Shown: positions 1 to 64,000 of the stretch, in pieces
Layout: the number at the start of each line of letters is the position of its first letter
How positions within the stretch are numbered: position 1 is the first letter of the stretch
Source: an uncultured Lachnoclostridium sp.
GTDB taxonomy: Bacteria; Bacillota; Clostridia; Lachnospirales; Lachnospiraceae
Reading direction: 5' to 3'
Length of the DNA: 64,000 bases
NCBI GenBank assembly: GCA_944381625.1
Contig: CALWLW010000008.1
Span: 62,001-126,000 of the forward strand
Program-made: the position numbers and the translations under genes
The notes under the pieces: generated by a model
Seen by the model: only the letters and a program-made list of their open reading frames with translations
Told to the model about the DNA's origin: nothing
The model's database searches: none

Positions 1-416
1 CGGTGGTTCTGGATATCCCTGGTAAATACCACGCCTCCGTAGCGCACATCCCTGGCCTGGCACTGAATCAGCACCTGCTCGTCCTCCACCTGCCGGATAT
101 CTCTGGCATAAGAGCCGGCCACCGCGTCCACCGCCCGGATGATTTCCTCCATGCTGGACGAATCCACGTCCAGGACGCTCTTATAATGCCCCGCATTGGA
201 CCTCTGAAAGGAATCCTCCGCAGAAGAAGAGCTGCGCACCACGATGCGCCTCCCCCGGAATTGATCCATGATCTGCCGGCAGGCTGCCTGCTTGTCCTTT
301 TGATAATCTCTGATATACAGGATATGCATTTCCTCTATGACAGATTTTTTCACCAGGCTCCTCAGTGCGAACAGCGTGTCCGCCTTTGTGGATATGAGTC
401 TTCTGCCGCCTTCCAT
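1..416 (-). CDS. PEP/pyruvate-binding domain protein, N-terminal part (truncated by window edge)
   Basis: An open frame without a stop runs off the left edge, leaving about 139 residues. The segment RIVVRSSSSAEDS followed by a Gly-rich turn and RYGGVVFTRDIQN is the start of the ATP-grasp-like PEP/pyruvate-binding domain (PPDK_N) of PEP synthase and pyruvate phosphate dikinase relatives. In that family the Arg of VRSS binds phosphates. The ATG at 416 is preceded by GGTGGAG; a GTG three codons upstream is also possible. The remainder, and hence whether a catalytic phosphohistidine domain follows, lies outside the window. The family is clear; the exact substrate is not. Confidence 0.75.
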   Translation of the reverse strand, partial: MEGGRRLISTKADTLFALRSLVKKSVIEEMHILYIRDYQKDKQAACRQIMDQFRGRRIVVRSSSSAEDSFQRSNAGHYKSVLDVDSSSMEEIIRAVDAVAGSYARDIRQVEDEQVLIQCQARDVRYGGVVFTRDIQNH

Positions 417-539
417 AAGCTCCACCCGTCCTTTCTCTGTGTCGTTTGCCGCCGCGCACCCTCCTCCGGATACGCCGTATCATTCTGCCAGAGTGCGGTC
501 CCGCCGGGATTTTTCGTCTGCGTCTGGCTGTGTATACAA

Positions 540-575
540 TAAAAAAGCGCACAGACCCTCTAAAGTCCATGCGCC
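540..575 (-). terminator. rho-independent terminator after the XerD-like gene
   Basis: On the minus strand GCGCATGGAC pairs fully, with two G-U pairs, with GTCTGTGCGC around an 8-nt loop and is followed by TTTTTTATTG. It lies 16 nt past the stop of the recombinase gene. Confidence 0.85.
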
Positions 576-590
576 TTTGCATCTTATCTC

Positions 591-1472
591 TCATCCTCGC
601 GGATGCGCTTTACTGTATTCTTTTCTCATGCCCGGCTGGAATCCGGCATAGATCTGCGTCGCTCCCAGATCCGTATGTCCCAGAATCTCCCGGATCGTCT
701 GCAGCTTCGCTCCGCCCGCCGCCATGTGTGCCGCGCAGGAATGCCGGAACATCCGCGGCGTGATATCTTTTTCAATCCCCGCCCGCAGGGCGTAGCTTTT
801 CAGCACTTTCCAGAAGCCCTGCCTGCTCATGGGCATCCCGGAACAATTCAAAAAGAGAAAATCGCTGTCTTCCTTTTTCAAAAAAGCGCCCCGCCCCTTT
901 TCCATGTACTGCTCCAGAGCCTTCCCCGCCTTTTTCCCAAACGGGATCATCCGTTCCTTGTCCTTTTCCCGGCAGATCACCCAGCCAAAATTCAGGTTCA
1001 CATCCCCGGTCTTCAGGTGAACCAGTTCGCTGACCCGCAGGCCCGTGGCATACAAAAGCTCCAGCATGGCCTTGTCCCTGCTCCCCTTAGGCCCGTCCGA
1101 CACAGGCTGGTCCAGCAGGCGTTCCATCTCCTGGATCGTCAGAATATCCGGAAGCTGGCGCTCTACCTTGGGCGCTTTCAGCTGCAGAGCCGGGTCATCC
1201 TGGATCTTATGCTCCCGCACCAGATACTCGAAAAACGCCTTCATGGACGCCACATATCTGGATATGGTGGAAGCAGCCATCCCTTCCCGTTCCAGATCAA
1301 TCACATAGGCGTTCAGCACCGTAGCCGTGATCTCATCGATCCGCTCCACGCCCCGCTCCCTGACGTAAGCCTCCATTTTCATCAAATCACTGTGGTAAGA
1401 CAGCACCGTATTCTGGGAAGCCTTTTTTGCCTCTCCGAGATAATTCATAAAACACTGTATTTCGTAATCCAT
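591..1472 (-). CDS. Tyrosine recombinase, XerC/XerD-like, with altered HxxR motif
   Basis: A 293-residue site-specific recombinase with an N-terminal SAM-like core-binding domain (about 1-90) and a C-terminal catalytic domain. The ATG at 1472 is chosen because GAGGG lies 6 nt upstream; a TTG 11 codons earlier is unlikely. Visible catalytic residues are Arg146 (ATGLRVSEL), a Lys in the beta-hairpin (REKDKERM), Arg243, His266 (GHTD) and Tyr275 (QIYAGF). The usual His of the HxxR box is Arg240 (TPRMFRHS), so one canonical catalytic position is changed. Length and core gene neighbours suit a chromosomal XerD paralogue rather than a phage integrase. Its own terminator follows, and a SpoIIM-like gene lies 124 bp upstream. 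Confidence 0.82.
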   Translation of the reverse strand: MDYEIQCFMNYLGEAKKASQNTVLSYHSDLMKMEAYVRERGVERIDEITATVLNAYVIDLEREGMAASTISRYVASMKAFFEYLVREHKIQDDPALQLKAPKVERQLPDILTIQEMERLLDQPVSDGPKGSRDKAMLELLYATGLRVSELVHLKTGDVNLNFGWVICREKDKERMIPFGKKAGKALEQYMEKGRGAFLKKEDSDFLFLNCSGMPMSRQGFWKVLKSYALRAGIEKDITPRMFRHSCAAHMAAGGAKLQTIREILGHTDLGATQIYAGFQPGMRKEYSKAHPRG

Positions 1473-1596
1473 GGCACACCCTCGTCTGTAAAAAGAATTT
1501 TCCAAGGAAAATCCTCCGTCCGCGCGGCCGCCGCATGTCCCTCACACACGCGCCGCGGTTTCAGTATAGCTGAGTGCAGCCGAAATTTCAATATTT

Positions 1597-2154
1597 TCAG
1601 GAGATTTTCCTGAGAATCTGCTGTAAAATCAGAGGATTGATCCATGTCTCCGTCCCAATCCCGAACATCAGGAATACAAAACCCGCCACAGCAAGGATCA
1701 GATACCGCTTCCGGCTCCTTCCGCCGTACGCCGCCCACATCCATATCCAGCCGAAAGCCGGGAGATAAAAAAAGAACTGCGGAAAGATCCCAGCCGTACA
1801 GATCAGGATTCCCTTAAGTCCCAGCCGGATAGTGGAGATACTCAGGGACGTTCCCCAGGCCATGCCCAGAAAAAACAGCAAAAACCCCAGGAGCACCTGC
1901 GCCGCAGGAAGCGCTCCGCAGCAGACCGCCAGAAAATACTGTCCGCACCGGTACCTTCCCACGTAATTTAAAAGCTTCCCTGTATTGATCCGCAGGTTCG
2001 CGTACTGATTCAGAAAATATTCGCCGAATATTCCTGTTACAGCCGCGTCCTCCTGCATCTGTACCGCCAGGATCCCCGCCAGGACTCCTGAGAAGAAAAA
2101 CGCCAGGTACTTTGCCGGACGCACTGGATATTTATTCCAAAAAGTCTCGCTCAT
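1597..2154 (-). CDS. Stage II sporulation protein M family membrane protein
   Basis: A 185-residue, strongly hydrophobic protein with about five membrane segments. The motif FPQFFFYLPAF and the Gly-rich WGTSLSIS stretch resemble the SpoIIM family. In Bacillus, SpoIIM works with SpoIID and SpoIIP to remodel peptidoglycan during engulfment of the forespore. The start is the ATG at 2154 behind GGGGAGGACGTTT; an upstream GTG sits inside the ribosome binding site. It lies 45 bp downstream of proC on the same strand and could be co-transcribed. Family assignment is by motif and topology only, so a role in sporulation is inferred. Confidence 0.65.
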   Translation of the reverse strand: MSETFWNKYPVRPAKYLAFFFSGVLAGILAVQMQEDAAVTGIFGEYFLNQYANLRINTGKLLNYVGRYRCGQYFLAVCCGALPAAQVLLGFLLFFLGMAWGTSLSISTIRLGLKGILICTAGIFPQFFFYLPAFGWIWMWAAYGGRSRKRYLILAVAGFVFLMFGIGTETWINPLILQQILRKIS

Positions 2155-2199
2155 AAACGTCCTCCCCACTCATTATATGAGCAGGGAGGGGACAATATA

Positions 2200-2994
2200 T
2201 CAGATCTGTGTGCACTTTTTATATACAGCCTCCGACGCCTTCAGCACTGCGTTTCTCATGCCGTATTCCTCCAGCGCCGCCACGCCTTCCATCGTGGTCC
2301 CCGCAGGGCTGCACACGTTATCCTTCAGGACTCCTGGATGCTCTCCTGTCTCCAGCACCATGGACGCCGCGCCTTTCACCGCCTGCGCCGCAAAGACATA
2401 CGCCTGCTTCCGGGGCATACCGCAGCGCACCGCTCCGTCTGCCAGCGCTTCTATAAACATATAGACAAAAGCCGGGGAACTGCCGCTGGCACAGACCACC
2501 GCATCCATCAACTTCTCATCCACAAACTCCACCTTGCCGCAGGAAGAAAAAATCTTCTCCAGGAGTTCCAGCTCCGGACCGGCGAATTCCTCCCGATTGC
2601 AGCAAAGCCCTGTCATCCCTTCTCCGATCATGGCCGGCGTGTTGGGCATGGCCCGGACAATCCGCTTGTCATTGCCCAGACTCAGCTTCAGCTGCTCTAT
2701 GCTCCGGCCTGGCGCCAGGGAGATGATCACATGGTCCGGCGTCACCATATAGCGAATCGCCTTCAGCACCTCTTCATAAAACTGGGGCTTCACCGCCAGA
2801 ATCAGATATTTGCAGCGGTTGGCACATTCCGCGTTGGAATCTGCATACATCACCCCGGTCTCCTCATAAACCTTTCTCTTTGTCCCTTCCGTCTTCGCGG
2901 TAAAAATCAGATCCTCCTTGGGGAAGTTTTTCAAAAGCCCCTTCAGGATCGCACCGCCCATATTTCCCATTCCAATAAAACCTATTTTCGCCAC
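2200..2994 (-). CDS. proC: Pyrroline-5-carboxylate reductase
   Basis: ProC performs the last step of proline synthesis, reducing 1-pyrroline-5-carboxylate with NAD(P)H. The 264-residue protein opens with a Rossmann glycine motif (IGFIGMGNMGG) and carries the family segments MPNTPAMIGEGMTG and ASGSSPAFVYMFIEALADG near residues 125 and 175. The start is a GTG at 2994 with an ideal AGGAGGT seven nt upstream. The frame extends 24 codons further, but those codons cover the terminator of rny. The gene follows rny after a strong terminator, so it needs its own promoter. Confidence 0.95.
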   Translation of the reverse strand: MAKIGFIGMGNMGGAILKGLLKNFPKEDLIFTAKTEGTKRKVYEETGVMYADSNAECANRCKYLILAVKPQFYEEVLKAIRYMVTPDHVIISLAPGRSIEQLKLSLGNDKRIVRAMPNTPAMIGEGMTGLCCNREEFAGPELELLEKIFSSCGKVEFVDEKLMDAVVCASGSSPAFVYMFIEALADGAVRCGMPRKQAYVFAAQAVKGAASMVLETGEHPGVLKDNVCSPAGTTMEGVAALEEYGMRNAVLKASEAVYKKCTQI

Positions 2995-3014
2995 CTTATG
3001 TACCTCCTGTGATT

Positions 3015-3045
3015 CAAAAAGGGATGCCGTTTGCACGACATCCCC
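3015..3045 (-). terminator. rho-independent terminator after rny
   Basis: Minus-strand GGGATGTCG pairs with CGGCATCCC around a 6-nt loop and is followed by TTTTT. It sits 21 nt past the rny stop and just before the proC ribosome binding site, separating the two genes. Confidence 0.85.
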
Positions 3046-3065
3046 TTCGTTATCTTTCATTCTCA

Positions 3066-4613
3066 TTATTTTGCGTAGTCTGTTACTCTGCTCTCGCGGA
3101 TCACATTTACCTTGATCTGACCAGGATATTCCAGCTCTGCTTCGATCTGCTTGGAAATGTCGCGCGCAAGCAATACCATCTGCGCGTCGTCCACCTGATC
3201 CGGAACTACCATAACTCGAACCTCTCTGCCTGCCTGAATAGCAAAAGATTTCTCTACTCCCTTGTAGGAGTTCGCAATATCTTCCAGTTGTTTTAATCTG
3301 TTTGTATAAGTCTCCAACGTCTCCCGTCTCGCACCGGGTCTGGCAGCCGATATGGTGTCGGCAGCCTGAACGATACAGGCGATCAGAGAAGTGGGTTCCA
3401 CATCCCCATGATGGGCCTCCACTGCATTGATGACAATCGCGGATTCCTTATACTTTTTGCATAAATCCACACCAATCTGAATATGGGAACCTTCCATCTC
3501 ATGATCAATGGATTTACCAATATCATGTAAAAGTCCGGCTCTCTTAGCCACACGGACATCGACGCCAATCTCCCCCGCTAATAAGCCCGCCAAATGCGCT
3601 ACTTCAATAGAATGCTTCAGAGCATTCTGTCCGTAGCTGCTGCGGAACTTCATGCGCCCAAGCAGACGCACCAGTTCCGGATGAATGCCATGTACGCCAA
3701 CTTCCAGCGTAGCGGCTTCACCCTCTTCACGAATCATCGTATCCACTTCTTTTTGGGCTTTCTCTACCATCTCTTCGATCCTGGCCGGATGGATACGTCC
3801 ATCTACGATGAGCTTCTCCAGCGCGATGCGCGCCACTTCCCGGCGAATGGGATCAAAGCCTGACAGAATCACAGCTTCCGGCGTATCGTCTATAATCAGA
3901 TCTACGCCGGTCAGGGTCTCAAGAGTACGGATATTCCGGCCCTCGCGCCCTATAATGCGTCCTTTCATCTCGTCGTTGGGAAGCTGAACTACGGAAATCG
4001 TGGTCTCGGCCACATGGTCAGCCGCGCATTTCTGAATGGCATTGACAATGTATTCCTTTGCCTTCTTGTTCGCTTCCTCTTTTGCCCTGCTTTCCAATTC
4101 CTTGACCAGCTTGGCAGTTTCATGTTTTACGTCGTCTTCAACTGTTTTTAAAAGATATTCTTTTGCTTGTTCGGAGGTAAGGCCTGAGATTCTCTCCAGT
4201 TCCTGTAACCGCTTTGCAGACAGCGCTTCAACTTCCGCGCGTTTCTTAGCTAACTGCTCTTCCCGCACGGCAAATCCCGCTTCCCGCCGTTCGATCGCTT
4301 CCGTTTTCTTGTCCAAAGCTTCTTCCTTCGAAAGCACGCGACGTTCATAACGCTGGAGCTCCGCTCTGCGCTCTTTGGTCTCTTTATCCAGCTCGTTCTT
4401 GGTTCTCATGGACTCTTCTTTGGCTTCCAGCATCGCCTCACGCTTCTTCGTCTCAGCCGTCTTCAAAGCATCGTCTATGATCTCTCTCGCTCTGTCTTCC
4501 GCATTCCCAATCTTCGCTTCCACTACTTTTTTACGGTAGCCGATGGCGCAGGGCCAGACAACTGCGGCTGTCAGGACGAGTGTAACCAGAACTGCTACAA
4601 TGATCTCAACCAT
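3066..4613 (-). CDS. rny: Ribonuclease Y
   Basis: RNase Y is the membrane-anchored endoribonuclease that starts mRNA decay in Firmicutes. The 515-residue protein has, in order, an N-terminal membrane helix (about 3-24), a long charged coiled coil (about 30-190), a KH RNA-binding domain with [12 protein letters not shown] (about 210-270) and an HD domain with HDIGKS near residue 362. Length and domain order match the family. The ATG at 4613 is chosen because an in-frame GTG four codons upstream lies inside the AGGAGGTG ribosome binding site. A sigma-A promoter lies about 50 nt upstream and a terminator follows. Confidence 0.97.
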
Positions 4614-4664
4614 ATACAGGAGCACCTCCTTATTAAGTTTTCATTGTACAAACACAATAAGTAA

Positions 4665-4693
4665 ATTTTAAACTGTTTTTACAATTATGTCAA
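4665..4693 (-). promoter_or_regulatory. Sigma-A promoter of rny
   Basis: On the minus strand TTGACA (4693-4688), a 17-bp spacer and TAAAAT (4670-4665) form a near-consensus promoter. Predicted transcription start is near 4658, about 45 nt before the rny start codon. Confidence 0.8.
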
Positions 4694-4812
4694 GTCTAAC
4701 GTAACATCTTCGCCGTCTTCTTCGTCATCTTTTACATACCGTTCTGCACAGCGGCCGCGATGGTCTCCATACCTCCCGCGGCGGACGGCAGTGCAGGACA
4801 ATTCAAAACAGT

Positions 4813-5328
4813 TCAAGGCATATCCTGTATGTCTTCTCCCATCACGGACAGGACGTCCCCCATGCGGAAGCCCCTTCGCTGAAGGGCAGACAAAAGCCGC
4901 CTCTTCTGCTTCTCATCGCAGGCTTCCCGGTCATATCCCTTTTTCTCCAGGAACTCCCGAATCAGAGCCCGTTCATCCGCCGGTTCCAGTTCCCCGCAGA
5001 CCTTCTGGATCAACTCCTCGGAGGCTCCTGCCCGATACCTGAGTTCCTGCGTCAAAAGAGACCGGCTCTTCCTGCGGCCGCCATTCTCCAGATAATTACG
5101 CACATACCGTTCGTCGTCCAGATAGCCGAAGCTTTTCACGTACGCCACAGCCGCCTCCGCTTCCTCCCGGTCAAACCCTGCCCGGAGAAGCCGGTCTGTA
5201 AGCTGGCTCTCCGTCCGGTCTGCGCGCTCCAGCAGCCGCAGCGCTTTAAGCTTTGCCCTTCTCAGCCGGCTTTCCGGACTCTCCTGCCTCTGGCTCTCCT
5301 CCTTCTGCCTGCGATACCGGTAATCCAT
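4813..5328 (-). CDS. recX: Regulatory protein RecX
   Basis: RecX modulates RecA filament growth. The 171-residue protein has the three-helix repeats of the family: [20 protein letters not shown], the [20 protein letters not shown] segment, and a C-terminal repeat ending near QRRGF. It overlaps the 3' end of recA by 83 bp in another frame. The ATG at 5328 has GGGAG five nt upstream, so RecX translation would initiate inside the recA coding region, implying coupled expression under the same SOS promoter. The 200 bp between its stop and rny hold only the rny promoter. Confidence 0.9.
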
Positions 5329-6307
5329 AATGCTCCCTGACTTTCCTTTCCACTTCTTCGCAGACCTGCAGGTTATCCTTCAGGAACTGCTTCGCGTTCT
5401 CCCGTCCCTGGCCGATCTTGGCGTCGTTGTACGCGTACCATGCGCCGCTCTTGACGATCACGCCGCAGTCTGCCGCCAGATCCAGGATATCGCCTTCCCT
5501 GGAGATGCCTTTTCCGAACATGATGTCGAACTCCGCCTCCCTGAACGGCGGCGCGATCTTATTCTTCACCACTTTCACACGGGTGCGGTTGCCGATCACT
5601 TCGCCGCCCTGTTTCAGCGCCTCGATCCGGCGCACGTCCAGACGGACGGATGAATAGAACTTCAACGCGCGGCCTCCGGTGGTAGTCTCCGGGTTGCCGA
5701 ACATCACGCCCACCTTCTCCCTGAGCTGGTTGATGAAGATCACCACGCAGTTGGTCTTGCTGATCACCGCCGTCAGCTTCCGCAGAGCCTGGGACATCAG
5801 ACGGGCCTGAAGGCCCACATGAGAATCCCCCATATCGCCGTCGATCTCCGCTTTGGGCACCAGCGCCGCCACCGAGTCCACAATCACAATGTCCACCGCT
5901 CCGGAGCGCACCATCGTCTCCGTAATCTCCAGCGCCTGCTCCCCGTTATCCGGCTGTGAGATATAGAGATTATCAATATCCACACCGATATTCTTCGCAT
6001 ACACCGGGTCCAGAGCATGCTCCGCGTCGATGAATCCGGCGATGCCGCCCCGCTTCTGTACTTCCGCCACCATATGCAGGGCCACCGTCGTCTTACCGGA
6101 AGATTCCGGGCCGTAGATCTCCACCACACGTCCCTTGGGCACACCGCCGGCTCCCAGCGCAATATCCAGGCTCAGGGATCCCGTGGGCACGGTCTCCACC
6201 TGCATGTGGCTGGTATCTCCCAGCTTCATCACAGATCCCTTCCCATACTGCTTTTCAATCTGGCCCAGGGCCGCCTCCAACGCTTTTAATTTATCATCCT
6301 TACCCAT
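5246..6307 (-). CDS. recA: Recombinase RecA
   Basis: RecA forms filaments on single-stranded DNA, drives strand exchange and triggers LexA self-cleavage. The 353-residue protein has Walker A GPESSGKT (about 65-72), the Walker B region [20 protein letters not shown], loop L2 with [20 protein letters not shown], and an acidic, Glu/Gly-rich C-terminal tail. AAAGGAGA lies 6 nt before the ATG. Upstream are a TTGACA-17-TAGGAT promoter and a palindromic SOS box, so it is LexA-controlled. recX overlaps its 3' end. Confidence 0.98.
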
Positions 6308-6339
6308 GTCTGTCTCCTTTATATACAGATTTCACAATA

Positions 6340-6353
6340 CGAACTTTTGTTCG
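6340..6353. promoter_or_regulatory. SOS (LexA/DinR) box of recA
   Basis: CGAACTTTTGTTCG is a perfect palindrome fitting the Gram-positive LexA operator CGAAC-N4-GTTCG. It lies 33-46 nt upstream of the recA start and just downstream of the predicted transcription start. Confidence 0.9.
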
Positions 6354-6366
6354 ATTCCCTGCTCTT

Positions 6367-6395
6367 ATCCTATCCCATCAGGCACAGAATGTCAA
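6367..6395 (-). promoter_or_regulatory. Sigma-A promoter of recA
   Basis: Minus strand: TTGACA (6395-6390), 17 bp, TAGGAT (6372-6367). The predicted start near 6360 puts the SOS box at about +7 to +20, where LexA would block initiation or clearance. Confidence 0.75.
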
Positions 6396-6399
6396 GAAG

Positions 6400-6427
6400 A
6401 AAAAACGCGGCGAGGAATTCCCGCCGC
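6400..6427 (-). terminator. Second terminator hairpin after asd
   Basis: Minus-strand GCGGCG/CGCCGC stem around a GGAATTCC-containing loop, followed by GTTTTTTC. It is in tandem with the stronger hairpin at 6451-6492. Confidence 0.6.
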
Positions 6428-6450
6428 AAAAGCCCCGCGCGGGAGCATAC

Positions 6451-6492
6451 AAAAAGCCGGCGCAAAATCCTTGGGGGAAATATGCGCCGGCT
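6451..6492 (-). terminator. rho-independent terminator after asd
   Basis: Minus-strand AGCCGGCGCA pairs perfectly with TGCGCCGGCT around an 18-nt loop and is followed by a T run. It lies 33 nt past the asd stop and insulates recA. Confidence 0.85.
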
Positions 6493-6525
6493 CCAGAACC
6501 GGGAAGCTTCCCGGCCGCACCGTGA

Positions 6526-7611
6526 TTATTTCTTTGTAATGTATCCTTTTGCTTTCAGCGTCTCAGCGCAGAGTACCGCTCCGCCTGCTGCGCCGCGGAC
6601 CGTATTGTGGGAAAGTCCGATGAATTTCCAGTCATAAACGCTGTCCTCGCGGAGACGTCCCACAGACACGCCCATACCGTTCTCATAATCCACATCCGCC
6701 TTTACCTGCGGACGGTTTTCTTCTTCCATATAGCGGATAAACTGCTTCGGTGCGCTGGGAAGCCCCGCCTCCTGGGGGAAGCCGGAGAAATTCACCAGAC
6801 GGTCGATCAGTTCTTCCTTGGTGGGTTTCTTGCGGAATTTTACAAACACCGCCGCCGTATGGCCGTTCAGCACAGATACGCGCACGCACTGGCAGGTGAT
6901 CTTCGGCTCCTCTGCCTTCACGATCACGCCGTCCTCAATATGTCCCCACAGGCGCAGCGGCTCCTGCTCGGATTTCTCTTCCTCGCCGCCGATATAGGGG
7001 ATCAGGTTCTCCACCATCTCCGGCCAGTCCTTAAAAGTCTTGCCGGCGCCGGAAATAGCCTGATAAGTGGTCGCCACCACCTCGTACGGTTCAAATTCCT
7101 TCCATGCCGTCAGTACCGGCGCATAACTCTGAATGGAACAGTTGGGCTTCACCGCGATGAAGCCTCTGGTGGTACCCAGACGCTTCTTCTGGAACTCGAT
7201 CACGTCAAAATGCTCCGGGTTGATCTCCGGAACGACCATGGGCACATCCGGCGTCCAGCGGTGCGCACTGTTGTTGGAAACCACCGGCGTCTCCGTCTTC
7301 GCATAGGCTTCCTCAATGGCGCGGATCTCATCTTTGCTCATATCCACCGCGCTGAAGACAAAGTCCACCTGCGCGGCCACTTTCTCCACCTCGTTCACAT
7401 TCATGACCACGATCTTCTTCACGGCCTCCGGCATGGGCGTATCCATCTTCCATCGTCCGCCCACCGCTTCTTCATACGTCTTTCCTGCCGAACGTTCGCT
7501 GGCCGCAATCGTGGTCACCTGGAACCACGGATGATTCTCCAGCAAAGCAATAAATCTCTGTCCTACCATTCCGGTACCGCCCAGGATACCGACTCTCAAC
7601 TTTTCACTCAT
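6526..7611 (-). CDS. asd: Aspartate-semialdehyde dehydrogenase
   Basis: Asd reduces aspartyl-4-phosphate to aspartate semialdehyde with NADPH, feeding lysine/diaminopimelate, threonine and methionine synthesis. The 361-residue protein begins with the Rossmann motif GILGGTGMVGQRF and has the active-site Cys in KPNCSIQ near residue 157. SGAGKTFKDWPEM and the C-terminal GLSHNTVRGAAGGAV fit the archaeal/fungal-like branch of the family. GAGGAGA precedes the ATG. The gene stands alone between its promoter and tandem terminators. Confidence 0.95.
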   Translation of the reverse strand: MSEKLRVGILGGTGMVGQRFIALLENHPWFQVTTIAASERSAGKTYEEAVGGRWKMDTPMPEAVKKIVVMNVNEVEKVAAQVDFVFSAVDMSKDEIRAIEEAYAKTETPVVSNNSAHRWTPDVPMVVPEINPEHFDVIEFQKKRLGTTRGFIAVKPNCSIQSYAPVLTAWKEFEPYEVVATTYQAISGAGKTFKDWPEMVENLIPYIGGEEEKSEQEPLRLWGHIEDGVIVKAEEPKITCQCVRVSVLNGHTAAVFVKFRKKPTKEELIDRLVNFSGFPQEAGLPSAPKQFIRYMEEENRPQVKADVDYENGMGVSVGRLREDSVYDWKFIGLSHNTVRGAAGGAVLCAETLKAKGYITKK

Positions 7612-7699
7612 CTCTCATTCTCCTCTGTCTGTATGTATGCGGCGGGCGCTCCCTCTGTTTATTTGTCCGCCCTCTGCGTACATATGTCTTTCCTATGAA

Positions 7700-7728
7700 A
7701 TATTACAGGATTTCCATCCAAAATGCAA
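7700..7728 (-). promoter_or_regulatory. Sigma-A promoter of asd
   Basis: Minus strand: TTGCAT (7728-7723), 17-bp spacer, TAATAT (7705-7700). It predicts an asd leader of about 80 nt. No riboswitch was recognised in that leader. Confidence 0.6.
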
Positions 7729-7769
7729 GCCTTTTATTCCGCGGGCTCCTCTCGCCGGACTCCTTTTGC

Positions 7770-7797
7770 AAATGGCGTGTCTGACCTGACGCCATTT
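7770..7797. repeat. Inverted repeat downstream of argH
   Basis: AAATGGCGT and ACGCCATTT form a 9-bp perfect stem with a 10-nt loop, 42 nt past the argH stop. No T tract follows on either strand, so this is at best an atypical terminator or mRNA-end hairpin. Confidence 0.5.
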
Positions 7798-7838
7798 GGC
7801 CCTGCCAGTCAGATGCTCCGCATATTTGCATGGGAGCA

Positions 7839-9218
7839 TTACTCTGCTTTTAAATACGCCCTGCAGGCCTCCATCTCTTTTTCCATGGCTTCCCGGCCGG
7901 GCGCGCCGGCGGTCAGCCTCTTATTTACGCAGGTTTCCAGAGAAATGGCTTCGTAGATGTCATCCTCAAATACCGGGCTTACTTCTTTGTATTCCTCCAT
8001 AGTCAGGTCATCCAGCGCCTTTCCCTGATCGATACAGTACAGCACCAGGCGTCCCACGATACCGTGGGCATCCCGGAACGGCACGCCGCGCTTTACCAGA
8101 TAATCCGCCGCGTCTGTAGCGTTGGTAAATCCGTGTCTCGCGCTGTCTCTCATGCGGTCCTTCCGGAACGTGAGCGTATCCAGCATCCCGGTGAACAGAG
8201 CGATGCAGCCTTTTGTGGTATCCATGGCGTCAAAGGCCAGTTCTTTGTCTTCCTGCATGTCTTTATTGTAAGCCAGCGGAAGTCCTTTCATGGTGGTCAG
8301 AAGCGACGTCAGTGCCCCGTAGACCCGTCCGGTCTTGCCGCGCACCAGCTCCGCAATATCCGGGTTCTTCTTCTGGGGCATGATGGAGCTGCCGGTGCTG
8401 TACCCGTCGTCGATCTCCACAAACTGATATTCGTTGCTGTTCCAGAGGATGATCTCCTCGCAGAAACGGCTCAGGTGCATCATGATGACGGACATGGCCG
8501 ACAGGTATTCAATCAGATAATCCCGGTCGGATACAGCGTCCATACTGTTCGCCATGGGGCCGTAAAATCCAAGCAGGCCAGCCGTATATTCCCGGTCCAG
8601 AGGATATGTGGTCCCTGCCAGAGCACCCGCGCCCAGCGGACAGTAATTCATTCTCTCATAAATATCATGCAGGCGCAGCCGGTCCCTTTTGAACATTTCA
8701 AAATAAGCGCCCATATGATGAGCCAGCGTAATCGGCTGGGCCTTCTGCAGATGCGTAAAGCCCGGCATGACCGTCTCCGTATTCTCTTCCATAATGCGCA
8801 GAAGCACTTCCAGCAGTTTCTTCAGGAGTTCATCCGTCTCCTGCACCTCCTGTCTGGTGTACAGACGCATATCCAGCGCCACCTGGTCGTTGCGGCTCCT
8901 TCCTGTATGCAGCTTCTTGCCCACGTCTCCGATCCGGTCAATCAGATTCGCCTCCACAAAGCTGTGAATATCCTCGTATTCCTCCGTGATGGGAAGCGTT
9001 CCGGCGTCCACATCGTTCAGAATCCCCTGCAGGCCCTCCAGAATCCGGTCTCGCTCTTCCTCTGTCAGGATCTCCTGCTTCGCCAGCATCTTCACATGCG
9101 CCATGCTTCCTTCAATATCCTGTCTGTAAAATTTCTGATCAAAAGAGATGGATGCGTTGAACCGGTACACCAGTTTGTCCGTCTCTTTTGTAAAACGTCC
9201 GCCCCACAACTGTGCCAT
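7839..9218 (-). CDS. argH: Argininosuccinate lyase
   Basis: ArgH splits argininosuccinate into arginine and fumarate, the last step of arginine synthesis. The 459-residue protein carries the fumarase/aspartase superfamily signature GSSIMPQKKNPD near residue 280, whose Ser is the catalytic base. Other family motifs are the HTGRSRNDQVALDMRL block near 108 and TLAHHMGAYF near 160. AAAGGAAG precedes the ATG. No other arg gene is in the window. The 334-bp upstream region holds a GC-rich hairpin but no recognised arginine operator or T-box. Confidence 0.96.
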   Translation of the reverse strand: MAQLWGGRFTKETDKLVYRFNASISFDQKFYRQDIEGSMAHVKMLAKQEILTEEERDRILEGLQGILNDVDAGTLPITEEYEDIHSFVEANLIDRIGDVGKKLHTGRSRNDQVALDMRLYTRQEVQETDELLKKLLEVLLRIMEENTETVMPGFTHLQKAQPITLAHHMGAYFEMFKRDRLRLHDIYERMNYCPLGAGALAGTTYPLDREYTAGLLGFYGPMANSMDAVSDRDYLIEYLSAMSVIMMHLSRFCEEIILWNSNEYQFVEIDDGYSTGSSIMPQKKNPDIAELVRGKTGRVYGALTSLLTTMKGLPLAYNKDMQEDKELAFDAMDTTKGCIALFTGMLDTLTFRKDRMRDSARHGFTNATDAADYLVKRGVPFRDAHGIVGRLVLYCIDQGKALDDLTMEEYKEVSPVFEDDIYEAISLETCVNKRLTAGAPGREAMEKEMEACRAYLKAE

Positions 9219-9252
9219 AATTTCTTCCTTTCTATGTATACAAAATCAATCT

Positions 9253-9279
9253 GCCGCGCCGGGAAACTTTCCGCGCGGC
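9253..9279. repeat. GC-rich hairpin in the argH 5' leader
   Basis: GCCGCGC and GCGCGGC pair, with an inner GGGAAA/TTTCC extension, 35 nt upstream of the argH start. No T tract follows. The rest of the 9219-9475 gap is a GC-rich stretch with an imperfect direct repeat of CATGAGCAGCG; no gene was seen in it. Confidence 0.5.
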
Positions 9280-9475
9280 GCGCAGTCCGCAGTGCGCGCT
9301 CGGCTCCGCTTCGCTTCGTCTCGCTCACGGGCTTCGCCCTATGGAATCAGCCAAAACCGCCGCTGCTCATGCAAGCATGGCATCTGCGCTTTTGCCCGCT
9401 TCCGCGCTGCTCATGCCTAGGTGAACATTATACCACAAACTCTCCTGCCCACACAATTCTTTTCCTGATTTCGGA

Positions 9476-9513
9476 CAGCAAAAAAGGGCAGAACCTGCTG
9501 CCCTTTTTTGCTT
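9476..9513. terminator. Bidirectional terminator after the formate/nitrite channel gene
   Basis: CAAAAAAGGGCAG (9479-9491) and CTGCCCTTTTTTG (9498-9510) form a 13-bp perfect stem with a 6-nt loop. A and T runs on its two arms make it work from either side. It lies 40 nt past the stop at 9553. Confidence 0.85.
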
Positions 9514-9552
9514 TATATGGGATTAAACACACAAATATTGGTACTTATCGTC

Positions 9553-10320
9553 TTATTTTTTTCTGGAGATCGTATAATATGCCAGCGCCACGCTGATTCC
9601 CCCCAACATATTGCCCAGCGTCACCCAAAGTAAATTATGTACATATCCTGCCACAGAAATTCCTGCCACTCCATTGGGAGCCAGAAGGCCGACCGCCATC
9701 ACCGTCATGTTGGCGATGCTGTGTTCAAACCCGCAGGCCATGAACACGTAAATACACCAGAATATCATGATCAGTTTGCCGGACTCGGATTTCATTTTGG
9801 TAGCACACCATACTGCCAGGCACACCAGGATATTACAGAAAATCGCTTTCACAAAAAGCTGAGGCGCTGTACCGCCCATCTTCGCGGCCGCGGTGGTGGC
9901 AAAATACGTTCCCACATCTCCGGTGGGGATTCCCGCAAAACAGAACAGAAACGCTGCTGCCAGGGAACCTGCCAGGTTACCCACGTAACAGAAAATCCAG
10001 AGTTTCGCAGTATCTGCCCAGGACACAGCCTTGGATAAAGATCCGGACATCATAACAAAATTATTGCCGGTAAACAGCTCTGCTCCCGCCATGACCACAA
10101 GGCTCAGTGCAGAAGCAAAGGAAAACGGCTGAATCACTTTGACTAAAGTGTTGCCTGCCGCCGTGAGATGTCCTCCCAGTGTGAAAGTCACAAAACCTCC
10201 AAAGGCAATAAAAATACCCGCTACCACGGCTGCCACAAAATAGCCCAGCGGATTATTTTTCATCAAAGCGGCCTTTCCTTTCGCTGCATTACATACATTA
10301 TTAAATTCCTCGCTAAACAT
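9553..10320 (-). CDS. Formate/nitrite transporter (FNT) family channel
   Basis: A pentameric inner-membrane channel family that moves formate, nitrite or hydrosulfide. The 255-residue protein has six membrane segments and the FNT signatures AELFTGNNF (about residue 85) and CGFEHSIANMT (about 195), whose His lines the pore. The ATG at 10320 is chosen over one two codons upstream because GGAGG lies 6 nt before it. In an anaerobe, formate export from pyruvate formate-lyase is plausible, but no pfl gene is nearby and FocA, NirC and HSC types cannot be separated here. Confidence 0.9.
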   Translation of the reverse strand: MFSEEFNNVCNAAKGKAALMKNNPLGYFVAAVVAGIFIAFGGFVTFTLGGHLTAAGNTLVKVIQPFSFASALSLVVMAGAELFTGNNFVMMSGSLSKAVSWADTAKLWIFCYVGNLAGSLAAAFLFCFAGIPTGDVGTYFATTAAAKMGGTAPQLFVKAIFCNILVCLAVWCATKMKSESGKLIMIFWCIYVFMACGFEHSIANMTVMAVGLLAPNGVAGISVAGYVHNLLWVTLGNMLGGISVALAYYTISRKK

Positions 10321-10431
10321 ATTCATCCTCCGTTTGCTCCAAGATTGTTATAATAATAACATACTTGTTCTATTCTGAAATTGTACAATCTGTAGGAAAA
10401 AGTTCCGGCCTGATTTTTTTCAAAAAAAGGC

Positions 10432-10460
10432 TTTACATTCCAGGACACATCGTGTATAAT
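10432..10460 (+). promoter_or_regulatory. Sigma-A promoter of tRNA-Thr
   Basis: TTTACA (10432-10437), 17-bp spacer, TATAAT (10455-10460). The tRNA begins 28 nt after the -10 box, which fits a dedicated stable-RNA promoter. Confidence 0.85.
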
Positions 10461-10487
10461 AACCTTCGTTGTGAAACAAAGCAACAG

Positions 10488-10560
10488 GCTTCCGTGGCTC
10501 AGTTGGTAGAGCACTTCACTCGTAATGAAGGGGTCGCCGGTTCGAGTCCGGCCGGGAGCT
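10488..10560 (+). tRNA. tRNA-Thr (anticodon CGT)
   Basis: A 73-nt cloverleaf: acceptor GCTTCCG/CGGGAGC (one G-U), D arm GCTCAGTTGGTAGAGC, anticodon stem CTTCA/TGAAG with loop CTCGTAA, and T arm GCCGG-TTCGAGT-CCGGC. Anticodon CGT reads ACG, threonine. CCA is not encoded. It is a single tRNA unit with its own promoter and terminator. It borders the pilus island, but no duplicated 3' end was found that would mark an integration site. Confidence 0.95.
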
Positions 10561-10571
10561 TTTTCAAAAGG

Positions 10572-10608
10572 ACACCCCATGGCTTCGTTGTCATGGGGTG
10601 TTTTGTTT
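10572..10608 (+). terminator. rho-independent terminator after tRNA-Thr
   Basis: ACACCCCATG and CATGGGGTGT form a perfect 10-bp stem with a 10-nt loop, followed by TTTGTTT, 12 nt past the tRNA. Confidence 0.9.
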
Positions 10609-10729
10609 ATTCCCGCAGGCAACGAACCGGACGGACACAGCCCAGGCTGCCCTCTCTTGCCGCATAGCGGCAATTCACCTCGTGCCTGCATGTCCATTTG
10701 GCGGCTGCCGCGAAAAACCGACGCGGGGA

Positions 10730-10921
10730 TTATTCGGGGCGCTCCACTTTCAACGGAACATCTTCCTCCGCCTTAAACACATAGCCGCAGCTGCATGCCG
10801 TATCCTCCGTCACCCTTCCGCGGATGGTAAACACTTCCACTTCCTTGCCGCACTGGGGACATACCCTCTCTTCCGGAACTGGTGTGCGGTATTTGCTCTC
10901 GCATCCGTCCATAACTGCCAT
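10730..10921 (-). CDS. Small zinc-ribbon protein
   Basis: A 63-residue protein with CPQCG near residue 20 and a second Cys pair in CSCGY about 22 residues later, the layout of a single zinc ribbon. It has no membrane segment or signal peptide. AGGAGG lies 7 nt before the ATG at 10921. Function is unknown; proteins like this often act in nucleic-acid or protein contacts. It stands alone between the tRNA and the 3' end of the pilus island on the opposite strand to the tRNA. Confidence 0.7.
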   Translation of the reverse strand: MAVMDGCESKYRTPVPEERVCPQCGKEVEVFTIRGRVTEDTACSCGYVFKAEEDVPLKVERPE

Positions 10922-11083
10922 CACGATACCTCCTTTTTTGCTTTTTTATATGCTGACTATACTATAACTCTATCTTTATTATCTGTCAATTCCAGCTGCC
11001 TGTTCTTTTCTTTCTGTACCCGCAGGGCTACTGTCTGCAGGGTGCCCGCGAACTGTAGTACAGGAAGGAACCTGTTACAGCCA

Positions 11084-11123
11084 GAAGGGAATGCTCCTCC
11101 TTTTATCAGGAAGCATTCCCTTC
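11084..11123. repeat. 12-bp inverted repeat at the 3' border of the pilus island
   Basis: GAAGGGAATGCT (11084-11095) and AGCATTCCCTTC (11112-11123) form a perfect 12-bp stem with a 16-nt loop. On the plus strand TTTTCC follows; on the minus strand, which carries the pilus operon ending at 11154, no T tract follows. It could still end the operon transcript. Confidence 0.6.
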
Positions 11124-11153
11124 TTTTCCTGTCTTTATCTTTTCAGCACCTTT

Positions 11154-12587
11154 TCAGCCGAACATCTTTTTTATCAGCTCACTTTTATCCGCCACGCTCC
11201 TTGGCATGTACCGGCGGATCACCTGCTGGGAGGACGCAAAGCCCATCAGCTCCGCCACCATGTCGGAGCTGGCCCCGGCACGCACTGCGCGTACCGCATA
11301 GGTATCCCGGAGCATCCGCGGCGTCACTGTGCCGATCCCGCAGGCATGACCCCTCCTCATGAGCACCGCCCTCATCCGGTCGATCCTCACCGGCCTCCTC
11401 CCGGAGCCTCCCAGTACAAAGCCGTCCGGCTCCCCCTGATACTCCTTTTTGATCTGACCCAGCTGCCCTGCCAGGAAATCCGGCAGCGGCACCTCCCTGC
11501 GTTTCCTCCCGGACAGCCGTTCCAGTTCATAGTGCCGTTCCTCCGCACCGGCCGTCCCGGCCTCCCTTTTTATGGATACAAAGTATTCCAGGCGCAGCTT
11601 CTTCCCTTCCAGGTCCACATCCCTCCAGCGCAGCGCCGCCGCTTCGCTTAAGGTGATCCCGGTATAGAGCACCAACCCGAACCCGATTCCCAGGGGATAC
11701 CCCCCTTCATCCCGGTAGGCGGCCAGCAGCGGCTCCAGCATGCGCACCTGGTCCTCGCTCAGCCACTCCTGCTCCTCCCATACGTTTTTGCTCCTCAAAG
11801 TCCAGGAGGGCTCCGTGCAGGGATTTTTTTCCACCAGCCCGGATTTCTGGGCATCCCGCATGCACCCGCTCAGCACCGACAGGGTGTTGCGTACCGTCCC
11901 TTCCGTCATGCGGCCGTTCCTTGTCCCGGACAGGGGCATATCCCCAAGCCCGTTGATCCAGCCGGACACTTTCTCTTCCGTCAGTTCCTCCAGGCGGCAC
12001 GGTCCCAGCGCCGGCAGCACGTGCCGCTCCATGGTCTCCGCGTACATCCGGATCGTCGTCCCCTTCACCACATGGGGCAGGATGCTCCGAAGCCACACAT
12101 ACACCCAGTCTTCCAAAGTGATGATCCCAGAAGCGTCCCCTTTCTGGAATGCTTCCCGCTTCACCTCCAGGGCCGGGTCGTACTGCCTCTCCAGGCAGTC
12201 CCCCCTTCCCGGGCGGGCACGGCCGCAGCCGCAGTCTGTCATCTTCCCGTTCTTCAGATCCCTGGTGGCAATGCTTTTCTCTTTTCCGCAGTCACACCGG
12301 CATATGACTTTCTGAAGCGTCGTGTGATTATCTAAATCTTCCGCGACGACTGTCAGTTTTCCGTATCGTTTCCCTATCATTTCTTCCGCGGTAGAACGAA
12401 TGCAGCCGCAGCTTTTCCTGCGGCCGCTTTTCAGCAGATATCCTTCCACTTTGCAGGTATTGCCGCAGTCGCAGCGGCAGTACCAGAGGGCCACCCGCTG
12501 GCGGCCGGCCCGGCCGTAACCGGCAGACCCGGTTACAACCAGCTTCCCGAATCGTTCCCCGGTAATGTCCCTACCGGTCCTCGGCAT
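11154..12587 (-). CDS. Degenerate tyrosine-recombinase-like protein with N-terminal Cys-rich repeats
   Basis: A 477-residue protein. Two repeats at the N terminus (about 8-62 and 68-121) each read G-x-RF/RY-GKL-x-V, then CRCDCG, then a closing CGC, with Cys at 37/39/41/60/62 and 96/98/100/119/121, as in zinc-binding modules of phage DNA-binding proteins. A SAM-like core-binding domain (about 155-265) and an integrase catalytic fold (about 275-475) follow. Catalytic positions are eroded: Arg I is Thr312 (TGITLSE), the HxxR box is RMLR with Arg424, the next His is Asp428, and the late His is Phe450. Only Arg427 and Tyr460 remain. It overlaps the basal pilin gene by 17 bp with its own AGGAT site, so it belongs to the pilus operon. 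It probably binds DNA but may not cut; a regulator or accessory factor of the upstream switch is one possibility. Confidence 0.75.
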   Translation of the reverse strand: MPRTGRDITGERFGKLVVTGSAGYGRAGRQRVALWYCRCDCGNTCKVEGYLLKSGRRKSCGCIRSTAEEMIGKRYGKLTVVAEDLDNHTTLQKVICRCDCGKEKSIATRDLKNGKMTDCGCGRARPGRGDCLERQYDPALEVKREAFQKGDASGIITLEDWVYVWLRSILPHVVKGTTIRMYAETMERHVLPALGPCRLEELTEEKVSGWINGLGDMPLSGTRNGRMTEGTVRNTLSVLSGCMRDAQKSGLVEKNPCTEPSWTLRSKNVWEEQEWLSEDQVRMLEPLLAAYRDEGGYPLGIGFGLVLYTGITLSEAAALRWRDVDLEGKKLRLEYFVSIKREAGTAGAEERHYELERLSGRKRREVPLPDFLAGQLGQIKKEYQGEPDGFVLGGSGRRPVRIDRMRAVLMRRGHACGIGTVTPRMLRDTYAVRAVRAGASSDMVAELMGFASSQQVIRRYMPRSVADKSELIKKMFG

Positions 12588-13254
12588 TGGTATCCTGCCC
12601 CTTTCTGTTCCGGTATCCTGCTGCCAGCACAATCGCTGCCAGGGAAATCCCTGCCAGGCAGATCCATAGCGCTAGGTTTGCGCTGTCCCCCGTCTTCGGG
12701 GACGTCACCGCGTTCGTCTGGGACGCGGGCACCGCCGTACCTGTGCTGTCCGTGTCGTCTCCGCCGCCTCCGCCGGAACCTCCTTTCCCACGGTAGCTGT
12801 TCTCAAACCGGATCGTATCCGTTTTCTCCGTGCCTTCGTCTTTTACGGCCCACAGCTCCGTGTTCAGGCCCCCGTCCGCGGCGTTGGTCACCCGGACCGT
12901 CACCTGGTAAACTGCGGTGTCATAGGTGCACCGGTTATGCCCCATGTCCTTCTGGGTGATCCGGTAGGTATAGTCCCCGGGCACACTGTAGGCCACCGGC
13001 CCAAACAGCCTCTGGCTGGCCCCATGCATCACCAGCGTCGTCTCTGCCGGCATGGGCGCATCCGCCGCCACTGCCTCCAACGTTACCTGGTATTCCGCAT
13101 CCGACGGGATGGATTTTCCCGTCACCGCCACCTCCACCGGAATCGTCGCCGTGCCTGCAGCCTCTGCCGCCTGCGCCGGAATGTGCGCCGCGGCAAACAA
13201 TACCGGAAGGAGCAGCATTGCGCAGAACTTCCCGGCTTTCTGGAATATCTTCAT
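12571..13254 (-). CDS. Basal (anchor) pilin, FctB-like
   Basis: A 227-residue cell-wall protein with a signal peptide ending near AQAAEAA and a single pilin domain. Its family pattern is YTYRITQKDM then a Tyr/Asp-rich YDTAVYQVTVRVT strand, as in the Spy0128-type isopeptide-bonded pilins. A Gly-rich linker follows, then the sorting signal SPKTG at about 185-189, a hydrophobic helix and a short basic tail (RNRKGQ). SPKTG resembles LPXTG and differs from the xxPTG motifs of the other two pilins, so it is the best candidate for wall anchoring by a housekeeping sortase. GGAGG precedes the ATG, which follows the sortase stop by 1 nt. Confidence 0.8.
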   Translation of the reverse strand: MKIFQKAGKFCAMLLLPVLFAAAHIPAQAAEAAGTATIPVEVAVTGKSIPSDAEYQVTLEAVAADAPMPAETTLVMHGASQRLFGPVAYSVPGDYTYRITQKDMGHNRCTYDTAVYQVTVRVTNAADGGLNTELWAVKDEGTEKTDTIRFENSYRGKGGSGGGGGDDTDSTGTAVPASQTNAVTSPKTGDSANLALWICLAGISLAAIVLAAGYRNRKGQDTNAEDR

Positions 13255-13255
13255 C

Positions 13256-14026
13256 TCAGGCACCTCCTTCCTGTATTTCATTCTCCGACCCCAGCCGCCC
13301 GAATACGATCACGCGGCCGTTGGTCTCTGCTTCCGCACAGGTGGACAGTCCGATGATCCGGTCGCCTTCCCGGATCCCGATCTCCCGGTACTGTACCGCC
13401 TGTTCTTTTATATAGTCCAGCAATTCTCCTGTCCCTTCCCCCACCGCCTCAGACAGGCCATAGATCTGCCGGTCATAGGCATCCGCCTCCACACAGGCAA
13501 ACAGAGTGATGGGACAGGTGCTGCCCGGCAGGTACAGCGTACCTGTCGGGTGGTCTTCAAAATATGTCCGGTCCGTGAATTCCACCACATCCCCGAACAT
13601 GGCGCCGTTGTCCATATGGTGTCCGTATACCAGCGTATACGGATCGGAAAAATCCGGGCTGTTCCGGCTCGCCATGAAAATGGAACCGGACAGGGCGAAC
13701 TCCCCGTACACGTCAAGGTTCACATACTCCATGTCCGTCTCTCCCTGCACCACCGGGTAGTCGATATGCGTACCGTCCACTGTCAGCCACGCCCGGACAT
13801 CCGGGTTGACCGCCTGCAGCTCCGCCAGGGTGGGATTACCCTCTCCGGCGCTGTCTGCAGAGGGTTTGAACTGAAGGAGGTCGCTGGAGACAAACGCGCC
13901 CCGGTATACTGCCCAGGTATCCCAGAGGGAATACGCCCCGTACACAAACATCAATGCGATCAGGAGCAGGGCAACAAAGCTGATGACCCGGTTGCCTGCC
14001 CTGGCAAGCCTGGCGGCTGTCTCCAT
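13256..14026 (-). CDS. Pilus sortase, class B-type
   Basis: A 256-residue transpeptidase with an N-terminal membrane anchor (about 14-36). It has the sortase catalytic triad: His136 in YGHHMDNGAMF, Cys230 in LSTC and Arg238 in NGRVIVFGRL. The region between His and Cys includes the long helix-containing insertion typical of class B sortases (residues about 185-225). In S. pyogenes the pilin polymerase Spy0129 is also of class B type and recognises an xxPTG signal. Here it sits between the backbone and basal pilin genes and most likely joins NPPTG and VSPTG proteins to pilin lysines. AAAGGAGG precedes the ATG. Confidence 0.9.
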   Translation of the reverse strand: METAARLARAGNRVISFVALLLIALMFVYGAYSLWDTWAVYRGAFVSSDLLQFKPSADSAGEGNPTLAELQAVNPDVRAWLTVDGTHIDYPVVQGETDMEYVNLDVYGEFALSGSIFMASRNSPDFSDPYTLVYGHHMDNGAMFGDVVEFTDRTYFEDHPTGTLYLPGSTCPITLFACVEADAYDRQIYGLSEAVGEGTGELLDYIKEQAVQYREIGIREGDRIIGLSTCAEAETNGRVIVFGRLGSENEIQEGGA

Positions 14027-14092
14027 GGAGTTCCTCCTTTCTTACGGTTCCCATACCGCAAGCCTTCGTATGTACGAAAAGGCCTTCAGGGA

Positions 14093-15211
14093 TTAGAATT
14101 CGTTATTTCTCCTGCGCAGGAACAGAACTGCAACACCTGCGGCTGCGGCTACCATAATGATGTAAGGAGCTACGGTCATGGCGATGCCGGTGGGAGAGAC
14201 TGCGTCTTTGGTGTTGGTAACAATTACGTTATCTGTACTTGCAGATTTATTCTGCGTTGCAACAGTCTGCGCGTTATCGCTTGAAGTCACGGTTACAGGC
14301 GTCTCATTTATCGTAGCCGTCGTAGTATATCCTTCTGTTTTTGCAATATTCTCAACAATCTCATATTTCACATCAGAAGGAATACCTGAAATGGTCACCT
14401 CGCTCTCATTACCAAGTGAAATACCGGTAATAGAAACCGTGCCATCTGAAAGGAATGTATATGTCTGGCCACTATAGTCAAATTGCTCTCCTGCATCGCC
14501 TTCGGTCAGCTTGATAGTGAAGGAGAATGTATCTCCCATGGTAGCCATGTCACCGTCAATGACTTTTTTCAATTTTAATGCGTAGGTATTATAGGTTGCT
14601 ACATACCCGACATTCTTAGCCGTGATCGCGTTGCCCTCAGAGTCCACATATTTATACACATCGCCCTCTTTTTGAATAGAAGCAGCTTTCTCGAGCATAG
14701 CTACAGAAGTAATTTTGTAATCACTTTCTCCTGCATCTGGGTTCACCACATATACGTCCATGTAACGGGTCGGATTCGTATCGTTTACAATATCCGGGTT
14801 ATCATCTGCATCCACAAGGCTTTCTGTAATAACATAGCGATAAATCCCCGGTTCCGGGAAAGTCACATCGGAAAAATCCACAGAAACATCTTTACTGACG
14901 CTTCCAGCTGTGACAGTCATATTTGGAGTAAATTCAGCGTCGCCAATCACAACCCCATTCGTGATGCCGGTTTTGATTTCTGGAGTCGTTGCAGTAGCGG
15001 GAATCTCCTCACCTGCTGCAATTGCATAATCAAATGTAACATTCGGAACTTTTGCAGCCGAGTCTGTAACTGTCAGTATCTTTTTAAATGTCACCTCGCT
15101 GGTGCCTCCAGTAGCCGCAAACGCCGTCATCCCAACCATGGATACCATCATGGCTCCTGCCATCATTGCTACCGCCAGACGGCGGGAAATGTTTTTGTTT
15201 TGATGTTTCAT
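14093..15211 (-). CDS. Major backbone pilin, FctA/Spy0128-like
   Basis: A 372-residue secreted pilin. The signal peptide ends near GMTAFAATGG (about residue 32). Domain 1 (about 35-200) has the pilin pattern FPEPGIYRYVITES, where the Glu is a likely isopeptide catalyst, and an early TFKKIL lysine. Domain 2 (about 210-335) has ALKLKKVIDGD and ends VIVTNTKD, like the second domain of FctA-type pilins. The sorting signal is VSPTG (338-342), close in form to the EVPTG of Spy0128, followed by a hydrophobic helix and RRRNNEF. It is AT-richer than the sortase gene beside it. GAGGAAG precedes the ATG. Backbone role is inferred from order, size and motif. Confidence 0.85.
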   Translation of the reverse strand: MKHQNKNISRRLAVAMMAGAMMVSMVGMTAFAATGGTSEVTFKKILTVTDSAAKVPNVTFDYAIAAGEEIPATATTPEIKTGITNGVVIGDAEFTPNMTVTAGSVSKDVSVDFSDVTFPEPGIYRYVITESLVDADDNPDIVNDTNPTRYMDVYVVNPDAGESDYKITSVAMLEKAASIQKEGDVYKYVDSEGNAITAKNVGYVATYNTYALKLKKVIDGDMATMGDTFSFTIKLTEGDAGEQFDYSGQTYTFLSDGTVSITGISLGNESEVTISGIPSDVKYEIVENIAKTEGYTTTATINETPVTVTSSDNAQTVATQNKSASTDNVIVTNTKDAVSPTGIAMTVAPYIIMVAAAAGVAVLFLRRRNNEF

Positions 15212-15383
15212 AACATACTTCCTCTCTTTTCTTTTTATAGGATTGCCTTTCGGCCATGTATCGGCGGATTCTCCGCCTCTATCTCAGGAAAACCTGCGGT
15301 CATCTTCTGCCAACATATCCAGTCCCCGTACTTTTCCTGCGATATTCTTTAATAGATTTTCAAGCGCCCTGTCCCGGACGTTT

Positions 15384-15956
15384 TTACAGGCCGGAACGCC
15401 GGATCACGGTAATGACCTTGCCTTTCGCTTCACTCTCGCTCACCGCGCCAAAATACCGGCTGTCCTTCGCCCCTTCCCGGTAATCGCAGAGGATGAAGTA
15501 TTCATCCTCCGCCAATGTCACCGGGTATTCAGGTCCGCCCTCATACTGAGGCGTCGTGTAGTAAATGTCATTCTCCAGCACAGTGCTGCCGTTGACCACC
15601 AGTGTCGCCTGGTCTGTTACTTCAACCATATCACCGCCCCGTGCTACAACCCTGCCCACATGAACCGCGCCGTCCTTTTCAAATACCATCACGTCGCCGC
15701 TGATATAATCGTCCGCCAGGCGGTAATAAAACAACAGATCTCCGGCGGAAATATGCGGCAACATATCGTCGTTTGCCATAGGCGCGACACCGAATACCAT
15801 CCCGAACAGGATCATCAGCAGTACAGCCATGGCTGCCAAGCGGGCAAAGAAAGAACGAATATCCTCCTTGTCCGCACAGCGGCGGCGTCTTTTCCGAATG
15901 ACCTCTTCGGGGGAAAGCAGGGCTTTTCCCTCAGGACGGCGTTTAACCATCGGCAT
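15384..15956 (-). CDS. Signal peptidase I-like pilus assembly protein, SipA-type, active-site dyad replaced
   Basis: A 190-residue protein with one membrane helix (about 35-58) and a type I signal peptidase fold. In the box that normally reads S-M-x-P, this protein has NDDMLPH, so Ser is Asp64. In the box that normally contains the catalytic Lys (K-R-V), it has VGRVVARGGD, so Lys is Gly101. From established knowledge, S. pyogenes SipA, needed for FCT pilus polymerisation, carries the same Asp and Gly replacements. This is therefore most likely a pilus assembly factor, not a peptidase. The start (ATG at 15956) overlaps the preceding small gene by 14 bp and has only a weak ribosome binding site, implying translational coupling. 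Confidence 0.85.
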   Translation of the reverse strand: MPMVKRRPEGKALLSPEEVIRKRRRRCADKEDIRSFFARLAAMAVLLMILFGMVFGVAPMANDDMLPHISAGDLLFYYRLADDYISGDVMVFEKDGAVHVGRVVARGGDMVEVTDQATLVVNGSTVLENDIYYTTPQYEGGPEYPVTLAEDEYFILCDYREGAKDSRYFGAVSESEAKGKVITVIRRSGL

Positions 15957-16176
15957 CACCGCCCATTCTGCGGCCCATGCGGGCCAGCGCCCGGTCGCGT
16001 TCATCAATCAGCGCCTGGTAATAGGCCGCCTGTTCATCGTAGACCAGCTGGTAAAGGCGCTGGAGATTTTCCAGCTGCCGCCAGACGTCGGACTCATCCA
16101 CGCCGCCGAGCAGTTTCTTCCGGAATTTCATGGCGGACAGCGCATCCGCGATGTTCTGCATGGTCCGCATAGGCAT
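15943..16176 (-). CDS. Small soluble coiled-coil protein of the pilus operon
   Basis: A 77-residue protein with no signal peptide or membrane helix. The segment KKLLGGVDESDVWRQLENL followed by YQLVYDEQ resembles the membrane-binding N-terminal motif of DivIVA-like proteins (F-x-K-x-G-x-D-x-x-D-V then a coiled coil), but the homology is weak. Its ATG overlaps the adhesin stop as TAATG. A second ATG at 16170 has better spacing (8 nt) from GGGAG and may be the true start. Position between adhesin and SipA suggests a cytoplasmic role in pilus localisation or expression; function is unknown. Confidence 0.65.
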   Translation of the reverse strand: MPMRTMQNIADALSAMKFRKKLLGGVDESDVWRQLENLQRLYQLVYDEQAAYYQALIDERDRALARMGRRMGGDADG

Positions 16177-19100
16177 TACTCCCGACGACGGTATCTAATA
16201 GATCTTCTTATCAAGTACATGGCAACAAACCACACAGCAACTCCAGATGCTGACATCATCATGATCAGGTAAATGGCATTGTTATCCTCAAATCCCGTGG
16301 GTGGATTCACATTTCTTTCATTCGTAAATGTGACTGTAGTATTTTCTGTAATCCCATCTGCCCCTGTTGTATAGGTTCCCGCTTCTTGTGAGACATTTAT
16401 ATTGCCATCTACGCCTATTGTTGTTTTGTATCCGTCTGTATTGTAACCATTGGCATCATAGGTACCAGATTCTATGATTGAAACCACTGCTCCTTTTTTC
16501 ACTTTATCGATAACATGTCTTCCTTTATCACTTATAAAAAAATTTCCAGATCGACCGCCAGATATCGTGTACCGGAACGGGAATTTGGCTGAACTATCTG
16601 TGTTTCCCATATTTCCAACCACGTTTTTAATCACTGTCACTTTGTAACCAATCACATGCACACGAAAATCATATTGGCCACTATCGTGTGTATCTGCAGT
16701 CTCGTGATCATAACAGTCCGATTCGTGTGTATCTCCATTGGTACTTTGGGTCTGCTGGTCTTTATTAATCGACGTTTTATTCGTAACATCCATCGATCCA
16801 ACTTTTACTTTAAGTGTATAATCTGTGTCTTTTTCTGGTGCGGTCTCCTCAGTCAAAGCTCCCGTAATATAATCATAAGCCTCAATTGTCACCACAGGTT
16901 TATCTCCACTGACAGGGGGGCACTCATGATTATCAGCTAAATCATGCCATCCTGTTTCCTCTCCAATTTCTGAAACATCGATAGTACCACCAATGTCAAT
17001 CCATTGATCTTCACAGGAAACTTCTGGATAAAACACATGAACATGGGCAGTCCCATGTACCGGAACTACAGAAGTATCTACTGCCGCCGTTCCGGCAGGA
17101 TCACGGTTCGCATCGTCTTTATGCGGCGCTTCTACTGGTTTCACCGTACAGGTCACCGCATATTCAGTACAGTCTGTCAGCCCTGCAATCTGTGTGCTGT
17201 TCATCGGTACAGTACATGCAGCATCGGAATACCAGCTGCCAGAATTCGCCTGTGTCATAGCTGAAATCTTATAATAATAGGTATCAGCTCCATGTGAGAA
17301 TGAGTACACAATATCCACATAGCGGTTATTCGTTCCATTCGGTGTATAATCTTTACTGGCTGTCGTTATATACTCCAGCATATCACTCACACTTGCCGCA
17401 TTTGTCACATAAATTGTCTGGTCTTTGCTGGTAGCCTGATAATCGACAGGAATATTTACCAACGGCTGCGGATACGCTTTTACCTTATCTTTCTCATCAT
17501 CCCCATCCGCATCCGCATAGATTGCAGTATCAGACGTATTGGTCGGAATGTTATTTCCTCCAAAACAACCTGAGTCAGTATATTTGATATCGATCTCTAC
17601 CACCAGCATCTTGCCGCTGAATGGGCCGTTTTCTGCTCCAGTAACATAATTTTCAGCATCTGAATAATTGAACCCTTTGACTGTAACCATACCATCATCC
17701 ACAGAAACATCTGCCATATACGGTATATTGTTTCCATCAAAAGTATAAGTTCCATTACTGTACCCTGCTGCATTCTGAGCAAAGACTTTAATATCACTTG
17801 TTGCATTTCCAGTCGCCAACTCAAAATTTGCTGCAAGATAATCGCGTACTTCCGTCTCTGCATCCAGTGAGATACCTGCTCCTCCTGCGGCTTCTTTAAA
17901 CGCATCTACCAGCTCCGTGACATCATTCGCCACTTTGTAATAAGCTGTACCAGGCTGTCCTACAGTATCCTCATCATTCATACTTCTGGCTGCCGGATAA
18001 TTAGAGGAGACATAATTCATATATTTATCCATATTTGATTTTACAGAATTCGGATCAGAATCGTCTACGATACTGATGGAATATACTTTCCCCCCCAGTC
18101 CGTAAACTGGATTGTTCCATCCCCCGACATTTGTAGCTGTCGACGCTTTTATTTTATAAGCGTTTTCAATCGCTCCGTTTGCTGTATTTATGGCATCCGA
18201 ACTGTTCCATCCATTAAATCCGGGGCCTCCGTCTGTAAACAAAATAGCAACTTTTTGTGCATCAGCTCTTGCCCGGCTACTTCGGAGTTCTTCGTTTGCC
18301 TTTTCCATTCCTTTATCAGAATAAGTTGATCCATCTGGGCTAAGACTGCATATCTTAGTTTTCAGGGTGTTTACATCGTTTTGACTGTCAAGTGCAGTTA
18401 GGTTCTGACTTATTGAGGCATTGTCGGCAAACGTAACTATCCCCACCTGGTAATGTCCCTGGCTGTCCTGTTGATATAATTCATCCACGAAACTGCATGC
18501 TGCCTCTTTCAAGGCTCCAATACGACGGACATATACACTTTGCCTCCTTGTCAATGGGGATCTTCCAGCATACCATCTTCCATTTTGATAGTAGACTGCG
18601 CTCCCATTGTTTGATCCATTTGGTGATGCTGTTGTATAGTAGCTGGTAGCGTTATTATCATTTCCATACATTTCTGCTTTACCTTTATCCAACTTATCGT
18701 GGGAGATTGTCTCGCCAAATTCCCGGCCCATACTGCCAGAACAGTCAAGTACCAATACAAAGTCTGTATCCGTTATTTTTTCTCCCGCAGTCCCTGTCAC
18801 ATAGGAGGTCAACGTCAAGGTATAAGTACCATCCAGATTTGCCTCCACATACTTGTCCAGGTGCACTTCATCTGTATGTTCCATGATGTTGTCTGGCTGT
18901 CTTTCATAAACCAGATATACATTTTTCACATTTACCGGTTCATTGGGTCCACCAATTACCGGTTCCGTCTCACTCCCAATATCATCCACCCAGCCATATC
19001 CTCCCCAATGTGTTTGTGTTTTAGATACTGCTTTCGTACAGGTACGGTACATCACCACTGAAAAATCGTTCTCGTACGCAGGAGCGTTATCTCCCGCCCA

Positions 19101-20576
19101 TACGCCGTAGTAATAAGTCGTTGTCGTGGTCACTTCACGTTTCCGAAACACTCCCTCCCAATATCCGTCTCCTCTTTCCACATCTGTTGTGTACCGAATT
19201 AATCCTGCTTTTAGCTTTGTAATTTCACTGCCAGTGGTAAATCCGCCTGTTGCTGAAAAATCATATTGATATGTATGTCCATTCGCACGGATCTCTCCAA
19301 TACCCTGTTGTGCCACCTGATCCAAAAGCACGACTTCTTGTGCACCTGCTTCAACTGAAATGTCCGTTCCAATTCCATCACCAATAGAAGCACCTTCTTC
19401 GTCCACTGGAAGCAACGTAACCGGAAGTTCCATTACCACATTATCTGGTGAAGTTATGGTCCAGGTGATCACAAACGTCGAAAAGGAAGGGGCTTCAACT
19501 GCAACCACTTGAGAATCACCCGTGCTTTTCTCGGCTTCTGGCACTTCCGTCAGATCTGTCTCGAAAACAGGCGTCACCTGTTTCAGCGTCTCTACGTCCG
19601 CCACACTACCCTGTTCGTCTTCAACCAAATGATGAACTGTGGTTTCCGCCTCTGCGGGAATCACATCCTCTTTCATAATGAATGCAACTGTAACAGGAAG
19701 CAGAGGTTCAATCTCCTCCCCATCGTATTCAAAATGAACATCCAACGCCACATAGCCTTCGTAATCTATCTCTTCCTGCTCCATAGTGGATTCTACGTCT
19801 TTTGTTTTCGCTGCTTCTGCAACCAGAACACTTCCTTCCGGAACAGCACCATCAGGAACCCAAACGTTCACGCTAATATCCTGCACGGACGCCTCATAAA
19901 TATTTGCGTCCGCCATGAATGCCTCTTCTTCTTCACTTTCTTCTACGGCGTCAGCCTCATCTGCCGTGGTCTGACCATCCTCCGTTTCCGGCACGGTACT
20001 CTCCACGGTTCCGTCTTCCGTATCAGGTTCCGTTACGCTGCCTTCGCCGGTTTGCTCTTTACCGGCCTCAGGTTCCGTGGCCTCTTCTGCGTTCTCACTG
20101 TCCGCAGCCTCTCCGTCGGTCTCTGCTGGGGCTTTGTCGGTTTCTTCCGCCGAATTTTCTGATTCATCTGCCGGATTTTCTGATTCATCCGCCGGATTCT
20201 GAACTTTTTCGCTCTCTTCAGCCTCTGTACCAGACTCCTGCCCGGCTTCATCAGCTGTACTGCCGCCCTCCGGTGTGCCGGCATCCGTCTCTTCCGCTGG
20301 TCCGGGCACTTCCTGGACCTCCCCGCCGGCCGAACTCTCTTCTTCCGTCACATCCGTCTCTTCTGCCTGTTCTTCCACAGCAGCGTCCGTCTCCACATTG
20401 CCCGTGTCTGTGTCTGTCTCCGCATTGTCTGCGTCTGCGTCTGTCTCCCCGCCTGCGTCCGGCTGGACATCACTCGTGGCGCTTGCGGAAACGAAAAGCT
20501 GATCCTTGTCCACTACGGACAGCACCAGCGTCAGCGCTACCAGCACTGCCAGGAATCTTTTCGCTTTCTTCCACAT
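16176..20576 (-). CDS. Large VWA-domain pilus tip adhesin
   Basis: A 1466-residue surface protein. A signal peptide (1-33) is followed by a low-complexity Asp/Glu/Ser/Thr/Ala stalk (about 34-220, with short repeats such as NPADESE), then beta-rich domains (about 225-380). A von Willebrand A domain begins near 600 with the MIDAS motif DCSGSMG (about 610) and FTDGGPG (about 785). Further repeats of pilin-like domains follow, the last with ITENTTVTFTNERN. The sorting signal is NPPTG (1424-1428), then a membrane helix and RRSIRYRRRE. VWA domains in Gram-positive pilus tips bind host ligands. The gene's middle is clearly AT-richer than its neighbours. GGGGAG precedes the ATG. It is first in the pilus operon, and its only good promoter lies in the invertible element, currently facing away. 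Confidence 0.88.
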   Translation of the reverse strand: MWKKAKRFLAVLVALTLVLSVVDKDQLFVSASATSDVQPDAGGETDADADNAETDTDTGNVETDAAVEEQAEETDVTEEESSAGGEVQEVPGPAEETDAGTPEGGSTADEAGQESGTEAEESEKVQNPADESENPADESENSAEETDKAPAETDGEAADSENAEEATEPEAGKEQTGEGSVTEPDTEDGTVESTVPETEDGQTTADEADAVEESEEEEAFMADANIYEASVQDISVNVWVPDGAVPEGSVLVAEAAKTKDVESTMEQEEIDYEGYVALDVHFEYDGEEIEPLLPVTVAFIMKEDVIPAEAETTVHHLVEDEQGSVADVETLKQVTPVFETDLTEVPEAEKSTGDSQVVAVEAPSFSTFVITWTITSPDNVVMELPVTLLPVDEEGASIGDGIGTDISVEAGAQEVVLLDQVAQQGIGEIRANGHTYQYDFSATGGFTTGSEITKLKAGLIRYTTDVERGDGYWEGVFRKREVTTTTTYYYGVWAGDNAPAYENDFSVVMYRTCTKAVSKTQTHWGGYGWVDDIGSETEPVIGGPNEPVNVKNVYLVYERQPDNIMEHTDEVHLDKYVEANLDGTYTLTLTSYVTGTAGEKITDTDFVLVLDCSGSMGREFGETISHDKLDKGKAEMYGNDNNATSYYTTASPNGSNNGSAVYYQNGRWYAGRSPLTRRQSVYVRRIGALKEAACSFVDELYQQDSQGHYQVGIVTFADNASISQNLTALDSQNDVNTLKTKICSLSPDGSTYSDKGMEKANEELRSSRARADAQKVAILFTDGGPGFNGWNSSDAINTANGAIENAYKIKASTATNVGGWNNPVYGLGGKVYSISIVDDSDPNSVKSNMDKYMNYVSSNYPAARSMNDEDTVGQPGTAYYKVANDVTELVDAFKEAAGGAGISLDAETEVRDYLAANFELATGNATSDIKVFAQNAAGYSNGTYTFDGNNIPYMADVSVDDGMVTVKGFNYSDAENYVTGAENGPFSGKMLVVEIDIKYTDSGCFGGNNIPTNTSDTAIYADADGDDEKDKVKAYPQPLVNIPVDYQATSKDQTIYVTNAASVSDMLEYITTASKDYTPNGTNNRYVDIVYSFSHGADTYYYKISAMTQANSGSWYSDAACTVPMNSTQIAGLTDCTEYAVTCTVKPVEAPHKDDANRDPAGTAAVDTSVVPVHGTAHVHVFYPEVSCEDQWIDIGGTIDVSEIGEETGWHDLADNHECPPVSGDKPVVTIEAYDYITGALTEETAPEKDTDYTLKVKVGSMDVTNKTSINKDQQTQSTNGDTHESDCYDHETADTHDSGQYDFRVHVIGYKVTVIKNVVGNMGNTDSSAKFPFRYTISGGRSGNFFISDKGRHVIDKVKKGAVVSIIESGTYDANGYNTDGYKTTIGVDGNINVSQEAGTYTTGADGITENTTVTFTNERNVNPPTGFEDNNAIYLIMMMSASGVAVWFVAMYLIRRSIRYRRRE

Positions 20577-20621
20577 AATGCATTCTCCCCGTCTGTTTGA
20601 TTCGGAAACTGCCGCCGTCCT

Positions 20622-20640
20622 ACATAATGTTTATTCTGTG
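20622..20640 (+). repeat. Left inverted repeat of the putative invertible element
   Basis: The 19-mer ACATAATGTTTATTCTGTG on the plus strand matches the reverse complement of 20914-20932 at 18 of 19 positions, including a perfect 14-bp block. It lies 46 bp upstream of the adhesin start. Confidence 0.85.
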
Positions 20641-20717
20641 GCTCCCTGACGGGGAAGCAACCGGGTGGCAGGTTTTTCCCTCCGGCTTTCCCGGATGATG
20701 GCCCCCATTTAAGCATA

Positions 20718-20761
20718 AAAACCAGACCGACGGGAAAATCCCCTCCTGTCGGTCTGGTTTT
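20718..20761. terminator. Strong terminator inside the invertible element
   Basis: AAAACCAGACCGAC (20718-20731) and GTCGGTCTGGTTTT (20748-20761) form a perfect 14-bp stem with a 16-nt loop and a T tract on each strand. In the present orientation it stops minus-strand transcription coming from the recombinase gene before it reaches the adhesin gene. Confidence 0.9.
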
Positions 20762-20837
20762 CATGCCTTTCTTTACACTTTTTTCTTCCCAGCCGGGATT
20801 TTAGCAGGAAATTTACATGATTTTGCTCAGATCAATC

Positions 20838-20866
20838 TTGTATTTCCCGGTTATCCCTGCTATAAT
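20838..20866 (+). promoter_or_regulatory. Sigma-A promoter inside the invertible element
   Basis: TTGTAT (20838-20843), 17-bp spacer, TATAAT (20861-20866). In the assembled orientation it points right, antisense to the recombinase gene, and its transcript would soon meet the hairpin at 20912-20944. Inversion would aim it at the pilus operon. Confidence 0.8.
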
Positions 20867-20911
20867 AAGTGAAAATGTAGTTCATTTTTATGTACTAACG
20901 GAAATCAGCCG

Positions 20912-20944
20912 CACACATAATAAACATTATGTGTGTATTTTTTT
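20912..20944 (+). terminator. Terminator-like hairpin overlapping the right inverted repeat
   Basis: CACACATAAT and ATTATGTGTG form a 10-bp perfect stem with an AAAC loop, followed by TATTTTTTT on the plus strand. It would end the short transcript made from the element's promoter in the OFF orientation before it crosses the recombinase gene. Confidence 0.65.
20914..20932 (-). repeat. Right inverted repeat of the putative invertible element
   Basis: Its reverse complement, ACATAATGTTTATTATGTG, differs from the left repeat at one position (A for C). It lies 18 bp from the 3' end of the intact tyrosine recombinase gene. Confidence 0.85.
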
Positions 20945-20949
20945 GCGCT

Positions 20950-21789
20950 TCAAAGCACCAGCCCCAGCTTGGACAGGAGCCTGGCCTGCTCTTCCCCGCT
21001 GACCATGGTGTATATCCGGGTGGTGTCCACGCTGGAATGTCCCAGCACGTCCGCCAGGGTGGCCAGGTTCTTTTCCTTCTTATAAAAAGTACACGCAAAA
21101 AGATGCCTCAGGTTATGGGGGAACACTTTCTGCCGGTCCACCCCTGCCTTTTCACACAGCGCTTTCATCTCCCGCCAGATATCGCTCCGGTTCACCGTCC
21201 TCCCACTCTTTGTCAGAAACAGGCTCCCCTTCTGAATCCCGCATATTTTCATATATTCCTTCAGTATCTTCTGCAGGCGTGTCGGCAGCAGCACGGTCCG
21301 CACTTTGCCCTTCAGCGTCACCCTTGCACTCCCCCTCCAGACTGCTTCCGCCGTGATAAACGGCAGCTCGCTGACCCGGATGCCTGTGGCACAAAGAGCC
21401 TGCATCAGATAATAAAGCCTTACTTTCTTCCCTTCCTTCGCCGCCATGAGCAGCTTCTGATATTCTTTCCTGGAAAGGTCCCTTCCGGAATCCCGGAAAG
21501 ATTTCTTCTGAATCTTCAAAAGTTTTACCACACACTCGTACCAGCCCATCTCCTTTAAGAAACGGTTCAGCGCCACCAGCATGGAATTGACGCTGGACGC
21601 CTCGTAGCGGTGTTCCAGATACTGCTTATATCCGATCACCCTCTCCTTGTCCACTTCCCCGTCCTCCACATATTCGTAAAACACCTTCAGATCATGAGTA
21701 TACTTCTGGATCGTGGCGCGGCTTTTTTCCTCCTCCGCCAGGCGCTCCCTCCAATGCTGGATCATGTCCGGTTCCAATTCATGTCCCAT
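20950..21789 (-). CDS. Tyrosine recombinase (likely DNA invertase of the pilus switch)
   Basis: A 279-residue integrase with a SAM-like core-binding domain (about 8-95) and a complete catalytic domain. Visible residues are Arg138 (ATGIRVSEL), a Lys near 162 (LKGKVRTVLLP), His225 and Arg228 (HNLRH), His251 (GHSSVDTTRIY) and Tyr260. Size and motifs match XerC/D-like invertases that flip promoters in fimbrial and flagellar switches. The start is the ATG at 21789 behind AAAGGAGA; the frame extends 34 codons further without a good ribosome site. Its 3' end abuts the right inverted repeat of the element upstream of the pilus operon, so it is the best candidate to catalyse that inversion. It could instead be the integrase of the whole island. 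Confidence 0.88.
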   Translation of the reverse strand: MGHELEPDMIQHWRERLAEEEKSRATIQKYTHDLKVFYEYVEDGEVDKERVIGYKQYLEHRYEASSVNSMLVALNRFLKEMGWYECVVKLLKIQKKSFRDSGRDLSRKEYQKLLMAAKEGKKVRLYYLMQALCATGIRVSELPFITAEAVWRGSARVTLKGKVRTVLLPTRLQKILKEYMKICGIQKGSLFLTKSGRTVNRSDIWREMKALCEKAGVDRQKVFPHNLRHLFACTFYKKEKNLATLADVLGHSSVDTTRIYTMVSGEEQARLLSKLGLVL

Positions 21790-22044
21790 TCTTCTTCTCC
21801 TTTCTTTTCCGGCCGCACGGACACCGGCAATTATCTTTCTCATTATGTCCGTATCAGCCACAAGTATACTCTGCGGTCTTTTTCCGCACAAACAGAAATA
21901 TGTATAAAATACATTTGCATACCGGGATGCAGCTATCCATCTGCTTTAACGCCAGATCTTTCAGCAGAGGCATAAGCCCTGCTTTCCGTCAGCAGGAAAC
22001 TCAGCCTGGCACGCTGCTCGCGGGAATAAAATTTAAAACTCCTC

Positions 22045-22073
22045 TTGAAAACCTCCGATGTTCAGGTTATAAT
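22045..22073 (+). promoter_or_regulatory. Sigma-A promoter of the marR operon
   Basis: TTGAAA (22045-22050), 17-bp spacer, TATAAT (22068-22073). The predicted leader is about 60 nt. The preceding stretch, 21790-22044, shows no gene or structured element. Confidence 0.8.
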
Positions 22074-22091
22074 ATAGTAAAATAATTGACC

Positions 22092-22105
22092 GTAAATAAT
22101 TTTAC
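22092..22105. promoter_or_regulatory. Candidate operator of the MarR regulator
   Basis: GTAAA-TAAT-TTTAC is a perfect short palindrome starting 18 bp after the -10 box and ending 36 bp before the marR start codon, a usual place for an autoregulatory MarR site. Its short length makes this tentative. Confidence 0.45.
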
Positions 22106-22141
22106 CATAAACAAATAACGTTTAAAGGAGAGGAACAATTT

Positions 22142-22594
22142 ATGACCAGGGAAGCCAGAAGAAACGCATATTTATACTGTAAGTTCAGAGACGAGCAGTT
22201 CGCTCTGTATGACGAATACGCCAAAAGCCACGGCATGCCGCTGAAAACACTGCTGGTGGCGAACGTCCTCTTCTATGCGGAAGACGGGATGACGCAGAAA
22301 GAGATCTGCCAGAGAACCTTTCAGTCCAAACAGACAGTAAATCTGATCATCAAAAACTTTCTCGCGGACGGCCATGTTACCGTCTCTGAAGTTCCAGGCA
22401 ATAAGCGCATCAAGATCGTCCGGATGACGGAAGAGGGACGCGCGTCCTGCGAAAATGTCGTCCGCCATATCACATGGGCAGAAGACACCGCCATGTCCAT
22501 GTTTACGGAAGAAGAGCAAAAACAGCTTGTGGATCTGTCCAGATCCTTTACAAAGAATCTCACCATGCTGGTGAACCAGGAAACGGAGGATTAG
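22142..22594 (+). CDS. MarR family transcriptional regulator
   Basis: A 150-residue winged-helix protein. The recognition region MTQKEICQRTFQSKQTVNLI (about 50-70) and the wing KIVRMTEEGRA (about 98-108) fit the MarR fold, with dimerisation helices at both ends. MarR proteins repress neighbouring genes until a small ligand binds. AAAGGAGAGG lies before the ATG. It leads a four-gene operon and ends 2 nt before the nitroreductase, so it probably regulates the whole unit, perhaps through the palindrome at 22092-22105. Confidence 0.88.
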   Translation: MTREARRNAYLYCKFRDEQFALYDEYAKSHGMPLKTLLVANVLFYAEDGMTQKEICQRTFQSKQTVNLIIKNFLADGHVTVSEVPGNKRIKIVRMTEEGRASCENVVRHITWAEDTAMSMFTEEEQKQLVDLSRSFTKNLTMLVNQETED

Positions 22595-22596
22595 AA

Positions 22597-23196
22597 ATGG
22601 AATTTTACGAAGTTATCAATAAGAGAAGAAGCATTCGTCAGTTTGAAGACCGGGAGATCCCCCGGGACGTTCTGGAACGGATTCTGGATGCGGGCCTGAA
22701 AGCGCCCTCTTCCAACCACCAGAGGAAGTGGGAACTGGTAACGCTGACAGACAAATCCATCATACGGGATCTGGCCGCATTGATCCGTCCCTATCCCTGC
22801 CGGATTCAGGAGCCCAGGACTCCCCAGCAGGAGATGTTCAAGATCGCTTATCCGCGCCAGCGCAGCATGGTCGAAGAATCCGCCTGCGTGATACTGCCTT
22901 ATTTTAAGCAGAAATATGCCTTTGACAATCCGAAAAATGATTACGGTCTGATGGATTACGGAGCGGCCTGGGCTCTGGTGGAGAATCTGCTTCTCGCCGC
23001 CACCGCCGAGAGCCTGGGCTCCGTCGTCCATATTCCGGTCAAGAAAGAGCCGGAGCAGATCAAAACATTCATGAAGATACCCGACGGCTACTATCTGCCG
23101 GCCCTGGTGATCCTGGGTTATCCGGCCAAAGACGCGCTCCTGCCCGCGCAGGTCAAAGCCACGGTGGAAAACAGGGTTCATTGGAACAAATGGTAA
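22597..23196 (+). CDS. Nitroreductase family FMN oxidoreductase
   Basis: A 199-residue flavoprotein with the family opening VINKRRSIRQFEDREIP, whose Arg residues contact FMN phosphate, and LKAPSSNHQRKWELV. The C-terminal half has GAAWALVENLLLAATAESLGS and ends in a Pro/Gly-rich PALVILGYPAKD segment. Members reduce nitro groups, quinones or enones with NAD(P)H, and some oxidise heterocycles in biosynthetic pathways. The ribosome site GGAGG overlaps the end of marR. Coupling to an adenylating enzyme and an acetyltransferase suggests a tailoring role in a small-molecule pathway; the substrate is unknown. Confidence 0.88.
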   Translation: MEFYEVINKRRSIRQFEDREIPRDVLERILDAGLKAPSSNHQRKWELVTLTDKSIIRDLAALIRPYPCRIQEPRTPQQEMFKIAYPRQRSMVEESACVILPYFKQKYAFDNPKNDYGLMDYGAAWALVENLLLAATAESLGSVVHIPVKKEPEQIKTFMKIPDGYYLPALVILGYPAKDALLPAQVKATVENRVHWNKW

Positions 23197-23208
23197 GAGG
23201 GTGAGAAT

Positions 23209-24687
23209 ATGAAAGAAACCATTTACGCACGTTTTCAGGACACGGCTTCAAAATACAGGCAGAAAGCCGCCATCATTGAGAACAACAGGATAGTAACCTT
23301 CGGTCAGCTCTCTGATCTGGCCGATCTGTTTGCAGACACTTTTCCGGATGGGATCAAAAGCGTCGGCATCGTTATGAATCACCGCGCGGAGATGATCGCC
23401 GCCATTCTGGCCGTTTTAAAATGCGGCGCAAGATATGTTCCGGCAGAGCCAACATTTCCAACCGGCAGAATTCATTATATGATGAAAGAAGCGGATGTGG
23501 ATTTTATCCTGACAGAAAGGGAATGCATGGACAAGCTGAACGATTTTCCCCTGAGGCTTGCGGACTGTGAGATCTGCGGTCAGGTGACACCAGCCGCCAG
23601 GAACCTGGATCTCCTGTCCCCGGATGCGCCTGCCTATGTACTGTATACCTCCGGCACCACCGGAAGGCCCAAAGGCGTCTGTGTAACCAACCGGAACGTG
23701 TGCCATTATGTGCAGGCCTTCCACCACGAATTTCACGTAAGGCCGGAGGATATCATGCTCCAGTATTCTGTCTGCTCTTTCGATATCTTTGTGGAGGAAG
23801 TCTTCGCAAGCCTTCTGAACGGGGCGGCGCTGGCGATCCCGGCGGAAGAGGACAAAGAGGACATCCATGCCCTCATGAAATTTGTGGAGAAGCATCAGGT
23901 GACCATGATCAGCGGCTTCCCCTATCTGCTGGCAGAGATGAACCACCTGCCCGCCATTCCATCCTCCCTCCGGCTGCTCATCAGCGGCGGCGATGTACTG
24001 CGCGGCGCTTATGTGGATCGCCTGCTGGGACAGGCGGCAGTCTACAATACATACGGCCCTTCCGAAACAACCGTATGCGCATCCTACTACAACTGCAGCA
24101 AGGGAACACTCCTGGCGGACGGAACTTATCCCATCGGAAAACCGGTAAAAAGATGCCGGATCCGAATACTGGACGCCGCCGGACATGAGGTTCCTGCCGG
24201 AAAGACCGGGGAGATCTGTATTCTTGGAAACGGTGTATCTCTGGGCTATATTGGCGATCATGATGAAGAAAACCGGGCTTTCGAGTCTCTTCCCAACGGA
24301 GAACGCATGTACCGGAGCGGCGACCTGGGCTATCTGCTCCCGGACGGAAATATCGCGTTTCTGCACCGCATGGATACGCAGATTATGATTTACGGGAAGC
24401 GGGTGGAGATATCAGAAGTGGAATCGCATCTTTACCAGTGCCAAAGCGTACAGCAGGCGGTGGTCCGGGCTTTTACAGACGAAGACGGTCTCTCCTACAT
24501 GACGGCCTACGTGGTCCCTGCCGGCCAGGATATGAAAATCTCTGCAGTCCGCAGTGAACTTGCAGAAAATCTCACCTCATTCATGATCCCGGAATTTTTT
24601 GTAAAAATGCCGTCCATCCCCCTGAATACCAATGGGAAACCGGATGTGTCCAGGCTGCCGGTCGTGATGAAAGCGGGGAATCTATGA
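23209..24687 (+). CDS. Stand-alone amino-acid adenylation enzyme (NRPS A-domain-like)
   Basis: A 492-residue AMP-forming ligase with core motifs A3 YTSGTTGRPKGV, A5 NTYGPSETTV, A7 YRSGDLGYLLPDG, A8 MIYGKRVEISEVE and the A10 Lys in NTNGKPD. No carrier-protein, condensation or thioesterase domain is attached, and none was found next to it. Hand alignment to the GrsA Phe domain gives the ten pocket residues D-I-E-S-I-G-T-V-C-K. As I recall, the bacitracin synthetase lysine code is D-A-E-S-I-G-S-V-C-K, matching at eight positions, so lysine or a related basic amino acid is a reasonable guess. It lies between the nitroreductase and a GNAT gene and overlaps the latter by 4 bp. Confidence 0.85.
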   Translation: MKETIYARFQDTASKYRQKAAIIENNRIVTFGQLSDLADLFADTFPDGIKSVGIVMNHRAEMIAAILAVLKCGARYVPAEPTFPTGRIHYMMKEADVDFILTERECMDKLNDFPLRLADCEICGQVTPAARNLDLLSPDAPAYVLYTSGTTGRPKGVCVTNRNVCHYVQAFHHEFHVRPEDIMLQYSVCSFDIFVEEVFASLLNGAALAIPAEEDKEDIHALMKFVEKHQVTMISGFPYLLAEMNHLPAIPSSLRLLISGGDVLRGAYVDRLLGQAAVYNTYGPSETTVCASYYNCSKGTLLADGTYPIGKPVKRCRIRILDAAGHEVPAGKTGEICILGNGVSLGYIGDHDEENRAFESLPNGERMYRSGDLGYLLPDGNIAFLHRMDTQIMIYGKRVEISEVESHLYQCQSVQQAVVRAFTDEDGLSYMTAYVVPAGQDMKISAVRSELAENLTSFMIPEFFVKMPSIPLNTNGKPDVSRLPVVMKAGNL

Positions 24688-25163
24688 TGAACATTACCAT
24701 ACAAAAAGCGGGCCTGTCCGACATGAATCTGCTGCTCCAGTGGCGGATGGAAGTTCTGCGCGAAGTCTTCTCTATTCCCCAGGGCTGTCCCGTGGACGGA
24801 CTGCTGGAAGAAAACCGCCGTTACTACGAGAAAGCACTGGCCTCGGAGGAACATATCGCCTGTTTCGCCTGCGTGGACGGCGAAACCGCAGGATGCGGAG
24901 GGCTGTGCCTCTACCAGGAGATGCCGTCGCCGGACAATCCCACTGGGGCCTGCGCTTATTTAATGAATATTTATACCCGGCTGCCGTACAGAAAACAGGG
25001 CGTTGGAGAAGCTGTCGTAAACTGGCTCACAGCCCAGGCCCGCAGGAGGGGAATATCAAAAATATATCTGGAGACATCTTCTGCGGGCAGAAGCCTGTAC
25101 CAGAAAATGGGCTATGTACCCATGCAGGATATGATGAAGCTGCCGGATACTGCCGGGCAATAG
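24684..25163 (+). CDS. GNAT family N-acetyltransferase
   Basis: A 159-residue acyl-CoA-dependent transferase. The acetyl-CoA-binding motif A is visible as MNIYTRLPYRKQGVGEAVV (about 92-110), where the R-x-x-G-x-G variant is RKQGVGE, and the late SAGRSLYQKMGYVPM segment is typical of the fold. It overlaps the adenylation gene's stop by an ATGA junction, so translation is coupled. In this operon it could acylate an amine produced or presented by the adenylating enzyme, or act as self-protection. The substrate cannot be read from sequence. A bidirectional terminator follows. Confidence 0.85.
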   Translation: MMNITIQKAGLSDMNLLLQWRMEVLREVFSIPQGCPVDGLLEENRRYYEKALASEEHIACFACVDGETAGCGGLCLYQEMPSPDNPTGACAYLMNIYTRLPYRKQGVGEAVVNWLTAQARRRGISKIYLETSSAGRSLYQKMGYVPMQDMMKLPDTAGQ

Positions 25164-25191
25164 CTGCGCCTGCATAAAAATACTTTTTATG

Positions 25192-25240
25192 AAAAGGGCG
25201 CCCCGAAAGCTGCATACGGCTTTCGGGGCGCCCTTGATTA
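25192..25240. terminator. Bidirectional terminator between the GNAT gene and glgA
   Basis: GGGCGCCCCGAAAGC (25196-25210) and GCTTTCGGGGCGCCC (25219-25233) form a perfect 15-bp stem. Minus strand: TTTTC follows directly; plus strand: TTGATTATCTTTT. It serves the two convergent genes. Confidence 0.9.
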
Positions 25241-25263
25241 TCTTTTCCTTCTGGGAACTCATC

Positions 25264-26715
25264 CTACCATCCGATGAGCCAGGAATAAATTCCTTCATAT
25301 TTATAACGGGACGCATCCCAGGAGAAATCTTTCTCCATGCCTCTGGATACCATCTCGTCCCATTCCTTGCGGTGTACAAAATAGGTGTACTTCGCGTAGT
25401 TGATCACTTCCATCATATCCCACGGATTGTAGTTGGTAAAGGAGAAGCCGTCCCCCTTGCCTTCGTACTCATTGTACGCTTCCACCGTGTCTTTCAGCCC
25501 GCCGGTCTCGCGGACAATCGGAACGGTTCCGTAACGGAAGGAAATCATCTGGGTCAGGCCGCAGGGCTCGAATGCGGAAGGCATCAGGAATGCATCCGCC
25601 GCCGCATACAGCTTATGGGAAAGCTCATCCGCGTAGTAGATGTTCGCCGATACTTTGTCCGGGTATTTCCATGCATAGTGGCGGAACATATTCTCGTACC
25701 GCTCGTCTCCAGTACCGATCACAACCAGCTGAGTATTGTCGTCCACGATCTGCTCCATCACCTCGGCAATCAGATCCAGGCCTTTCTGGTCGGTAAGGCG
25801 GGAGATCAGTCCGATCATCATCTTGCCCTCGTCCACGGTCAGGCCAAGAGCTTCCTGAAGCGCGCGCTTGTTGGCCGCTTTGCCCTTCTGGAAATTCTTC
25901 ACAGAATAATTTTTATCGATCTTTTTATCCGTAGCCGGATTCCAGATTTCATAGTCGATACCGTTCACGATACCGCGCAGATCCATATGCCTTGCGGACA
26001 GCAGTCCGTCCAGGCCTTCTCCATACTGAGGCGTCTGGATCTCGTACGCGTAAGTCTCGCTCACCGTGGTAATATAGTCTGCATAAACCAGGCCGCCTTT
26101 GAGCATATTGGCGTCCCTCTTGTACTCCAGCTTGTCCGGCGTAAATACATAGTCCGGAAGTCCGGTCAGCCCCTGCATGGTCTCGATATCCCAGATACCC
26201 TGGAAACGCAGGTTGTGGATGGTCATGATCGTCTTGATCCCCTGGTAGAACTCTCCCGCGGCGAATTCCGTCTTCAGGTAAACCGGGATCAGGCCGGTCT
26301 GCCAGTCGTGGCAGTGGATCAGGTCCGGGCGGAAACCGATGACCGGAAGGATGGAAAGCACTGCTTTATCAAAGAACGCGAATTTTTCAATATCCGTGCG
26401 GAAATCCCCGTAGGGCTTCGCTCCCCCGAAATACACCAGGTTATCGATGAAGTAGTACGTAACCCCTTCGTACTCATACGTCATGATACCCACGTGAGCG
26501 CCGGGATTGTAGGTTCCGGTTCCCATATAGAAATGCGTGATGTACTTGAAATTATTGCGGAAATGATCCGGGATGCAGGTATAATTAGGGATCACCACGC
26601 GTACATCCCACTCTTCCTTGTTAAACCCCTTAGGCAGCGCCCCGCATACATCGGCCAGGCCGCCGGTCTTGATAAACGGCACACACTCAGACGCTGCAAA
26701 CAATATTTTCTTCAT
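25264..26715 (-). CDS. glgA: Glycogen synthase (ADP-glucose type)
   Basis: GlgA transfers glucose from ADP-glucose to growing alpha-1,4-glucan. The 483-residue protein starts KKILFAASECVPFIKTGGLADV, whose KTGGL binds ADP-glucose. It has the HDWQTGLIP segment near 140 and the GT5 C-terminal signature MPSAFEPCGLTQM near 385. The ATG at 26715 is chosen over a frame extension because GGAGGAAAC lies just upstream. No glgB, glgC or glgP gene is adjacent. A weak TATAAT on the minus strand at 26766-26771 may belong to its promoter, divergent from the ABC-F gene. Confidence 0.95.
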   Translation of the reverse strand: MKKILFAASECVPFIKTGGLADVCGALPKGFNKEEWDVRVVIPNYTCIPDHFRNNFKYITHFYMGTGTYNPGAHVGIMTYEYEGVTYYFIDNLVYFGGAKPYGDFRTDIEKFAFFDKAVLSILPVIGFRPDLIHCHDWQTGLIPVYLKTEFAAGEFYQGIKTIMTIHNLRFQGIWDIETMQGLTGLPDYVFTPDKLEYKRDANMLKGGLVYADYITTVSETYAYEIQTPQYGEGLDGLLSARHMDLRGIVNGIDYEIWNPATDKKIDKNYSVKNFQKGKAANKRALQEALGLTVDEGKMMIGLISRLTDQKGLDLIAEVMEQIVDDNTQLVVIGTGDERYENMFRHYAWKYPDKVSANIYYADELSHKLYAAADAFLMPSAFEPCGLTQMISFRYGTVPIVRETGGLKDTVEAYNEYEGKGDGFSFTNYNPWDMMEVINYAKYTYFVHRKEWDEMVSRGMEKDFSWDASRYKYEGIYSWLIGW

Positions 26716-26805
26716 AATATGAGTTTCCTCCCACAAGAAATATTTTGATAGTCTAATGATACCATATTATATTGGATTTCAAAAGCCCATTTTCTCGATT
26801 TTTTC

Positions 26806-26833
26806 TTGAAAAACGTGCATATTTATGTATAAT
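26806..26833 (+). promoter_or_regulatory. Sigma-A promoter of the ABC-F gene
   Basis: TTGAAA (26806-26811), 16-bp spacer, TATAAT (26828-26833), about 45 nt before the start codon. Confidence 0.75.
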
Positions 26834-26880
26834 GGTAAAAGTAATGTCTTAACATAAACTTTATAGCAAGAGGATTTTTT

Positions 26881-28521
26881 ATGATAAGTGCAAACAACGT
26901 AACTTTGCGTCTGGGCAAAAAAGCCCTGTTTGAAGATGTAAATATCAAGTTTACCGAAGGGAACTGCTACGGCCTGATCGGCGCCAACGGTGCGGGCAAG
27001 TCCACGTTCCTGAAGATTCTGTCCGGCGAACTGGAATCCACCAGCGGCGATATCGTCATCACGCCGGGACAGCGTCTCTCCTTCCTGAAGCAGGATCATT
27101 TCCAGTACGATGAATTTCCGGTGCTGGACACTGTCATCATGGGAAACGAGCGCCTGTACCAGATCATGAAGGAAAAAGAAGAGATCTACGCCAAAGAGGA
27201 TTTCACAGATGAAGACGGTATCCGTGCCAGCGAGCTGGAGGCGGAATTCGCGGATATGGACGGCTGGGAAGCCGAATCCGACGCCGCCACGCTGTTAAAC
27301 GGACTGGGCATCGAGACCGAATTCCACTACTCTCTGATGAAGGATCTGACCGGCGCGCAGAAGGTCAAAGTGCTGCTGGCTCAGGCGCTGTTCGGCAATC
27401 CGGACATCCTGCTCCTCGACGAGCCCACCAACCACCTGGATCTGGACGCCATCGCCTGGCTGGAGGAGTTCCTGATCAATTTTGAGAATACCGTGATCGT
27501 GGTCTCCCACGACCGTTATTTCCTGAATAAGGTATGCACGCACATTGCCGACATCGACTACGGCAAGATCCAGCTCTATGCCGGAAACTACGATTTCTGG
27601 TATGAGTCCAGCCAGCTTCTCATCCGTCAGATGAAGGAAGCCAACAAGAAGAAGGAAGAAAAGATCAAAGAGCTGCAGGAATTCATCTCCCGCTTCTCCG
27701 CCAACGCCTCCAAATCCAAGCAGGCGACGTCCAGGAAGAAAGCGCTGGAGAAAATCCAGCTGGAAGAAATCCGACCTTCCAGCCGCAAATACCCGTATAT
27801 TGATTTTCGTCCCAACCGGGAGATCGGCAACGAAGTGCTCACGGTGGAAGGCATCTCCAAGACCATTGACGGCGTCAAGGTTCTGGACAATATCTCCTTC
27901 ATCATGGGACACGACGACAAGATCGCCTTCGTGGGAAGCAACGAATTTGCCAAGACCACGCTGTTCCGCATCCTGGCCGGCGAGCTGGAGCCGGATGAGG
28001 GAACCTACAAATGGGGCGTCACCACCACCCAGGCTTATTTCCCCAAGGACAATTCCAGGGAGTTTGACAACGACGACACCATCGTGGACTGGCTGACGCA
28101 GTATTCCGAGATCAAGGACGCCACCTACGTGCGCGGTTTCCTGGGCCGGATGCTCTTTGCCGGGGAAGACGGCGTAAAAAAAGTACGCGTACTTTCCGGA
28201 GGAGAGAAAGTCCGCTGCATGCTCAGCAAGCTGATGATCTCCGGAGCCAACGTACTGCTTCTGGACGAACCCACCGACCACCTGGATATGGAATCCATCA
28301 CGGCTCTGAACAACGGCCTGATCAAGTTCCCGGGCGTGCTTTTATTCTCCTCCCGCGACCATCAGATTGTTCAGACCACCGCCAACAGGATCATCGAGAT
28401 CCTTCCCAACGGTACCACCATCGACAAGATCACGACCTACGACGAATATCTGGAAAGCGACGAGATGGCAAGAAAGCGTACCATTTACAGCGCCAATAAA
28501 GAAGAAGAGGAAGATAATTAA
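26881..28521 (+). CDS. ABC-F family ATPase (YbiT/YkpA-like)
   Basis: A 546-residue protein with two ABC ATPase domains joined by a charged linker (about 240-290) and no membrane segments. ABC-F proteins act on ribosomes in translation or antibiotic protection. Domain 1 has Walker A GANGAGKST, an unusual signature LTGAQ and Walker B ILLLDEPTNHLDLD. Domain 2 has LSGGEK and LLLDEPTDHLDME, but Walker A reads GSNEFAKTT with Ala in place of the last Gly. From memory, YkpA/YbiT-type members share that AKTT variant, so this is a subfamily trait rather than decay. The linker is short, which does not point to an antibiotic-resistance type. Confidence 0.92.
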   Translation: MISANNVTLRLGKKALFEDVNIKFTEGNCYGLIGANGAGKSTFLKILSGELESTSGDIVITPGQRLSFLKQDHFQYDEFPVLDTVIMGNERLYQIMKEKEEIYAKEDFTDEDGIRASELEAEFADMDGWEAESDAATLLNGLGIETEFHYSLMKDLTGAQKVKVLLAQALFGNPDILLLDEPTNHLDLDAIAWLEEFLINFENTVIVVSHDRYFLNKVCTHIADIDYGKIQLYAGNYDFWYESSQLLIRQMKEANKKKEEKIKELQEFISRFSANASKSKQATSRKKALEKIQLEEIRPSSRKYPYIDFRPNREIGNEVLTVEGISKTIDGVKVLDNISFIMGHDDKIAFVGSNEFAKTTLFRILAGELEPDEGTYKWGVTTTQAYFPKDNSREFDNDDTIVDWLTQYSEIKDATYVRGFLGRMLFAGEDGVKKVRVLSGGEKVRCMLSKLMISGANVLLLDEPTDHLDMESITALNNGLIKFPGVLLFSSRDHQIVQTTANRIIEILPNGTTIDKITTYDEYLESDEMARKRTIYSANKEEEEDN

Positions 28522-28526
28522 CGGTC

Positions 28527-28577
28527 AGCCTGCTTCTGGTACAAGGATGTACCATGGGGCAGGCTTTCTGTTTTTTT
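28527..28577 (+). terminator. rho-independent terminator after the ABC-F gene
   Basis: AGCCTGC...GCAGGCT with an inner GGTAC/GTACC stem, followed by TTCTGTTTTTTT. It starts 6 nt past the ABC-F stop and ends 22 nt before the symporter start, so the symporter gene needs read-through or its own start. Confidence 0.8.
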
Positions 28578-28599
28578 ATAAAACAAGGAGGGAAATGTT

Positions 28600-29979
28600 A
28601 TGGAACAAGTAGTAAACATCATCAATTTTATCGATGGCGCCATCTGGGGATGGCCTATGATCATCCTGCTTCTGGGCACCCATCTCTTCATGACGGTCCG
28701 CACCGGATTTATCCAGAAGAAGATCGGCACCGCCATTCGCCTGTCTGTACAGAAAGATACCGACGCAGAGGGTGAGGTAAGCCAGTTCGGCGCGCTGACC
28801 ACCGCTCTGGCCTCCACCATCGGCACAGGCAACATTATCGGCGTAGGAACAGCCATCGCCCTGGGCGGCCCCGGAGCCGTATTCTGGTGCTGGCTCACCG
28901 GCGTATTCGGAATCGCCACCAAATACGCAGAATCCCTGATCGCCGTAAAATACCGTGTCAAGACCCCGGACGGACGTATGCAGGGCGGCGCCATGTACGC
29001 GCTGGAGCGAGGACTGAACATGAGATGGCTGGGTATCCTGTTCGCGTTCTTCGGCGCGTTTGCCTCCTTCGGTATCGGCTGCGCCACCCAGGTCAACGCC
29101 ATCGCCACCGTCTGCCAGGAAAATCTGGGCATCCCCATGTGGATCGCAGGCGCAGTGGTAGCTGTACTGACCTGCCTGGTCATCTTCGGCGGGATCAAAT
29201 CCATCGCCAGCGTCTGTGAAAAGCTGGTACCGTTCATGGCTATTTTCTATGTGCTGGGCTGTATCATCATCCTGGGCATCAACTATGATTTCATCATTCC
29301 GGCTCTGCAGACCATTGTCACGCTGGCATTCCAGCCAGGCGCCGCGGCAGGCGGACTGGTGGGCGGCGGCATCATGCTGGCTCTGCACTACGGAGTGGCC
29401 CGCGGACTGTTTTCCAATGAATCCGGTATGGGCTCCGCTCCCATCGCGGCGGCCGCGGCCCAGACCCGCAACCCGGTGCGCCAGGCCCTGGTGTCCTCCA
29501 CCGGCACTTTCTGGGATACGGTGGTAGTGTGCGCCATGACCGGTATGGTGCTGGTGACCAGCATCATGAAGAATCCCAGCATCGACGTATCCAACATCGA
29601 CAACGGCGGCGTGCTGACCACGCTGGCCTTTGACCAGATCCCATACATTGGACCGGTGATCCTGGTGCTGGGCCTGGTACTCTTCGCCTTCTCCACCGTC
29701 CTTGGCTGGGCATATTATGGAGAGCGCTGTGTGGAATACTGCATGGGTAAAAAAGCCCTGATCCCCTATCGTCTCCTCTACATCCTGGTGGCTGCTATTG
29801 CTCCCATCGTGGCGCTGGACCTGGTGTGGACCATCGCGGACATCCTGAACGCGCTGATGGCGATCCCGAACCTGATCGCCGTGCTCCTGCTGTCGCCGGT
29901 CATCGTCAGTGAGACAAAGAAATATCTGGATAACCTGGACGCAAAGCACCATGAGGATGTGCCTACCATCCACAGATAA
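28600..29979 (+). CDS. Sodium:alanine/glycine symporter (AGCS family)
   Basis: A 459-residue membrane transporter with about ten or eleven helices. AGCS members import alanine or glycine with Na+ or H+. The family signature region GALTTALASTIGTGNIIGVGTAI (about 65-87) and the downstream GGAMYALERGL and RGLFSNESGMGSAPIAAAAA segments are characteristic. AAGGAGG precedes the ATG. It is followed by a long bidirectional terminator. The exact amino acid carried is not determined by sequence. Confidence 0.93.
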   Translation: MEQVVNIINFIDGAIWGWPMIILLLGTHLFMTVRTGFIQKKIGTAIRLSVQKDTDAEGEVSQFGALTTALASTIGTGNIIGVGTAIALGGPGAVFWCWLTGVFGIATKYAESLIAVKYRVKTPDGRMQGGAMYALERGLNMRWLGILFAFFGAFASFGIGCATQVNAIATVCQENLGIPMWIAGAVVAVLTCLVIFGGIKSIASVCEKLVPFMAIFYVLGCIIILGINYDFIIPALQTIVTLAFQPGAAAGGLVGGGIMLALHYGVARGLFSNESGMGSAPIAAAAAQTRNPVRQALVSSTGTFWDTVVVCAMTGMVLVTSIMKNPSIDVSNIDNGGVLTTLAFDQIPYIGPVILVLGLVLFAFSTVLGWAYYGERCVEYCMGKKALIPYRLLYILVAAIAPIVALDLVWTIADILNALMAIPNLIAVLLLSPVIVSETKKYLDNLDAKHHEDVPTIHR

Positions 29980-30012
29980 ACTGCGGTTTTTCCGAAAAGG
30001 GACTGACGGTTA

Positions 30013-30070
30013 CATAAAAGAGGGTACCGCTTCATCATCCACTGAAATGATGGAGCAGTACCCTCTTTCC
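30013..30070. terminator. Bidirectional terminator after the AGCS symporter gene
   Basis: An 11-bp perfect outer stem (AAAGAGGGTAC / GTACCCTCTTT) extended by a further 10 pairs, with A and T tracts at the ends. It serves the convergent symporter and PTS IIB-like genes. Confidence 0.85.
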
Positions 30071-30089
30071 ATATATGCGCGTTCTTTTT

Positions 30090-30413
30090 CTATCTCATTC
30101 CCTGTTCCTGGCAGCGCCGGATCTCCGCAATCGCTTCCTGCATGATCCGGTCTCCTTTCGCCATCCCATAGTCCCTCGTGTCCACCGCCAGAACCGGTAT
30201 CCCGGCCGGCACACGCTCACGGATATTGGAAAGGGCACAGCGCACCTGCGGACCGACCAGAACGATATCCGCGTCTTCCTGATCTTCGTCCAGGCCCGCC
30301 AGGGACGCGATGATCACCTCCGCGTCCATGAGATTGGAGCGGCACCAGGCCAGCATACGGTCTCTTAGGATGCTGGCAGAGCTTCCGGAATAACACACCA
30401 GTATAATCTTCAT
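30090..30413 (-). CDS. PTS lactose/cellobiose-type IIB component, orphan
   Basis: A 107-residue soluble domain of the phosphotransferase system. The N terminus ILVCYSGSSAS places a Cys (Cys7) where the phosphorylated Cys of IIB(Lac/Chb) sits. The LVGPQVRCALSNIRE stretch and the late DTRDYGMAKGDRIMQEA are also family features. In full systems IIB takes phosphate from IIA and gives it to the sugar bound in IIC. No IIA, IIC or sugar hydrolase gene is nearby, so it may be a regulatory or relic component. Only a weak ribosome site is seen. Confidence 0.78.
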   Translation of the reverse strand: MKIILVCYSGSSASILRDRMLAWCRSNLMDAEVIIASLAGLDEDQEDADIVLVGPQVRCALSNIRERVPAGIPVLAVDTRDYGMAKGDRIMQEAIAEIRRCQEQGMR

Positions 30414-30451
30414 TCTTTCACTCTTCCCTCTTTTGCAGTATCCCCTACATC

Positions 30452-31477
30452 TTATTCCGGCGTATTATAGCCGTCCGGATTGCCGGACTGCCATCTCCAG
30501 GAGTCGGCGCACATCTCTTCGATGCCGTACTGTGCTTCCCATCCCAGTTCTTCCTTTGCCTTGGCCGGGTCGCAGTAGCAGGTGGCGATATCACCGGCCC
30601 GGCGGGGTTTGATCTCATAAGGAAGCTCTTTCCCGCAGGCTTTGCTGAAGGCCTGGATCACCTGAAGCACGCTGTAGCCGTGTCCGGTTCCCAGATTGTA
30701 GATCAGCACATCCTCCTGGTCTTCTTTGAATTTCTCCAGGGCTTTCACATGGCCTTTGGCCAGATCCACCACATGGATGTAATCGCGCACGCCCGTTCCG
30801 TCCGGCGTGTCATAGTCGTTTCCAAATACGCCCACGCATTTCAGCTTGCCGATGGCCACCTGGGCCACATAGGGAAGCAGGTTGTTGGGGATGCCCTTGG
30901 GGTCTTCCCCGATCATTCCCGACGGATGGGCGCCGATGGGATTGAAGTAGCGCAGCAGGATCACATTCCACTCCGGGTCTGCCTTGTGAATGTCCATCAG
31001 CACCTGTTCCAGCATGGTCTTCGTCTGCCCGTACGGGTTCGTGGGATTCTGCTTCGGACATTTTTCCGTGATGGGGATCTCCAGCGGGTCACCGTACACG
31101 GTGGCGGAAGAACTGAAGATAATATTTTTCACGCCGTGATTCCTCATGGTATCGCACAGAAGCAACGTTCCCGTCATGTTGTTGTGATAATACTCGATGG
31201 GCTTGGCCACAGACTCGCCAACTGCTTTATAACCGGCAAAATGAATCACCGCGTCCGGCTTCTCCGCCTGGAAGATCCGGTCGATGGCCGGCTGATCCAG
31301 CAGATCCGCCTCATAAAAGGTCAGATCCTTTCCAGTGATGGCTTTCACCCGATCCAGCGCCTTGGGGCTGGCATTATACAGGTTGTCCACAACCACCACT
31401 TCATATCCCTCGTTCAACAATTCCACACAGGTATGGCTGCCGATGTACCCGGCGCCTCCGGTTACCAAAATCTTCAT
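30452..31477 (-). CDS. galE: UDP-glucose 4-epimerase
   Basis: GalE interconverts UDP-glucose and UDP-galactose using tightly bound NAD. The 341-residue protein starts MKILVTGGAGYIGSHT (NAD-binding TGGxGxxG) and has Ser in SSSATVYGDP near 125 and the catalytic YxxxK as NPYGQTKTM near 150. The substrate-side RYFNPIGAHPSG is also present. Length is usual. It follows a short gap after the divergent gene of unknown function at 31651 and has no gal operon partners here. Confidence 0.95.
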   Translation of the reverse strand: MKILVTGGAGYIGSHTCVELLNEGYEVVVVDNLYNASPKALDRVKAITGKDLTFYEADLLDQPAIDRIFQAEKPDAVIHFAGYKAVGESVAKPIEYYHNNMTGTLLLCDTMRNHGVKNIIFSSSATVYGDPLEIPITEKCPKQNPTNPYGQTKTMLEQVLMDIHKADPEWNVILLRYFNPIGAHPSGMIGEDPKGIPNNLLPYVAQVAIGKLKCVGVFGNDYDTPDGTGVRDYIHVVDLAKGHVKALEKFKEDQEDVLIYNLGTGHGYSVLQVIQAFSKACGKELPYEIKPRRAGDIATCYCDPAKAKEELGWEAQYGIEEMCADSWRWQSGNPDGYNTPE

Positions 31478-31650
31478 CTTCCTTGTCCTCTTCTTTCTGA
31501 ATATACATTGATATTTTTAGTGTAGCACACTTTGATTCTGATGGCAAACCTTCGTGATGATTTCTTTCCTCCAGCAGTCGGCTTGACTTCTCCCGGCATA
31601 TCCTTTATGCTGAAAGAAAAAGCCCTGACACGCGAAAGAGGAGAATCACC

Positions 31651-32172
31651 ATGAGAAATCAATTATTTGAAGAAGCAAAACATTCTGACACTTTAAGCAG
31701 GCAGCTCATCGACAACCTGCTGGAATCCATGCAGTACAGCAGCATCTCTTTTATCAACTGGACCATCGACGTGCTGAAGATCCTGCGCATCCGCATCGAG
31801 CGCGGAGACAAGATCAAGGATGAAGTGTCCGGCGTCCTTTACACGAAGAAATCCTTCCAGGATTTTGTAAAGAACAATTTTTCTTCCTATATTTACAGCC
31901 AGATCTTCGCTACCCCCAAGAAGGCGGAAAAAGTCTATTTTTCACTGGAAGCCTGTGAGGGCGGCTACAATCTGGTCATCGCCCCCTCCTCCAAAGAAAA
32001 AACCTATCGCTGGATCTCCAGCCTCAGCGAGCGTTTCTCCCTGGTGGAGATGATCGCCACCGGCATCGTCTATATCAAGGACATCCGGAACGACTCCTAC
32101 ATGCCTTTCCTCTCCCAGAACGGAAAATACTGCCGTTATGACGAACAGGCGGGCAAGCTGCTGGAGCTGTAA
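31651..32172 (+). CDS. Conserved hypothetical protein
   Basis: A 173-residue soluble protein I do not recognise. The N-terminal half (about 1-65) is helical and ends in an Ile/Lys-rich LKILRIRIERGDKIKDE stretch; the C-terminal half is mixed alpha/beta with many aromatic residues. There is no signal peptide, membrane helix, Cys cluster or nucleotide-binding motif. AGGAG lies 8 nt before the ATG, and composition and codon use match neighbours, so it is a real gene. It converges on the PflX-like gene with one base between the stops and diverges from galE. Confidence 0.7.
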   Translation: MRNQLFEEAKHSDTLSRQLIDNLLESMQYSSISFINWTIDVLKILRIRIERGDKIKDEVSGVLYTKKSFQDFVKNNFSSYIYSQIFATPKKAEKVYFSLEACEGGYNLVIAPSSKEKTYRWISSLSERFSLVEMIATGIVYIKDIRNDSYMPFLSQNGKYCRYDEQAGKLLEL

Positions 32173-32173
32173 C

Positions 32174-33085
32174 TCAGACGATCCCGCTGCAGTCAAAATC
32201 CGGGATAAAGCTCTCGCCCACACAGCCGCCTTCCTGGATATAGACCCGGCTCATACCCAGGAACCGGGCGTAGTCCACCACTTCCCTGTATTCCTCCGGC
32301 GGCAGGCTCCGGTTCAGCTCCGGATACGCCTTCACGTGGGGCAGGGGCGTGTACTGGCCCAGGATGCTGACATAGATCCGGTTCCCATAGTGGTCCCAAA
32401 GATATTCCAGCACATCCTTGCTGTCGCTGACACAGCCGGGGAGCACCAGGTGACGGACGATCACGCCCCGGCGCATCATGCCCCGGCTGTCCAGAACCGG
32501 CTCCCCGGCCTGACGCACCATCTCTGCCAGGGCCCGGTCTGCCCACTGAGGATAGTCCGCCGCATGGGAATACCGCCCGGCCAGAGCGGCGCTGCGGTAT
32601 TTCATGTCGGGGAGCCAGATATCCACCAGCCCTTCCAGACATCTTAACGTCTCCGGCTTCTCATAGCCTCCGGTATTGTAGACCACCGGGATGGTCAGCC
32701 CCCGCTCTCTGGCCAGCCGAAGAGCCGGTACCACGTTCACCAGAAAATGTCCCGCTGTCACCAGATTAATATTGTTCGCCCCCTGATCCTGAAGCTCCAG
32801 GAAAATCTCTGTCAGCCGTTCCCTGCTCACAGTCTTTCCCGTCTTCCCCTGAGCGATCCCATAATTCTGGCAATACACGCACCGCAGCGTGCAGCCGGAA
32901 AAGAATACCGCTCCGGAACCTTCTTTTCCGGAGATGCAGGGTTCTTCCCAATAGTGAAGGGCCGCCCTGGCCGCGCGGATCTCTGCGCCCTGACCGCAGT
33001 ACCCGACCTGGCCCGCGGACCGGTCGGCGCCGCATTCCCTGGGACAGAGCATACAGTTTTTGCTGTCTAAAATCTGTTTTTCCAT
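32174..33085 (-). CDS. Radical SAM protein, PflX-like
   Basis: A 303-residue radical SAM enzyme of the pyruvate-formate-lyase-activase-like PflX group. The 4Fe-4S motif CxxxCxxC is Cys65, Cys69 and Cys72 in GCTLRCVYCQNYG. An N-terminal cluster of Cys11, 14, 18 and 30 (CMLCPRECG...GYCG) may hold a second metal site. VVYNTGGYEKPETL and the C-terminal SILGQYTPLP segment are family features. The true substrate of PflX proteins is not established. The start has no strong ribosome site. The gene converges with the plus-strand gene ending at 32172. Confidence 0.85.
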   Translation of the reverse strand: MEKQILDSKNCMLCPRECGADRSAGQVGYCGQGAEIRAARAALHYWEEPCISGKEGSGAVFFSGCTLRCVYCQNYGIAQGKTGKTVSRERLTEIFLELQDQGANNINLVTAGHFLVNVVPALRLARERGLTIPVVYNTGGYEKPETLRCLEGLVDIWLPDMKYRSAALAGRYSHAADYPQWADRALAEMVRQAGEPVLDSRGMMRRGVIVRHLVLPGCVSDSKDVLEYLWDHYGNRIYVSILGQYTPLPHVKAYPELNRSLPPEEYREVVDYARFLGMSRVYIQEGGCVGESFIPDFDCSGIV

Positions 33086-33219
33086 AATACGCTCATTCTA
33101 TCACAGTTTCTGATTTTTGTCCTCTTGAAGATTTTCCGAAACAGACATATACTGTAACTATTCAGCCATGCATCTCGGATTCCCGCAGGCGCGGAGACAA
33201 AACAAAAAAGGAGACATCT

Positions 33220-34347
33220 ATGAAAGAAAAAAAAGACCTGATCCGGTACGCAGTCCTGTGCGTCGCGGCTCTGTTTCTGATCACTCACTACTGGGATCTG
33301 GCGGTATCCTGGATCGGCACCTTTTTGAAAGCCGTACAGCCGCTCCTGGCAGGCTGTGTGATCGCCTACATTCTTAATCTGATCATGAATTTTTATGAGC
33401 GCAGGCTGCTGTACAGTCCCAAGATGCGTCCCGGCATGCGACGGGCCGCTTCTATCAGCCTCTCCATCGTAACTTTGATCCTGATCCTGACGCTGATTGT
33501 CAATATGGTGCTTCCGGAACTGCGTTCCTGTATCCAGATCCTGATCTCCAGCATCCCGGCCGCCTACAACCAGGTCATGGCCTTTCTGAACCAGTATCCG
33601 GAGGTGACGGAACTTTTTCCGCAGTTTTTCAGCACCCAGATGGATATGCAGAGCGTGCGCAAGCTCCTGGACCAGTTCCTCTCCTGGATGAACTCCGGCG
33701 TGGGTGCCAGCGTGTTCAACTATATTACTTCCGTCTTTTCCGTGGTCGTCAATTCCTTTATGGCGTTCATCTTCGCCATCTACCTGCTGGCGTGCAAGGA
33801 ATGGATGGCCCGCCAGTTCAACCGTCTGTGGGATACTTATTTCCTGCTTCCGGTAATTAAAAAACGGTTCTTCTACGTCCTTGAGACGCTGAACGGATGC
33901 TTCCACCGCTTCATCGTGGGGCAGTGTACGGAGGCCGTGATCCTGGGAACCCTGTGCATCATCGGCATGCTGATCTTCCAGTTCCCCTACGCGGTCATGA
34001 TCGGCGTCCTGATCGGCGTCACCGCCCTGATCCCCATCTTCGGAGCGTACATCGGCGGCGTCATCGGCTTTATCATGATCTTCACCGTATCGCCGGTGAA
34101 ATCGCTGTTTTTCCTGATTTTCCTGGTGGTGCTCCAGCAGCTGGAGGGACAGTTCATCTATCCCCGCGTGGTGGGATCTTCCATCGGGCTGCCCGGCATT
34201 CTGGTCTTCGCAGCGGTCACCGTGGGCGCCAGCCTCTTCGGGATCATGGGCGTCCTTCTGGGCATCCCGCTGATGGCCACGGTCTATCAGCTTTTGAAAG
34301 ACGACCTGCGGAAGCGGGAACGTCCCGCCCCGGATAAAGAAGAATAA
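33220..34347 (+). CDS. AI-2E family (PerM-like) membrane transporter
   Basis: A 375-residue protein with about seven or eight membrane helices. The family hallmark is a long soluble loop after the early helices (about residues 95-170) and the conserved C-terminal region GVTALIPIFGAYIGGVIGF followed by LVVLQQLEGQFIYPRVVG. Relatives include exporters of autoinducer 2 and Na+/H+ antiporters, so the substrate is open. AAGGAGA precedes the ATG. It converges on truA with 17 bp between stops and no clear terminator. Confidence 0.9.
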   Translation: MKEKKDLIRYAVLCVAALFLITHYWDLAVSWIGTFLKAVQPLLAGCVIAYILNLIMNFYERRLLYSPKMRPGMRRAASISLSIVTLILILTLIVNMVLPELRSCIQILISSIPAAYNQVMAFLNQYPEVTELFPQFFSTQMDMQSVRKLLDQFLSWMNSGVGASVFNYITSVFSVVVNSFMAFIFAIYLLACKEWMARQFNRLWDTYFLLPVIKKRFFYVLETLNGCFHRFIVGQCTEAVILGTLCIIGMLIFQFPYAVMIGVLIGVTALIPIFGAYIGGVIGFIMIFTVSPVKSLFFLIFLVVLQQLEGQFIYPRVVGSSIGLPGILVFAAVTVGASLFGIMGVLLGIPLMATVYQLLKDDLRKRERPAPDKEE

Positions 34348-34364
34348 CGGCTCTTATGGGTCTC

Positions 34365-35108
34365 TCACTGATACTCCACACGAAGCAGCGTCAGGCCCTC
34401 CGGCGGCATCAGGCGGCCCGTATCCGCGCGGCTGCCTGACGCCAGCATCTGCTCCACATCTTCAGGCTTTTTCAGCCCCATCCCCACTTCCACCAGCGTC
34501 CCGGCCAGGATACGCACCATATGATAGAGGAAGCCGTTTCCGGTGAAATAGATCCGGATCATGGATCCCTCCTGTTCAATCCGTACCTCGTCCAGGCGGC
34601 GTACCGTGGATTTCTTAAAGCGTTTGGGATTCAGGGAAGAGAAAGCGCAGAAATCATGGGTTCCGCAGAGGTACCCCGCTGCCTCCCGCATCCGCTCCGC
34701 GTCCAGCGGCTTCTCCACGCGGGTCATGAAACGGCGGCCGAACACGTTGGGAACCGCTGAATTCCAGATGGTGTACACATAGGTTTTGCGCACTGCGTTC
34801 AGCCTGGCGTGGAAACGGGGCGCCGCCTCCTCCACCGACAGTACCGCGATGTCCTCCGGCAGATACTGGTTCATATAGTCCCGGATCTCCTCCGGGCTCC
34901 GCCCGGTTTTGCAGCGGAAGCTGATTACCTGCCCCGCCGCGTGCACGCCTCCGTCCGTCCGGCCGGAGCCGTGGACCTCCACCGCTTCCCCGGCCATCCG
35001 GCCAAGCAGCGCCTCCAGCTTTCCCTGGATCGTCTGATCTGTATTTCCCTGCACCTGCCAGCCCCGGTATCGGGTTCCTTCATATTGTATGACGGCTCTG
35101 TAGTTCAT
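34365..35108 (-). CDS. truA: tRNA pseudouridine synthase A
   Basis: TruA converts U38-40 in the tRNA anticodon arm to pseudouridine. The 247-residue protein has the catalytic Asp52 in GSGRTDGGVHA, the Arg/Tyr-rich RKTYVYTIWNS strand, and YFTGNGFLYHMVRILAGTL near 190. Length is usual. AGGAGGG precedes the ATG. It lies 36 bp downstream of cobO with no terminator between, so it may receive read-through from the cobalamin operon. Confidence 0.95.
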   Translation of the reverse strand: MNYRAVIQYEGTRYRGWQVQGNTDQTIQGKLEALLGRMAGEAVEVHGSGRTDGGVHAAGQVISFRCKTGRSPEEIRDYMNQYLPEDIAVLSVEEAAPRFHARLNAVRKTYVYTIWNSAVPNVFGRRFMTRVEKPLDAERMREAAGYLCGTHDFCAFSSLNPKRFKKSTVRRLDEVRIEQEGSMIRIYFTGNGFLYHMVRILAGTLVEVGMGLKKPEDVEQMLASGSRADTGRLMPPEGLTLLRVEYQ

Positions 35109-35144
35109 CTTTCCCTCCTGCTGTATTCCTCCGCAGATCTTTTC

Positions 35145-35675
35145 TCACAGCTCGATGCCTTTACGCGCGGGGACGCCCTGATCGAAAGGATGCTTGATCT
35201 TCTTCATCTCCGTCACATAGTCCGCCAGTTCCAGCAGTTCCTCCCCCGGGTCCCGGCCAGTCAGCACGATCTCCAGCTGCTCCGGCCTGCGGCTCAGGAA
35301 ATCCAGCGCCCTCTTCTGGTCGATCAGCCCATAGTTATACGCGCTCATGAATTCGTCCACAATCATCAGATCGTAGCCTTCTTTTACGGCCCGGTCCGCC
35401 GCATCCAGGAACAGCTTCGTATAAGCCGCCTTCGCCTCCTCCTTCTGCTCCTCCGTCATGTTCCAGTAAAATCCGAAATGTTCCGGACAGAAGCAGCAGG
35501 TCACTCCCAGGGACTGCAGCATGTGAATCTCGCTGGATCTGCCGTCTTTCATGCACTGGCAGAACAATACCTTCATGTTATAGCCAGCCGCGCGCACAGC
35601 CAGCCCCACCGCCGCCGTGGTCTTGCCTTTGCCGTCTCCGCAGTAGATATGCATGCATCTTCTCACATGACCCAT
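35145..35675 (-). CDS. cobO: Cob(I)yrinic acid a,c-diamide adenosyltransferase, BtuR/CobO type
   Basis: CobO transfers the adenosyl group of ATP to the reduced cobalt of corrinoids. The 176-residue protein has the P-loop variant GDGKGKTTAAVGLAVRA near 13 and VDEFMSAYNYGL near 120, both typical of the CobA/BtuR/CobO family. The ATG at 35675 overlaps the cbiB end and has AAAGGAG 7 nt upstream, better than an internal ATG seven codons later. It is the last cobalamin gene of the operon. Confidence 0.94.
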   Translation of the reverse strand: MGHVRRCMHIYCGDGKGKTTAAVGLAVRAAGYNMKVLFCQCMKDGRSSEIHMLQSLGVTCCFCPEHFGFYWNMTEEQKEEAKAAYTKLFLDAADRAVKEGYDLMIVDEFMSAYNYGLIDQKRALDFLSRRPEQLEIVLTGRDPGEELLELADYVTEMKKIKHPFDQGVPARKGIEL

Positions 35676-36631
35676 AAAATCGCTCCTTTCACCAACATAA
35701 ATACCGCCAGCGCCAGGACCGCCGCCGCATAGAGCAGGCGGTTCACCCTGCGGATGTCCTCATACTCCGCCGGGCGGTCCGGGTCTCCGATGGTGGGCTT
35801 TTTATAAAGCTTCCCAAAATAATATGCGTCTCCTGCCAGCTGAATATGCAGAGCGCCCGCCGCCGCCGCTTCCGTGTGGGCGGAATTGGGGCTTGCATGG
35901 TTCCTGCGGTCCCTCCGAAAGATGCGAAAGGCGTTGCCCGCGTCCAGTCCGCAGAAAACTGCCGCCGCCGACATGATCACGCCGGACAGCCTGGCGGGAA
36001 TCCAGTTCAGCACATCGTCGAACTTCGCCGCCGCCCGTCCAAAATACAGATAGGCGTCGTTCTTGTATCCCACCATGGAATCCATGGTATTTACCGCTTT
36101 GTAGAAGAATCCCAGCGGCGCGCCGCCGATGATCAGGAACAGAAGCGGCGCGATGACGCCGTCCGAGGCGTTCTCCGCCACCGTCTCCACCGCCGCCTTC
36201 GTCACACCAGTTTCATCCAGCGCCTCCGTATCCCGGCCCACCACCATGGACACGGCGTACCTGGCCCCCGGCAGATCGCCTGCGGCCAGCGCCCTGTAGA
36301 CCTTCATCGTCTCATCCTTCAGAGATTTGGTGGCCAGAAGCTGGTAGCACATCACCGTCTCCAGGGCAAATCCCGCATACGGATGGATGCGCCCCGCCAG
36401 GTACAGAAGCCCCCAGGCACAGCCTGTGGTAATCCCCGCCGTCAGGATCAGCAAAAACACTCCGGCGGTCAGTTCTCCGCCCTCCGTCTTTGGAAACAGC
36501 CGGCGCAGCAGCTTTTCCAGCCCTCCAATCAGGGCGCCCACCAGCCGGATCGGGTGATAAAGCCAATGGGGATCGCCAAACAGCAGGTCCAGCAGAAATC
36601 CCAGCACTACGGCAAGTATTGATAGTTCCAT
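35663..36631 (-). CDS. cbiB: Adenosylcobinamide-phosphate synthase CbiB/CobD
   Basis: CbiB joins aminopropanol (phosphate) to adenosylcobyric acid in the membrane. The 322-residue protein has several hydrophobic segments and the family motifs GDPHWLYHPIRLVG (about 18-31), AVETVAENASDGVIAPL (about 148-165) and RNHASPNSAHTEAAAAGAL (about 243-261). The start is the ATG at 36631, which falls within the end of the phosphatase gene. Its partner enzyme, threonine-phosphate decarboxylase, is encoded at 48213-49292. Confidence 0.95.
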   Translation of the reverse strand: MELSILAVVLGFLLDLLFGDPHWLYHPIRLVGALIGGLEKLLRRLFPKTEGGELTAGVFLLILTAGITTGCAWGLLYLAGRIHPYAGFALETVMCYQLLATKSLKDETMKVYRALAAGDLPGARYAVSMVVGRDTEALDETGVTKAAVETVAENASDGVIAPLLFLIIGGAPLGFFYKAVNTMDSMVGYKNDAYLYFGRAAAKFDDVLNWIPARLSGVIMSAAAVFCGLDAGNAFRIFRRDRRNHASPNSAHTEAAAAGALHIQLAGDAYYFGKLYKKPTIGDPDRPAEYEDIRRVNRLLYAAAVLALAVFMLVKGAILWVM

Positions 36632-37248
36632 AAGTCCGTCCCTTCCACGGGCGTCAGAAGAAAACCGCACCCGTTCTTCACCTGAAAGTCAAAATAATCT
36701 TTCTTAGGAAACCCGTAGGTTTCCAAAATTGCCATAATCGTACCTCCATGGGCTACGATGGCGGCGCGGCCCGCGAAACCGGCCGGGCAGTTCCCGCCGC
36801 CAGCGTCTTCCCCAGTATCAGAACTGTCGGAGCTTTCCTCTGCCTGGCGCAGACTGCGCAGCACCTGTTCAAACGCTTCCCGGCACCGCTTCCTGAACTC
36901 CTCCGGGCTTTCGCCTCCCGGAAAAGCCAGCGTGCCGCCGCTGTCAATCCACGCCTGATAGTCAGGATCCCCGTTCAGTTCCTCATAATTCCGGTTTTCA
37001 AACGCTCCGAAATCACATTCCTTAAGTCCCGGCACCGGCACCGGCTCACAGCCGGGCCAGAGGATCCGCGCGGTCTGAGCGCAACGTTTCATGGGGCTTA
37101 CATAGACCCGGTCCGCCGGAGGACAGGATCTCTCCTCCAGCTCCCGCACACCCTCCGGGCAGAGCGGTTCGTCCGTCCGGCTCCCGATGTATCTGCCCTG
37201 CAGATTGCCAGCCGTCTTGCCGTGCCGGATCAGCAGAATCTCACCCAT
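36607..37248 (-). CDS. cobC: Histidine phosphatase, CobC-like (alpha-ribazole phosphatase)
   Basis: A 213-residue phosphoglycerate-mutase-type phosphatase. LIRHGKTAGN supplies the phosphohistidine, and VYVSPMKRCAQTA, DFGAFENRNYEEL and IVAHGGTIM complete the active site. In cobalamin synthesis CobC dephosphorylates alpha-ribazole 5'-phosphate or cobalamin 5'-phosphate. The assignment rests on its place between cobU-like and cbiB genes. An acidic Ser/Asp/Gly insertion near 135-150 is unusual. Start and stop overlap both neighbours. Confidence 0.85.
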   Translation of the reverse strand: MGEILLIRHGKTAGNLQGRYIGSRTDEPLCPEGVRELEERSCPPADRVYVSPMKRCAQTARILWPGCEPVPVPGLKECDFGAFENRNYEELNGDPDYQAWIDSGGTLAFPGGESPEEFRKRCREAFEQVLRSLRQAEESSDSSDTGEDAGGGNCPAGFAGRAAIVAHGGTIMAILETYGFPKKDYFDFQVKNGCGFLLTPVEGTDLWNYQYLP

Positions 37249-37621
37249 GTTTGATCACCGTCCCCAGGCCGCAGACCACCCGGTGCACTTCCCCCGCTGC
37301 CTGCGCCGCCTGACAGCAGATCCGCCCGGTCTTCTCCCGGTACTCCCGGTCAAAGCGGTCCGCCGGAACCACCCCGTATCCCAGCTCGTTGGTCACCAGC
37401 ACCACGCCGGGATTTTTCTCCAGCAGCTCCTCCAGGGAAAATTCCCGTTCTTCCTCCATGCTCCTGCGGATATATTCATGGAAATGGTACAGCATTTTGG
37501 TCTCAAATATGGCTTCCGGCGGGCAGAGAGCCCCGTCCGCAGCCTCTTCCGGACGGATTCCGAACTGCCGGAACGCGTATTCCTTCTTGCCCTGGAAGCA
37601 TCCTCCCACTACCAGTATCAT
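37241..37621 (-). CDS. Short CobU-family protein
   Basis: A 126-residue relative of adenosylcobinamide kinase/guanylyltransferase. It has a P-loop-like GGCFQGKK at the N terminus (the last Ser/Thr is Lys) and a CobU-type C terminus: VTNELGYGVVPADRFDREYRE, then GRICCQAAQAAGEVHRVV. The middle part with the guanylylated His region of CobU is shortened. A full-length CobU is encoded at 38382-38924, so this copy may have one of the two activities or a regulatory role. It overlaps cobS and cobC by ATGA-type junctions. Confidence 0.75.
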   Translation of the reverse strand: MILVVGGCFQGKKEYAFRQFGIRPEEAADGALCPPEAIFETKMLYHFHEYIRRSMEEEREFSLEELLEKNPGVVLVTNELGYGVVPADRFDREYREKTGRICCQAAQAAGEVHRVVCGLGTVIKHG

Positions 37622-38385
37622 AAAAATTTCCCTCCCAGCATCACAGCGAACGCCATGGCCAGCTCACAGCATTCCAGGAAGAATCCTGCGATGTCTCCGG
37701 TCGTGCCGCCAAATTCTTTCATCGCCATATGGTAATAATATACATACACTGCTCCCGCCGCCAGGAACATGAAAAGCGTCAACCGCCAGTCCATGAAGCA
37801 GCAGCCCAGCGCCGCCGCCAGCAGAAGCCAGCCGGCCAAAGACAGATAGACCGCTTTCTTTTCCGACGCGTCCGCGAACGTGCCCAGAGAGCCTTTTTTA
37901 TTGGCGCAGGGAAACGCGTTCAGCGCGATGCCGCTCAAAGCCCTGGATATGGTAAACGACAGGGCCGCCGCCGGAAGGGCCGCCGTCCCTATCTCGCTCC
38001 ACACGCCCAGCGCCAGCACGAACCACACGCATCCCATGATCACCGCGAATGCCCCGGCATTGGAGTCCTTCAGGATCTCCAGCTTCCGCTCCCTGGGCTG
38101 ATAGGAGCTGAGGGCGTCCATGGTGTCCAGATATCCGTCCAGATGGATTCCCCCGGACACCAGCACAGGGATCACCACCAGCCCTGCCGCGCGCATCAGG
38201 CTCCCAAAGCCGGCCGCCTCACACAGCCAGCCATACCCATACACCAGAAGGCCGGTCACGGCTCCCACGCCCGGAAAGAAACACACCATATATTTCATGT
38301 TTTCCTTTGTCCAGTCCGCCTTGGGCACTGGAATCTTGGAAAACATGGCAAACGAAGTCAGAAAACTGTTCCAGATTACCTTCAT
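37618..38385 (-). CDS. cobS: Adenosylcobinamide-GDP ribazoletransferase
   Basis: CobS joins alpha-ribazole to adenosylcobinamide-GDP at the membrane. The 255-residue protein has about six helices and the family motifs MFSKIPVPKADWTKEN (about 14-29), GGIHLDGYLDTMDALSS (about 78-94) and KDSNAGAFAVIMG (about 106-118). GGAGG precedes the ATG, which overlaps the cobU stop. Gene order cobU-cobS is usual. Confidence 0.95.
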   Translation of the reverse strand: MKVIWNSFLTSFAMFSKIPVPKADWTKENMKYMVCFFPGVGAVTGLLVYGYGWLCEAAGFGSLMRAAGLVVIPVLVSGGIHLDGYLDTMDALSSYQPRERKLEILKDSNAGAFAVIMGCVWFVLALGVWSEIGTAALPAAALSFTISRALSGIALNAFPCANKKGSLGTFADASEKKAVYLSLAGWLLLAAALGCCFMDWRLTLFMFLAAGAVYVYYYHMAMKEFGGTTGDIAGFFLECCELAMAFAVMLGGKFL

Positions 38386-38924
38386 CTTCGCTCCTCCAAT
38401 TTCTCCAGATTTCCTTTATGGACCAGCGGAATGGTATAGACCACTTCCACCGCCAGATCCGCCATTTCCGCAATCCGGCAGTTGATCTCTCCCAGATACC
38501 GCTGATACCGGCGGGTCTCCGGATCGTATTCTATGCCGTCGGAGAAGATCTCATTGGACACCACCACCAGATGGGTACAGCGTTCCCGGACGCGGCGGAT
38601 CCCTTCCAGGATCTCTTCCACGCACCGGTCCCCAGAACCGCCCTCCTGGTACATCTCGTTGGCCGCCAGGTTGGACATGCACTCCAGAAGCACCGTGCCG
38701 TAGCCCTCCGTTCCGGCGTCCTTAAGCCCCGTATAGCACTCCAGCGTATCAAACTCCTTTTCCCGGCGCATGGCCCGGTGTCTCTGGATCCTCTGCAGGC
38801 ATTCTTCGTCGAAGGGATACATGGTCGCCACGTACAGATAAGGTTTTGTATGTAACCGCAGCACCAGATTCTCCGCAAACTCGGATTTTCCGCTGCCGCT
38901 TCCGCCTGTCACCAGTATCAGCAT
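38382..38924 (-). CDS. cobU: Adenosylcobinamide kinase / guanylyltransferase
   Basis: CobU phosphorylates adenosylcobinamide and then attaches GMP. The 180-residue protein has the P-loop GGSGSGKSEFAE (7-18), the guanylylation His region RIQRHRAMR (about 45-53), ECMSNLAANEM and VVSNEIFSDGIEYDPETRRYQ. It is the full-length enzyme, unlike the short relative at 37241-37621. It overlaps cbiA at its 5' end and cobS at its 3' end. Confidence 0.94.
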   Translation of the reverse strand: MLILVTGGSGSGKSEFAENLVLRLHTKPYLYVATMYPFDEECLQRIQRHRAMRREKEFDTLECYTGLKDAGTEGYGTVLLECMSNLAANEMYQEGGSGDRCVEEILEGIRRVRERCTHLVVVSNEIFSDGIEYDPETRRYQRYLGEINCRIAEMADLAVEVVYTIPLVHKGNLEKLEERR

Positions 38925-40285
38925 GTCTCATATTCCCCGCATTTCTTTAAAAATTCATACGCCGCGTCCGGGTTGGAGTAGTAAAACAGATGGGGGAATC
39001 CCGCGTACAGGCTCTCCCCCGCGCACACGCAGTCCCACTCCCTGCACCCGGCGGGTTTCCTGGCATGAAAATCCTCCCCGCACCGTTCGCTGTCCCAGTA
39101 GTGGAACTCATGCCCCCGGATCGTCATGCCCCTGGACCCCAGAAGCTGATCCTTTCCGGCCTCCAGCGTGATATATCCGAAGCGTCCCAGCCGGTCCGTC
39201 CGATAGGCTTTTGCGTCGATCACACCCGCCATGGGATAATAGACGCCGTCCGCGCCCTCCAGCTCCCGGTGCAGATACAGAAAGCCGCCGCACTCCGCGA
39301 TACATGGCATTCCGTTCTCCACCGCCCGGCGGATCGCCCGGAGCATGGAGGTATTCCCACTGAGTCTGGCGGCATGAAGCTCCGGGTAGCCGCCGCTTAA
39401 GATCATTCCCTTTGCTCCCTCTGGAAGCGTTTCGTCCTCCAGGGGAGAAAAGGGCACCAGCTCCGCTCCCATATCCTCCAGAAGCTCCAGATTGTCCAGA
39501 TACGTGAAGCAGAACGCCTCGTCCTGGGCCACCGCGATTCTGGGCCGCTTCCCTTCGGGAAGAACCGGAAAATCAGGACGGACCGCCTGCAGATCCGGCG
39601 CTTCCTTCGCCAAGGCCAGAAGGCCGTCCAGATCCAGCGTATCCTCCAGCACCTCTGCCAGCCGTGCCAGCTTTTCCTTCAGTTCCCGGATCTCGCCGGG
39701 AAGCTTCAGCCCCAGATGGCGGCTCTCCAGGGCCAGCTCCGTGACCTTTGGCACATAGCCCAGCACCCGTATGCCCAGTTCTTCTTCCATCTGTCTTTTC
39801 AGGCCCTGATAGATCATGGGCGACACCTGGTTCAGAATCACGGCGCGGATATGGCTGTCCTTCCGGTACTCCAGAAAACCTTTCACCAGCGCCAGCAGCG
39901 ACAGACTGGCACCTCTGCCGTTTACAATCAATATCGTGGGCAGATCCAGCGTACAGGCCGCATCATAGGTACTGCCCTCCGTCTTCATACCGCCCAGACC
40001 GTCATAATACCCCATGACCCCTTCCGCCACGGCCACGTCGCAGCCGGACGCGTTCTTGCAGAACAGATACCGGGTTGTATCGGGATCGGTGAAAAAGGTA
40101 TCCAGGTTCCGGGATTTGGTGCCGATGACGTTCCCATGGAACATGGGGTCGATATAATCCGGCCCGCATTTAAATGACGCGACTTTCAGCCCCCGGTTCA
40201 CCAGCGCCTGCAGAATGCCGCAGGTAATCAGCGTCTTGCCGCTGCCGCTGGCCGGAGCGGTCAGCAGGATTCTTGGTATGCTCAT
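38918..40285 (-). CDS. cbiA: Cobyrinic acid a,c-diamide synthase
   Basis: CbiA amidates the a and c carboxyls of (cobalt-)cobyrinate with glutamine and ATP. The 455-residue protein has an N-terminal dethiobiotin-synthetase-like P-loop APASGSGKTLITCG, GVMGYYDG near 90, and a C-terminal class I glutaminase domain with the Cys in AECGGFLYLH near 325. The ATG at 40285 overlaps the upstream stop as ATGA and follows GGGGAGG; a frame extension of 45 codons is spurious. Confidence 0.95.
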   Translation of the reverse strand: MSIPRILLTAPASGSGKTLITCGILQALVNRGLKVASFKCGPDYIDPMFHGNVIGTKSRNLDTFFTDPDTTRYLFCKNASGCDVAVAEGVMGYYDGLGGMKTEGSTYDAACTLDLPTILIVNGRGASLSLLALVKGFLEYRKDSHIRAVILNQVSPMIYQGLKRQMEEELGIRVLGYVPKVTELALESRHLGLKLPGEIRELKEKLARLAEVLEDTLDLDGLLALAKEAPDLQAVRPDFPVLPEGKRPRIAVAQDEAFCFTYLDNLELLEDMGAELVPFSPLEDETLPEGAKGMILSGGYPELHAARLSGNTSMLRAIRRAVENGMPCIAECGGFLYLHRELEGADGVYYPMAGVIDAKAYRTDRLGRFGYITLEAGKDQLLGSRGMTIRGHEFHYWDSERCGEDFHARKPAGCREWDCVCAGESLYAGFPHLFYYSNPDAAYEFLKKCGEYETC

Positions 40286-42348
40286 GACGCACCTCCCCTG
40301 CAGGTGACAATATAGATGGGGTTCTGCCCCGTCATCAGATGGTAAGCCCCCAGCTTTCTGGATCTGGCCGTGCTCACCGACAGGATCTCTTCTTCGATCA
40401 GCGGCAGTTCCTTTAAGCACTGCATCACCTCACTCACCGTCTCCAGCGTCACCGTGTTGATGACCACGCGGATCTGCGGATTCTTTGCCAGCAGGCACTC
40501 CAGAATCTGTTTTAAATTCCCCGCGGAGCCGCCGATGAACGCATGGGTGGGCACAGGCAGTTCTTCCATGGCTTCCGGGGCCAGCCCCTCCACCACCTGC
40601 ACATTGGGCGTTCCGAACTTCCTCTTGTTCTGCTCAATGAGTCCGCAGGCCTCGCCACTGCGTTCGATGGCATATACCACGCCGTCCGGGGCCTGGAGCG
40701 CCATCTCGATGGATACGGAACCGGTTCCCGCCCCCACGTCGTAGACCACTGCGTCCGAAGGGAGATGGAGCTTCGCCGCCGACAGGCAACGCACCTCGCT
40801 CTTGGTCATGGGCGCTTTGCCCCGTATAAACTCTTCATCGTCGATGCAGGCGCGGCCATCGTCCGCCGCCTGGGGATTCTCAATAAGCGCCACGCAAAGG
40901 CCGTCGTAAACTCCGTCCGCCAGCTCCCCAGGCGTCCCGGAGACGATCCGTTCCTCCTCATAGCCCAGCCGTTCCCCCACATGGATCTGTACCTGGGACA
41001 GCCCGTATTCCTCCAGCTCCCGGCACAGGTTCCCCACGCCGTCCTTCCCTCCCAGAAGCGTAAAGGTCTTCCGGTGGGTACGCACGGCGGCGGGGAGGTT
41101 GGCGCTGCGGCCGTGCGCGCTTTTCAGGCACACGTCCTCCCAGCTCATGCGGAGCCTGGAGCAGAAATATACCACGGAAGAGATCCCGCAGATGCTCCGA
41201 ATCTCCCAATCCTGTCCTTCCATTGCTTCATAAAGCCGCTTCGCCCCGCTGTAGAATCCGATATCCCCGGATAAGAGCACCGCCACCCGGCGGTACTCCG
41301 GATGATCGGCGATATACTCCGCAATCTTCTGCGGGTCATAAGCGCAGAAGGAGGGCGTTCCCGCACAGTCCGCGGCCTCCAGCATCCGGCCGGCTCCCAC
41401 CAGCAGTTCCGCCTCTTTCACTGCGGCTCTGGCTTCCAGGGTCATGCCCGCGCCGGAACCCATGCCGATTCCCACTAGGGAGACCACCCGGGGCGGGGCG
41501 GCGGTGTCTTCCATGCCACGTGGCTCCGCCGGGGCGGCTGCGCCTGCCTGGAAAGCCCCGGCTTCTGCCTGCGCGGCCTCATGGGGCAGTCCCAGCCGTT
41601 CTTCCAGGATGCGCACCGTCTCCTGATAGGAGTATCCCGGCTGATCCTCCGGCCGCCGGACCAGCACCACTTTCGCTCCGGCGCGTTCGGCCGCCCGGAT
41701 CTTCTCATCAAAGCCTCCTGCCCTGCCGGTCTCCTTCGTCACCAGATATTTGCACTGGAACTGCCTGAGCATGGCCGTATTCAGATCCTCGCTGAAAGGC
41801 CCCTGCATGCAGATCAGGTTCTTCCCCCGAAAGCCCAGCTTCTCGCACGCGGATGCCACCTCCGCCGTGGACAGCACCCTTGCGTAGACCCGGTTCGCGT
41901 AATCCGGGATCGCGGTATATTTGGACAGTTCCTTGCTTCCGGTGGCCGCCAGAATATTCCCCTCTACGCCTTTTAAGTATTCCACGGCTTCGTCCACCGA
42001 ATCCACCTGAACCGCACTGGCGGACAGCCCTGCCGACGACGTTTCCCTGACCAGACGCAGGTATTCTGTCCCCGCCTTCTCACACGCCCGGACCAGATTC
42101 TCCGACACCACGCGGGCATAAGGATGTGTGGCGTCCACCACCAGCACGGGATCCTGCTCCCGGATCCACGCCTCCATCTCTCCTTCGTCCATGCGTCCGG
42201 CATGCACTTTGAGACCGGGTCGTTCCGCAAACAGGGTCTCCCCGTATTCTGTCGCCACACAGGCGGTCACGGGAATTCCTCTTCCTGCCAGGTACTCCGA
42301 CAGCGTCCTTCCTTCTATGGTTCCCGCAAAAATTATCACTGGTTTCAT
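40282..42348 (-). CDS. Fused CbiJ-CbiE-CbiT: precorrin-6A reductase, C5-methyltransferase, C15-methyltransferase/decarboxylase
   Basis: A 688-residue protein with three enzymes in series. Residues 1-250 are CbiJ/CobK (FAGTIEGRTLSEYLAGRG; DATHPYARVVSENL). A linker rich in Ala/Pro/Glu (about 252-284) follows. Residues 286-490 are CbiE (LVGIGMGSGAGMTLEA; VLLSGDIGFYSGA). Residues 510-688 are CbiT (KSEVRCLSAAKL; VYDVGAGTGSVSIEMAL; FIGGSAGNLKQIL). CbiE-CbiT fusions (CobL) are common; adding CbiJ is rarer. The three act on consecutive intermediates, so the fusion may channel them. GGAGGAATGAG precedes the ATG and cbiG ends one base before it. Confidence 0.93.
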   Translation of the reverse strand: MKPVIIFAGTIEGRTLSEYLAGRGIPVTACVATEYGETLFAERPGLKVHAGRMDEGEMEAWIREQDPVLVVDATHPYARVVSENLVRACEKAGTEYLRLVRETSSAGLSASAVQVDSVDEAVEYLKGVEGNILAATGSKELSKYTAIPDYANRVYARVLSTAEVASACEKLGFRGKNLICMQGPFSEDLNTAMLRQFQCKYLVTKETGRAGGFDEKIRAAERAGAKVVLVRRPEDQPGYSYQETVRILEERLGLPHEAAQAEAGAFQAGAAAPAEPRGMEDTAAPPRVVSLVGIGMGSGAGMTLEARAAVKEAELLVGAGRMLEAADCAGTPSFCAYDPQKIAEYIADHPEYRRVAVLLSGDIGFYSGAKRLYEAMEGQDWEIRSICGISSVVYFCSRLRMSWEDVCLKSAHGRSANLPAAVRTHRKTFTLLGGKDGVGNLCRELEEYGLSQVQIHVGERLGYEEERIVSGTPGELADGVYDGLCVALIENPQAADDGRACIDDEEFIRGKAPMTKSEVRCLSAAKLHLPSDAVVYDVGAGTGSVSIEMALQAPDGVVYAIERSGEACGLIEQNKRKFGTPNVQVVEGLAPEAMEELPVPTHAFIGGSAGNLKQILECLLAKNPQIRVVINTVTLETVSEVMQCLKELPLIEEEILSVSTARSRKLGAYHLMTGQNPIYIVTCRGGAS

Positions 42349-42349
42349 C

Positions 42350-43411
42350 TCATTCCTCCATGCAGAGCGTATAATCAGTCATTGCCGCGGCAAGCGTCAT
42401 GCCGTTCCTGGCCGTCTTTCGGATCAGCAGCCGGTGCGTGCCGGCCAGCAGAAGAGCCGATCGTTCGCAGACATTTCCCACGCCCGCCACTTTTCTTACA
42501 AAATCGGACTCTGTAAATCCGTCCTCCGACTCTGCCCGCTCCAGTTCCTCCGGCGTATAGACCCGGAAAGACACTCCCAGGCTCTCCGCCAGGGCGTGAA
42601 TCCCTGCTTCGTCCTTTTTCAGATCCACGGAGGCGACGCCGCAGACGCTCTCCGGGAAGATCCCGTACCGCTCCAGTTCTTCCTTCACAAAACTCTTCAG
42701 CGCCTCCCCGTCCGTTCCTTTCCGGCATCCGATCCCCAGCGCCACAGCCCTGGGCACCAGATGGAGCGTCCGGTCAAACGGGCTGCTTTTTTTCACATCC
42801 ACGGCAAATCCCAGCTCCTGCGGACTCTCCGTATCCAGTTCCTCCGGTATCGGCCCCAGCACCGGAAAGGCGCTGTACATCCCCACGCGTGTATCCGATA
42901 CCAGCGCCGCCGCGATCTCTTTTGCCAGCGGCATGGAATCCAGGTACATCCCCCTGCGGGCCGCGAACGCGTCCACCGCGAATTTTCCATGAAGATCCGT
43001 GGCCGTGGTGATCACCGGCTCCGCGCCCAGGATCTCCGCGGCCAGAAGCGTAAGGGCGTTGGCTCCGCCGATATGGCCGGACAGCAGGGAGATGGCGTGC
43101 TTCCCCTGCTCATCCACCACGATCACCGCCGGGTCCGTCTTCTTGCTCCTGACAAAAGGAGCAATAGCGCGCACACAGATCCCCGCCGCGCCCACGAAGA
43201 TCAGCGCGTCCTGATCCTGGAACTGCCGCCGGGTCCACTCAGACAAGGATTCGGAAAACAGGCAAATCCCCTCTGCTCCCGCCTCCTCCTCTGAGACGCC
43301 TTTTCGCTTCACCCATGCCTCACAGGCGATCCCCTGGACAGACAGTCCCGTCTTCAGCTTTTTCATCAGTTTTTCACTGTTTCTGGTAAATCCGATTAAC
43401 GCCGCCTTCAT
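42350..43411 (-). CDS. cbiG: Cobalt-precorrin-5A hydrolase
   Basis: CbiG opens the delta-lactone of cobalt-precorrin-5A and releases acetaldehyde, a step specific to the anaerobic route. The 353-residue protein has the N-terminal LIFVGAAGICVRAIAPFV and DEQGKHAISLLSGHIGGAN segments (about 72-120) and a C-terminal CbiG domain beginning VALGIGCRKGTDGEALKSF. AGGAGG precedes the ATG. It is followed at once by the cbiJET fusion. Confidence 0.94.
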   Translation of the reverse strand: MKAALIGFTRNSEKLMKKLKTGLSVQGIACEAWVKRKGVSEEEAGAEGICLFSESLSEWTRRQFQDQDALIFVGAAGICVRAIAPFVRSKKTDPAVIVVDEQGKHAISLLSGHIGGANALTLLAAEILGAEPVITTATDLHGKFAVDAFAARRGMYLDSMPLAKEIAAALVSDTRVGMYSAFPVLGPIPEELDTESPQELGFAVDVKKSSPFDRTLHLVPRAVALGIGCRKGTDGEALKSFVKEELERYGIFPESVCGVASVDLKKDEAGIHALAESLGVSFRVYTPEELERAESEDGFTESDFVRKVAGVGNVCERSALLLAGTHRLLIRKTARNGMTLAAAMTDYTLCMEE

Positions 43412-43426
43412 AAGTTCCTCCTGTCG

Positions 43427-44584
43427 TTACTGCTCACGGGTCAGACGCAGACGGTAATCTCCTATCTTCCGCACCAGATCTTCCGTCAGCGCTGTCTGTC
43501 CCAGGACGCCGTACACCTTGGAAAAAGTGATCACGCCCAGTTCCAGGTTCTGCTGCGCTCGCGCGTTCACGTAGAATTCCATCTTCTCCATGAGCCTTCC
43601 CATCACCGCTTCCAGGTATCCGGCCTCCTTCAGATATTTCAGCGCGTCGTCCGTGGTCACACAGTCCATGATCTGCTGCAGAAGCTCACGCGGCGCGCCT
43701 TCCAGCGCCGCGTGCACGGCCAGAAGCTCCATCCTGGCGTCCGCGTTGTGGGAGTGAGTATTCATGATCCCGCCTGCCAGCTTCACAAATTTTCCGATAT
43801 GCCCCACCAGCAGCACACCCTTCGCCCCGTATTCCACGGCTGCGTCCAGAGCCTCTCCCACAAAATTGCTGCATTTGACCGCATCCTCCAGATCCAGTCC
43901 ATGCCCGTATTCTTCCAGAAAGTCGATGCCGTAATTGCCCGGCACGATCAGCAGATAGTCCATCCCGTCTGCCAGTTTCTGGCGGATCTCCACCCGGATC
44001 GTATCAATCAAGGCCTGCTCGCTCATGGGCTCCACAATGCCCGTAGTACCCAGGATGGAGATGCCCCCCAGTATACCCAGACGCGGATTGAAAGTTTTGG
44101 CGGCCAGCGCCTCCCCTTCCGGAACGGAGATCACCGCTTCCAGACCGCCCTCATATCCCAGCTCCCGGCAGACCGCCTCCAGATTCTCCCGGATCATCTG
44201 CCTGGGCACATGGTTGATGGCCGCCTCGCCCACCGGCTGGTCCAGCCCCGGCTTCGTCACCCGGCCCACGCCTTTTCCACCGTCTATCCGGATACCCGGC
44301 TCCCTGGTCCTGCGGACGGAGGCGCAGATCAGGGTGCCGTTGGTCACATCCGGGTCGTCGCCGCCGTCTTTTCGCACCGCGCAGCCTGACTCCTCAGAAG
44401 TCCGTGTCCGGTTCAGCACTTTCAGCCGCAGGCGCACCCCGCCCGGCGTCATCAGCTCCACCTCCGGGACGTCCTGCCCGGATAAAAGCATGAAGGCGGC
44501 TGCTTTCGCAGCCGCTGCCGCACAGGAACCTGTGGTGTAGCCGTATCTCAGCTTTTTATGATTTTTGTATACGTACTGTTCCAT
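43427..44584 (-). CDS. cbiD: Cobalt-precorrin-5B (C1)-methyltransferase
   Basis: CbiD adds the C1 methyl group in the anaerobic pathway. The 385-residue protein has the N-terminal signature LRYGYTTGSCAAAAAKAA (about 10-27), GLDQPVGEAAINHVPR near 112 and NTHSHNADARMELLA near 280. The ATG at 44584 follows AAAGGAGG; 18 upstream codons are excluded. A 95-nt gap with two hairpins separates it from cobT, one of the longest gaps in this operon. Confidence 0.95.
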   Translation of the reverse strand: MEQYVYKNHKKLRYGYTTGSCAAAAAKAAAFMLLSGQDVPEVELMTPGGVRLRLKVLNRTRTSEESGCAVRKDGGDDPDVTNGTLICASVRRTREPGIRIDGGKGVGRVTKPGLDQPVGEAAINHVPRQMIRENLEAVCRELGYEGGLEAVISVPEGEALAAKTFNPRLGILGGISILGTTGIVEPMSEQALIDTIRVEIRQKLADGMDYLLIVPGNYGIDFLEEYGHGLDLEDAVKCSNFVGEALDAAVEYGAKGVLLVGHIGKFVKLAGGIMNTHSHNADARMELLAVHAALEGAPRELLQQIMDCVTTDDALKYLKEAGYLEAVMGRLMEKMEFYVNARAQQNLELGVITFSKVYGVLGQTALTEDLVRKIGDYRLRLTREQ

Positions 44585-44611
44585 GGAGCCTCCTTTATGC
44601 AGACGGGAAAC

Positions 44612-44666
44612 GCCCGCTTCCTGCGGGCGGCGAGTCATTCTTTAGCGCATGTCCGCCTGACTCGCC
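44612..44666 (-). repeat. Two hairpins in the cobT-cbiD spacer
   Basis: On the minus strand GGCGAGTCA (44666-44658) pairs with TGACTCGCC (44637-44629), then GCCCGC (44628-44623) pairs with GCGGGC (44617-44612) followed by GTTTCCC. The second is a weak terminator-like hairpin inside the operon and could set polarity between cobT and cbiD. Confidence 0.55.
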
Positions 44667-44679
44667 CCCGCCCGTCCTT

Positions 44680-45741
44680 TTATACCTGATGCTCGTATGC
44701 TTCCACGTGGGCTCCATCCCAGGTGGCAATATGATAGTAAGCATTCAGTCCCTGGTCAATGAGCGCAAGACCCATGATGGCTCCCGTGCCCTCTCCCAGG
44801 TGCATGCCCGCGTGCAGCGGGGCCTCCATGCCCAGACGTTCCAGCACCAGCCGGGCCGCAGGCTCCGTGGAGCAGTGAGTGGCCAGCATATATTCTTTGG
44901 CCTCCGGGCAGAGCATGCCCGCCAGGTAAGCGGACACGGCGGAGATGAAGCCGTCGATGAGAATGGGCATATGCTCATGGGCTGCTCCCAGATAGCATCC
45001 CACCATGCCGGCGATGTCCAGTCCGCCCACCTTGGAGATCACGTCCAGGGCGTCCGCCGGATCAGGGGCGTTCACCCGGATGGCCTCCTTGACCGCGCGG
45101 ATCTTCCGCTCCAGCCCTTCGCTGGAGAGTCCCGCCCCGCGTCCGGTCACATACTCCACATCCTGATCGAAGAGCACGGCGGCGCAGGCGGAGCTGGTGG
45201 TAGTGTTGCCGATGCCCATCTCGCCGGTCACGATCAGGTCGTATCCTGCTTCTTTCATCTCTTTTACCAGGGCTGCGCCAGTCAGGATGGCGCGGACGCA
45301 CTCCTCCCTGGTCATGGCCGGGCCTTTGGCAATATTGCCGGTGCCGTGGCGCACCGCCACGTTGCGGATCCGGGGATGTTTCCCATCCGTCAGGCAGCCG
45401 ATGTTCACCGGGATCAGCTCGCAGGACGCCAGATTGCACATGACGCAGGCCGTTGAGAGCCGGTCTCCCATATTCTCCAGTACCTGGATCGTCACGGAAC
45501 TGTCTGTCTGGGTCACCCCTTCTTCCACCACGCCGTTGTCCGCTCCCATGATCAGCACCACCCGTTTATCCGGATGGGGATAGGGCGTGCCATAGATCCC
45601 TGCGATCCGCACTACTGCCTCTTCCAGCCATCCCAGGCCCCGCAGGGGCTTGCACAGAGAATCCCAGCATTTCCAGGATTCCTCCATGATCTCCCGGTTC
45701 ACAGGCTCGATTCCCTTTATCAGTTCTTCCAGTGTATTCAT
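44680..45741 (-). CDS. cobT: Nicotinate-nucleotide-dimethylbenzimidazole phosphoribosyltransferase
   Basis: CobT makes alpha-ribazole phosphate from nicotinate mononucleotide and the lower-ligand base. The 353-residue protein has VLIMGADNGVVEEGVTQTDS near 62, GEMGIGNTTTSSA near 173 and the catalytic Glu in HLGEGTGAIMG near 316. GGGGGAG precedes the ATG. No gene for making dimethylbenzimidazole (bluB or bza) is in the window, so the base may be imported or encoded elsewhere. Confidence 0.96.
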   Translation of the reverse strand: MNTLEELIKGIEPVNREIMEESWKCWDSLCKPLRGLGWLEEAVVRIAGIYGTPYPHPDKRVVLIMGADNGVVEEGVTQTDSSVTIQVLENMGDRLSTACVMCNLASCELIPVNIGCLTDGKHPRIRNVAVRHGTGNIAKGPAMTREECVRAILTGAALVKEMKEAGYDLIVTGEMGIGNTTTSSACAAVLFDQDVEYVTGRGAGLSSEGLERKIRAVKEAIRVNAPDPADALDVISKVGGLDIAGMVGCYLGAAHEHMPILIDGFISAVSAYLAGMLCPEAKEYMLATHCSTEPAARLVLERLGMEAPLHAGMHLGEGTGAIMGLALIDQGLNAYYHIATWDGAHVEAYEHQV

Positions 45742-45743
45742 GA

Positions 45744-46031
45744 TTATTCTCCCCCTTCTTCTGCCACCAGTCCCTCATACTCCGGGTGCTTCTGGAACCA
45801 TCCCCGGGCATAGGAACAGCCCAGGACAGCTTTTTTGCCCTGTTCCTGCAGGTGCCTGGCCGCCGCTTCCATCAGTTTTCCACCTACGCCCTGTCCCCGC
45901 AGGGAATTGTCCACATAGGTGCGCTCGATATTCACCGTATCTTTGTCCACCGCCGGGAAACTCACCAGGGCAATTACCTTCTTCTCATCGTCCCAGAGCT
46001 CGATGCGATCTTCCTGATAATGAAATTCCAT
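45744..46031 (-). CDS. Small GNAT-fold N-acetyltransferase inside the cobalamin operon
   Basis: A 95-residue single-domain protein of the short GNAT group (YidJ/Gtn-like). ERTYVDNSLRGQGVGGKLM (about 36-54) is the acetyl-CoA-binding motif, with R-G-Q-G-V-G as the pyrophosphate loop, and CSYARGWFQKHPEYEGLV closes the domain. Its stop is 2 nt before the cobT ATG and its start 11 nt after cbiC, so it is translated with the cobalamin genes. No step of the pathway needs an acetyltransferase; its role is unknown. Confidence 0.8.
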   Translation of the reverse strand: MEFHYQEDRIELWDDEKKVIALVSFPAVDKDTVNIERTYVDNSLRGQGVGGKLMEAAARHLQEQGKKAVLGCSYARGWFQKHPEYEGLVAEEGGE

Positions 46032-46042
46032 CCGTCTTCCCC

Positions 46043-46672
46043 CTATTCTTTTGCATAAAGCATGGCGTTGCAGATGGTGGCGGCGATATTGCTGCCGCCC
46101 TTGCGCCCTCTGGGCACAATATAGGGAACACCCGCCTCCATGATCAGTTCCTTGGCTTCCACCACGTTGACAAAGCCCACCGGCGCGCCGATGATCAGGG
46201 CCGGTTTCACCTTTCCTTCCTGGATCAGCTCATACAGCCGGATCAGGGCGGTGGGCGCGTTTCCCACGGCAAAGATCACTTCGCCGGGCAGCGCGGCTCC
46301 CCGTTCCACGCAGACCGCCGCACGGGTGCAGCCCCGCTCGGCCGCTTCCGCCGCCACATCCTCGTCGGACATGAAGCAGTATGCTTCGCCGCCGTATTCC
46401 TTCAGCTTCTTTTTGTTGATGCCGGACCAGGCCATCCGGGTATCCGTCACTATCGACGCGCCCCGGCGCAGGGCTTCCACCCCCAGCCTGGCGGCATCCT
46501 CCGAGAAACACAGATTATCCGCATAATCAAAATCCGCAGACGTATGGATGCACCGTTTGACAATGGAGAACTCCGGCTCCGGCCAGGTTCTTCCGTTCAG
46601 TTCCCCGGTGATGATCTCCATGCTGCGTTTCTCAATATCCGCAGGTTTTACAATTTCTATCTTATCCAGCAT
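46043..46672 (-). CDS. cbiC: (Cobalt-)precorrin-8X methylmutase
   Basis: CbiC moves the C11 methyl group to C12, giving cobyrinate. The 209-residue protein has the catalytic His43 in RCIHTSADFDYADNL, TDTRMAWSGINKKKL near 98, and LIIGAPVGFVNVVEAKE near 165. The start shares a base with the cobQ stop (TGATG), so the two are translationally coupled. Confidence 0.95.
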   Translation of the reverse strand: MLDKIEIVKPADIEKRSMEIITGELNGRTWPEPEFSIVKRCIHTSADFDYADNLCFSEDAARLGVEALRRGASIVTDTRMAWSGINKKKLKEYGGEAYCFMSDEDVAAEAAERGCTRAAVCVERGAALPGEVIFAVGNAPTALIRLYELIQEGKVKPALIIGAPVGFVNVVEAKELIMEAGVPYIVPRGRKGGSNIAATICNAMLYAKE

Positions 46673-48168
46673 CAGATTCCAGCCTCCAATATCTCGTAGA
46701 TTTTTTTCATGTCCAGCGAACGCCTGACCAGATCGGCCAGCTTGTCGTACTCCTGCTCCTTGTAAGCCTGCAGATCGAAGGCTTCCCCGCCATACTCCAT
46801 GCCTTTCGCTTCCATCAGGCGGCGCACCACGGACTCCGCGAAGCCCTCCGTGTCAAAGATCCCGTGCAGATAGCTTCCCAGCACGCTTCCGTCCTCATTG
46901 GCCAGCGCGTCCGTCCTGCCGTCCTCCAGACGGATCAGTTCCTGGCAGCCGCCCAGGTTCTCCGTGACGCCCATGTGGATCTCATAGCCGGACACTTCCC
47001 GGCCTTTCCAGTCCTGCCAGAGCCCGGCGCCCTGTTCCATAACGCCGGTGATCCGCGTACGGGTCTTGGCGCTGCAGAACACAGTCCTGGTGTCCAGAAG
47101 GCCCATCCCCCTCATGGTTCCACCGTGTTCCACCCCGTCCGGATCTGCCAGCTCCCTGCCCAGAAGCTGAAAACCGCCGCAGATCCCGATCACCGGCGTC
47201 TTTTTCTCCGCCTGCCGCAGGATCAGCGCTTCCATGCCCGATTCTCTCAGCCACTGCATATCGTCCATGGTATTCTTCGTACCCGGAAGCAGAATCAGAT
47301 CCGGGTCTCCCAGAAGTCCCGGCTTCTGCACATACCGCAGGGACACGCCGGGCATCCTCTCAAACGCGGAGAAATCCGTGAAATTGGAGATGTGAGGCAG
47401 ATGGATCACCGCCAGATCCAGTCCCTCGCCCCGGCCGGTCTGCAAAAGCCGGTCGGAAAGACTGTCCTCGTCGTCGATGTCCAGCCGCTCCATGGGCACC
47501 ACGCCCACCACGGGTATCCCGGTCCGTTCCTCGATCATCTCCAGGCCCGGCTCCAGGATCTTCACATCCCCGCGGAATTTGTTGACGACCAGCCCCTTGA
47601 TCATGGCCTGCTCCTCTTCCTCCAGAAGCTTCACCGTGCCGTACAGAGCCGCGAACACGCCTCCCCGGTCGATATCTCCCACCAGCAGTACCGGGGCTCC
47701 GGCCATCTTGGCCATCCCCATGTTCACGATATCATTCTCATGAAGATTGATCTCCGCCGGACTCCCCGCCCCCTCGATGACAATGATATCGTAGGCCTCG
47801 TCGAGCCTCTGATACGCCGCCATCACATCCGGGATCAGTTCTTTTTTCCTTTTATAATAATCCATGGCGGCCATGTTGCCGCGGACTTCCCCGTTGACGA
47901 TCACCTGGCTCCCCACGTTGCTGGTGGGTTTTAAAAGGATGGGATTCATATCCGCCGTGGGCTCGATCCCCGCCGCCTCCGCCTGCATGGCCTGGGCCCG
48001 GCCGATCTCCAGCCCCTCGCTGGTAATATAAGAATTCAGCGCCATGTTCTGAGATTTAAACGGAGCCGTCCGGTAACCGTCCTGCCAGAACACCCGGCAG
48101 AGTCCGGCGGTGAGAAAGCTCTTGCCGGAATTGGACATGGTTCCCTGTATCATGATTGCCTTTGCCAT
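46672..48168 (-). CDS. cbiP: Cobyric acid synthase
   Basis: CbiP/CobQ amidates four peripheral carboxyls of adenosyl-cobyrinate diamide. The 498-residue protein has the P-loop [18 protein letters not shown] near 8, [22 protein letters not shown] near 127, and a C-terminal glutaminase domain with Cys in [11 protein letters not shown] near 330. The ATG at 48168 follows AAAGGAAG; 57 upstream codons in frame are excluded because they lack a ribosome site and run into cobD. Confidence 0.95.
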
Positions 48169-48212
48169 CTTGTCATCTTCCTTTCCTAACATCCGCAGAC
48201 TTTTCTGATTTT

Positions 48213-49292
48213 TTAAGTCTGCGGGCGGCCTCCTTTGCTCAGGACACGCTCCAGCGCCTCCAGAAGCCGCAGGTTCTCTTCCCGGGTCTTTACCGCCGTC
48301 CGGTAGCACTCCCTGTCCAGTCCCCGGTAATTGGCGCACCGGCGGATCAGGATGCCCTCCGGATACAGCCGTTCATAGAGATCCGTGACACCGTCCGCGC
48401 GGAAAAACAGATAATCCGCCTGGCCGTCCCAGACCCGAAGGCCCAGGTCTTCCAGCCCTTTTTTCAGCATCTGCCGCTCTCTGCGCACCAGGCGCACCGC
48501 TTCTTCCTTATATGCCCGTTCCTTAAGGGCCGCAATCCCCGCTTCCGACGCCAGCACGCTCACGCCCCAGCACTGTCCGGCCCGCTCCATGCACTCCAGA
48601 AGCTCCCGGTTCCCGCTGATTCCGTAACCCAGCCGGATCCCCGGCATGGCATACATCTTGGTAAAAGATTTCAGGATAAACAGATGGGGAAATTCCTCCG
48701 TCCTCCCGATGAAGGACCGTTCCTCCTGCCCTGTAAAATCCAGGAAGCATTCGTCCAGCACCAGGCAGATGCCCAGTTCTTCCGCCCGCGTGGCCGCCGC
48801 CTCCAGAATGGACGGCTCCGTCAGAAGCCCCGTGGGATTGTTGGGATTGCACAGGAACATCACGTCCGGCCGTTCTTCCATCTGCTCCAGGATATCCTCC
48901 CGGATCTCCAGCTCCGGTCCCGTGCGGTAGAACGAAATCTCTGTCCCGGTCTGCTTTAGGGCCTCCTCATATTCCGCGAAGGTGGGCGCCGTCAGAAGGG
49001 CTGTCCCCGGACGGAGGGCATAGACCAGACGGTAAATCAGGTCCGCCCCTCCGTTGCCGCAGATCAGATATTCCTCCGGAACACCGTGGTATTCGCCCAG
49101 CGCCTCTTTCAGCTTCCTGCACATGGGGTCCGGGTAATGGACCGCCTGGGAAAGCGCCTCCGTCACCGCCCGGCGGACGCCCTCCGGCATCCCCAGGGGA
49201 TTGATATTGGCGGAAAAGTCCAGAAGCGTCCCATTCCTGCGGAACGCCTCAAGACCGCCGTCATAGACATTTCCTCCGTGCTGCAGTTCCAT
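48213..49292 (-). CDS. cobD: L-threonine-O-3-phosphate decarboxylase
   Basis: A PLP enzyme that makes (R)-1-aminopropan-2-ol phosphate, the linker of the nucleotide loop. The 359-residue protein starts HGGNVYDGG, has [15 protein letters not shown] (about 25-39), NPNNPTG near 147, and the PLP Lys in [16 protein letters not shown] near 210. GGAGG sits in the end of the preceding gene, whose stop directly abuts this ATG. Its product is used by CbiB. Confidence 0.92.
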
Positions 49293-51680
49293 CTAACCGT
49301 TCCTCCGGTCATACAGCAGTACGTCCCGGATGCCCTCCGCCGTATAGGTCACCGCGGACTGATAGACGGGGATGCCGGCTTTCACAGCCGCCCGCTCCGT
49401 CACCGGCCCGATGCAGACTGTCTTCGCGGCGAAATCCCGTTCCCGGGTCATGGCTGCGAAGGCTCTCAACGCAGAACCGCTGCAGAACGTCACATAATCC
49501 ACCTCTTTCAGAATGCGCTCCAATTCCTCGGCTTTACGCATATCCACCGCCGTGTGGTACAGAGCCGCGTCCACATACGGGATTCCTGCCTTTCCAAGCG
49601 CTTCCGGCAGTTCGCCGGAGGCTTCCCTTGCGCGCATAAGAAGCACGTTGTCTTCCCTGCCCAGCATGGGGAGCCATTCTGCCGACAGATCCCTGCTGCT
49701 GAAAGCGGACGGCACGAAATCCGCCAGGATACCGTGTTTTTCCAGTTCTTTCCGGGTACCGTCCCCAATCACGGCGAACTTCACCGCCGCCAGGCTGCGG
49801 ACGTCCCTTCCCCGTTCTCTAAGCAGACGGAAGAATAATTCCACGCCGTTGCTGCTGGTAAATACGATCCAGGTGCAGGTATCCAGCGCTTCCATGGCAT
49901 GGGAAAGCGCTTCCCCGTCCTCCGGCTCCGTGCGGATCAGGCTGAAGCGCACGGCCTCCGCCCCTTCTTCTTCCAGGACGGCGCACAGGTTCTCCGCCAT
50001 CTTCTCCGTGGCCGTCACCAGCACCCTTGCGCCGGACAGCGGCTTTCTTCCGAACCATTCCACAGCCCCCCGCACCGACACCACATCGCCGATCACCGAG
50101 ATGGCCGGACTCTCAATTCCCGCGCGCACCGCCTCGTCAGCGATGGTTTTCAGCGTTCCCACCGCCACCTTCTGGCGGGCCGTCGTCCCCGCCTGCACCA
50201 CGGCTGCCGGCGTCTCCGGCGCTTTTCCGTACTCCATGAGCTGAGCGGCGATATTGGGCAGGTTTTTCAATCCCATGAGGAAGACCAGCGTGCCCTCCTC
50301 CCTGGCCAGCGTCCGGTAGTCCAGGGACAGGCTCTGCTTGTGCTGTCCCTCATGGCCGGTGATCACATGGAACGACGAGGCGTGATCCCGGTGGGTCACC
50401 GGAATCCCCGCATAAGCGGGCGCGCCGTAGCAGGATGATACGCCGGGTACGATCTCAAATTCGATTCCCACCTCAGAAAGTTCCTGAGCCTCCTCGCCGC
50501 CTCTGCCGAAGATAAACGGGTCGCCGCCCTTCAGGCGCACCACATCCTTCCCTTCCAGAGCCTTGCGGATCAGCAGGCGGTTGGTCTCCTCCTGTTTCAG
50601 ATGATGATGGGACGACCGTTTGCCCGCGTAGATCAGTTCCGCGTCCGGCCTGGCCTCGTTCAGCAGCGAATCGGTGGCCAGGCTGTCATAGACGATCACA
50701 TCCGCCTCGCGGATACAGGCAAGGCACCGTTTCGTCACCAGATTCAGATCCCCCGGCCCGGCTCCCACCAGATGCACCTTCCCGCGGCAGATCCTGGAGG
50801 CCAGGTCACGCCCCAGAGCCTCGCCCTTCTCCGGATTAAGCCCTGTGACCATGCTTCCAACGACGCGTTTTGTATGGACGCTGTCCGGCGCATGGAGGAC
50901 TTCCATATGAAGTTCCTCCCCTTCCAGACGGGCGTAGGCCGCAGCCGGCGCATTGCAGCTTCCTCCGATGGCGGAGAGATACGCCCGCTCCGCATGTAAA
51001 CATAAAAATGCTTCCGGATCGTTGATCCGATCCAGAATCTCCCGCAGATCTCCCTTACGGCTCTCCACCGCCAGGATAGCCTGTCCCGCCGCCGGCAGGC
51101 ACACCGACGTATCCAGATGTTCAAAATGATACGCCTCCCCGGAGTTCATCTCCAGCCGCTCCAGACCGGCCGCCGCCAGGATAATGGCGTCGTACTGCCC
51201 TTCTGTCAATTTTCTCAACCGGGTCTGTACGTTTCCCCGGATCATCTTCACATGAATGAGGGGATTTATCTTACGGATCTGCAGTTCCCTGCGCAGGCTT
51301 CCGGTACCCACCACGCTGCCCGGCTTCAAGTCCGCCAGCCGCGTGCCGTCCAGAGTCACCGACATATCCTCCACAGGTCCTCTTTTCAGAGCCGCGCCGA
51401 TGCCCAGTCCCTCCGCGAACTCCATGGGCATATCCTTGGCGCTGTGCACCGCCAGATCGATCTTCCCCTTCTGCAGCGCTTCCTCCAGCTCCTGGGTAAA
51501 GACGCCCTTGCCTCCAAAAGAGGTGAGGGATCGGTCCAGCAGTTCGTCCCCTTTGGTGGACATCTCGCAGATCTCCACCTGCAGTTCCGGGAACGCTTCC
51601 AGGATCTTATCTTTTACAATATTGGTCTGGGCCAGGGCCAGCAGGCTCTTCCTGGTCCCGATACGTATGATTTTCTGCAT
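49293..51680 (-). CDS. Fused HemC-CobA-HemD: porphobilinogen deaminase, uroporphyrinogen-III C-methyltransferase, uroporphyrinogen-III synthase
   Basis: A 795-residue protein. Residues 1-300 are HemC (GTRKSLLALAQTNIVKD; MRGN-like MIRGNVQTRLRKL; the dipyrromethane Cys in GGSCNAPAA near 242). Residues 301-545 are CobA/SUMT (VHLVGAGPGDLNLVTKRCL; VVRLKGGDPFIFGRGGEEA). Residues 550-795 are HemD (ARVLVTATEKMAENL; WIVFTSSNGVELFF). Together they turn porphobilinogen into precorrin-2. CobA-HemD fusions are frequent; the triple fusion is less so and would keep unstable hydroxymethylbilane on one chain. AAGGAGG precedes the ATG. Confidence 0.95.
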   Translation of the reverse strand: MQKIIRIGTRKSLLALAQTNIVKDKILEAFPELQVEICEMSTKGDELLDRSLTSFGGKGVFTQELEEALQKGKIDLAVHSAKDMPMEFAEGLGIGAALKRGPVEDMSVTLDGTRLADLKPGSVVGTGSLRRELQIRKINPLIHVKMIRGNVQTRLRKLTEGQYDAIILAAAGLERLEMNSGEAYHFEHLDTSVCLPAAGQAILAVESRKGDLREILDRINDPEAFLCLHAERAYLSAIGGSCNAPAAAYARLEGEELHMEVLHAPDSVHTKRVVGSMVTGLNPEKGEALGRDLASRICRGKVHLVGAGPGDLNLVTKRCLACIREADVIVYDSLATDSLLNEARPDAELIYAGKRSSHHHLKQEETNRLLIRKALEGKDVVRLKGGDPFIFGRGGEEAQELSEVGIEFEIVPGVSSCYGAPAYAGIPVTHRDHASSFHVITGHEGQHKQSLSLDYRTLAREEGTLVFLMGLKNLPNIAAQLMEYGKAPETPAAVVQAGTTARQKVAVGTLKTIADEAVRAGIESPAISVIGDVVSVRGAVEWFGRKPLSGARVLVTATEKMAENLCAVLEEEGAEAVRFSLIRTEPEDGEALSHAMEALDTCTWIVFTSSNGVELFFRLLRERGRDVRSLAAVKFAVIGDGTRKELEKHGILADFVPSAFSSRDLSAEWLPMLGREDNVLLMRAREASGELPEALGKAGIPYVDAALYHTAVDMRKAEELERILKEVDYVTFCSGSALRAFAAMTRERDFAAKTVCIGPVTERAAVKAGIPVYQSAVTYTAEGIRDVLLYDRRNG

Positions 51681-51689
51681 AACGCCTCC

Positions 51690-52421
51690 TTACAGCCGGT
51701 AGCCCCGGGGAGTGATCATTCTGCCGCCTTCCACATAAGTCTGGGAGTTGCCGATGATCACCACGCTGAACATGTCGATATCCGCGTCTTTCAGGTGCTC
51801 CAGCGTGGTGATGCACGAAGACTCTCCCTTTCTTCCCGCATGGCGCACGATGCCCACCGGCGTCTCTTTATCCCGGTATTTCATCAGGATGTCCGCCGCC
51901 TGCTCCACATAGCCGGTTCTTTTCCTGCTCTTGGGATTGTACAGGCAGACAATCAGGTCTCCCTGTCCGGCGCAGTCCACCCGTTTCATGATCAGATCCA
52001 GCGGCGTCATCAGGTCGCTTAAGCTGATCACGGCAAAATCGTGCATAAGCGGCGCGCCCAGCACGGAGGCCGCGGCGCTGGCCGCCGTTACGCCGGGCAC
52101 CGTCTCGATCTCAATATCCGCATGCTTCTCCGCCGCCACCTGGTAGATGATCCCTGCCATGCCGTAGATCCCGCTGTCGCCGCTGGACACCATGGCCACC
52201 GTCTGATCTTTCAAAGCCTCTTCCACCGCCATCTCGCAGCGTTTTACCTCCTGCATCATGGGCGTGGCAATATAATGCTTGTCCGGAAAAAATTCCTTCA
52301 GCATCTCCACATAGGTGGTATATCCCGTCACCACATCCGCTTTCTTGATGGCCTCCACGGCTTTCACCGTCATATGTTCATATCCGCCCGGACCGAATCC
52401 GACCACATATAATTTACCCAT
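51690..52421 (-). CDS. cbiH: (Cobalt-)precorrin-3B C17-methyltransferase
   Basis: CbiH methylates C17 and contracts the ring. The 243-residue SAM enzyme has VVGFGPGGYEHMTVKAVEAI (about 5-24), VVTGYTTYVEML, VSSGDSGIYGMAG near 80 and LYNPKSRKRTGYVEQA near 163. It sits between hemA and the HemC-CobA-HemD fusion with gaps of 2 and 9 nt. No ferredoxin-like extension is present. Confidence 0.94.
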   Translation of the reverse strand: MGKLYVVGFGPGGYEHMTVKAVEAIKKADVVTGYTTYVEMLKEFFPDKHYIATPMMQEVKRCEMAVEEALKDQTVAMVSSGDSGIYGMAGIIYQVAAEKHADIEIETVPGVTAASAAASVLGAPLMHDFAVISLSDLMTPLDLIMKRVDCAGQGDLIVCLYNPKSRKRTGYVEQAADILMKYRDKETPVGIVRHAGRKGESSCITTLEHLKDADIDMFSVVIIGNSQTYVEGGRMITPRGYRL

Positions 52422-52423
52422 TC

Positions 52424-53602
52424 CTAATTCTCCTTCATATTTTCAAAAAATGCCCGCAGTTCCCTGGGGTCGGAGTTGTCCCTGATACGGTAAAACATCT
52501 TGTCCACCGCGTGTTCAAAATCTTTCTTCTCCGCCTCTTCCAGCATCCACTGCTTGATCTCCCGGATCTGGGGCAGGGCCTGCTGAAAAATCATCCAGCG
52601 CTCAAAATCCAGCCGGGACTCGTCCAGGATATGGTCTGCCTCCGCCGCCTCATGAATCTTTTTCTCGTTGTTGGTTTTTGCCAGCTCCCTGAAATCGTCG
52701 ATGTCGTAACGGCGCACGCCCGGCAGCCATTCCGTCTTCTCTTCAATATCGATGGGCACCGCCAGATCCACCAGCACCCGCGGCCTGGACGTACGCAGGC
52801 TCCTGGCCAGTTTCTCATAGGTCAGCGTATAGTGGGGACTGCTGGTGGCGCTGATGATCACATCCATGTCGTCCGCCAGGTCGTATCGGTTCTCATATTC
52901 CATGACCTGATAGGCGATCTTGTGATGGTGATCCTTATGCGCCTGGGCCATATTGCGGGAAGTCAGGAACACCCGCACGCCTTCGATGCACTGCAGATTC
53001 TTGAGCACCGTGCTCCCGATCTTTCCGGAGGCGCCGATGATCATCACGTTCTTTCCTTTGAGCGTGCCCAGCCCCTGCTCCGCCGCCTTGATCGCCATGG
53101 TGGCCGTGGAGACCGTGGTCCGGGACAGTTCCGTCTCCGTCTTCACTTTTTTGGCGGCCGTCACCGCGAAACGAAACAGCGTATTCAGGTAGACGCCGCA
53201 GGTCCCGGTCCTGCGGGCCTGGTCGTGGGCCCGTTTCACCTGACCCAGGATCTGGTCCTCGCCCATCACCATGGAATCCAGCCCGGCGGCCACGCGGAAC
53301 AGATGCGTCACCGCGCCGCTGTCGCTGTAAAGCCGGATATAATCCCCGATGTTTTCCACGTCCGCGGCTTCCGCAAATTCCAGCAGAAGCTCCTGTACAC
53401 GGGTAAAATTGCTTTCCTCCCGGTCCGAATATGTATAGATCTCCGTCCGGTTGCAGGTGCTGATCAAGATGCACTCTGCGGCGATCCCCCGGCTGACCGC
53501 CTGACGCATCAGCTCACACTGCTGCTCTTCCGGGAAAGCGAACAGTTCCCGGATGGCAAGAGGCGCCACCCGATGGCTGATGCTGATCAGTGAGATTCCC
53601 AT
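52424..53602 (-). CDS. hemA: Glutamyl-tRNA reductase
   Basis: HemA reduces glutamyl-tRNA to glutamate-1-semialdehyde, the first committed step of tetrapyrrole synthesis. The 392-residue protein has the catalytic Cys50 in LISTCNRTE, GEDQILGQVKRA near 108, the NADPH-binding MIIGASGKIGSTVL near 185 and PRVLVDLAVPIDIE near 270. The ATG at 53602 shares a base with the cbiF stop. Its presence here suggests the operon makes its own precursor supply; hemL and hemB are not nearby. Confidence 0.95.
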   Translation of the reverse strand: MGISLISISHRVAPLAIRELFAFPEEQQCELMRQAVSRGIAAECILISTCNRTEIYTYSDREESNFTRVQELLLEFAEAADVENIGDYIRLYSDSGAVTHLFRVAAGLDSMVMGEDQILGQVKRAHDQARRTGTCGVYLNTLFRFAVTAAKKVKTETELSRTTVSTATMAIKAAEQGLGTLKGKNVMIIGASGKIGSTVLKNLQCIEGVRVFLTSRNMAQAHKDHHHKIAYQVMEYENRYDLADDMDVIISATSSPHYTLTYEKLARSLRTSRPRVLVDLAVPIDIEEKTEWLPGVRRYDIDDFRELAKTNNEKKIHEAAEADHILDESRLDFERWMIFQQALPQIREIKQWMLEEAEKKDFEHAVDKMFYRIRDNSDPRELRAFFENMKEN

Positions 53603-54357
53603 CACTCGCTCACTCCTTTTCGGAACTCCGTCGTAAAGGTTTTATCGTAAAGTTTAGACAGTTCATATTCATCGCCCAGGAAATCCCCCACCACGGTCAG
53701 CGCCGTCTTGGTAATGCCCGCGGCTTTTACTTTCTCCGCGATGTTGGTCAGATCCCCGATCACGATCTTCTGGTCCTCCCAGGATGCTTTATACACCACC
53801 GCCGCCGGCGTCTCCGGCCGGTATGCCTGGCGCAGAATCCCGCTCATCTCGTCCAGCATACCTACGCTCAGGAAAATGATCATCGTGGCGTTGTGCCGGG
53901 CCAGATCCAGAAGTTTCTCCTTGGGCGGCATGGGCGTGCGTCCCTCCATACGCGTCAGGATCACCGTCTGGCTCACACCCGGCAGCGTATATTCTTTCTT
54001 CAGCGCCGCCGCCGTAGCCAGGAAGGAACTGACGCCGGGGATCACCTCATACTCGATGCCCAGCTCGTCCAGCCTGTCCATCTGCTCCCTGTGCGCTCCG
54101 TAGATGGCAGGATCCCCGGTGTGGACCCGGGCCACCTTCAGGCCCTTATCCTCTGCCTCCTTCATCACCTGGATCACCTCGTCCAGATGCATTTTCGCGC
54201 TGTTGTAGATCACCGCGCCTTCCTTAGCATCCGCCAGCACCTGGGGATTCACCAGCGAACCGGCGTAAATGATCACATCCGCGCTGTCGATGATCTTCTT
54301 TCCTTTGATTGTCAAAAGCTCCGGATCGCCGGGGCCCGCTCCAATAAATGATACCAT
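53602..54357 (-). CDS. cbiF: (Cobalt-)precorrin-4 C11-methyltransferase
   Basis: CbiF methylates C11 of cobalt-precorrin-4. The 251-residue SAM enzyme starts VSFIGAGPGDPELLTIKGKK and has VIIYAGSLVNPQVL (about 29-42), VARVHTGDPAIYGAHREQM near 77, VIPGVSSFLATAAAL, and VILTRMEGRTPMP near 132. AGAGGGA in the end of cbiL serves as ribosome site. Confidence 0.95.
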   Translation of the reverse strand: MVSFIGAGPGDPELLTIKGKKIIDSADVIIYAGSLVNPQVLADAKEGAVIYNSAKMHLDEVIQVMKEAEDKGLKVARVHTGDPAIYGAHREQMDRLDELGIEYEVIPGVSSFLATAAALKKEYTLPGVSQTVILTRMEGRTPMPPKEKLLDLARHNATMIIFLSVGMLDEMSGILRQAYRPETPAAVVYKASWEDQKIVIGDLTNIAEKVKAAGITKTALTVVGDFLGDEYELSKLYDKTFTTEFRKGVSE

Positions 54358-54360
54358 CCT

Positions 54361-55059
54361 TTATTTTCCCTCTTTCTTTATGATAACCGTTGTAAAATAA
54401 CTGTATTCTCTGTCCGGGTCCAGGGGACCTACATACTCGTCATCCATCCCCACCCTGGACAGCACGGTGGCATGGGACAGGGGGATCTCTCTCTCCTCCA
54501 TCATACGGCGCAGCTTTCCAATACTGTTTCCGGCCTTCATCACCACCACGTTCTGGAACGCGTCCAGCGCCGTCTTCAACGCCTCATTCTCCCTGGCGGA
54601 CGGGACGATGGCCAGCGCCTCGTTTCCTTCCATCAGCGCCACCTGCGCCCTGGCCGCGCCGCCGCAGAAGGATGGGATGCCCGGGATAATCTCCGTCTCA
54701 AAACCTTCCTCTGCCAGATAGTCGTTCACATACATGTAGGTGCTGTACACCGCCACATCGCCCAGCGTGATCATGGCGATCTCTTTTCCTTTGCGCAGTT
54801 CGTCCGCCAGAAGCTCGCAGGCCGCCTGACGGCATTTCTTCCGCTCCTCTTCCTCCGGATGCATGCGGAACACCACTTCCATGATCTCCTTTTTCTGAAG
54901 GTCCACCACCGGGCGGATGATCTCCAGCGCCGTGCTGTATTCGCCTTCTTCCTTTACCGGCACGGCGATGATATCCGCTTCGTCCAGGATTTTTTTTGCT
55001 TTCAGCGTCAGAAGCTCCGGATCTCCGGGGCCTACGCCGATTCCATAAATCTTGCCCAT
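54361..55059 (-). CDS. cbiL: (Cobalt-)precorrin-2 C20-methyltransferase
   Basis: CbiL methylates C20 of cobalt-precorrin-2, the first ring methylation after CobA. The 232-residue SAM enzyme has IGVGPGDPELLTLKAKKIL (about 6-24), IAMITLGDVAVYSTYMYVN near 94, and IIPGIPSFCGGAAR near 122. The ATG at 55059 follows AAAGGAGA; a 41-codon upstream extension covers the attenuator and is excluded. It is the first gene after the cobalamin riboswitch. Confidence 0.94.
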   Translation of the reverse strand: MGKIYGIGVGPGDPELLTLKAKKILDEADIIAVPVKEEGEYSTALEIIRPVVDLQKKEIMEVVFRMHPEEEERKKCRQAACELLADELRKGKEIAMITLGDVAVYSTYMYVNDYLAEEGFETEIIPGIPSFCGGAARAQVALMEGNEALAIVPSARENEALKTALDAFQNVVVMKAGNSIGKLRRMMEEREIPLSHATVLSRVGMDDEYVGPLDPDREYSYFTTVIIKKEGK

Positions 55060-55145
55060 ACTTGTTCTCCTTTTTCTCAGTGCTGTGTTGAAGGACTGGG
55101 AGCCTTGCCGCGTCCCGGCTCTGCGCCTTTTCCCAGCAGGACAAC

Positions 55146-55180
55146 CAAAAAAGACCCGCATACCGAAGTATACAGGTCTC
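55146..55180 (-). terminator. Attenuator hairpin between the cobalamin riboswitch and cbiL
   Basis: Minus-strand AGACCTGTATAC pairs at all 12 positions (with G-U pairs) with GTATGCGGGTCT around a TTCG tetraloop and is followed by TTTTTTGG. It lies about 90 nt downstream of the riboswitch core and 87 nt before the cbiL start, the expected place for riboswitch-controlled termination. Confidence 0.85.
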
Positions 55181-55261
55181 ATCGCGCATCATAAAAGCCC
55201 GCGGACATATGCGCCCGGCGCGGCTGCGGTCAGGATCCGCTTTCCTCGGAAGCTCTCCCCT

Positions 55262-55460
55262 TCTCAGAAAGCAGGTTTCCTGACTTACGTTCCCAGCTCT
55301 ATCCCGCCTTCTCACCAATGCTGCGGCTTTACGCACCATCTTCCGGCAATGGCCTCCCAGGATATCGCTCCCGCTTACAGTGACCGGATCGTTCAGGACT
55401 TCCACCTGATTCCCTTTTCCGCCCGCCTTTGGGCGCACTTTCTGATCTCTTTGTTCGTGG
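55262..55460 (-). ncRNA. Cobalamin (B12) riboswitch
   Basis: On the minus strand the conserved parts occur in order: GGGAATCAGGTGGAAGTCC (about 55414-55396), CACTGTAAGCGGGAG (about 55382-55368), and the B12 box AAGTCAGGAAACCTGC (55286-55271). A GC-rich pairing partner (GCCCAAAGGCGGGC) begins the element. Together with the following attenuator it would shut the 20-gene cobalamin operon when adenosylcobalamin is plentiful. Ends are approximate. Confidence 0.93.
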
Positions 55461-55531
55461 CTATCATACCATATTCGGGAGGATTCGTCCAGAGGTTTGG
55501 GATAACATGCTCTGACTATCCAGCAAATTTA

Positions 55532-56371
55532 TTATACTTCCCGTCCAGGTCTCAGCGGCCCATAAAAATAAGAAGCGGTGGCGCCTCCATCGATCAGGAA
55601 ATCCGCGCCGGTGATAAACGCGCCTTTGCCGCCCATCAGCAGCTCCGCCACATTCGCTACTTCATCCGCGGTGCCGGGCCGTCCGGCCGGGCAGTTGGCG
55701 AACATATTCTTATAGAACTCTCCCCTAGGGCCGTTGAACTCGTCCATGGCCAGCGGAGTCACAATGATGCCGGGAGAGATGGAATTGATCCGTGCGCCCC
55801 GTCTTCCCCATTTTACGGCCTCCGCCATAACGCGCTTTTCATTGCAGCGCTTGGCCAGCTGATAAGCGTGCAGCGTGTCCCGGATGTTTTCCGGCCGGAG
55901 CAGTTCCAGTCCCAGCAGTTCTTCGGCGGGGGTGCAGGCCAGCTGTTCATCCTGCTCTGCGGTCAGCTGTGCCATGCGGTGTCCCGACTGGCTGGATATG
56001 GTCACACCCACACCGCCGGGAGCGATGATCCTGCCCACTTCCTCCAACAGTACGGCGGTTCCGTAGAGATCCACCTTTAAAATAGCTTCCACCGGAGCCT
56101 GACTGGGCGAAACGCCTGCCGCGTTGACCAGCATGGTTACCGGCCCGTACTTCTGCGCTTCTTCTATCAGGGACTGTATCGACTTCCTGCTGGACAGATC
56201 CATTTCCATCGGAATCACGTCATATCCGGCGGCATTCATGATTCCGGCGATCATTTCAGCGTTTTCCAGCCGTTTATCTCCCACAACGATCTTCATCCCG
56301 TATCCCATGCGTCGGGCAATCGCCATGCCGATCTGTCCTGCCCCGGTCAAAATCATTACCTTCTTTTCCAT
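55532..56371 (-). CDS. Short-chain dehydrogenase/reductase
   Basis: A 279-residue NAD(P)-dependent oxidoreductase. The cofactor motif is ILTGAGQIGMAIA (about 7-19), with NAAGVSP near 88, a Ser-rich TISSQSGHRMA near 128 and the catalytic YxxxK as HAYQLAKRC near 185. The C-terminal ITGADFLIDGGATASYFYG is typical. The NNAG-like motif is VNAAG, so the family is certain but the substrate is not. AAGGAGG precedes the ATG at 56371. A LysR gene precedes it, separated by a terminator hairpin. Confidence 0.9.
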   Translation of the reverse strand: MEKKVMILTGAGQIGMAIARRMGYGMKIVVGDKRLENAEMIAGIMNAAGYDVIPMEMDLSSRKSIQSLIEEAQKYGPVTMLVNAAGVSPSQAPVEAILKVDLYGTAVLLEEVGRIIAPGGVGVTISSQSGHRMAQLTAEQDEQLACTPAEELLGLELLRPENIRDTLHAYQLAKRCNEKRVMAEAVKWGRRGARINSISPGIIVTPLAMDEFNGPRGEFYKNMFANCPAGRPGTADEVANVAELLMGGKGAFITGADFLIDGGATASYFYGPLRPGREV

Positions 56372-56516
56372 TCTGCAAACCTCCTTATATTCCTGGCGCC
56401 ATCCATAGCAGAAAACCTCAGCTTTTACAGACACGCCAGCTTTGGATTTATTATAATTCCATACACTGGACGCATCAATTTGACTTTCAGAGCTTTCGGA
56501 TCAGTTTTTCTTATAC

Positions 56517-56557
56517 GAAAAAGGCCGGCCCGGATCACTTTCCAGCATGGGCCAGCC
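56517..56557 (-). terminator. rho-independent terminator after the LysR gene
   Basis: Minus-strand GGCTGGCCC pairs with GGGCCGGCC (one G-U) around a 17-nt loop and is followed by TTTTTC. It separates the lysR gene from the SDR gene. Confidence 0.8.
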
Positions 56558-56574
56558 CTGTCTTTTAACTTATT

Positions 56575-57459
56575 CTATGTTTCAAACTGCCGCTTCAGCA
56601 TTTCGGCAAATGCTTCGATATAGTAACCGGAATTATCCCGTTTCCAGAACGCGCAGTAGTTTCTGACGACCGGCCTTCCGGCACGCACCAACGGAATCCT
56701 TTTTATGGCTTCTCCCAGGCCGAAAAGCTCAGAATTCCCGTCTTCCGGCATAAAACCGCGGCCTCCGATGACCAGAAGTCTTGCTTCCTCCATATTCTGC
56801 GCAAACAGATACTCTCCCTGGAATCCCACAACCGTCCGGTAATAATCCGCTTCGTTTTCCCGTTGGGCATCGGAGGAAATCAGGATACAGGGAGTATTCT
56901 TCAGTTCCTGCGGTTCCACGGACGTCAGTCCCGCCAGAGGGCTGTGCGCCGCGACCTCCACACAGCTTTCCACCTCCGCCAGCAGGGAATTCACATATTC
57001 GTCAGAAAAAGCCCGGCGCTGGTCATTCATCACCAGATCCACCTGCTCCGTCCGCAGCAGCTCATACAGCTCTTCGTGGTTACCGCAGGTAATCTCCACC
57101 GTGACCTCCGGACAGCATTCTGAAAATTCTTTCAGAGCCCGGTGAAATTCCCGTCCTCCATAACAGCGCGGGTATCCCACGCGCAGGCTTGCTGTCCCAC
57201 CATGGCTGATCCTGGCGCTCTCCCGGCAGATGCGGTCAAGGTCTGAAACCAGAACCAGCGTCTTCTGATAAAAATACTCCCCTGCCGGAGTCAGCAAGAA
57301 TCTCCGGTTCTCCCGCTTCATCAGAGGGAATCCCAACTCCCTCTCCAGAGCCTGTATCTGCTGGGAAATCGCCGACTGCGAAATATGGCATTCTTCCGCC
57401 GCTTCTGAAAAACTGTTGTTCCGCACGACAGCATGAAAATATCTGATTTGCCGGATCAA
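56575..57459 (-). CDS. LysR family transcriptional regulator
   Basis: A 294-residue regulator with an N-terminal winged helix (IRQIRYFHAVVRNNSFSEAA, then CHISQSAISQQIQALERELG, about 2-45) and a periplasmic-binding-protein-like effector domain (about 90-294). The only start compatible with the full HTH is a TTG at 57459, which has GGAAGG about 10 nt upstream. It follows the IS30-HTH/AbrB gene by 24 bp and may be co-transcribed. The neighbouring SDR gene is a likely target, though it lies on the same strand rather than divergently. Confidence 0.92.
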   Translation of the reverse strand: MIRQIRYFHAVVRNNSFSEAAEECHISQSAISQQIQALERELGFPLMKRENRRFLLTPAGEYFYQKTLVLVSDLDRICRESARISHGGTASLRVGYPRCYGGREFHRALKEFSECCPEVTVEITCGNHEELYELLRTEQVDLVMNDQRRAFSDEYVNSLLAEVESCVEVAAHSPLAGLTSVEPQELKNTPCILISSDAQRENEADYYRTVVGFQGEYLFAQNMEEARLLVIGGRGFMPEDGNSELFGLGEAIKRIPLVRAGRPVVRNYCAFWKRDNSGYYIEAFAEMLKRQFET

Positions 57460-57483
57460 GTCTTGGCACCTTCCTTTCCCATT

Positions 57484-58038
57484 TTACTGCTCTTTCTTCC
57501 TATAGATAAGGGTGCCATTCTCTGCAATTTCCAGTTCCAGCACATCCCCGTCTTTGATATCCAGTTTTTCCAGCACCCACCGCGGAATGCAGATCTGGCC
57601 TCCGCTGTATACCCTGGAAGTTCTCTGCAGAAGATCTTCTCTGGAGACTCCCGGTATCAGCCCTCTGTCAATGGCCGTATAAATCGTTTTGGGAGACTGG
57701 GGGATATCAGAAAATTGATTCCCGCTTTTCTGTAGCACCTCGATAATTTTTTCGGGGCTTATATGTTCCGTCCGTATCAAATCTGAGATAAACCCTGCCA
57801 GTTCCCGGTCCGCCAGCTTTTCCTCACGGCCCTTTTCCCGCTGTTTTTCTTCACACCGCATCTGGGCATACTGAGGGTCGTAACAACCGCCCTGGCTTCC
57901 CCTCTCTATTTCCCGATAAATCGCGGAACGGTGAAATCCCAAACTTTTTGCAATATCCGCTATGCTCCGCCCATCCTCCAGCATGGCTTTCAGCTTCCAT
58001 CTCTGCTCCGCCTGCATCTGTTTAAATGTTCTGCCCAT
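57484..58038 (-). CDS. IS30-type HTH fused to an AbrB-like domain (domesticated regulator)
   Basis: A 184-residue protein. Residues 1-50 match the N-terminal helix-turn-helix of IS30 transposases (EDGRSIADIAKSLGFHRSAI, then YREIERG). The middle (about 85-135) resembles the second IS30 helical region (HISPEKIIEVLQKSG; SPKTIYTAIDRG). Where the DDE nuclease should follow, there is instead an AbrB/SpoVT swapped-hairpin domain (SGGQICIPRWVLEKLDIKDG, about 142-161). It thus keeps transposase DNA binding but not catalysis, and probably works as a transcription factor. CAGGAGA precedes the ATG. The lysR gene follows 24 bp downstream. Confidence 0.8.
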   Translation of the reverse strand: MGRTFKQMQAEQRWKLKAMLEDGRSIADIAKSLGFHRSAIYREIERGSQGGCYDPQYAQMRCEEKQREKGREEKLADRELAGFISDLIRTEHISPEKIIEVLQKSGNQFSDIPQSPKTIYTAIDRGLIPGVSREDLLQRTSRVYSGGQICIPRWVLEKLDIKDGDVLELEIAENGTLIYRKKEQ

Positions 58039-58080
58039 AAAATCTCCTGATCCTGTCCGTACCTTCGACCCGCTTCATGC

Positions 58081-58116
58081 ATAAAAACACCAGGCTTTCT
58101 CTGCCTGATGTTTTGC
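58081..58116 (-). terminator. rho-independent terminator after the antitoxin-like gene
   Basis: Minus-strand AAAACATCAGGC pairs with GCCTGGTGTTTT (one G-U) around a 7-nt loop, followed by a T tract. It lies about 37 nt past the stop at 58153 and leaves no room for a toxin gene. Confidence 0.85.
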
Positions 58117-58152
58117 TATAACTTATTCCTGTATTGTTCCAAAATAATCAGC

Positions 58153-58413
58153 TTACGACCCATATTGTTCCTTTATAGATTCCGACGACTTTCTTGCGTC
58201 CTTTGTCTTTCCTTCCTGGATCTGTCTCTCCGAAATCTCCAGTTCCCGATAAAAATTTAACTGTTTCATGTTCTGTTCATAAACATCCATGCTCATGAGA
58301 ACCATATCACCATATCCGTTTTTGGTAATATAGATAGGTTCCTCGCTGTTATGGCACAAATCCGAAATCCTGGAAGTATTCTTCAAATCTTTAATTGGAA
58401 TGATCTGCGGCAT
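58153..58413 (-). CDS. Phd/YefM-type antitoxin-like protein, no toxin partner
   Basis: An 86-residue protein with the Phd/YefM pattern: IIPIKDLKNTSRISDLCHNS then EEPIYITKNGYGDMVLMSMD and a charged C-terminal helix that in pairs binds the toxin. Such proteins repress their own promoter. The ATG at 58413 follows AAAGGAG; 64 upstream codons in frame are spurious. A terminator lies right after the gene and the next frame is the IS30-HTH/AbrB gene, so no RelE- or Doc-type toxin is encoded beside it. Composition is AT-richer than the flanks. Confidence 0.82.
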   Translation of the reverse strand: MPQIIPIKDLKNTSRISDLCHNSEEPIYITKNGYGDMVLMSMDVYEQNMKQLNFYRELEISERQIQEGKTKDARKSSESIKEQYGS

Positions 58414-58558
58414 ATCTTTGACTCCTTTTTTTGCGATAATTATACCATTATTATCCCACCGCTTCAAGATTTTCCTCAGCGGGAACGTCTGGTTATGCGC
58501 AGAGGCTACGGAACAACTTAGCCCCATAATGCCCCAGGAACATGCACCGCTCCCTTCC

Positions 58559-59596
58559 TCATATTTTCTGGCTGCCGGTGGACCACACATGGGCGGACGC
58601 GGCATCTGCCGCCGTATTCTGAGCCATCACGCCCACCAGTTTATGCGGCACATAAGCTTCCTCCAAATATACCAGGTCGCTTCCGGACAGCTTCAGATCC
58701 ACCGCCTTCACAGCGTCCGCCATATGATGCGGCTTTGTCGCGCCCACCACCGGAGCCGTCACCCTGGTCAGCAGCCACGCGAGAGAAACTTCTGTCATGG
58801 AAACGCCGTATTTTTCTGCCAGTTCGGCCACTCGGCCAATGATCACGCTGTCCTGGCGGGCCGTGGCATCATATTTCCCTTTCGCATAGCTGTCTTCCTC
58901 CAGGCGCTTCGACGTTTCACCGGGACGCCGGGAGAGCCTGCCGCCTGCCAGGGAACTGTACGGCGTCATGGCAATATTGTCCTCCGCGCAGAGCCCTGCC
59001 ATCTCCCGCTCCTCCTCACGAAACAGAAGATTATAATGCCCCTGGACAGAGACAAATTTCGCGAACCCTTCCCGCTCGGCCAGTGCGTTCGCTTTCGCAA
59101 GCTGCCATGCAAAGCAGTTGGAAATACCGATATAGCGCACCTTTCCGGCCTTCACCAGATTGTTCAGCCCTTCCATAATATCGTAAAGGGGCGTCCTGTA
59201 ATCCCACATATGGTAAATATACAGGTCGATATAATCCATGCCCAGGTTTTCAAGGCTTTTGTCCGCCATCCGTTCAATATGCCTCTGGCCGGAGATGCCG
59301 GCCTCCATATCCTCATTGGTGCGGGGAAGGAATTTGGTGGCGAGCACCACCTGATCGCGCCCGGCAAAATCTCTCAGCGCCCGTCCCACGTACTGCTCGC
59401 TGGTACCGCTCTGGTAGGCAATCGCCGTATCAAAGAAATTCACGCCCAGATCCAGTCCCTGCTTAATGATCTCACGGGTATGTCCTTCATCCAGCGTCCA
59501 CGTATGCTGGCCGTTCTTGGCATCTCCAAATCCCATACAGCCCATGCAGATGCGGGAAACATGCAGGTCTGAATTTCCAAGTTTTACATATTCCAT
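58559..59596 (-). CDS. Aldo/keto reductase
   Basis: A 345-residue TIM-barrel NADPH oxidoreductase. FFDTAIAYQSGTSEQYVGRAL (about 54-74) holds the catalytic Asp and Tyr, VVLATKFLPR the Lys and DYIDLYIYHMWD the His (about 128). The NADPH-binding C terminus has APVVGATKPHHMADAV near 290. It resembles the YghZ/YajO-like group. AAGGAGG precedes the ATG. It is separated from the second, unrelated aldo/keto reductase gene by 140 bp. Confidence 0.92.
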   Translation of the reverse strand: MEYVKLGNSDLHVSRICMGCMGFGDAKNGQHTWTLDEGHTREIIKQGLDLGVNFFDTAIAYQSGTSEQYVGRALRDFAGRDQVVLATKFLPRTNEDMEAGISGQRHIERMADKSLENLGMDYIDLYIYHMWDYRTPLYDIMEGLNNLVKAGKVRYIGISNCFAWQLAKANALAEREGFAKFVSVQGHYNLLFREEEREMAGLCAEDNIAMTPYSSLAGGRLSRRPGETSKRLEEDSYAKGKYDATARQDSVIIGRVAELAEKYGVSMTEVSLAWLLTRVTAPVVGATKPHHMADAVKAVDLKLSGSDLVYLEEAYVPHKLVGVMAQNTAADAASAHVWSTGSQKI

Positions 59597-59736
59597 AAGA
59601 ATCCTCCTTCTGCGGCGTCCGCCGCCTGTGAAGCCAACGTACTATTTTCTGGCTTTATTGTACCCTCATCCCGGATTCTATGCAAATACTTATGTTCCAT
59701 AACCTGTCATGCCGTTTTTGTATAACTGAGCCGTCA

Positions 59737-60603
59737 TTACAGGCTGGTCAGAACCGGATTTTTCAGATAATCATAGACCCGTCTGATCTCGCTGAGTTTT
59801 CTTGTGTCCAGCATGGACGGCTGTCCCAGATCCAGCGTTTCTATCCGCTTCATGTCGTCTTCATCCAGTTCAAAATCCCAGATCTCCAGATTTTCTTTCA
59901 TCCGTTCCTTGTGTACGGTTTTGGGAATCACGATCACGCCCTGCTGCACGTTCCAGCGGAGGATCACCTGGGCCGGCGTCTTCCCATACTTCGCCGCGAT
60001 TTCCGTAAATACCGGCTCCGTGAACATCCCCTTCAGTCCCTCCGCAAAGGGCGCCCACGCCTGAGGCTGTACGCCCAGTTCTTTCATCAGCTCCAGATCT
60101 TCTTTCCGCTGATAGTGGGGATGACGCTCGATCTGGTTGATCTGCGGAACCGTCTCCGTATTCATGCAAAGATCCAGCAGCCGGTCCGGGAGGAAGTTGC
60201 AGACTCCGATGGCCCGCACTTTTCCCTGCCGGTACAGTTCCTCCATGGCCCGCCAGGAGCCGTAATAATCTCCAAACGGCATGTGGATCAGATACAGATC
60301 CAGGTATTCCAGTCCCAGCTTCTTTAAAGACTCCTCAAAAGCTGCTATTGTATTATCATATCCCATCTGGTGGATATAGGCTTTTGTGGTGATAAAAAGT
60401 TCCTCCCGGCTGACCCCGGATCTCTGGATCGCCCGCCCTACGGCCTCTTCATTCTCATAAGAACTTGCCGTGTCGATCAGGCGATATCCCGTATGGATCG
60501 CATCCAGCACCGTCTGTTCACACAGCGCCGGGTCATTTACCTGAAATACCCCGAATCCTTCCTGCGGCATCTCCACGCCATTGTTTAATTTTCTTGTTTC
60601 CAT
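59737..60603 (-). CDS. Aldo/keto reductase (2,5-diketogluconate reductase-like)
   Basis: A 288-residue NADPH reductase of the shorter AKR5-like group. Visible are YRLIDTASSYENEEAVGRAI (about 40-59, catalytic Asp and Tyr), LFITTKAYI (Lys), DLYLIHMPFGDY (His near 109), QINQIERHPHY, and the cofactor segment VIVIPKTVHKERMKENL near 230. It probably forms an operon with the lipoprotein and hydrolase genes upstream, with gaps of 15 and 13 nt. Confidence 0.93.
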   Translation of the reverse strand: METRKLNNGVEMPQEGFGVFQVNDPALCEQTVLDAIHTGYRLIDTASSYENEEAVGRAIQRSGVSREELFITTKAYIHQMGYDNTIAAFEESLKKLGLEYLDLYLIHMPFGDYYGSWRAMEELYRQGKVRAIGVCNFLPDRLLDLCMNTETVPQINQIERHPHYQRKEDLELMKELGVQPQAWAPFAEGLKGMFTEPVFTEIAAKYGKTPAQVILRWNVQQGVIVIPKTVHKERMKENLEIWDFELDEDDMKRIETLDLGQPSMLDTRKLSEIRRVYDYLKNPVLTSL

Positions 60604-60618
60604 TCCCTTCCCGCCTTT

Positions 60619-61149
60619 CTATTCTTCAAATACAGATACCGTCACTGTTCCTGCCAGATCCGCCACATTCTCTTCGCCGGAAACTGCTCTCCCCAGCTCA
60701 AACAGGCTGCTGTTGGGGGCGCAGGGCGCGTAAAACATCACCACGTCGCCCCAGGGCGCGTAATAAGCCAGCGTCCCCGCCTCTTCGCTGCCCAGCGGCG
60801 TATTTCCCGTATCCAGCTTCTCCGGCGGATAGAATGTGATTTCATTATTGCTGAACGGTTCTGTTTCCACAGTCAGCGGGAGCTGTTCCAGCAAATCCTG
60901 AGCCGCTCCGCTTTCATTCAGTTCGTAGATGATTTCGTATTCTGAAGATTTTACTGATATTCTCATGCCTGCTTCCTCCATATTTTCTGTTTCTGGTGAA
61001 GTCTCTTCCTTTTCCTCTGATAAAGCTGCTTCATTCTTCTCCGGCAGAGCGGCTGTTGACTGCTCCGCCTCTTCATTCTCTGAAATTCCGCATCCGGCAG
61101 TTCCCAAAATCAGCACTGCCGCTGCGATTCCGACTGCGATCCGATGCAT
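60619..61149 (-). CDS. Cyclophilin-like domain lipoprotein
   Basis: A 176-residue exported lipoprotein. The signal peptide ends in the lipobox LGTAGC (Cys20), followed by a Glu/Ser-rich linker (about 22-62). The C-terminal domain is a short cyclophilin-like fold: LLEQLPLTVETEPFSNNEIT, then YPPEKLDTGNTP, GTLAYYAPWGDVVMFYAP and LFELGRAVSGEENVADLAGT. Relatives often accompany flavodoxin, aldo/keto reductase or hydrolase genes, as here. The ATG at 61149 follows GAGAGG. Biochemical function is not established. Confidence 0.85.
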   Translation of the reverse strand: MHRIAVGIAAAVLILGTAGCGISENEEAEQSTAALPEKNEAALSEEKEETSPETENMEEAGMRISVKSSEYEIIYELNESGAAQDLLEQLPLTVETEPFSNNEITFYPPEKLDTGNTPLGSEEAGTLAYYAPWGDVVMFYAPCAPNSSLFELGRAVSGEENVADLAGTVTVSVFEE

Positions 61150-61162
61150 GGTTCTACCTCTC

Positions 61163-62104
61163 TTATGCAAAACTTTCTATTAAAAACCGCTCCATCTCAT
61201 CAAACGGGATTTTCGATGTGTCATCATAGAGATCCACATGCTTGCAGTCCGGCACTACCACCAGGCGTTTCGGCTCTGCCGCCTTTTCGTAAGCCATATC
61301 GCTGAAAAACCGGCTTTCCGCCCGGTCGCCTACGATGAACATCACCGGCCGCGGAGAGATCTCGTCGATGTGATCGTTCAGTCCATAGTTCATGAAACTC
61401 AGCGCGGACGTGGAAGTAAAATTGCCTCTGGCGTTGGGATGATGTCCCCGCTTCGTTGCATAGAATTCAAAAAATTCCTGGAAAATCCCCTGCATTTCAT
61501 CGGGGATCACAGCCGCCGGCTCCTCAGGAAAGGAAGGAATGTACTCCGGATACCCGTTTTCTGCATCCACCCATCTCTGCTGTGACAGCTTTTCTTTTTC
61601 CTTCTGAATCTGTTCGGAAGAAAGTCCCAGCCGTGACGCAGCGCTCATATCATACATGCTCGCCGTAACCACCGCTTTGATTCTGGTATCCACGGCCGCA
61701 GCGGACAGCGCGAACCCTCCGCTCCCGCAGATGCCAATCACGCCTATCTTCTCACGATCCACAAAGGACTGAAGCCCAAGATAATCCACGCCCGCGCTGA
61801 TATTCTCGCTGAACAGATCCGGAGAAGAAACATGGCGGGGCTCGCCGCCGGATTCTCCCATATAGCACGGGTCGAAGGTCAAAACGACAAATCCCCGCAT
61901 GGCAAGCTCATTGGCATAAACGGCCGGCCCCTGCTCTTTTACCCCGCCGTAGGGCGCGCCCACGATCACCGCCATGTGCCGCCTGTTCTGATCCATATTT
62001 TTTGCCGTATACAGATCGCCGGCAAGCGCGATCCCGTACCGGTTGCGGTAACGCACATGCTTCCTCTCCACCTGTTCGTGCAGTCTGCAGATATAATTGC
62101 TCAT
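61163..62104 (-). CDS. Alpha/beta hydrolase (YcjY/DltD-unrelated, COG1073-like)
   Basis: A 313-residue alpha/beta hydrolase. AVIVGAPYGGVKEQGPAVYA (about 45-64) forms the oxyanion side, FVVLTFDPCYMGESGGEP the second strand-turn, and GVIGICGSGGFALSAAA (about 120-136) the nucleophile elbow, where either the Cys or the Ser could be the nucleophile. A late His in CKHVDLYD near 290 would complete the triad. AAAGGAGA precedes the ATG. It leads a three-gene set with the lipoprotein and an aldo/keto reductase; substrate unknown. Confidence 0.87.
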   Translation of the reverse strand: MSNYICRLHEQVERKHVRYRNRYGIALAGDLYTAKNMDQNRRHMAVIVGAPYGGVKEQGPAVYANELAMRGFVVLTFDPCYMGESGGEPRHVSSPDLFSENISAGVDYLGLQSFVDREKIGVIGICGSGGFALSAAAVDTRIKAVVTASMYDMSAASRLGLSSEQIQKEKEKLSQQRWVDAENGYPEYIPSFPEEPAAVIPDEMQGIFQEFFEFYATKRGHHPNARGNFTSTSALSFMNYGLNDHIDEISPRPVMFIVGDRAESRFFSDMAYEKAAEPKRLVVVPDCKHVDLYDDTSKIPFDEMERFLIESFA

Positions 62105-62285
62105 TCCTGTTCTCCTTTCAGCCAGTTTTTGTTCTCACTTTGATTTTCATTTTAATTATATCTTGGGTCATCAGGAATCACAAACGGCTGTTAAGCATTG
62201 TTTATCATCGTTTGCAGGAATGATTCTGGAACCGCTGTCAGAAAATCTCAGGGCAATGAAACAGGAAAAGCCGCATAAAAACGGT

Positions 62286-62314
62286 TTTACAAAAAAATAT
62301 AGGTTTGCTATAAT
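62286..62314 (+). promoter_or_regulatory. Sigma-A promoter of the lemA gene
   Basis: TTTACA (62286-62291), 17-bp spacer, TATAAT (62309-62314), about 58 nt before the start codon. The rest of the 62105-62372 gap shows no gene. Confidence 0.82.
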
Positions 62315-62372
62315 AAACACAGGAAATTGAGCATTTGGGTATGAATATTTCAATATACGGGAGAGTTTCATA

Positions 62373-63116
62373 ATGTGGATAATTATTTTAGCGGCAGTCA
62401 TCGCGATACTACTCATCCTTTACATTAAATTCTATAACCGCCTGCGGCGGCTTTCCGTCAAAGTGCAGGAAGGCAGCGCAGGCATTGATGTTGCTTTGGA
62501 GAAACGCTACGATATGCTGTCAGAAGAAATTGATGCAGTAAAAAAGTATCTGGCGCATGAGTATCAGATTTACACAGAAGTCACATCCACCCGTGCGGGC
62601 AAAGAATTGAACGAGAGCATATTTCAGGAAAAAAAACAGCTTTCTGAGGAAGCGGTCAAAGTGATCACCGAGACGATTGCTGAACAGCAAAAGCAGATGG
62701 AAACAATCCGGCAGCAGTTGGATCAGCAACGAGAGCATGAGCATTCTTTTGGAGCAGAAACATCGGGCATGGGAGATGACAGGCTGATCGGACATCAGGT
62801 GAGTCTGGATCGGAAACTCGACCTGCTTACTTCCGCGCAGCAGGGCCTCACTGGTGTCAACTCTGCCATTAATGCGCTGGCCGAGCAATACCCAACCCTT
62901 TACTCCTATGCGTCCATGCAGCATTTCCAGCAGGATATTTTTGACGCAGAGGAGCACTTACAAGCGGCGAGACGGCTGTATAACTCTAATGTATCCTTGT
63001 ACAACCAGAGAATCCACACCTTTCCTTACTTACTTTTAGCAAAACTTCATGGCATGAAAGAGGCGAAGTTTTGCACTGTGGAAGAAAAGAAAAAAGACTT
63101 TAAGGTGCAGTTTTAA
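62373..63116 (+). CDS. LemA family protein
   Basis: A 247-residue membrane protein with one N-terminal helix (about 2-20) and a long four-helix bundle facing, in most models, outside. LYIKFYNRLRRLSVKVQEGSAGIDVALEKRYDML (shown here only in part by YNRLRRLSVKVQEG) is the LemA opening, and the late RRLYNSNVSLYNQRIHTFPY, near 215, is the conserved closing motif. A Gln/Glu-rich middle (about 85-125) is longer than usual. GGGAG precedes the ATG. It is paired with the DUF3137 gene 20 bp downstream. Confidence 0.9.
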   Translation: MWIIILAAVIAILLILYIKFYNRLRRLSVKVQEGSAGIDVALEKRYDMLSEEIDAVKKYLAHEYQIYTEVTSTRAGKELNESIFQEKKQLSEEAVKVITETIAEQQKQMETIRQQLDQQREHEHSFGAETSGMGDDRLIGHQVSLDRKLDLLTSAQQGLTGVNSAINALAEQYPTLYSYASMQHFQQDIFDAEEHLQAARRLYNSNVSLYNQRIHTFPYLLLAKLHGMKEAKFCTVEEKKKDFKVQF

Positions 63117-63136
63117 GAAGAAAGGAAAAAAGATGT

Positions 63137-64000
63137 ATGAAAATGGTGGAGCAGAATATCAGCAGTGTCAAGCTGGAACAGCAGCGGCAGAATGCCCTTA
63201 AACATCATAAAATCCTGCAAAAGCTGCTCCCGGTGTGCCTGATTTTGTTTATAGGATCGGCACTGGTGAAAAACCGTTTTTTGTTTGTCTTTATCAGCGA
63301 ATATGGATGGGGAAATCCGGCAACCCAGGGCGCTCTTTGGATGCTGGCAGGAAACCTGATATTCAGCCTGCTTCTGGCATGTTCTATCTTTTGTTGTTAC
63401 TATATGCTGGTCTTTAAAAAAGCTTATGACCTCTTTTGTATCAATTTCAAAAATAAATATGTGCTGGACACTCTCCGGCAGCTGCCGGATTTTTCTGAAC
63501 TGCGCTACAATGCCGGAGGAGGCCTTTCCTATGAGGAAATGAACCGTCTGAAGTTAATCCCCGGAGGCCAGTCGGTCTTTTATCAATCTTCGGATGAACT
63601 GTCCGGCAAGCTGGGTGGAGTCCCCTTCCGGGCTGTCAATGTCTGCACTGGCGAAAAAGTTTCCAGACGAAGTTCTACCCCAAAAATCCTGTTTGAGGGG
63701 CAGGTCATTGCCTTTTCCTGTTTTGATGACCGGAAAATCAGCAACGGTTTTGTCCAGGTGTTTTCCAAAAAGGGACTGGCTCAGATGAAGGGAACCAGAA
63801 CCCCGCTTCCCATCCATACCGAGAACATCGTGTTCAACGAAAATTTTGCGGTGTTCGCTGAAAACGAACAGAATGCTTTTTACATACTGACACCTCAGGT
63901 AATGGAGCGGATTACGGCTTTTCAGGAGGCTATGGACGGAAAAGTTTATCTTTCCTTTTCCGAAAAATCCCTGTATGTAACCTGTAGCCGGTTTCTGAAC
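63137..64000 (+). CDS. DUF3137-like membrane protein (truncated by window end)
   Basis: At least 288 residues with no stop before the window edge. Two membrane helices (about 33-52 and 68-92) are followed by a soluble domain with YNAGGGLSYEEMNRLKLIP and later IHTENIVFNENFAVFAENEQ and AFYILTPQVMERI, the pattern of DUF3137 proteins, which commonly sit beside lemA. Two ATGs (63137 and 63143) are possible starts after AAAGGAAAAAAG. Function of the family is unknown; the pair may act together at the membrane. Confidence 0.82.
   Translation, partial: MKMVEQNISSVKLEQQRQNALKHHKILQKLLPVCLILFIGSALVKNRFLFVFISEYGWGNPATQGALWMLAGNLIFSLLLACSIFCCYYMLVFKKAYDLFCINFKNKYVLDTLRQLPDFSELRYNAGGGLSYEEMNRLKLIPGGQSVFYQSSDELSGKLGGVPFRAVNVCTGEKVSRRSSTPKILFEGQVIAFSCFDDRKISNGFVQVFSKKGLAQMKGTRTPLPIHTENIVFNENFAVFAENEQNAFYILTPQVMERITAFQEAMDGKVYLSFSEKSLYVTCSRFLN

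What the first reader, a model, noticed from the sequence alone, without database searches (positions are those of the whole stretch)
20622..20932. Invertible promoter switch controlling a complete sortase-dependent pilus, assembled in the OFF state
Seen: 19-bp inverted repeats at 20622-20640 and 20914-20932 match at 18/19 positions. Between them lie a TTGTAT-17-TATAAT promoter on the plus strand and a 14-bp-stem terminator. An intact tyrosine recombinase gene ends 18 bp from the right repeat and the pilus operon starts 46 bp from the left one. No other good promoter was found for the adhesin gene. Inversion would put the promoter 105 nt from the adhesin ATG facing the operon, with the terminator behind it. 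Known: tyrosine recombinases flip promoters of fimbriae, flagella and capsules in other bacteria. Inferred: this element makes a whole FCT-like pilus phase-variable in a gut Firmicute.
Basis: partly seen in the sequence, partly recalled or inferred. Interest (0 to 1): 0.93.

Follow-up and report, generated by a model that had tools for sequence, protein, structure and literature searches.

The report
Flip-switch promoter for a bacterial pilus
This bacterial genome holds a 311-base DNA segment with near-identical inverted ends, next to an intact recombinase gene, that likely flips to switch a predicted adhesive-pilus operon on or off; here its promoter points away from the pilus genes, and in a related genome the matching promoter points at them.

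Summary
In detail: repeats 20622-20640 and 20914-20932 match at 18 of 19 positions, their 16-base core occurs nowhere else in the held assembly at up to one mismatch, and they bracket an outward promoter between an intact recombinase gene and a sortase-B pilus operon. Comparison supports the interpretation. Of 100 recombinase-family loci, 83 carry such a repeat pair at the recombinase 3' end (83 of the 89 with enough sequence; random-window control 8 of 1000). Promoters face the recombinase in 56, the cargo in 12, unclear in 15. A same-genus assembly (G002) holds one such element twice, in opposite orientations, 100% identical. Of eight pilus-type loci with the module, seven, window included, are OFF and one (G329) is ON. 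Flipping at this locus is not shown. A read-based paper on Clostridia invertons probably covers the same family (untested), so: new variant of a known kind.

The parts
20622..20640 (+). left (operon-side) inverted repeat / crossover site; no stable hairpin and no T-tract on the operon-directed strand
20914..20932 (-). right (recombinase-side) inverted repeat / crossover site
20641..20913 (.). 273-bp segment between the arms, predicted to invert
   Evidence: inversion inferred from the family
20838..20866 (+). promoter TTGTAT-17-TATAAT with extended -10, now facing the recombinase 3' end (OFF)
   Evidence: not listed by the stricter scan
20713..20766 (.). strong hairpin inside the segment, likely a bidirectional terminator that would block read-through from the recombinase into the operon in both states
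   Evidence: terminator function inferred, not listed
20911..20944 (+). recombinase-side site as hairpin plus T-tract (TTTTTTT at 20938-20944, outside the segment): predicted intrinsic terminator of the OFF transcript
20950..21789 (-). tyrosine recombinase, 279 aa; R138, K162, H225, R228, H251, Y260 (roles recalled) invariant in 17 aligned members
16176..20576 (-). tip-adhesin-like surface protein, 1466 aa, VWA domain, C-terminal NPPTG sorting-like motif
15943..16176 (-). small operon gene, 77 aa; an 83-aa gene stands at the same place in L165 (G329) and L087
15384..16007 (-). signal peptidase I
14093..15211 (-). major pilin candidate, FctA and DUF7601 domains, sortase-B sorting signal (TIGR03065)
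13256..14026 (-). class B sortase (TIGR03064 above cut-off); pilus role by context
12571..13281 (-). minor pilin candidate, FctA domain, SPKTG
11154..12587 (-). second tyrosine recombinase (INT), last gene, overlaps the minor pilin gene; the TTG-start ORF runs to 12632

Best explanation
Window 20622-20932 is most likely an invertible promoter switch, predicted to be flipped by the tyrosine recombinase encoded at 20950-21789, that would turn the predicted sortase-B pilus operon at 11154-20576 on or off. Shown by sequence: near-identical inverted sites, one clear outward promoter, a hairpin, an intact fixed recombinase gene, and only 45 bp between the left site and the operon's first ATG. In the assembled state the promoter faces the recombinase, and its transcript is predicted to stop at the right crossover site, a hairpin followed by seven T that lie outside the segment. 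Inferred: the recombinase binds the CATAA/TTATG half-sites, exchanges strands in the 6-bp spacer and inverts the segment; the promoter then reads through the left site, which lacks a T-tract, into the pilus genes. The central hairpin is predicted to stop read-through from the recombinase side in either state.
For: Anatomy. Family test: 83 of 100 recombinase-family loci (83 of 89 with more than 250 bp downstream) carry a repeat pair at the recombinase 3' end; pairs of that quality in 8 of 1000 random windows of the same loci, not matched for gene ends. 71 of 83 fit CATAA-N6-TTATG; the spacer agrees between the two copies in 70 of 71 although 57 different spacers occur (agreement is partly built in). 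Promoters 10-80 nt inside a site and facing it score at least 16.4 in 56 of 83 loci against 25 of 1660 shuffles; strict orientation 56 OFF, 12 ON, 3 close, 12 unclear. Of 23 pairs of loci with similar segments, 7 are inverted and 16 in the same orientation (pairs overlap, L042 and L051 are one sequence): L042/L051 100% over 282 bp, L034/L042 72% over 259, L036/L037 over 97, and four of 67-82 bp. L042 and L051 lie on one contig of G002, with 398 and 203 bp of identical sequence (arms included) around the reversed element and a single N exactly where L042's cargo-side match ends. Eight pilus-type loci with the module: seven OFF (window, L033, L087, L088, L176, L181, L228), one ON (L165, genome G329) with TTGAAA-17-TATAAT facing the operon. 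Terminator-like site on the recombinase side in 36 of 82 loci, on the cargo side in 9 of 82, discordant 29 against 2.
Against: No read, PCR or transcript data for this locus; the own-genome search found one orientation only. The promoter's -35 is weak and one search does not list it, while it lists a 9-of-12 operon-facing candidate across the right repeat. The nearest relative, G014, is also OFF, so the two closest loci show no flip; 16 of 23 similar pairs share orientation. The both-orientations case (G002) has a recombinase only 46% identical and could be a duplication that flipped. Six of 89 testable loci have no repeat pair; 15 of 83 give no clear orientation. The two sites differ at one position. 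In 17 of 20 sortase loci fetched, the ones most like this sortase after the window and G014, the recombinase was not found (four stretches are cut by contig ends). L181 lacks the T-tract, and the G014 hairpin is weaker (z -2.6).
Confidence: 0.88

Rival explanations
1. The element is a decayed or locked switch: once invertible, now fixed OFF, so the pilus is silent.
For: Both closest loci (window, G014) are OFF; one mismatch between arms, in the left arm; only one orientation in the assembly.
Against: Recombinase is open and keeps all six catalytic positions; arms, promoter, hairpin and T-tract are kept in G014, where the recombinase is 70% identical; pilus ORFs are open.
Confidence: 0.07
2. 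The repeats are only terminators or regulator operators flanking an ordinary promoter, and the adjacent recombinase acts elsewhere.
For: The right site is terminator-like; repeat dyads could bind a regulator.
Against: A repeat pair follows the recombinase in 83 of 89 testable loci with diverse cargo genes; spacers differ between loci but agree within a locus in 70 of 71; inverted segments seen, one pair 100% identical; the core occurs nowhere else in the held assembly at up to one mismatch.
Confidence: 0.03
3. The second tyrosine recombinase (INT, last operon gene) is the real or co-acting invertase, giving ON-state feedback as FimE does in E. coli (recalled).
For: INT overlaps the last pilin gene and is 81% identical in G014, higher than the first recombinase at 68%. 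Of five close paralogs in this genome, three follow long genes directly: L193 and L194 behind proteins with GBS104-like or VWA/DUF7601 domains, L197 behind a 603-aa protein without a Pfam hit.
Against: Not found behind the pilus genes in G329, G359, G180 and G362, which keep the switch. The other two paralogs (L195, L196) do not follow a surface-protein gene. Its box reads TPRMLRD and MGF where active members usually carry H (sequence; rule recalled). It sits 0.6 kb from a tRNA-Thr, as island integrases do, although no second copy of the tRNA end is in the window.
Confidence: 0.15

Closest known systems
Inverton group 139 with invertase group 35 (gut community, Clostridia; PMC11892184, passages and section 8 seen)
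   Same: 33 invertons, 32 from Clostridia, nearly all with a nearby tyrosine-type recombinase; two examples span 257 and 255 bp; read-based orientation shifts over passages and between mucin carriers and supernatant.
   Different: The main text has no hit for sortase, pilus or pili; 'terminator' occurs once, as a future question about other motifs. The repeat motif is in a supplement I could not read, so identity with this family is likely but untested.
E. coli fimS switch with FimB/FimE (described in passages of PMC2784873; 314 bp from an abstract in the listing; rest recalled)
   Same: Promoter between inverted repeats, tyrosine recombinases, drives a pilus operon.
   Different: Chaperone-usher pilus and two upstream recombinase genes (recalled); here a sortase-type pilus and one adjacent co-directional recombinase in a Gram-positive.
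C. difficile cwpV switch with RecV (PMC2784873, passages seen)
   Same: Tyrosine recombinase, 21-bp repeats, 195-bp segment, surface protein, predicted intrinsic terminator at a repeat in the OFF transcript.
   Different: There the promoter is outside the segment and the terminator silences the gene; here the promoter is inside and the terminator would catch the OFF transcript before the recombinase gene. RecV not being beside its targets is recalled.
S. zooepidemicus SZO08560 invertible promoter (PMC2654543, passages seen)
   Same: Gram-positive, recombinase gene adjacent, promoter inverted in five reads, LPXTG surface protein.
   Different: One surface protein with 10-bp repeats, not a pilus operon; the paper's pilus loci are not described as inverted in the passages seen.
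B. breve sortase-dependent pili (PMC9187656, title, start of abstract and passages seen)
   Same: Phase-variable sortase-dependent pili in a gut commensal.
   Different: Replication slippage switch, not inversion.

Membership tests
Invertible promoter switch (inverton) | Inverted repeats bracketing a promoter that faces out of one end | tested here: met
   weak -35, not listed
Invertible promoter switch (inverton) | Repeats conserved with the recombinase | tested here: met
   83 of 89 testable loci
Invertible promoter switch (inverton) | Both orientations exist in the family | tested here: met
Invertible promoter switch (inverton) | Both orientations at this locus in one population | not testable with these tools
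   no reads; one orientation in the assembly
Tyrosine recombinase | Phage_integrase match and R-K-H-R-H-Y residues | tested here: met
   PF00589 9.4e-26; invariant columns in 17 rows
XerC/XerD | Equivalog cut-offs of NCBIfam | tested here: not met
   TIGR02225 121.6 against 329.6 bits; TIGR02224 114.6 against 335.15
Sortase-assembled pilus (FCT-like) | Sortase, FctA-type pilin, signal peptidase and tip-like adhesin in one operon | tested here: met
Sortase-assembled pilus (FCT-like) | Polymerised pilus on cells | not testable with these tools
   sequence only
Inverton group 139 / invertase group 35 | Shared repeat motif and recombinase group | not tested

The most novel reading that the evidence does not exclude
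The crossover site does double duty: as recombination site and as an intrinsic terminator that works only beside the fixed T-tract next to the recombinase, so the same kind of site stops the OFF transcript and lets the ON transcript through; and the ON operon carries its own second recombinase that resets the switch.
Probability: 0.25. Interest if true: 0.82.

Novelty: new variant of a known kind. Interest (0 to 1): 0.66.

Why it matters
It would make a whole Gram-positive adhesive pilus an on/off trait of single cells in what is likely a gut commensal, through a recombinase-plus-switch module whose recombinase is found in 83 of 397 sampled genomes of the same family and that stands before pilus, other surface-protein and unrelated genes. 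The site-as-terminator feature is simple to test and would explain how an outward promoter can sit beside a recombinase gene without reading antisense into it.

Tried and rejected
Island hypothesis: tRNA-Thr at 10487-10561 beside INT suggested an integrated island, but the tRNA 3' end has no second copy in the window at up to 3 mismatches; the rest of the genome was not searched for it. Paper searches showed, in the listings returned (20 of 29 papers, 20 of 49, all), no paper on an invertible promoter for a sortase-assembled pilus; open-licence papers only. PMC10939037 has none of my five terms; PMC9244547 holds 'invertible promoter' only in its reference list.

In the quick tree (SH-aLRT only) L050 and L051 were left out (broken or partial gene); pilus linkage needs 6 changes, at least 3 by starred branches, against a shuffled mean of 7.8 with 6 of 500 shuffles as low: clustered, but not one clade. 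No shuffles were printed for the ON/OFF label. Loose promoter calls (57 OFF, 17 ON, 9 unclear) were replaced by the stricter ones. L110 (recombinase 50%, a 27% sortase match, LPITG protein) was left out of the pilus set because its sortase match is weak. One search failed through my script error and was repeated.

Full report
Observation. The 16-base core of the repeat occurs in the held 3.43-Mb assembly (30 contigs, 94.7% complete) only at these two places, one exact and one with a mismatch; its reversed control does not occur. The promoter has a weak -35 (3 of 6) and an extended -10; the stricter scan does not list it, and lists instead a 9-of-12 operon-facing candidate at 20953-20926, whose transcript would meet the central hairpin first.

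Gene content. Reading from the left repeat on the minus strand: a 1466-aa VWA surface protein with NPPTG near its end, a 77-aa gene, a signal peptidase I, an FctA/DUF7601 pilin, a class B sortase above its NCBIfam cut-off, an FctA minor pilin, and a second tyrosine recombinase, INT, whose gene overlaps the minor pilin gene. G014, same genus, has the same order; there the sortase is 86%, signal peptidase 78%, minor pilin 72% and INT 81% identical, but the pilin only 36%, and the adhesin's main match covers its first 67 residues at 65%. The assembly parts are kept and the exposed parts have diverged.

Recombinase family. 19 further stretches came from whole genomes and 80 named loci from the alignment scan, the best 80 of 569; with the window, 100 were examined. 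In 83 a repeat pair of 14-37 bp lies at the recombinase 3' end. Of the 17 without one, 11 have at most 243 bp left before the contig ends and 6 (L099, L104, L136, L143, L150, L152) have enough: 83 of 89 testable loci. L051 is a second copy of the L042 site, so distinct sites with repeats number 82. Control: pairs scoring at least 12 in 8 of 1000 windows placed at random in the same loci, not matched for gene ends; all 83 called pairs reach that score.

Site. In 71 of the 83 the arm fits CATAA-N6-TTATG: half-sites around an asymmetric 6-nt spacer, as expected for a tyrosine recombinase (recalled rule). There are 57 different spacers and none is palindromic; in 70 of 71 the two copies in a locus agree. 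Agreement is in part built in, since arms were chosen for similarity; the variety between loci is not.

Orientation. Promoters lying 10-80 nt inside a site and facing it score at least 16.4 in 56 of 83 loci, against 25 of 1660 shuffles. Strict calls: 56 face the recombinase, 12 the cargo gene, 3 are close, 12 unclear. On a quick recombinase tree of 102 rows the ON/OFF label needs 11 changes among the labelled rows, 13 of them ON (no shuffle control), so state follows descent little if at all. Cargo is diverse: 57 first genes (the window's and 56 of the 64 others of at least 150 aa, picked mechanically) hit 77 Pfam families, none in more than 5 proteins.

Inversion seen. In G002, same genus as the window, one contig holds the element twice, with 398 and 203 bp of identical sequence (arms included) on the two sides and the 330-bp element reversed at 100% identity; where L042's cargo-side match ends stands a single N, as at a scaffold join, and the other copy runs to the contig end. 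I read this as one site assembled in both orientations. A true duplication that then flipped would also show inversion. Of 23 pairs of loci with similar segments, 7 are inverted and 16 are not; the longer inverted ones are L042/L051, L034/L042 (72% over 259 bp) and L036/L037 (97 bp).

Pilus loci. Eight pilus-type loci with this module were compared: OFF in the window, G014 (L033), two Eisenbergiella MAGs (L087, L088), G180 (L176), G362 (L181), G359 (L228); ON in G329 (L165), whose operon has the order adhesin, small gene, signal peptidase, pilin, sortase, minor pilin. The L087 stretch ends within the pilin, so its sortase was not seen. Six of the eight recombinases, the window's included, fall in one 21-row group (SH-aLRT 98). 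The sortase was found in 45 of 397 sampled genomes of the family; of 20 such loci fetched, 3 had the recombinase, so this switch is not a general feature of such pili.

Terminator in the crossover site. The window's right site folds to -12.6 kcal/mol (z -5.4) and is followed by ATTTTTTT; the left site does not fold (z 0); in G014 the right site is weaker (-9.9, z -2.6). Over 82 loci the recombinase-side site is terminator-like in 36 and the cargo-side site in 9; 29 have it on the recombinase side only, 2 on the cargo side only (sign test 2e-7). Loci share ancestry, so the p value overstates independence. Seven of eight pilus loci have the T-tract (L181 lacks it). It lies outside the segment and so would stay put on inversion. 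I infer that it ends the OFF transcript before it runs antisense into the recombinase gene.

Second recombinase. INT has five close paralogs in this genome at 54-69%. Two stand directly behind genes for proteins with adhesin-type domains (L193, L194), one behind a 603-aa protein without a Pfam hit (L197), two elsewhere. Its place in the operon would make it ON-state specific, which recalls FimE feedback, but it was not found behind the pilus genes of G329, G359, G180 or G362, and two of its usual catalytic positions look changed (recalled rule). I give a role in the switch 0.15.

Literature. Read-based profiling of a gut community reports Clostridia inverton group 139 linked to a tyrosine recombinase group, with orientation shifts over passages and between mucin carriers and supernatant (PMC11892184, passages and section 8). 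Size, class and gene neighbourhood fit this family; motifs could not be compared. Precedents for parts of the mechanism are fimS, cwpV/RecV and SZO08560 (passages). The listings showed no paper on an invertible promoter for a sortase-assembled pilus; the library holds open-licence papers only.

Verdict. A real, probably active promoter-inversion switch for a predicted sortase pilus, OFF as assembled. Shown: anatomy, conservation, both orientations among relatives. Inferred: inversion here, direction-dependent expression, termination at the site.

Noticed in passing
L193 7337-7363 / 8407-8433; L194 6973-6991 / 8042-8060 (G000 contigs C3 and C1): Two more tyrosine recombinase genes in the same genome sit inside 1.1-kb inverted-repeat pairs (85% and 89% complementary) just upstream of GBS104-like or VWA/DUF7601 protein genes that are followed by an INT paralog: possible self-inverting switches.
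   Followed up: partly
L195 11704-11748 / 13131-13175 (G000 contig C6): 45-nt inverted repeats, 89% complementary, around a tyrosine recombinase gene next to another recombinase and an INT paralog.
   Followed up: no
L045 9495-9517 / 9699-9721 (G000 contig C17): A second switch of the same family in this genome, promoter facing the recombinase, before a 2492-aa protein with a collagen-like adhesin match far below cut-off.
   Followed up: partly
window 20880-20900 and the same place in L033, L085, L087, L088, L090: A short ATGTA-containing motif recurs between the -10 box and the facing site; seen by eye only.
   Followed up: no
L046, L100, L112, L117, L120, L121, L125, L135, L155, L157, L163: Eleven contigs end within 243 bp of the recombinase stop, as if assembly broke at the switch.
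   Followed up: no
window 10487-10561: tRNA-Thr (cgt) 0.6 kb from the INT gene; no second copy of its 3' end in the window.
   Followed up: partly
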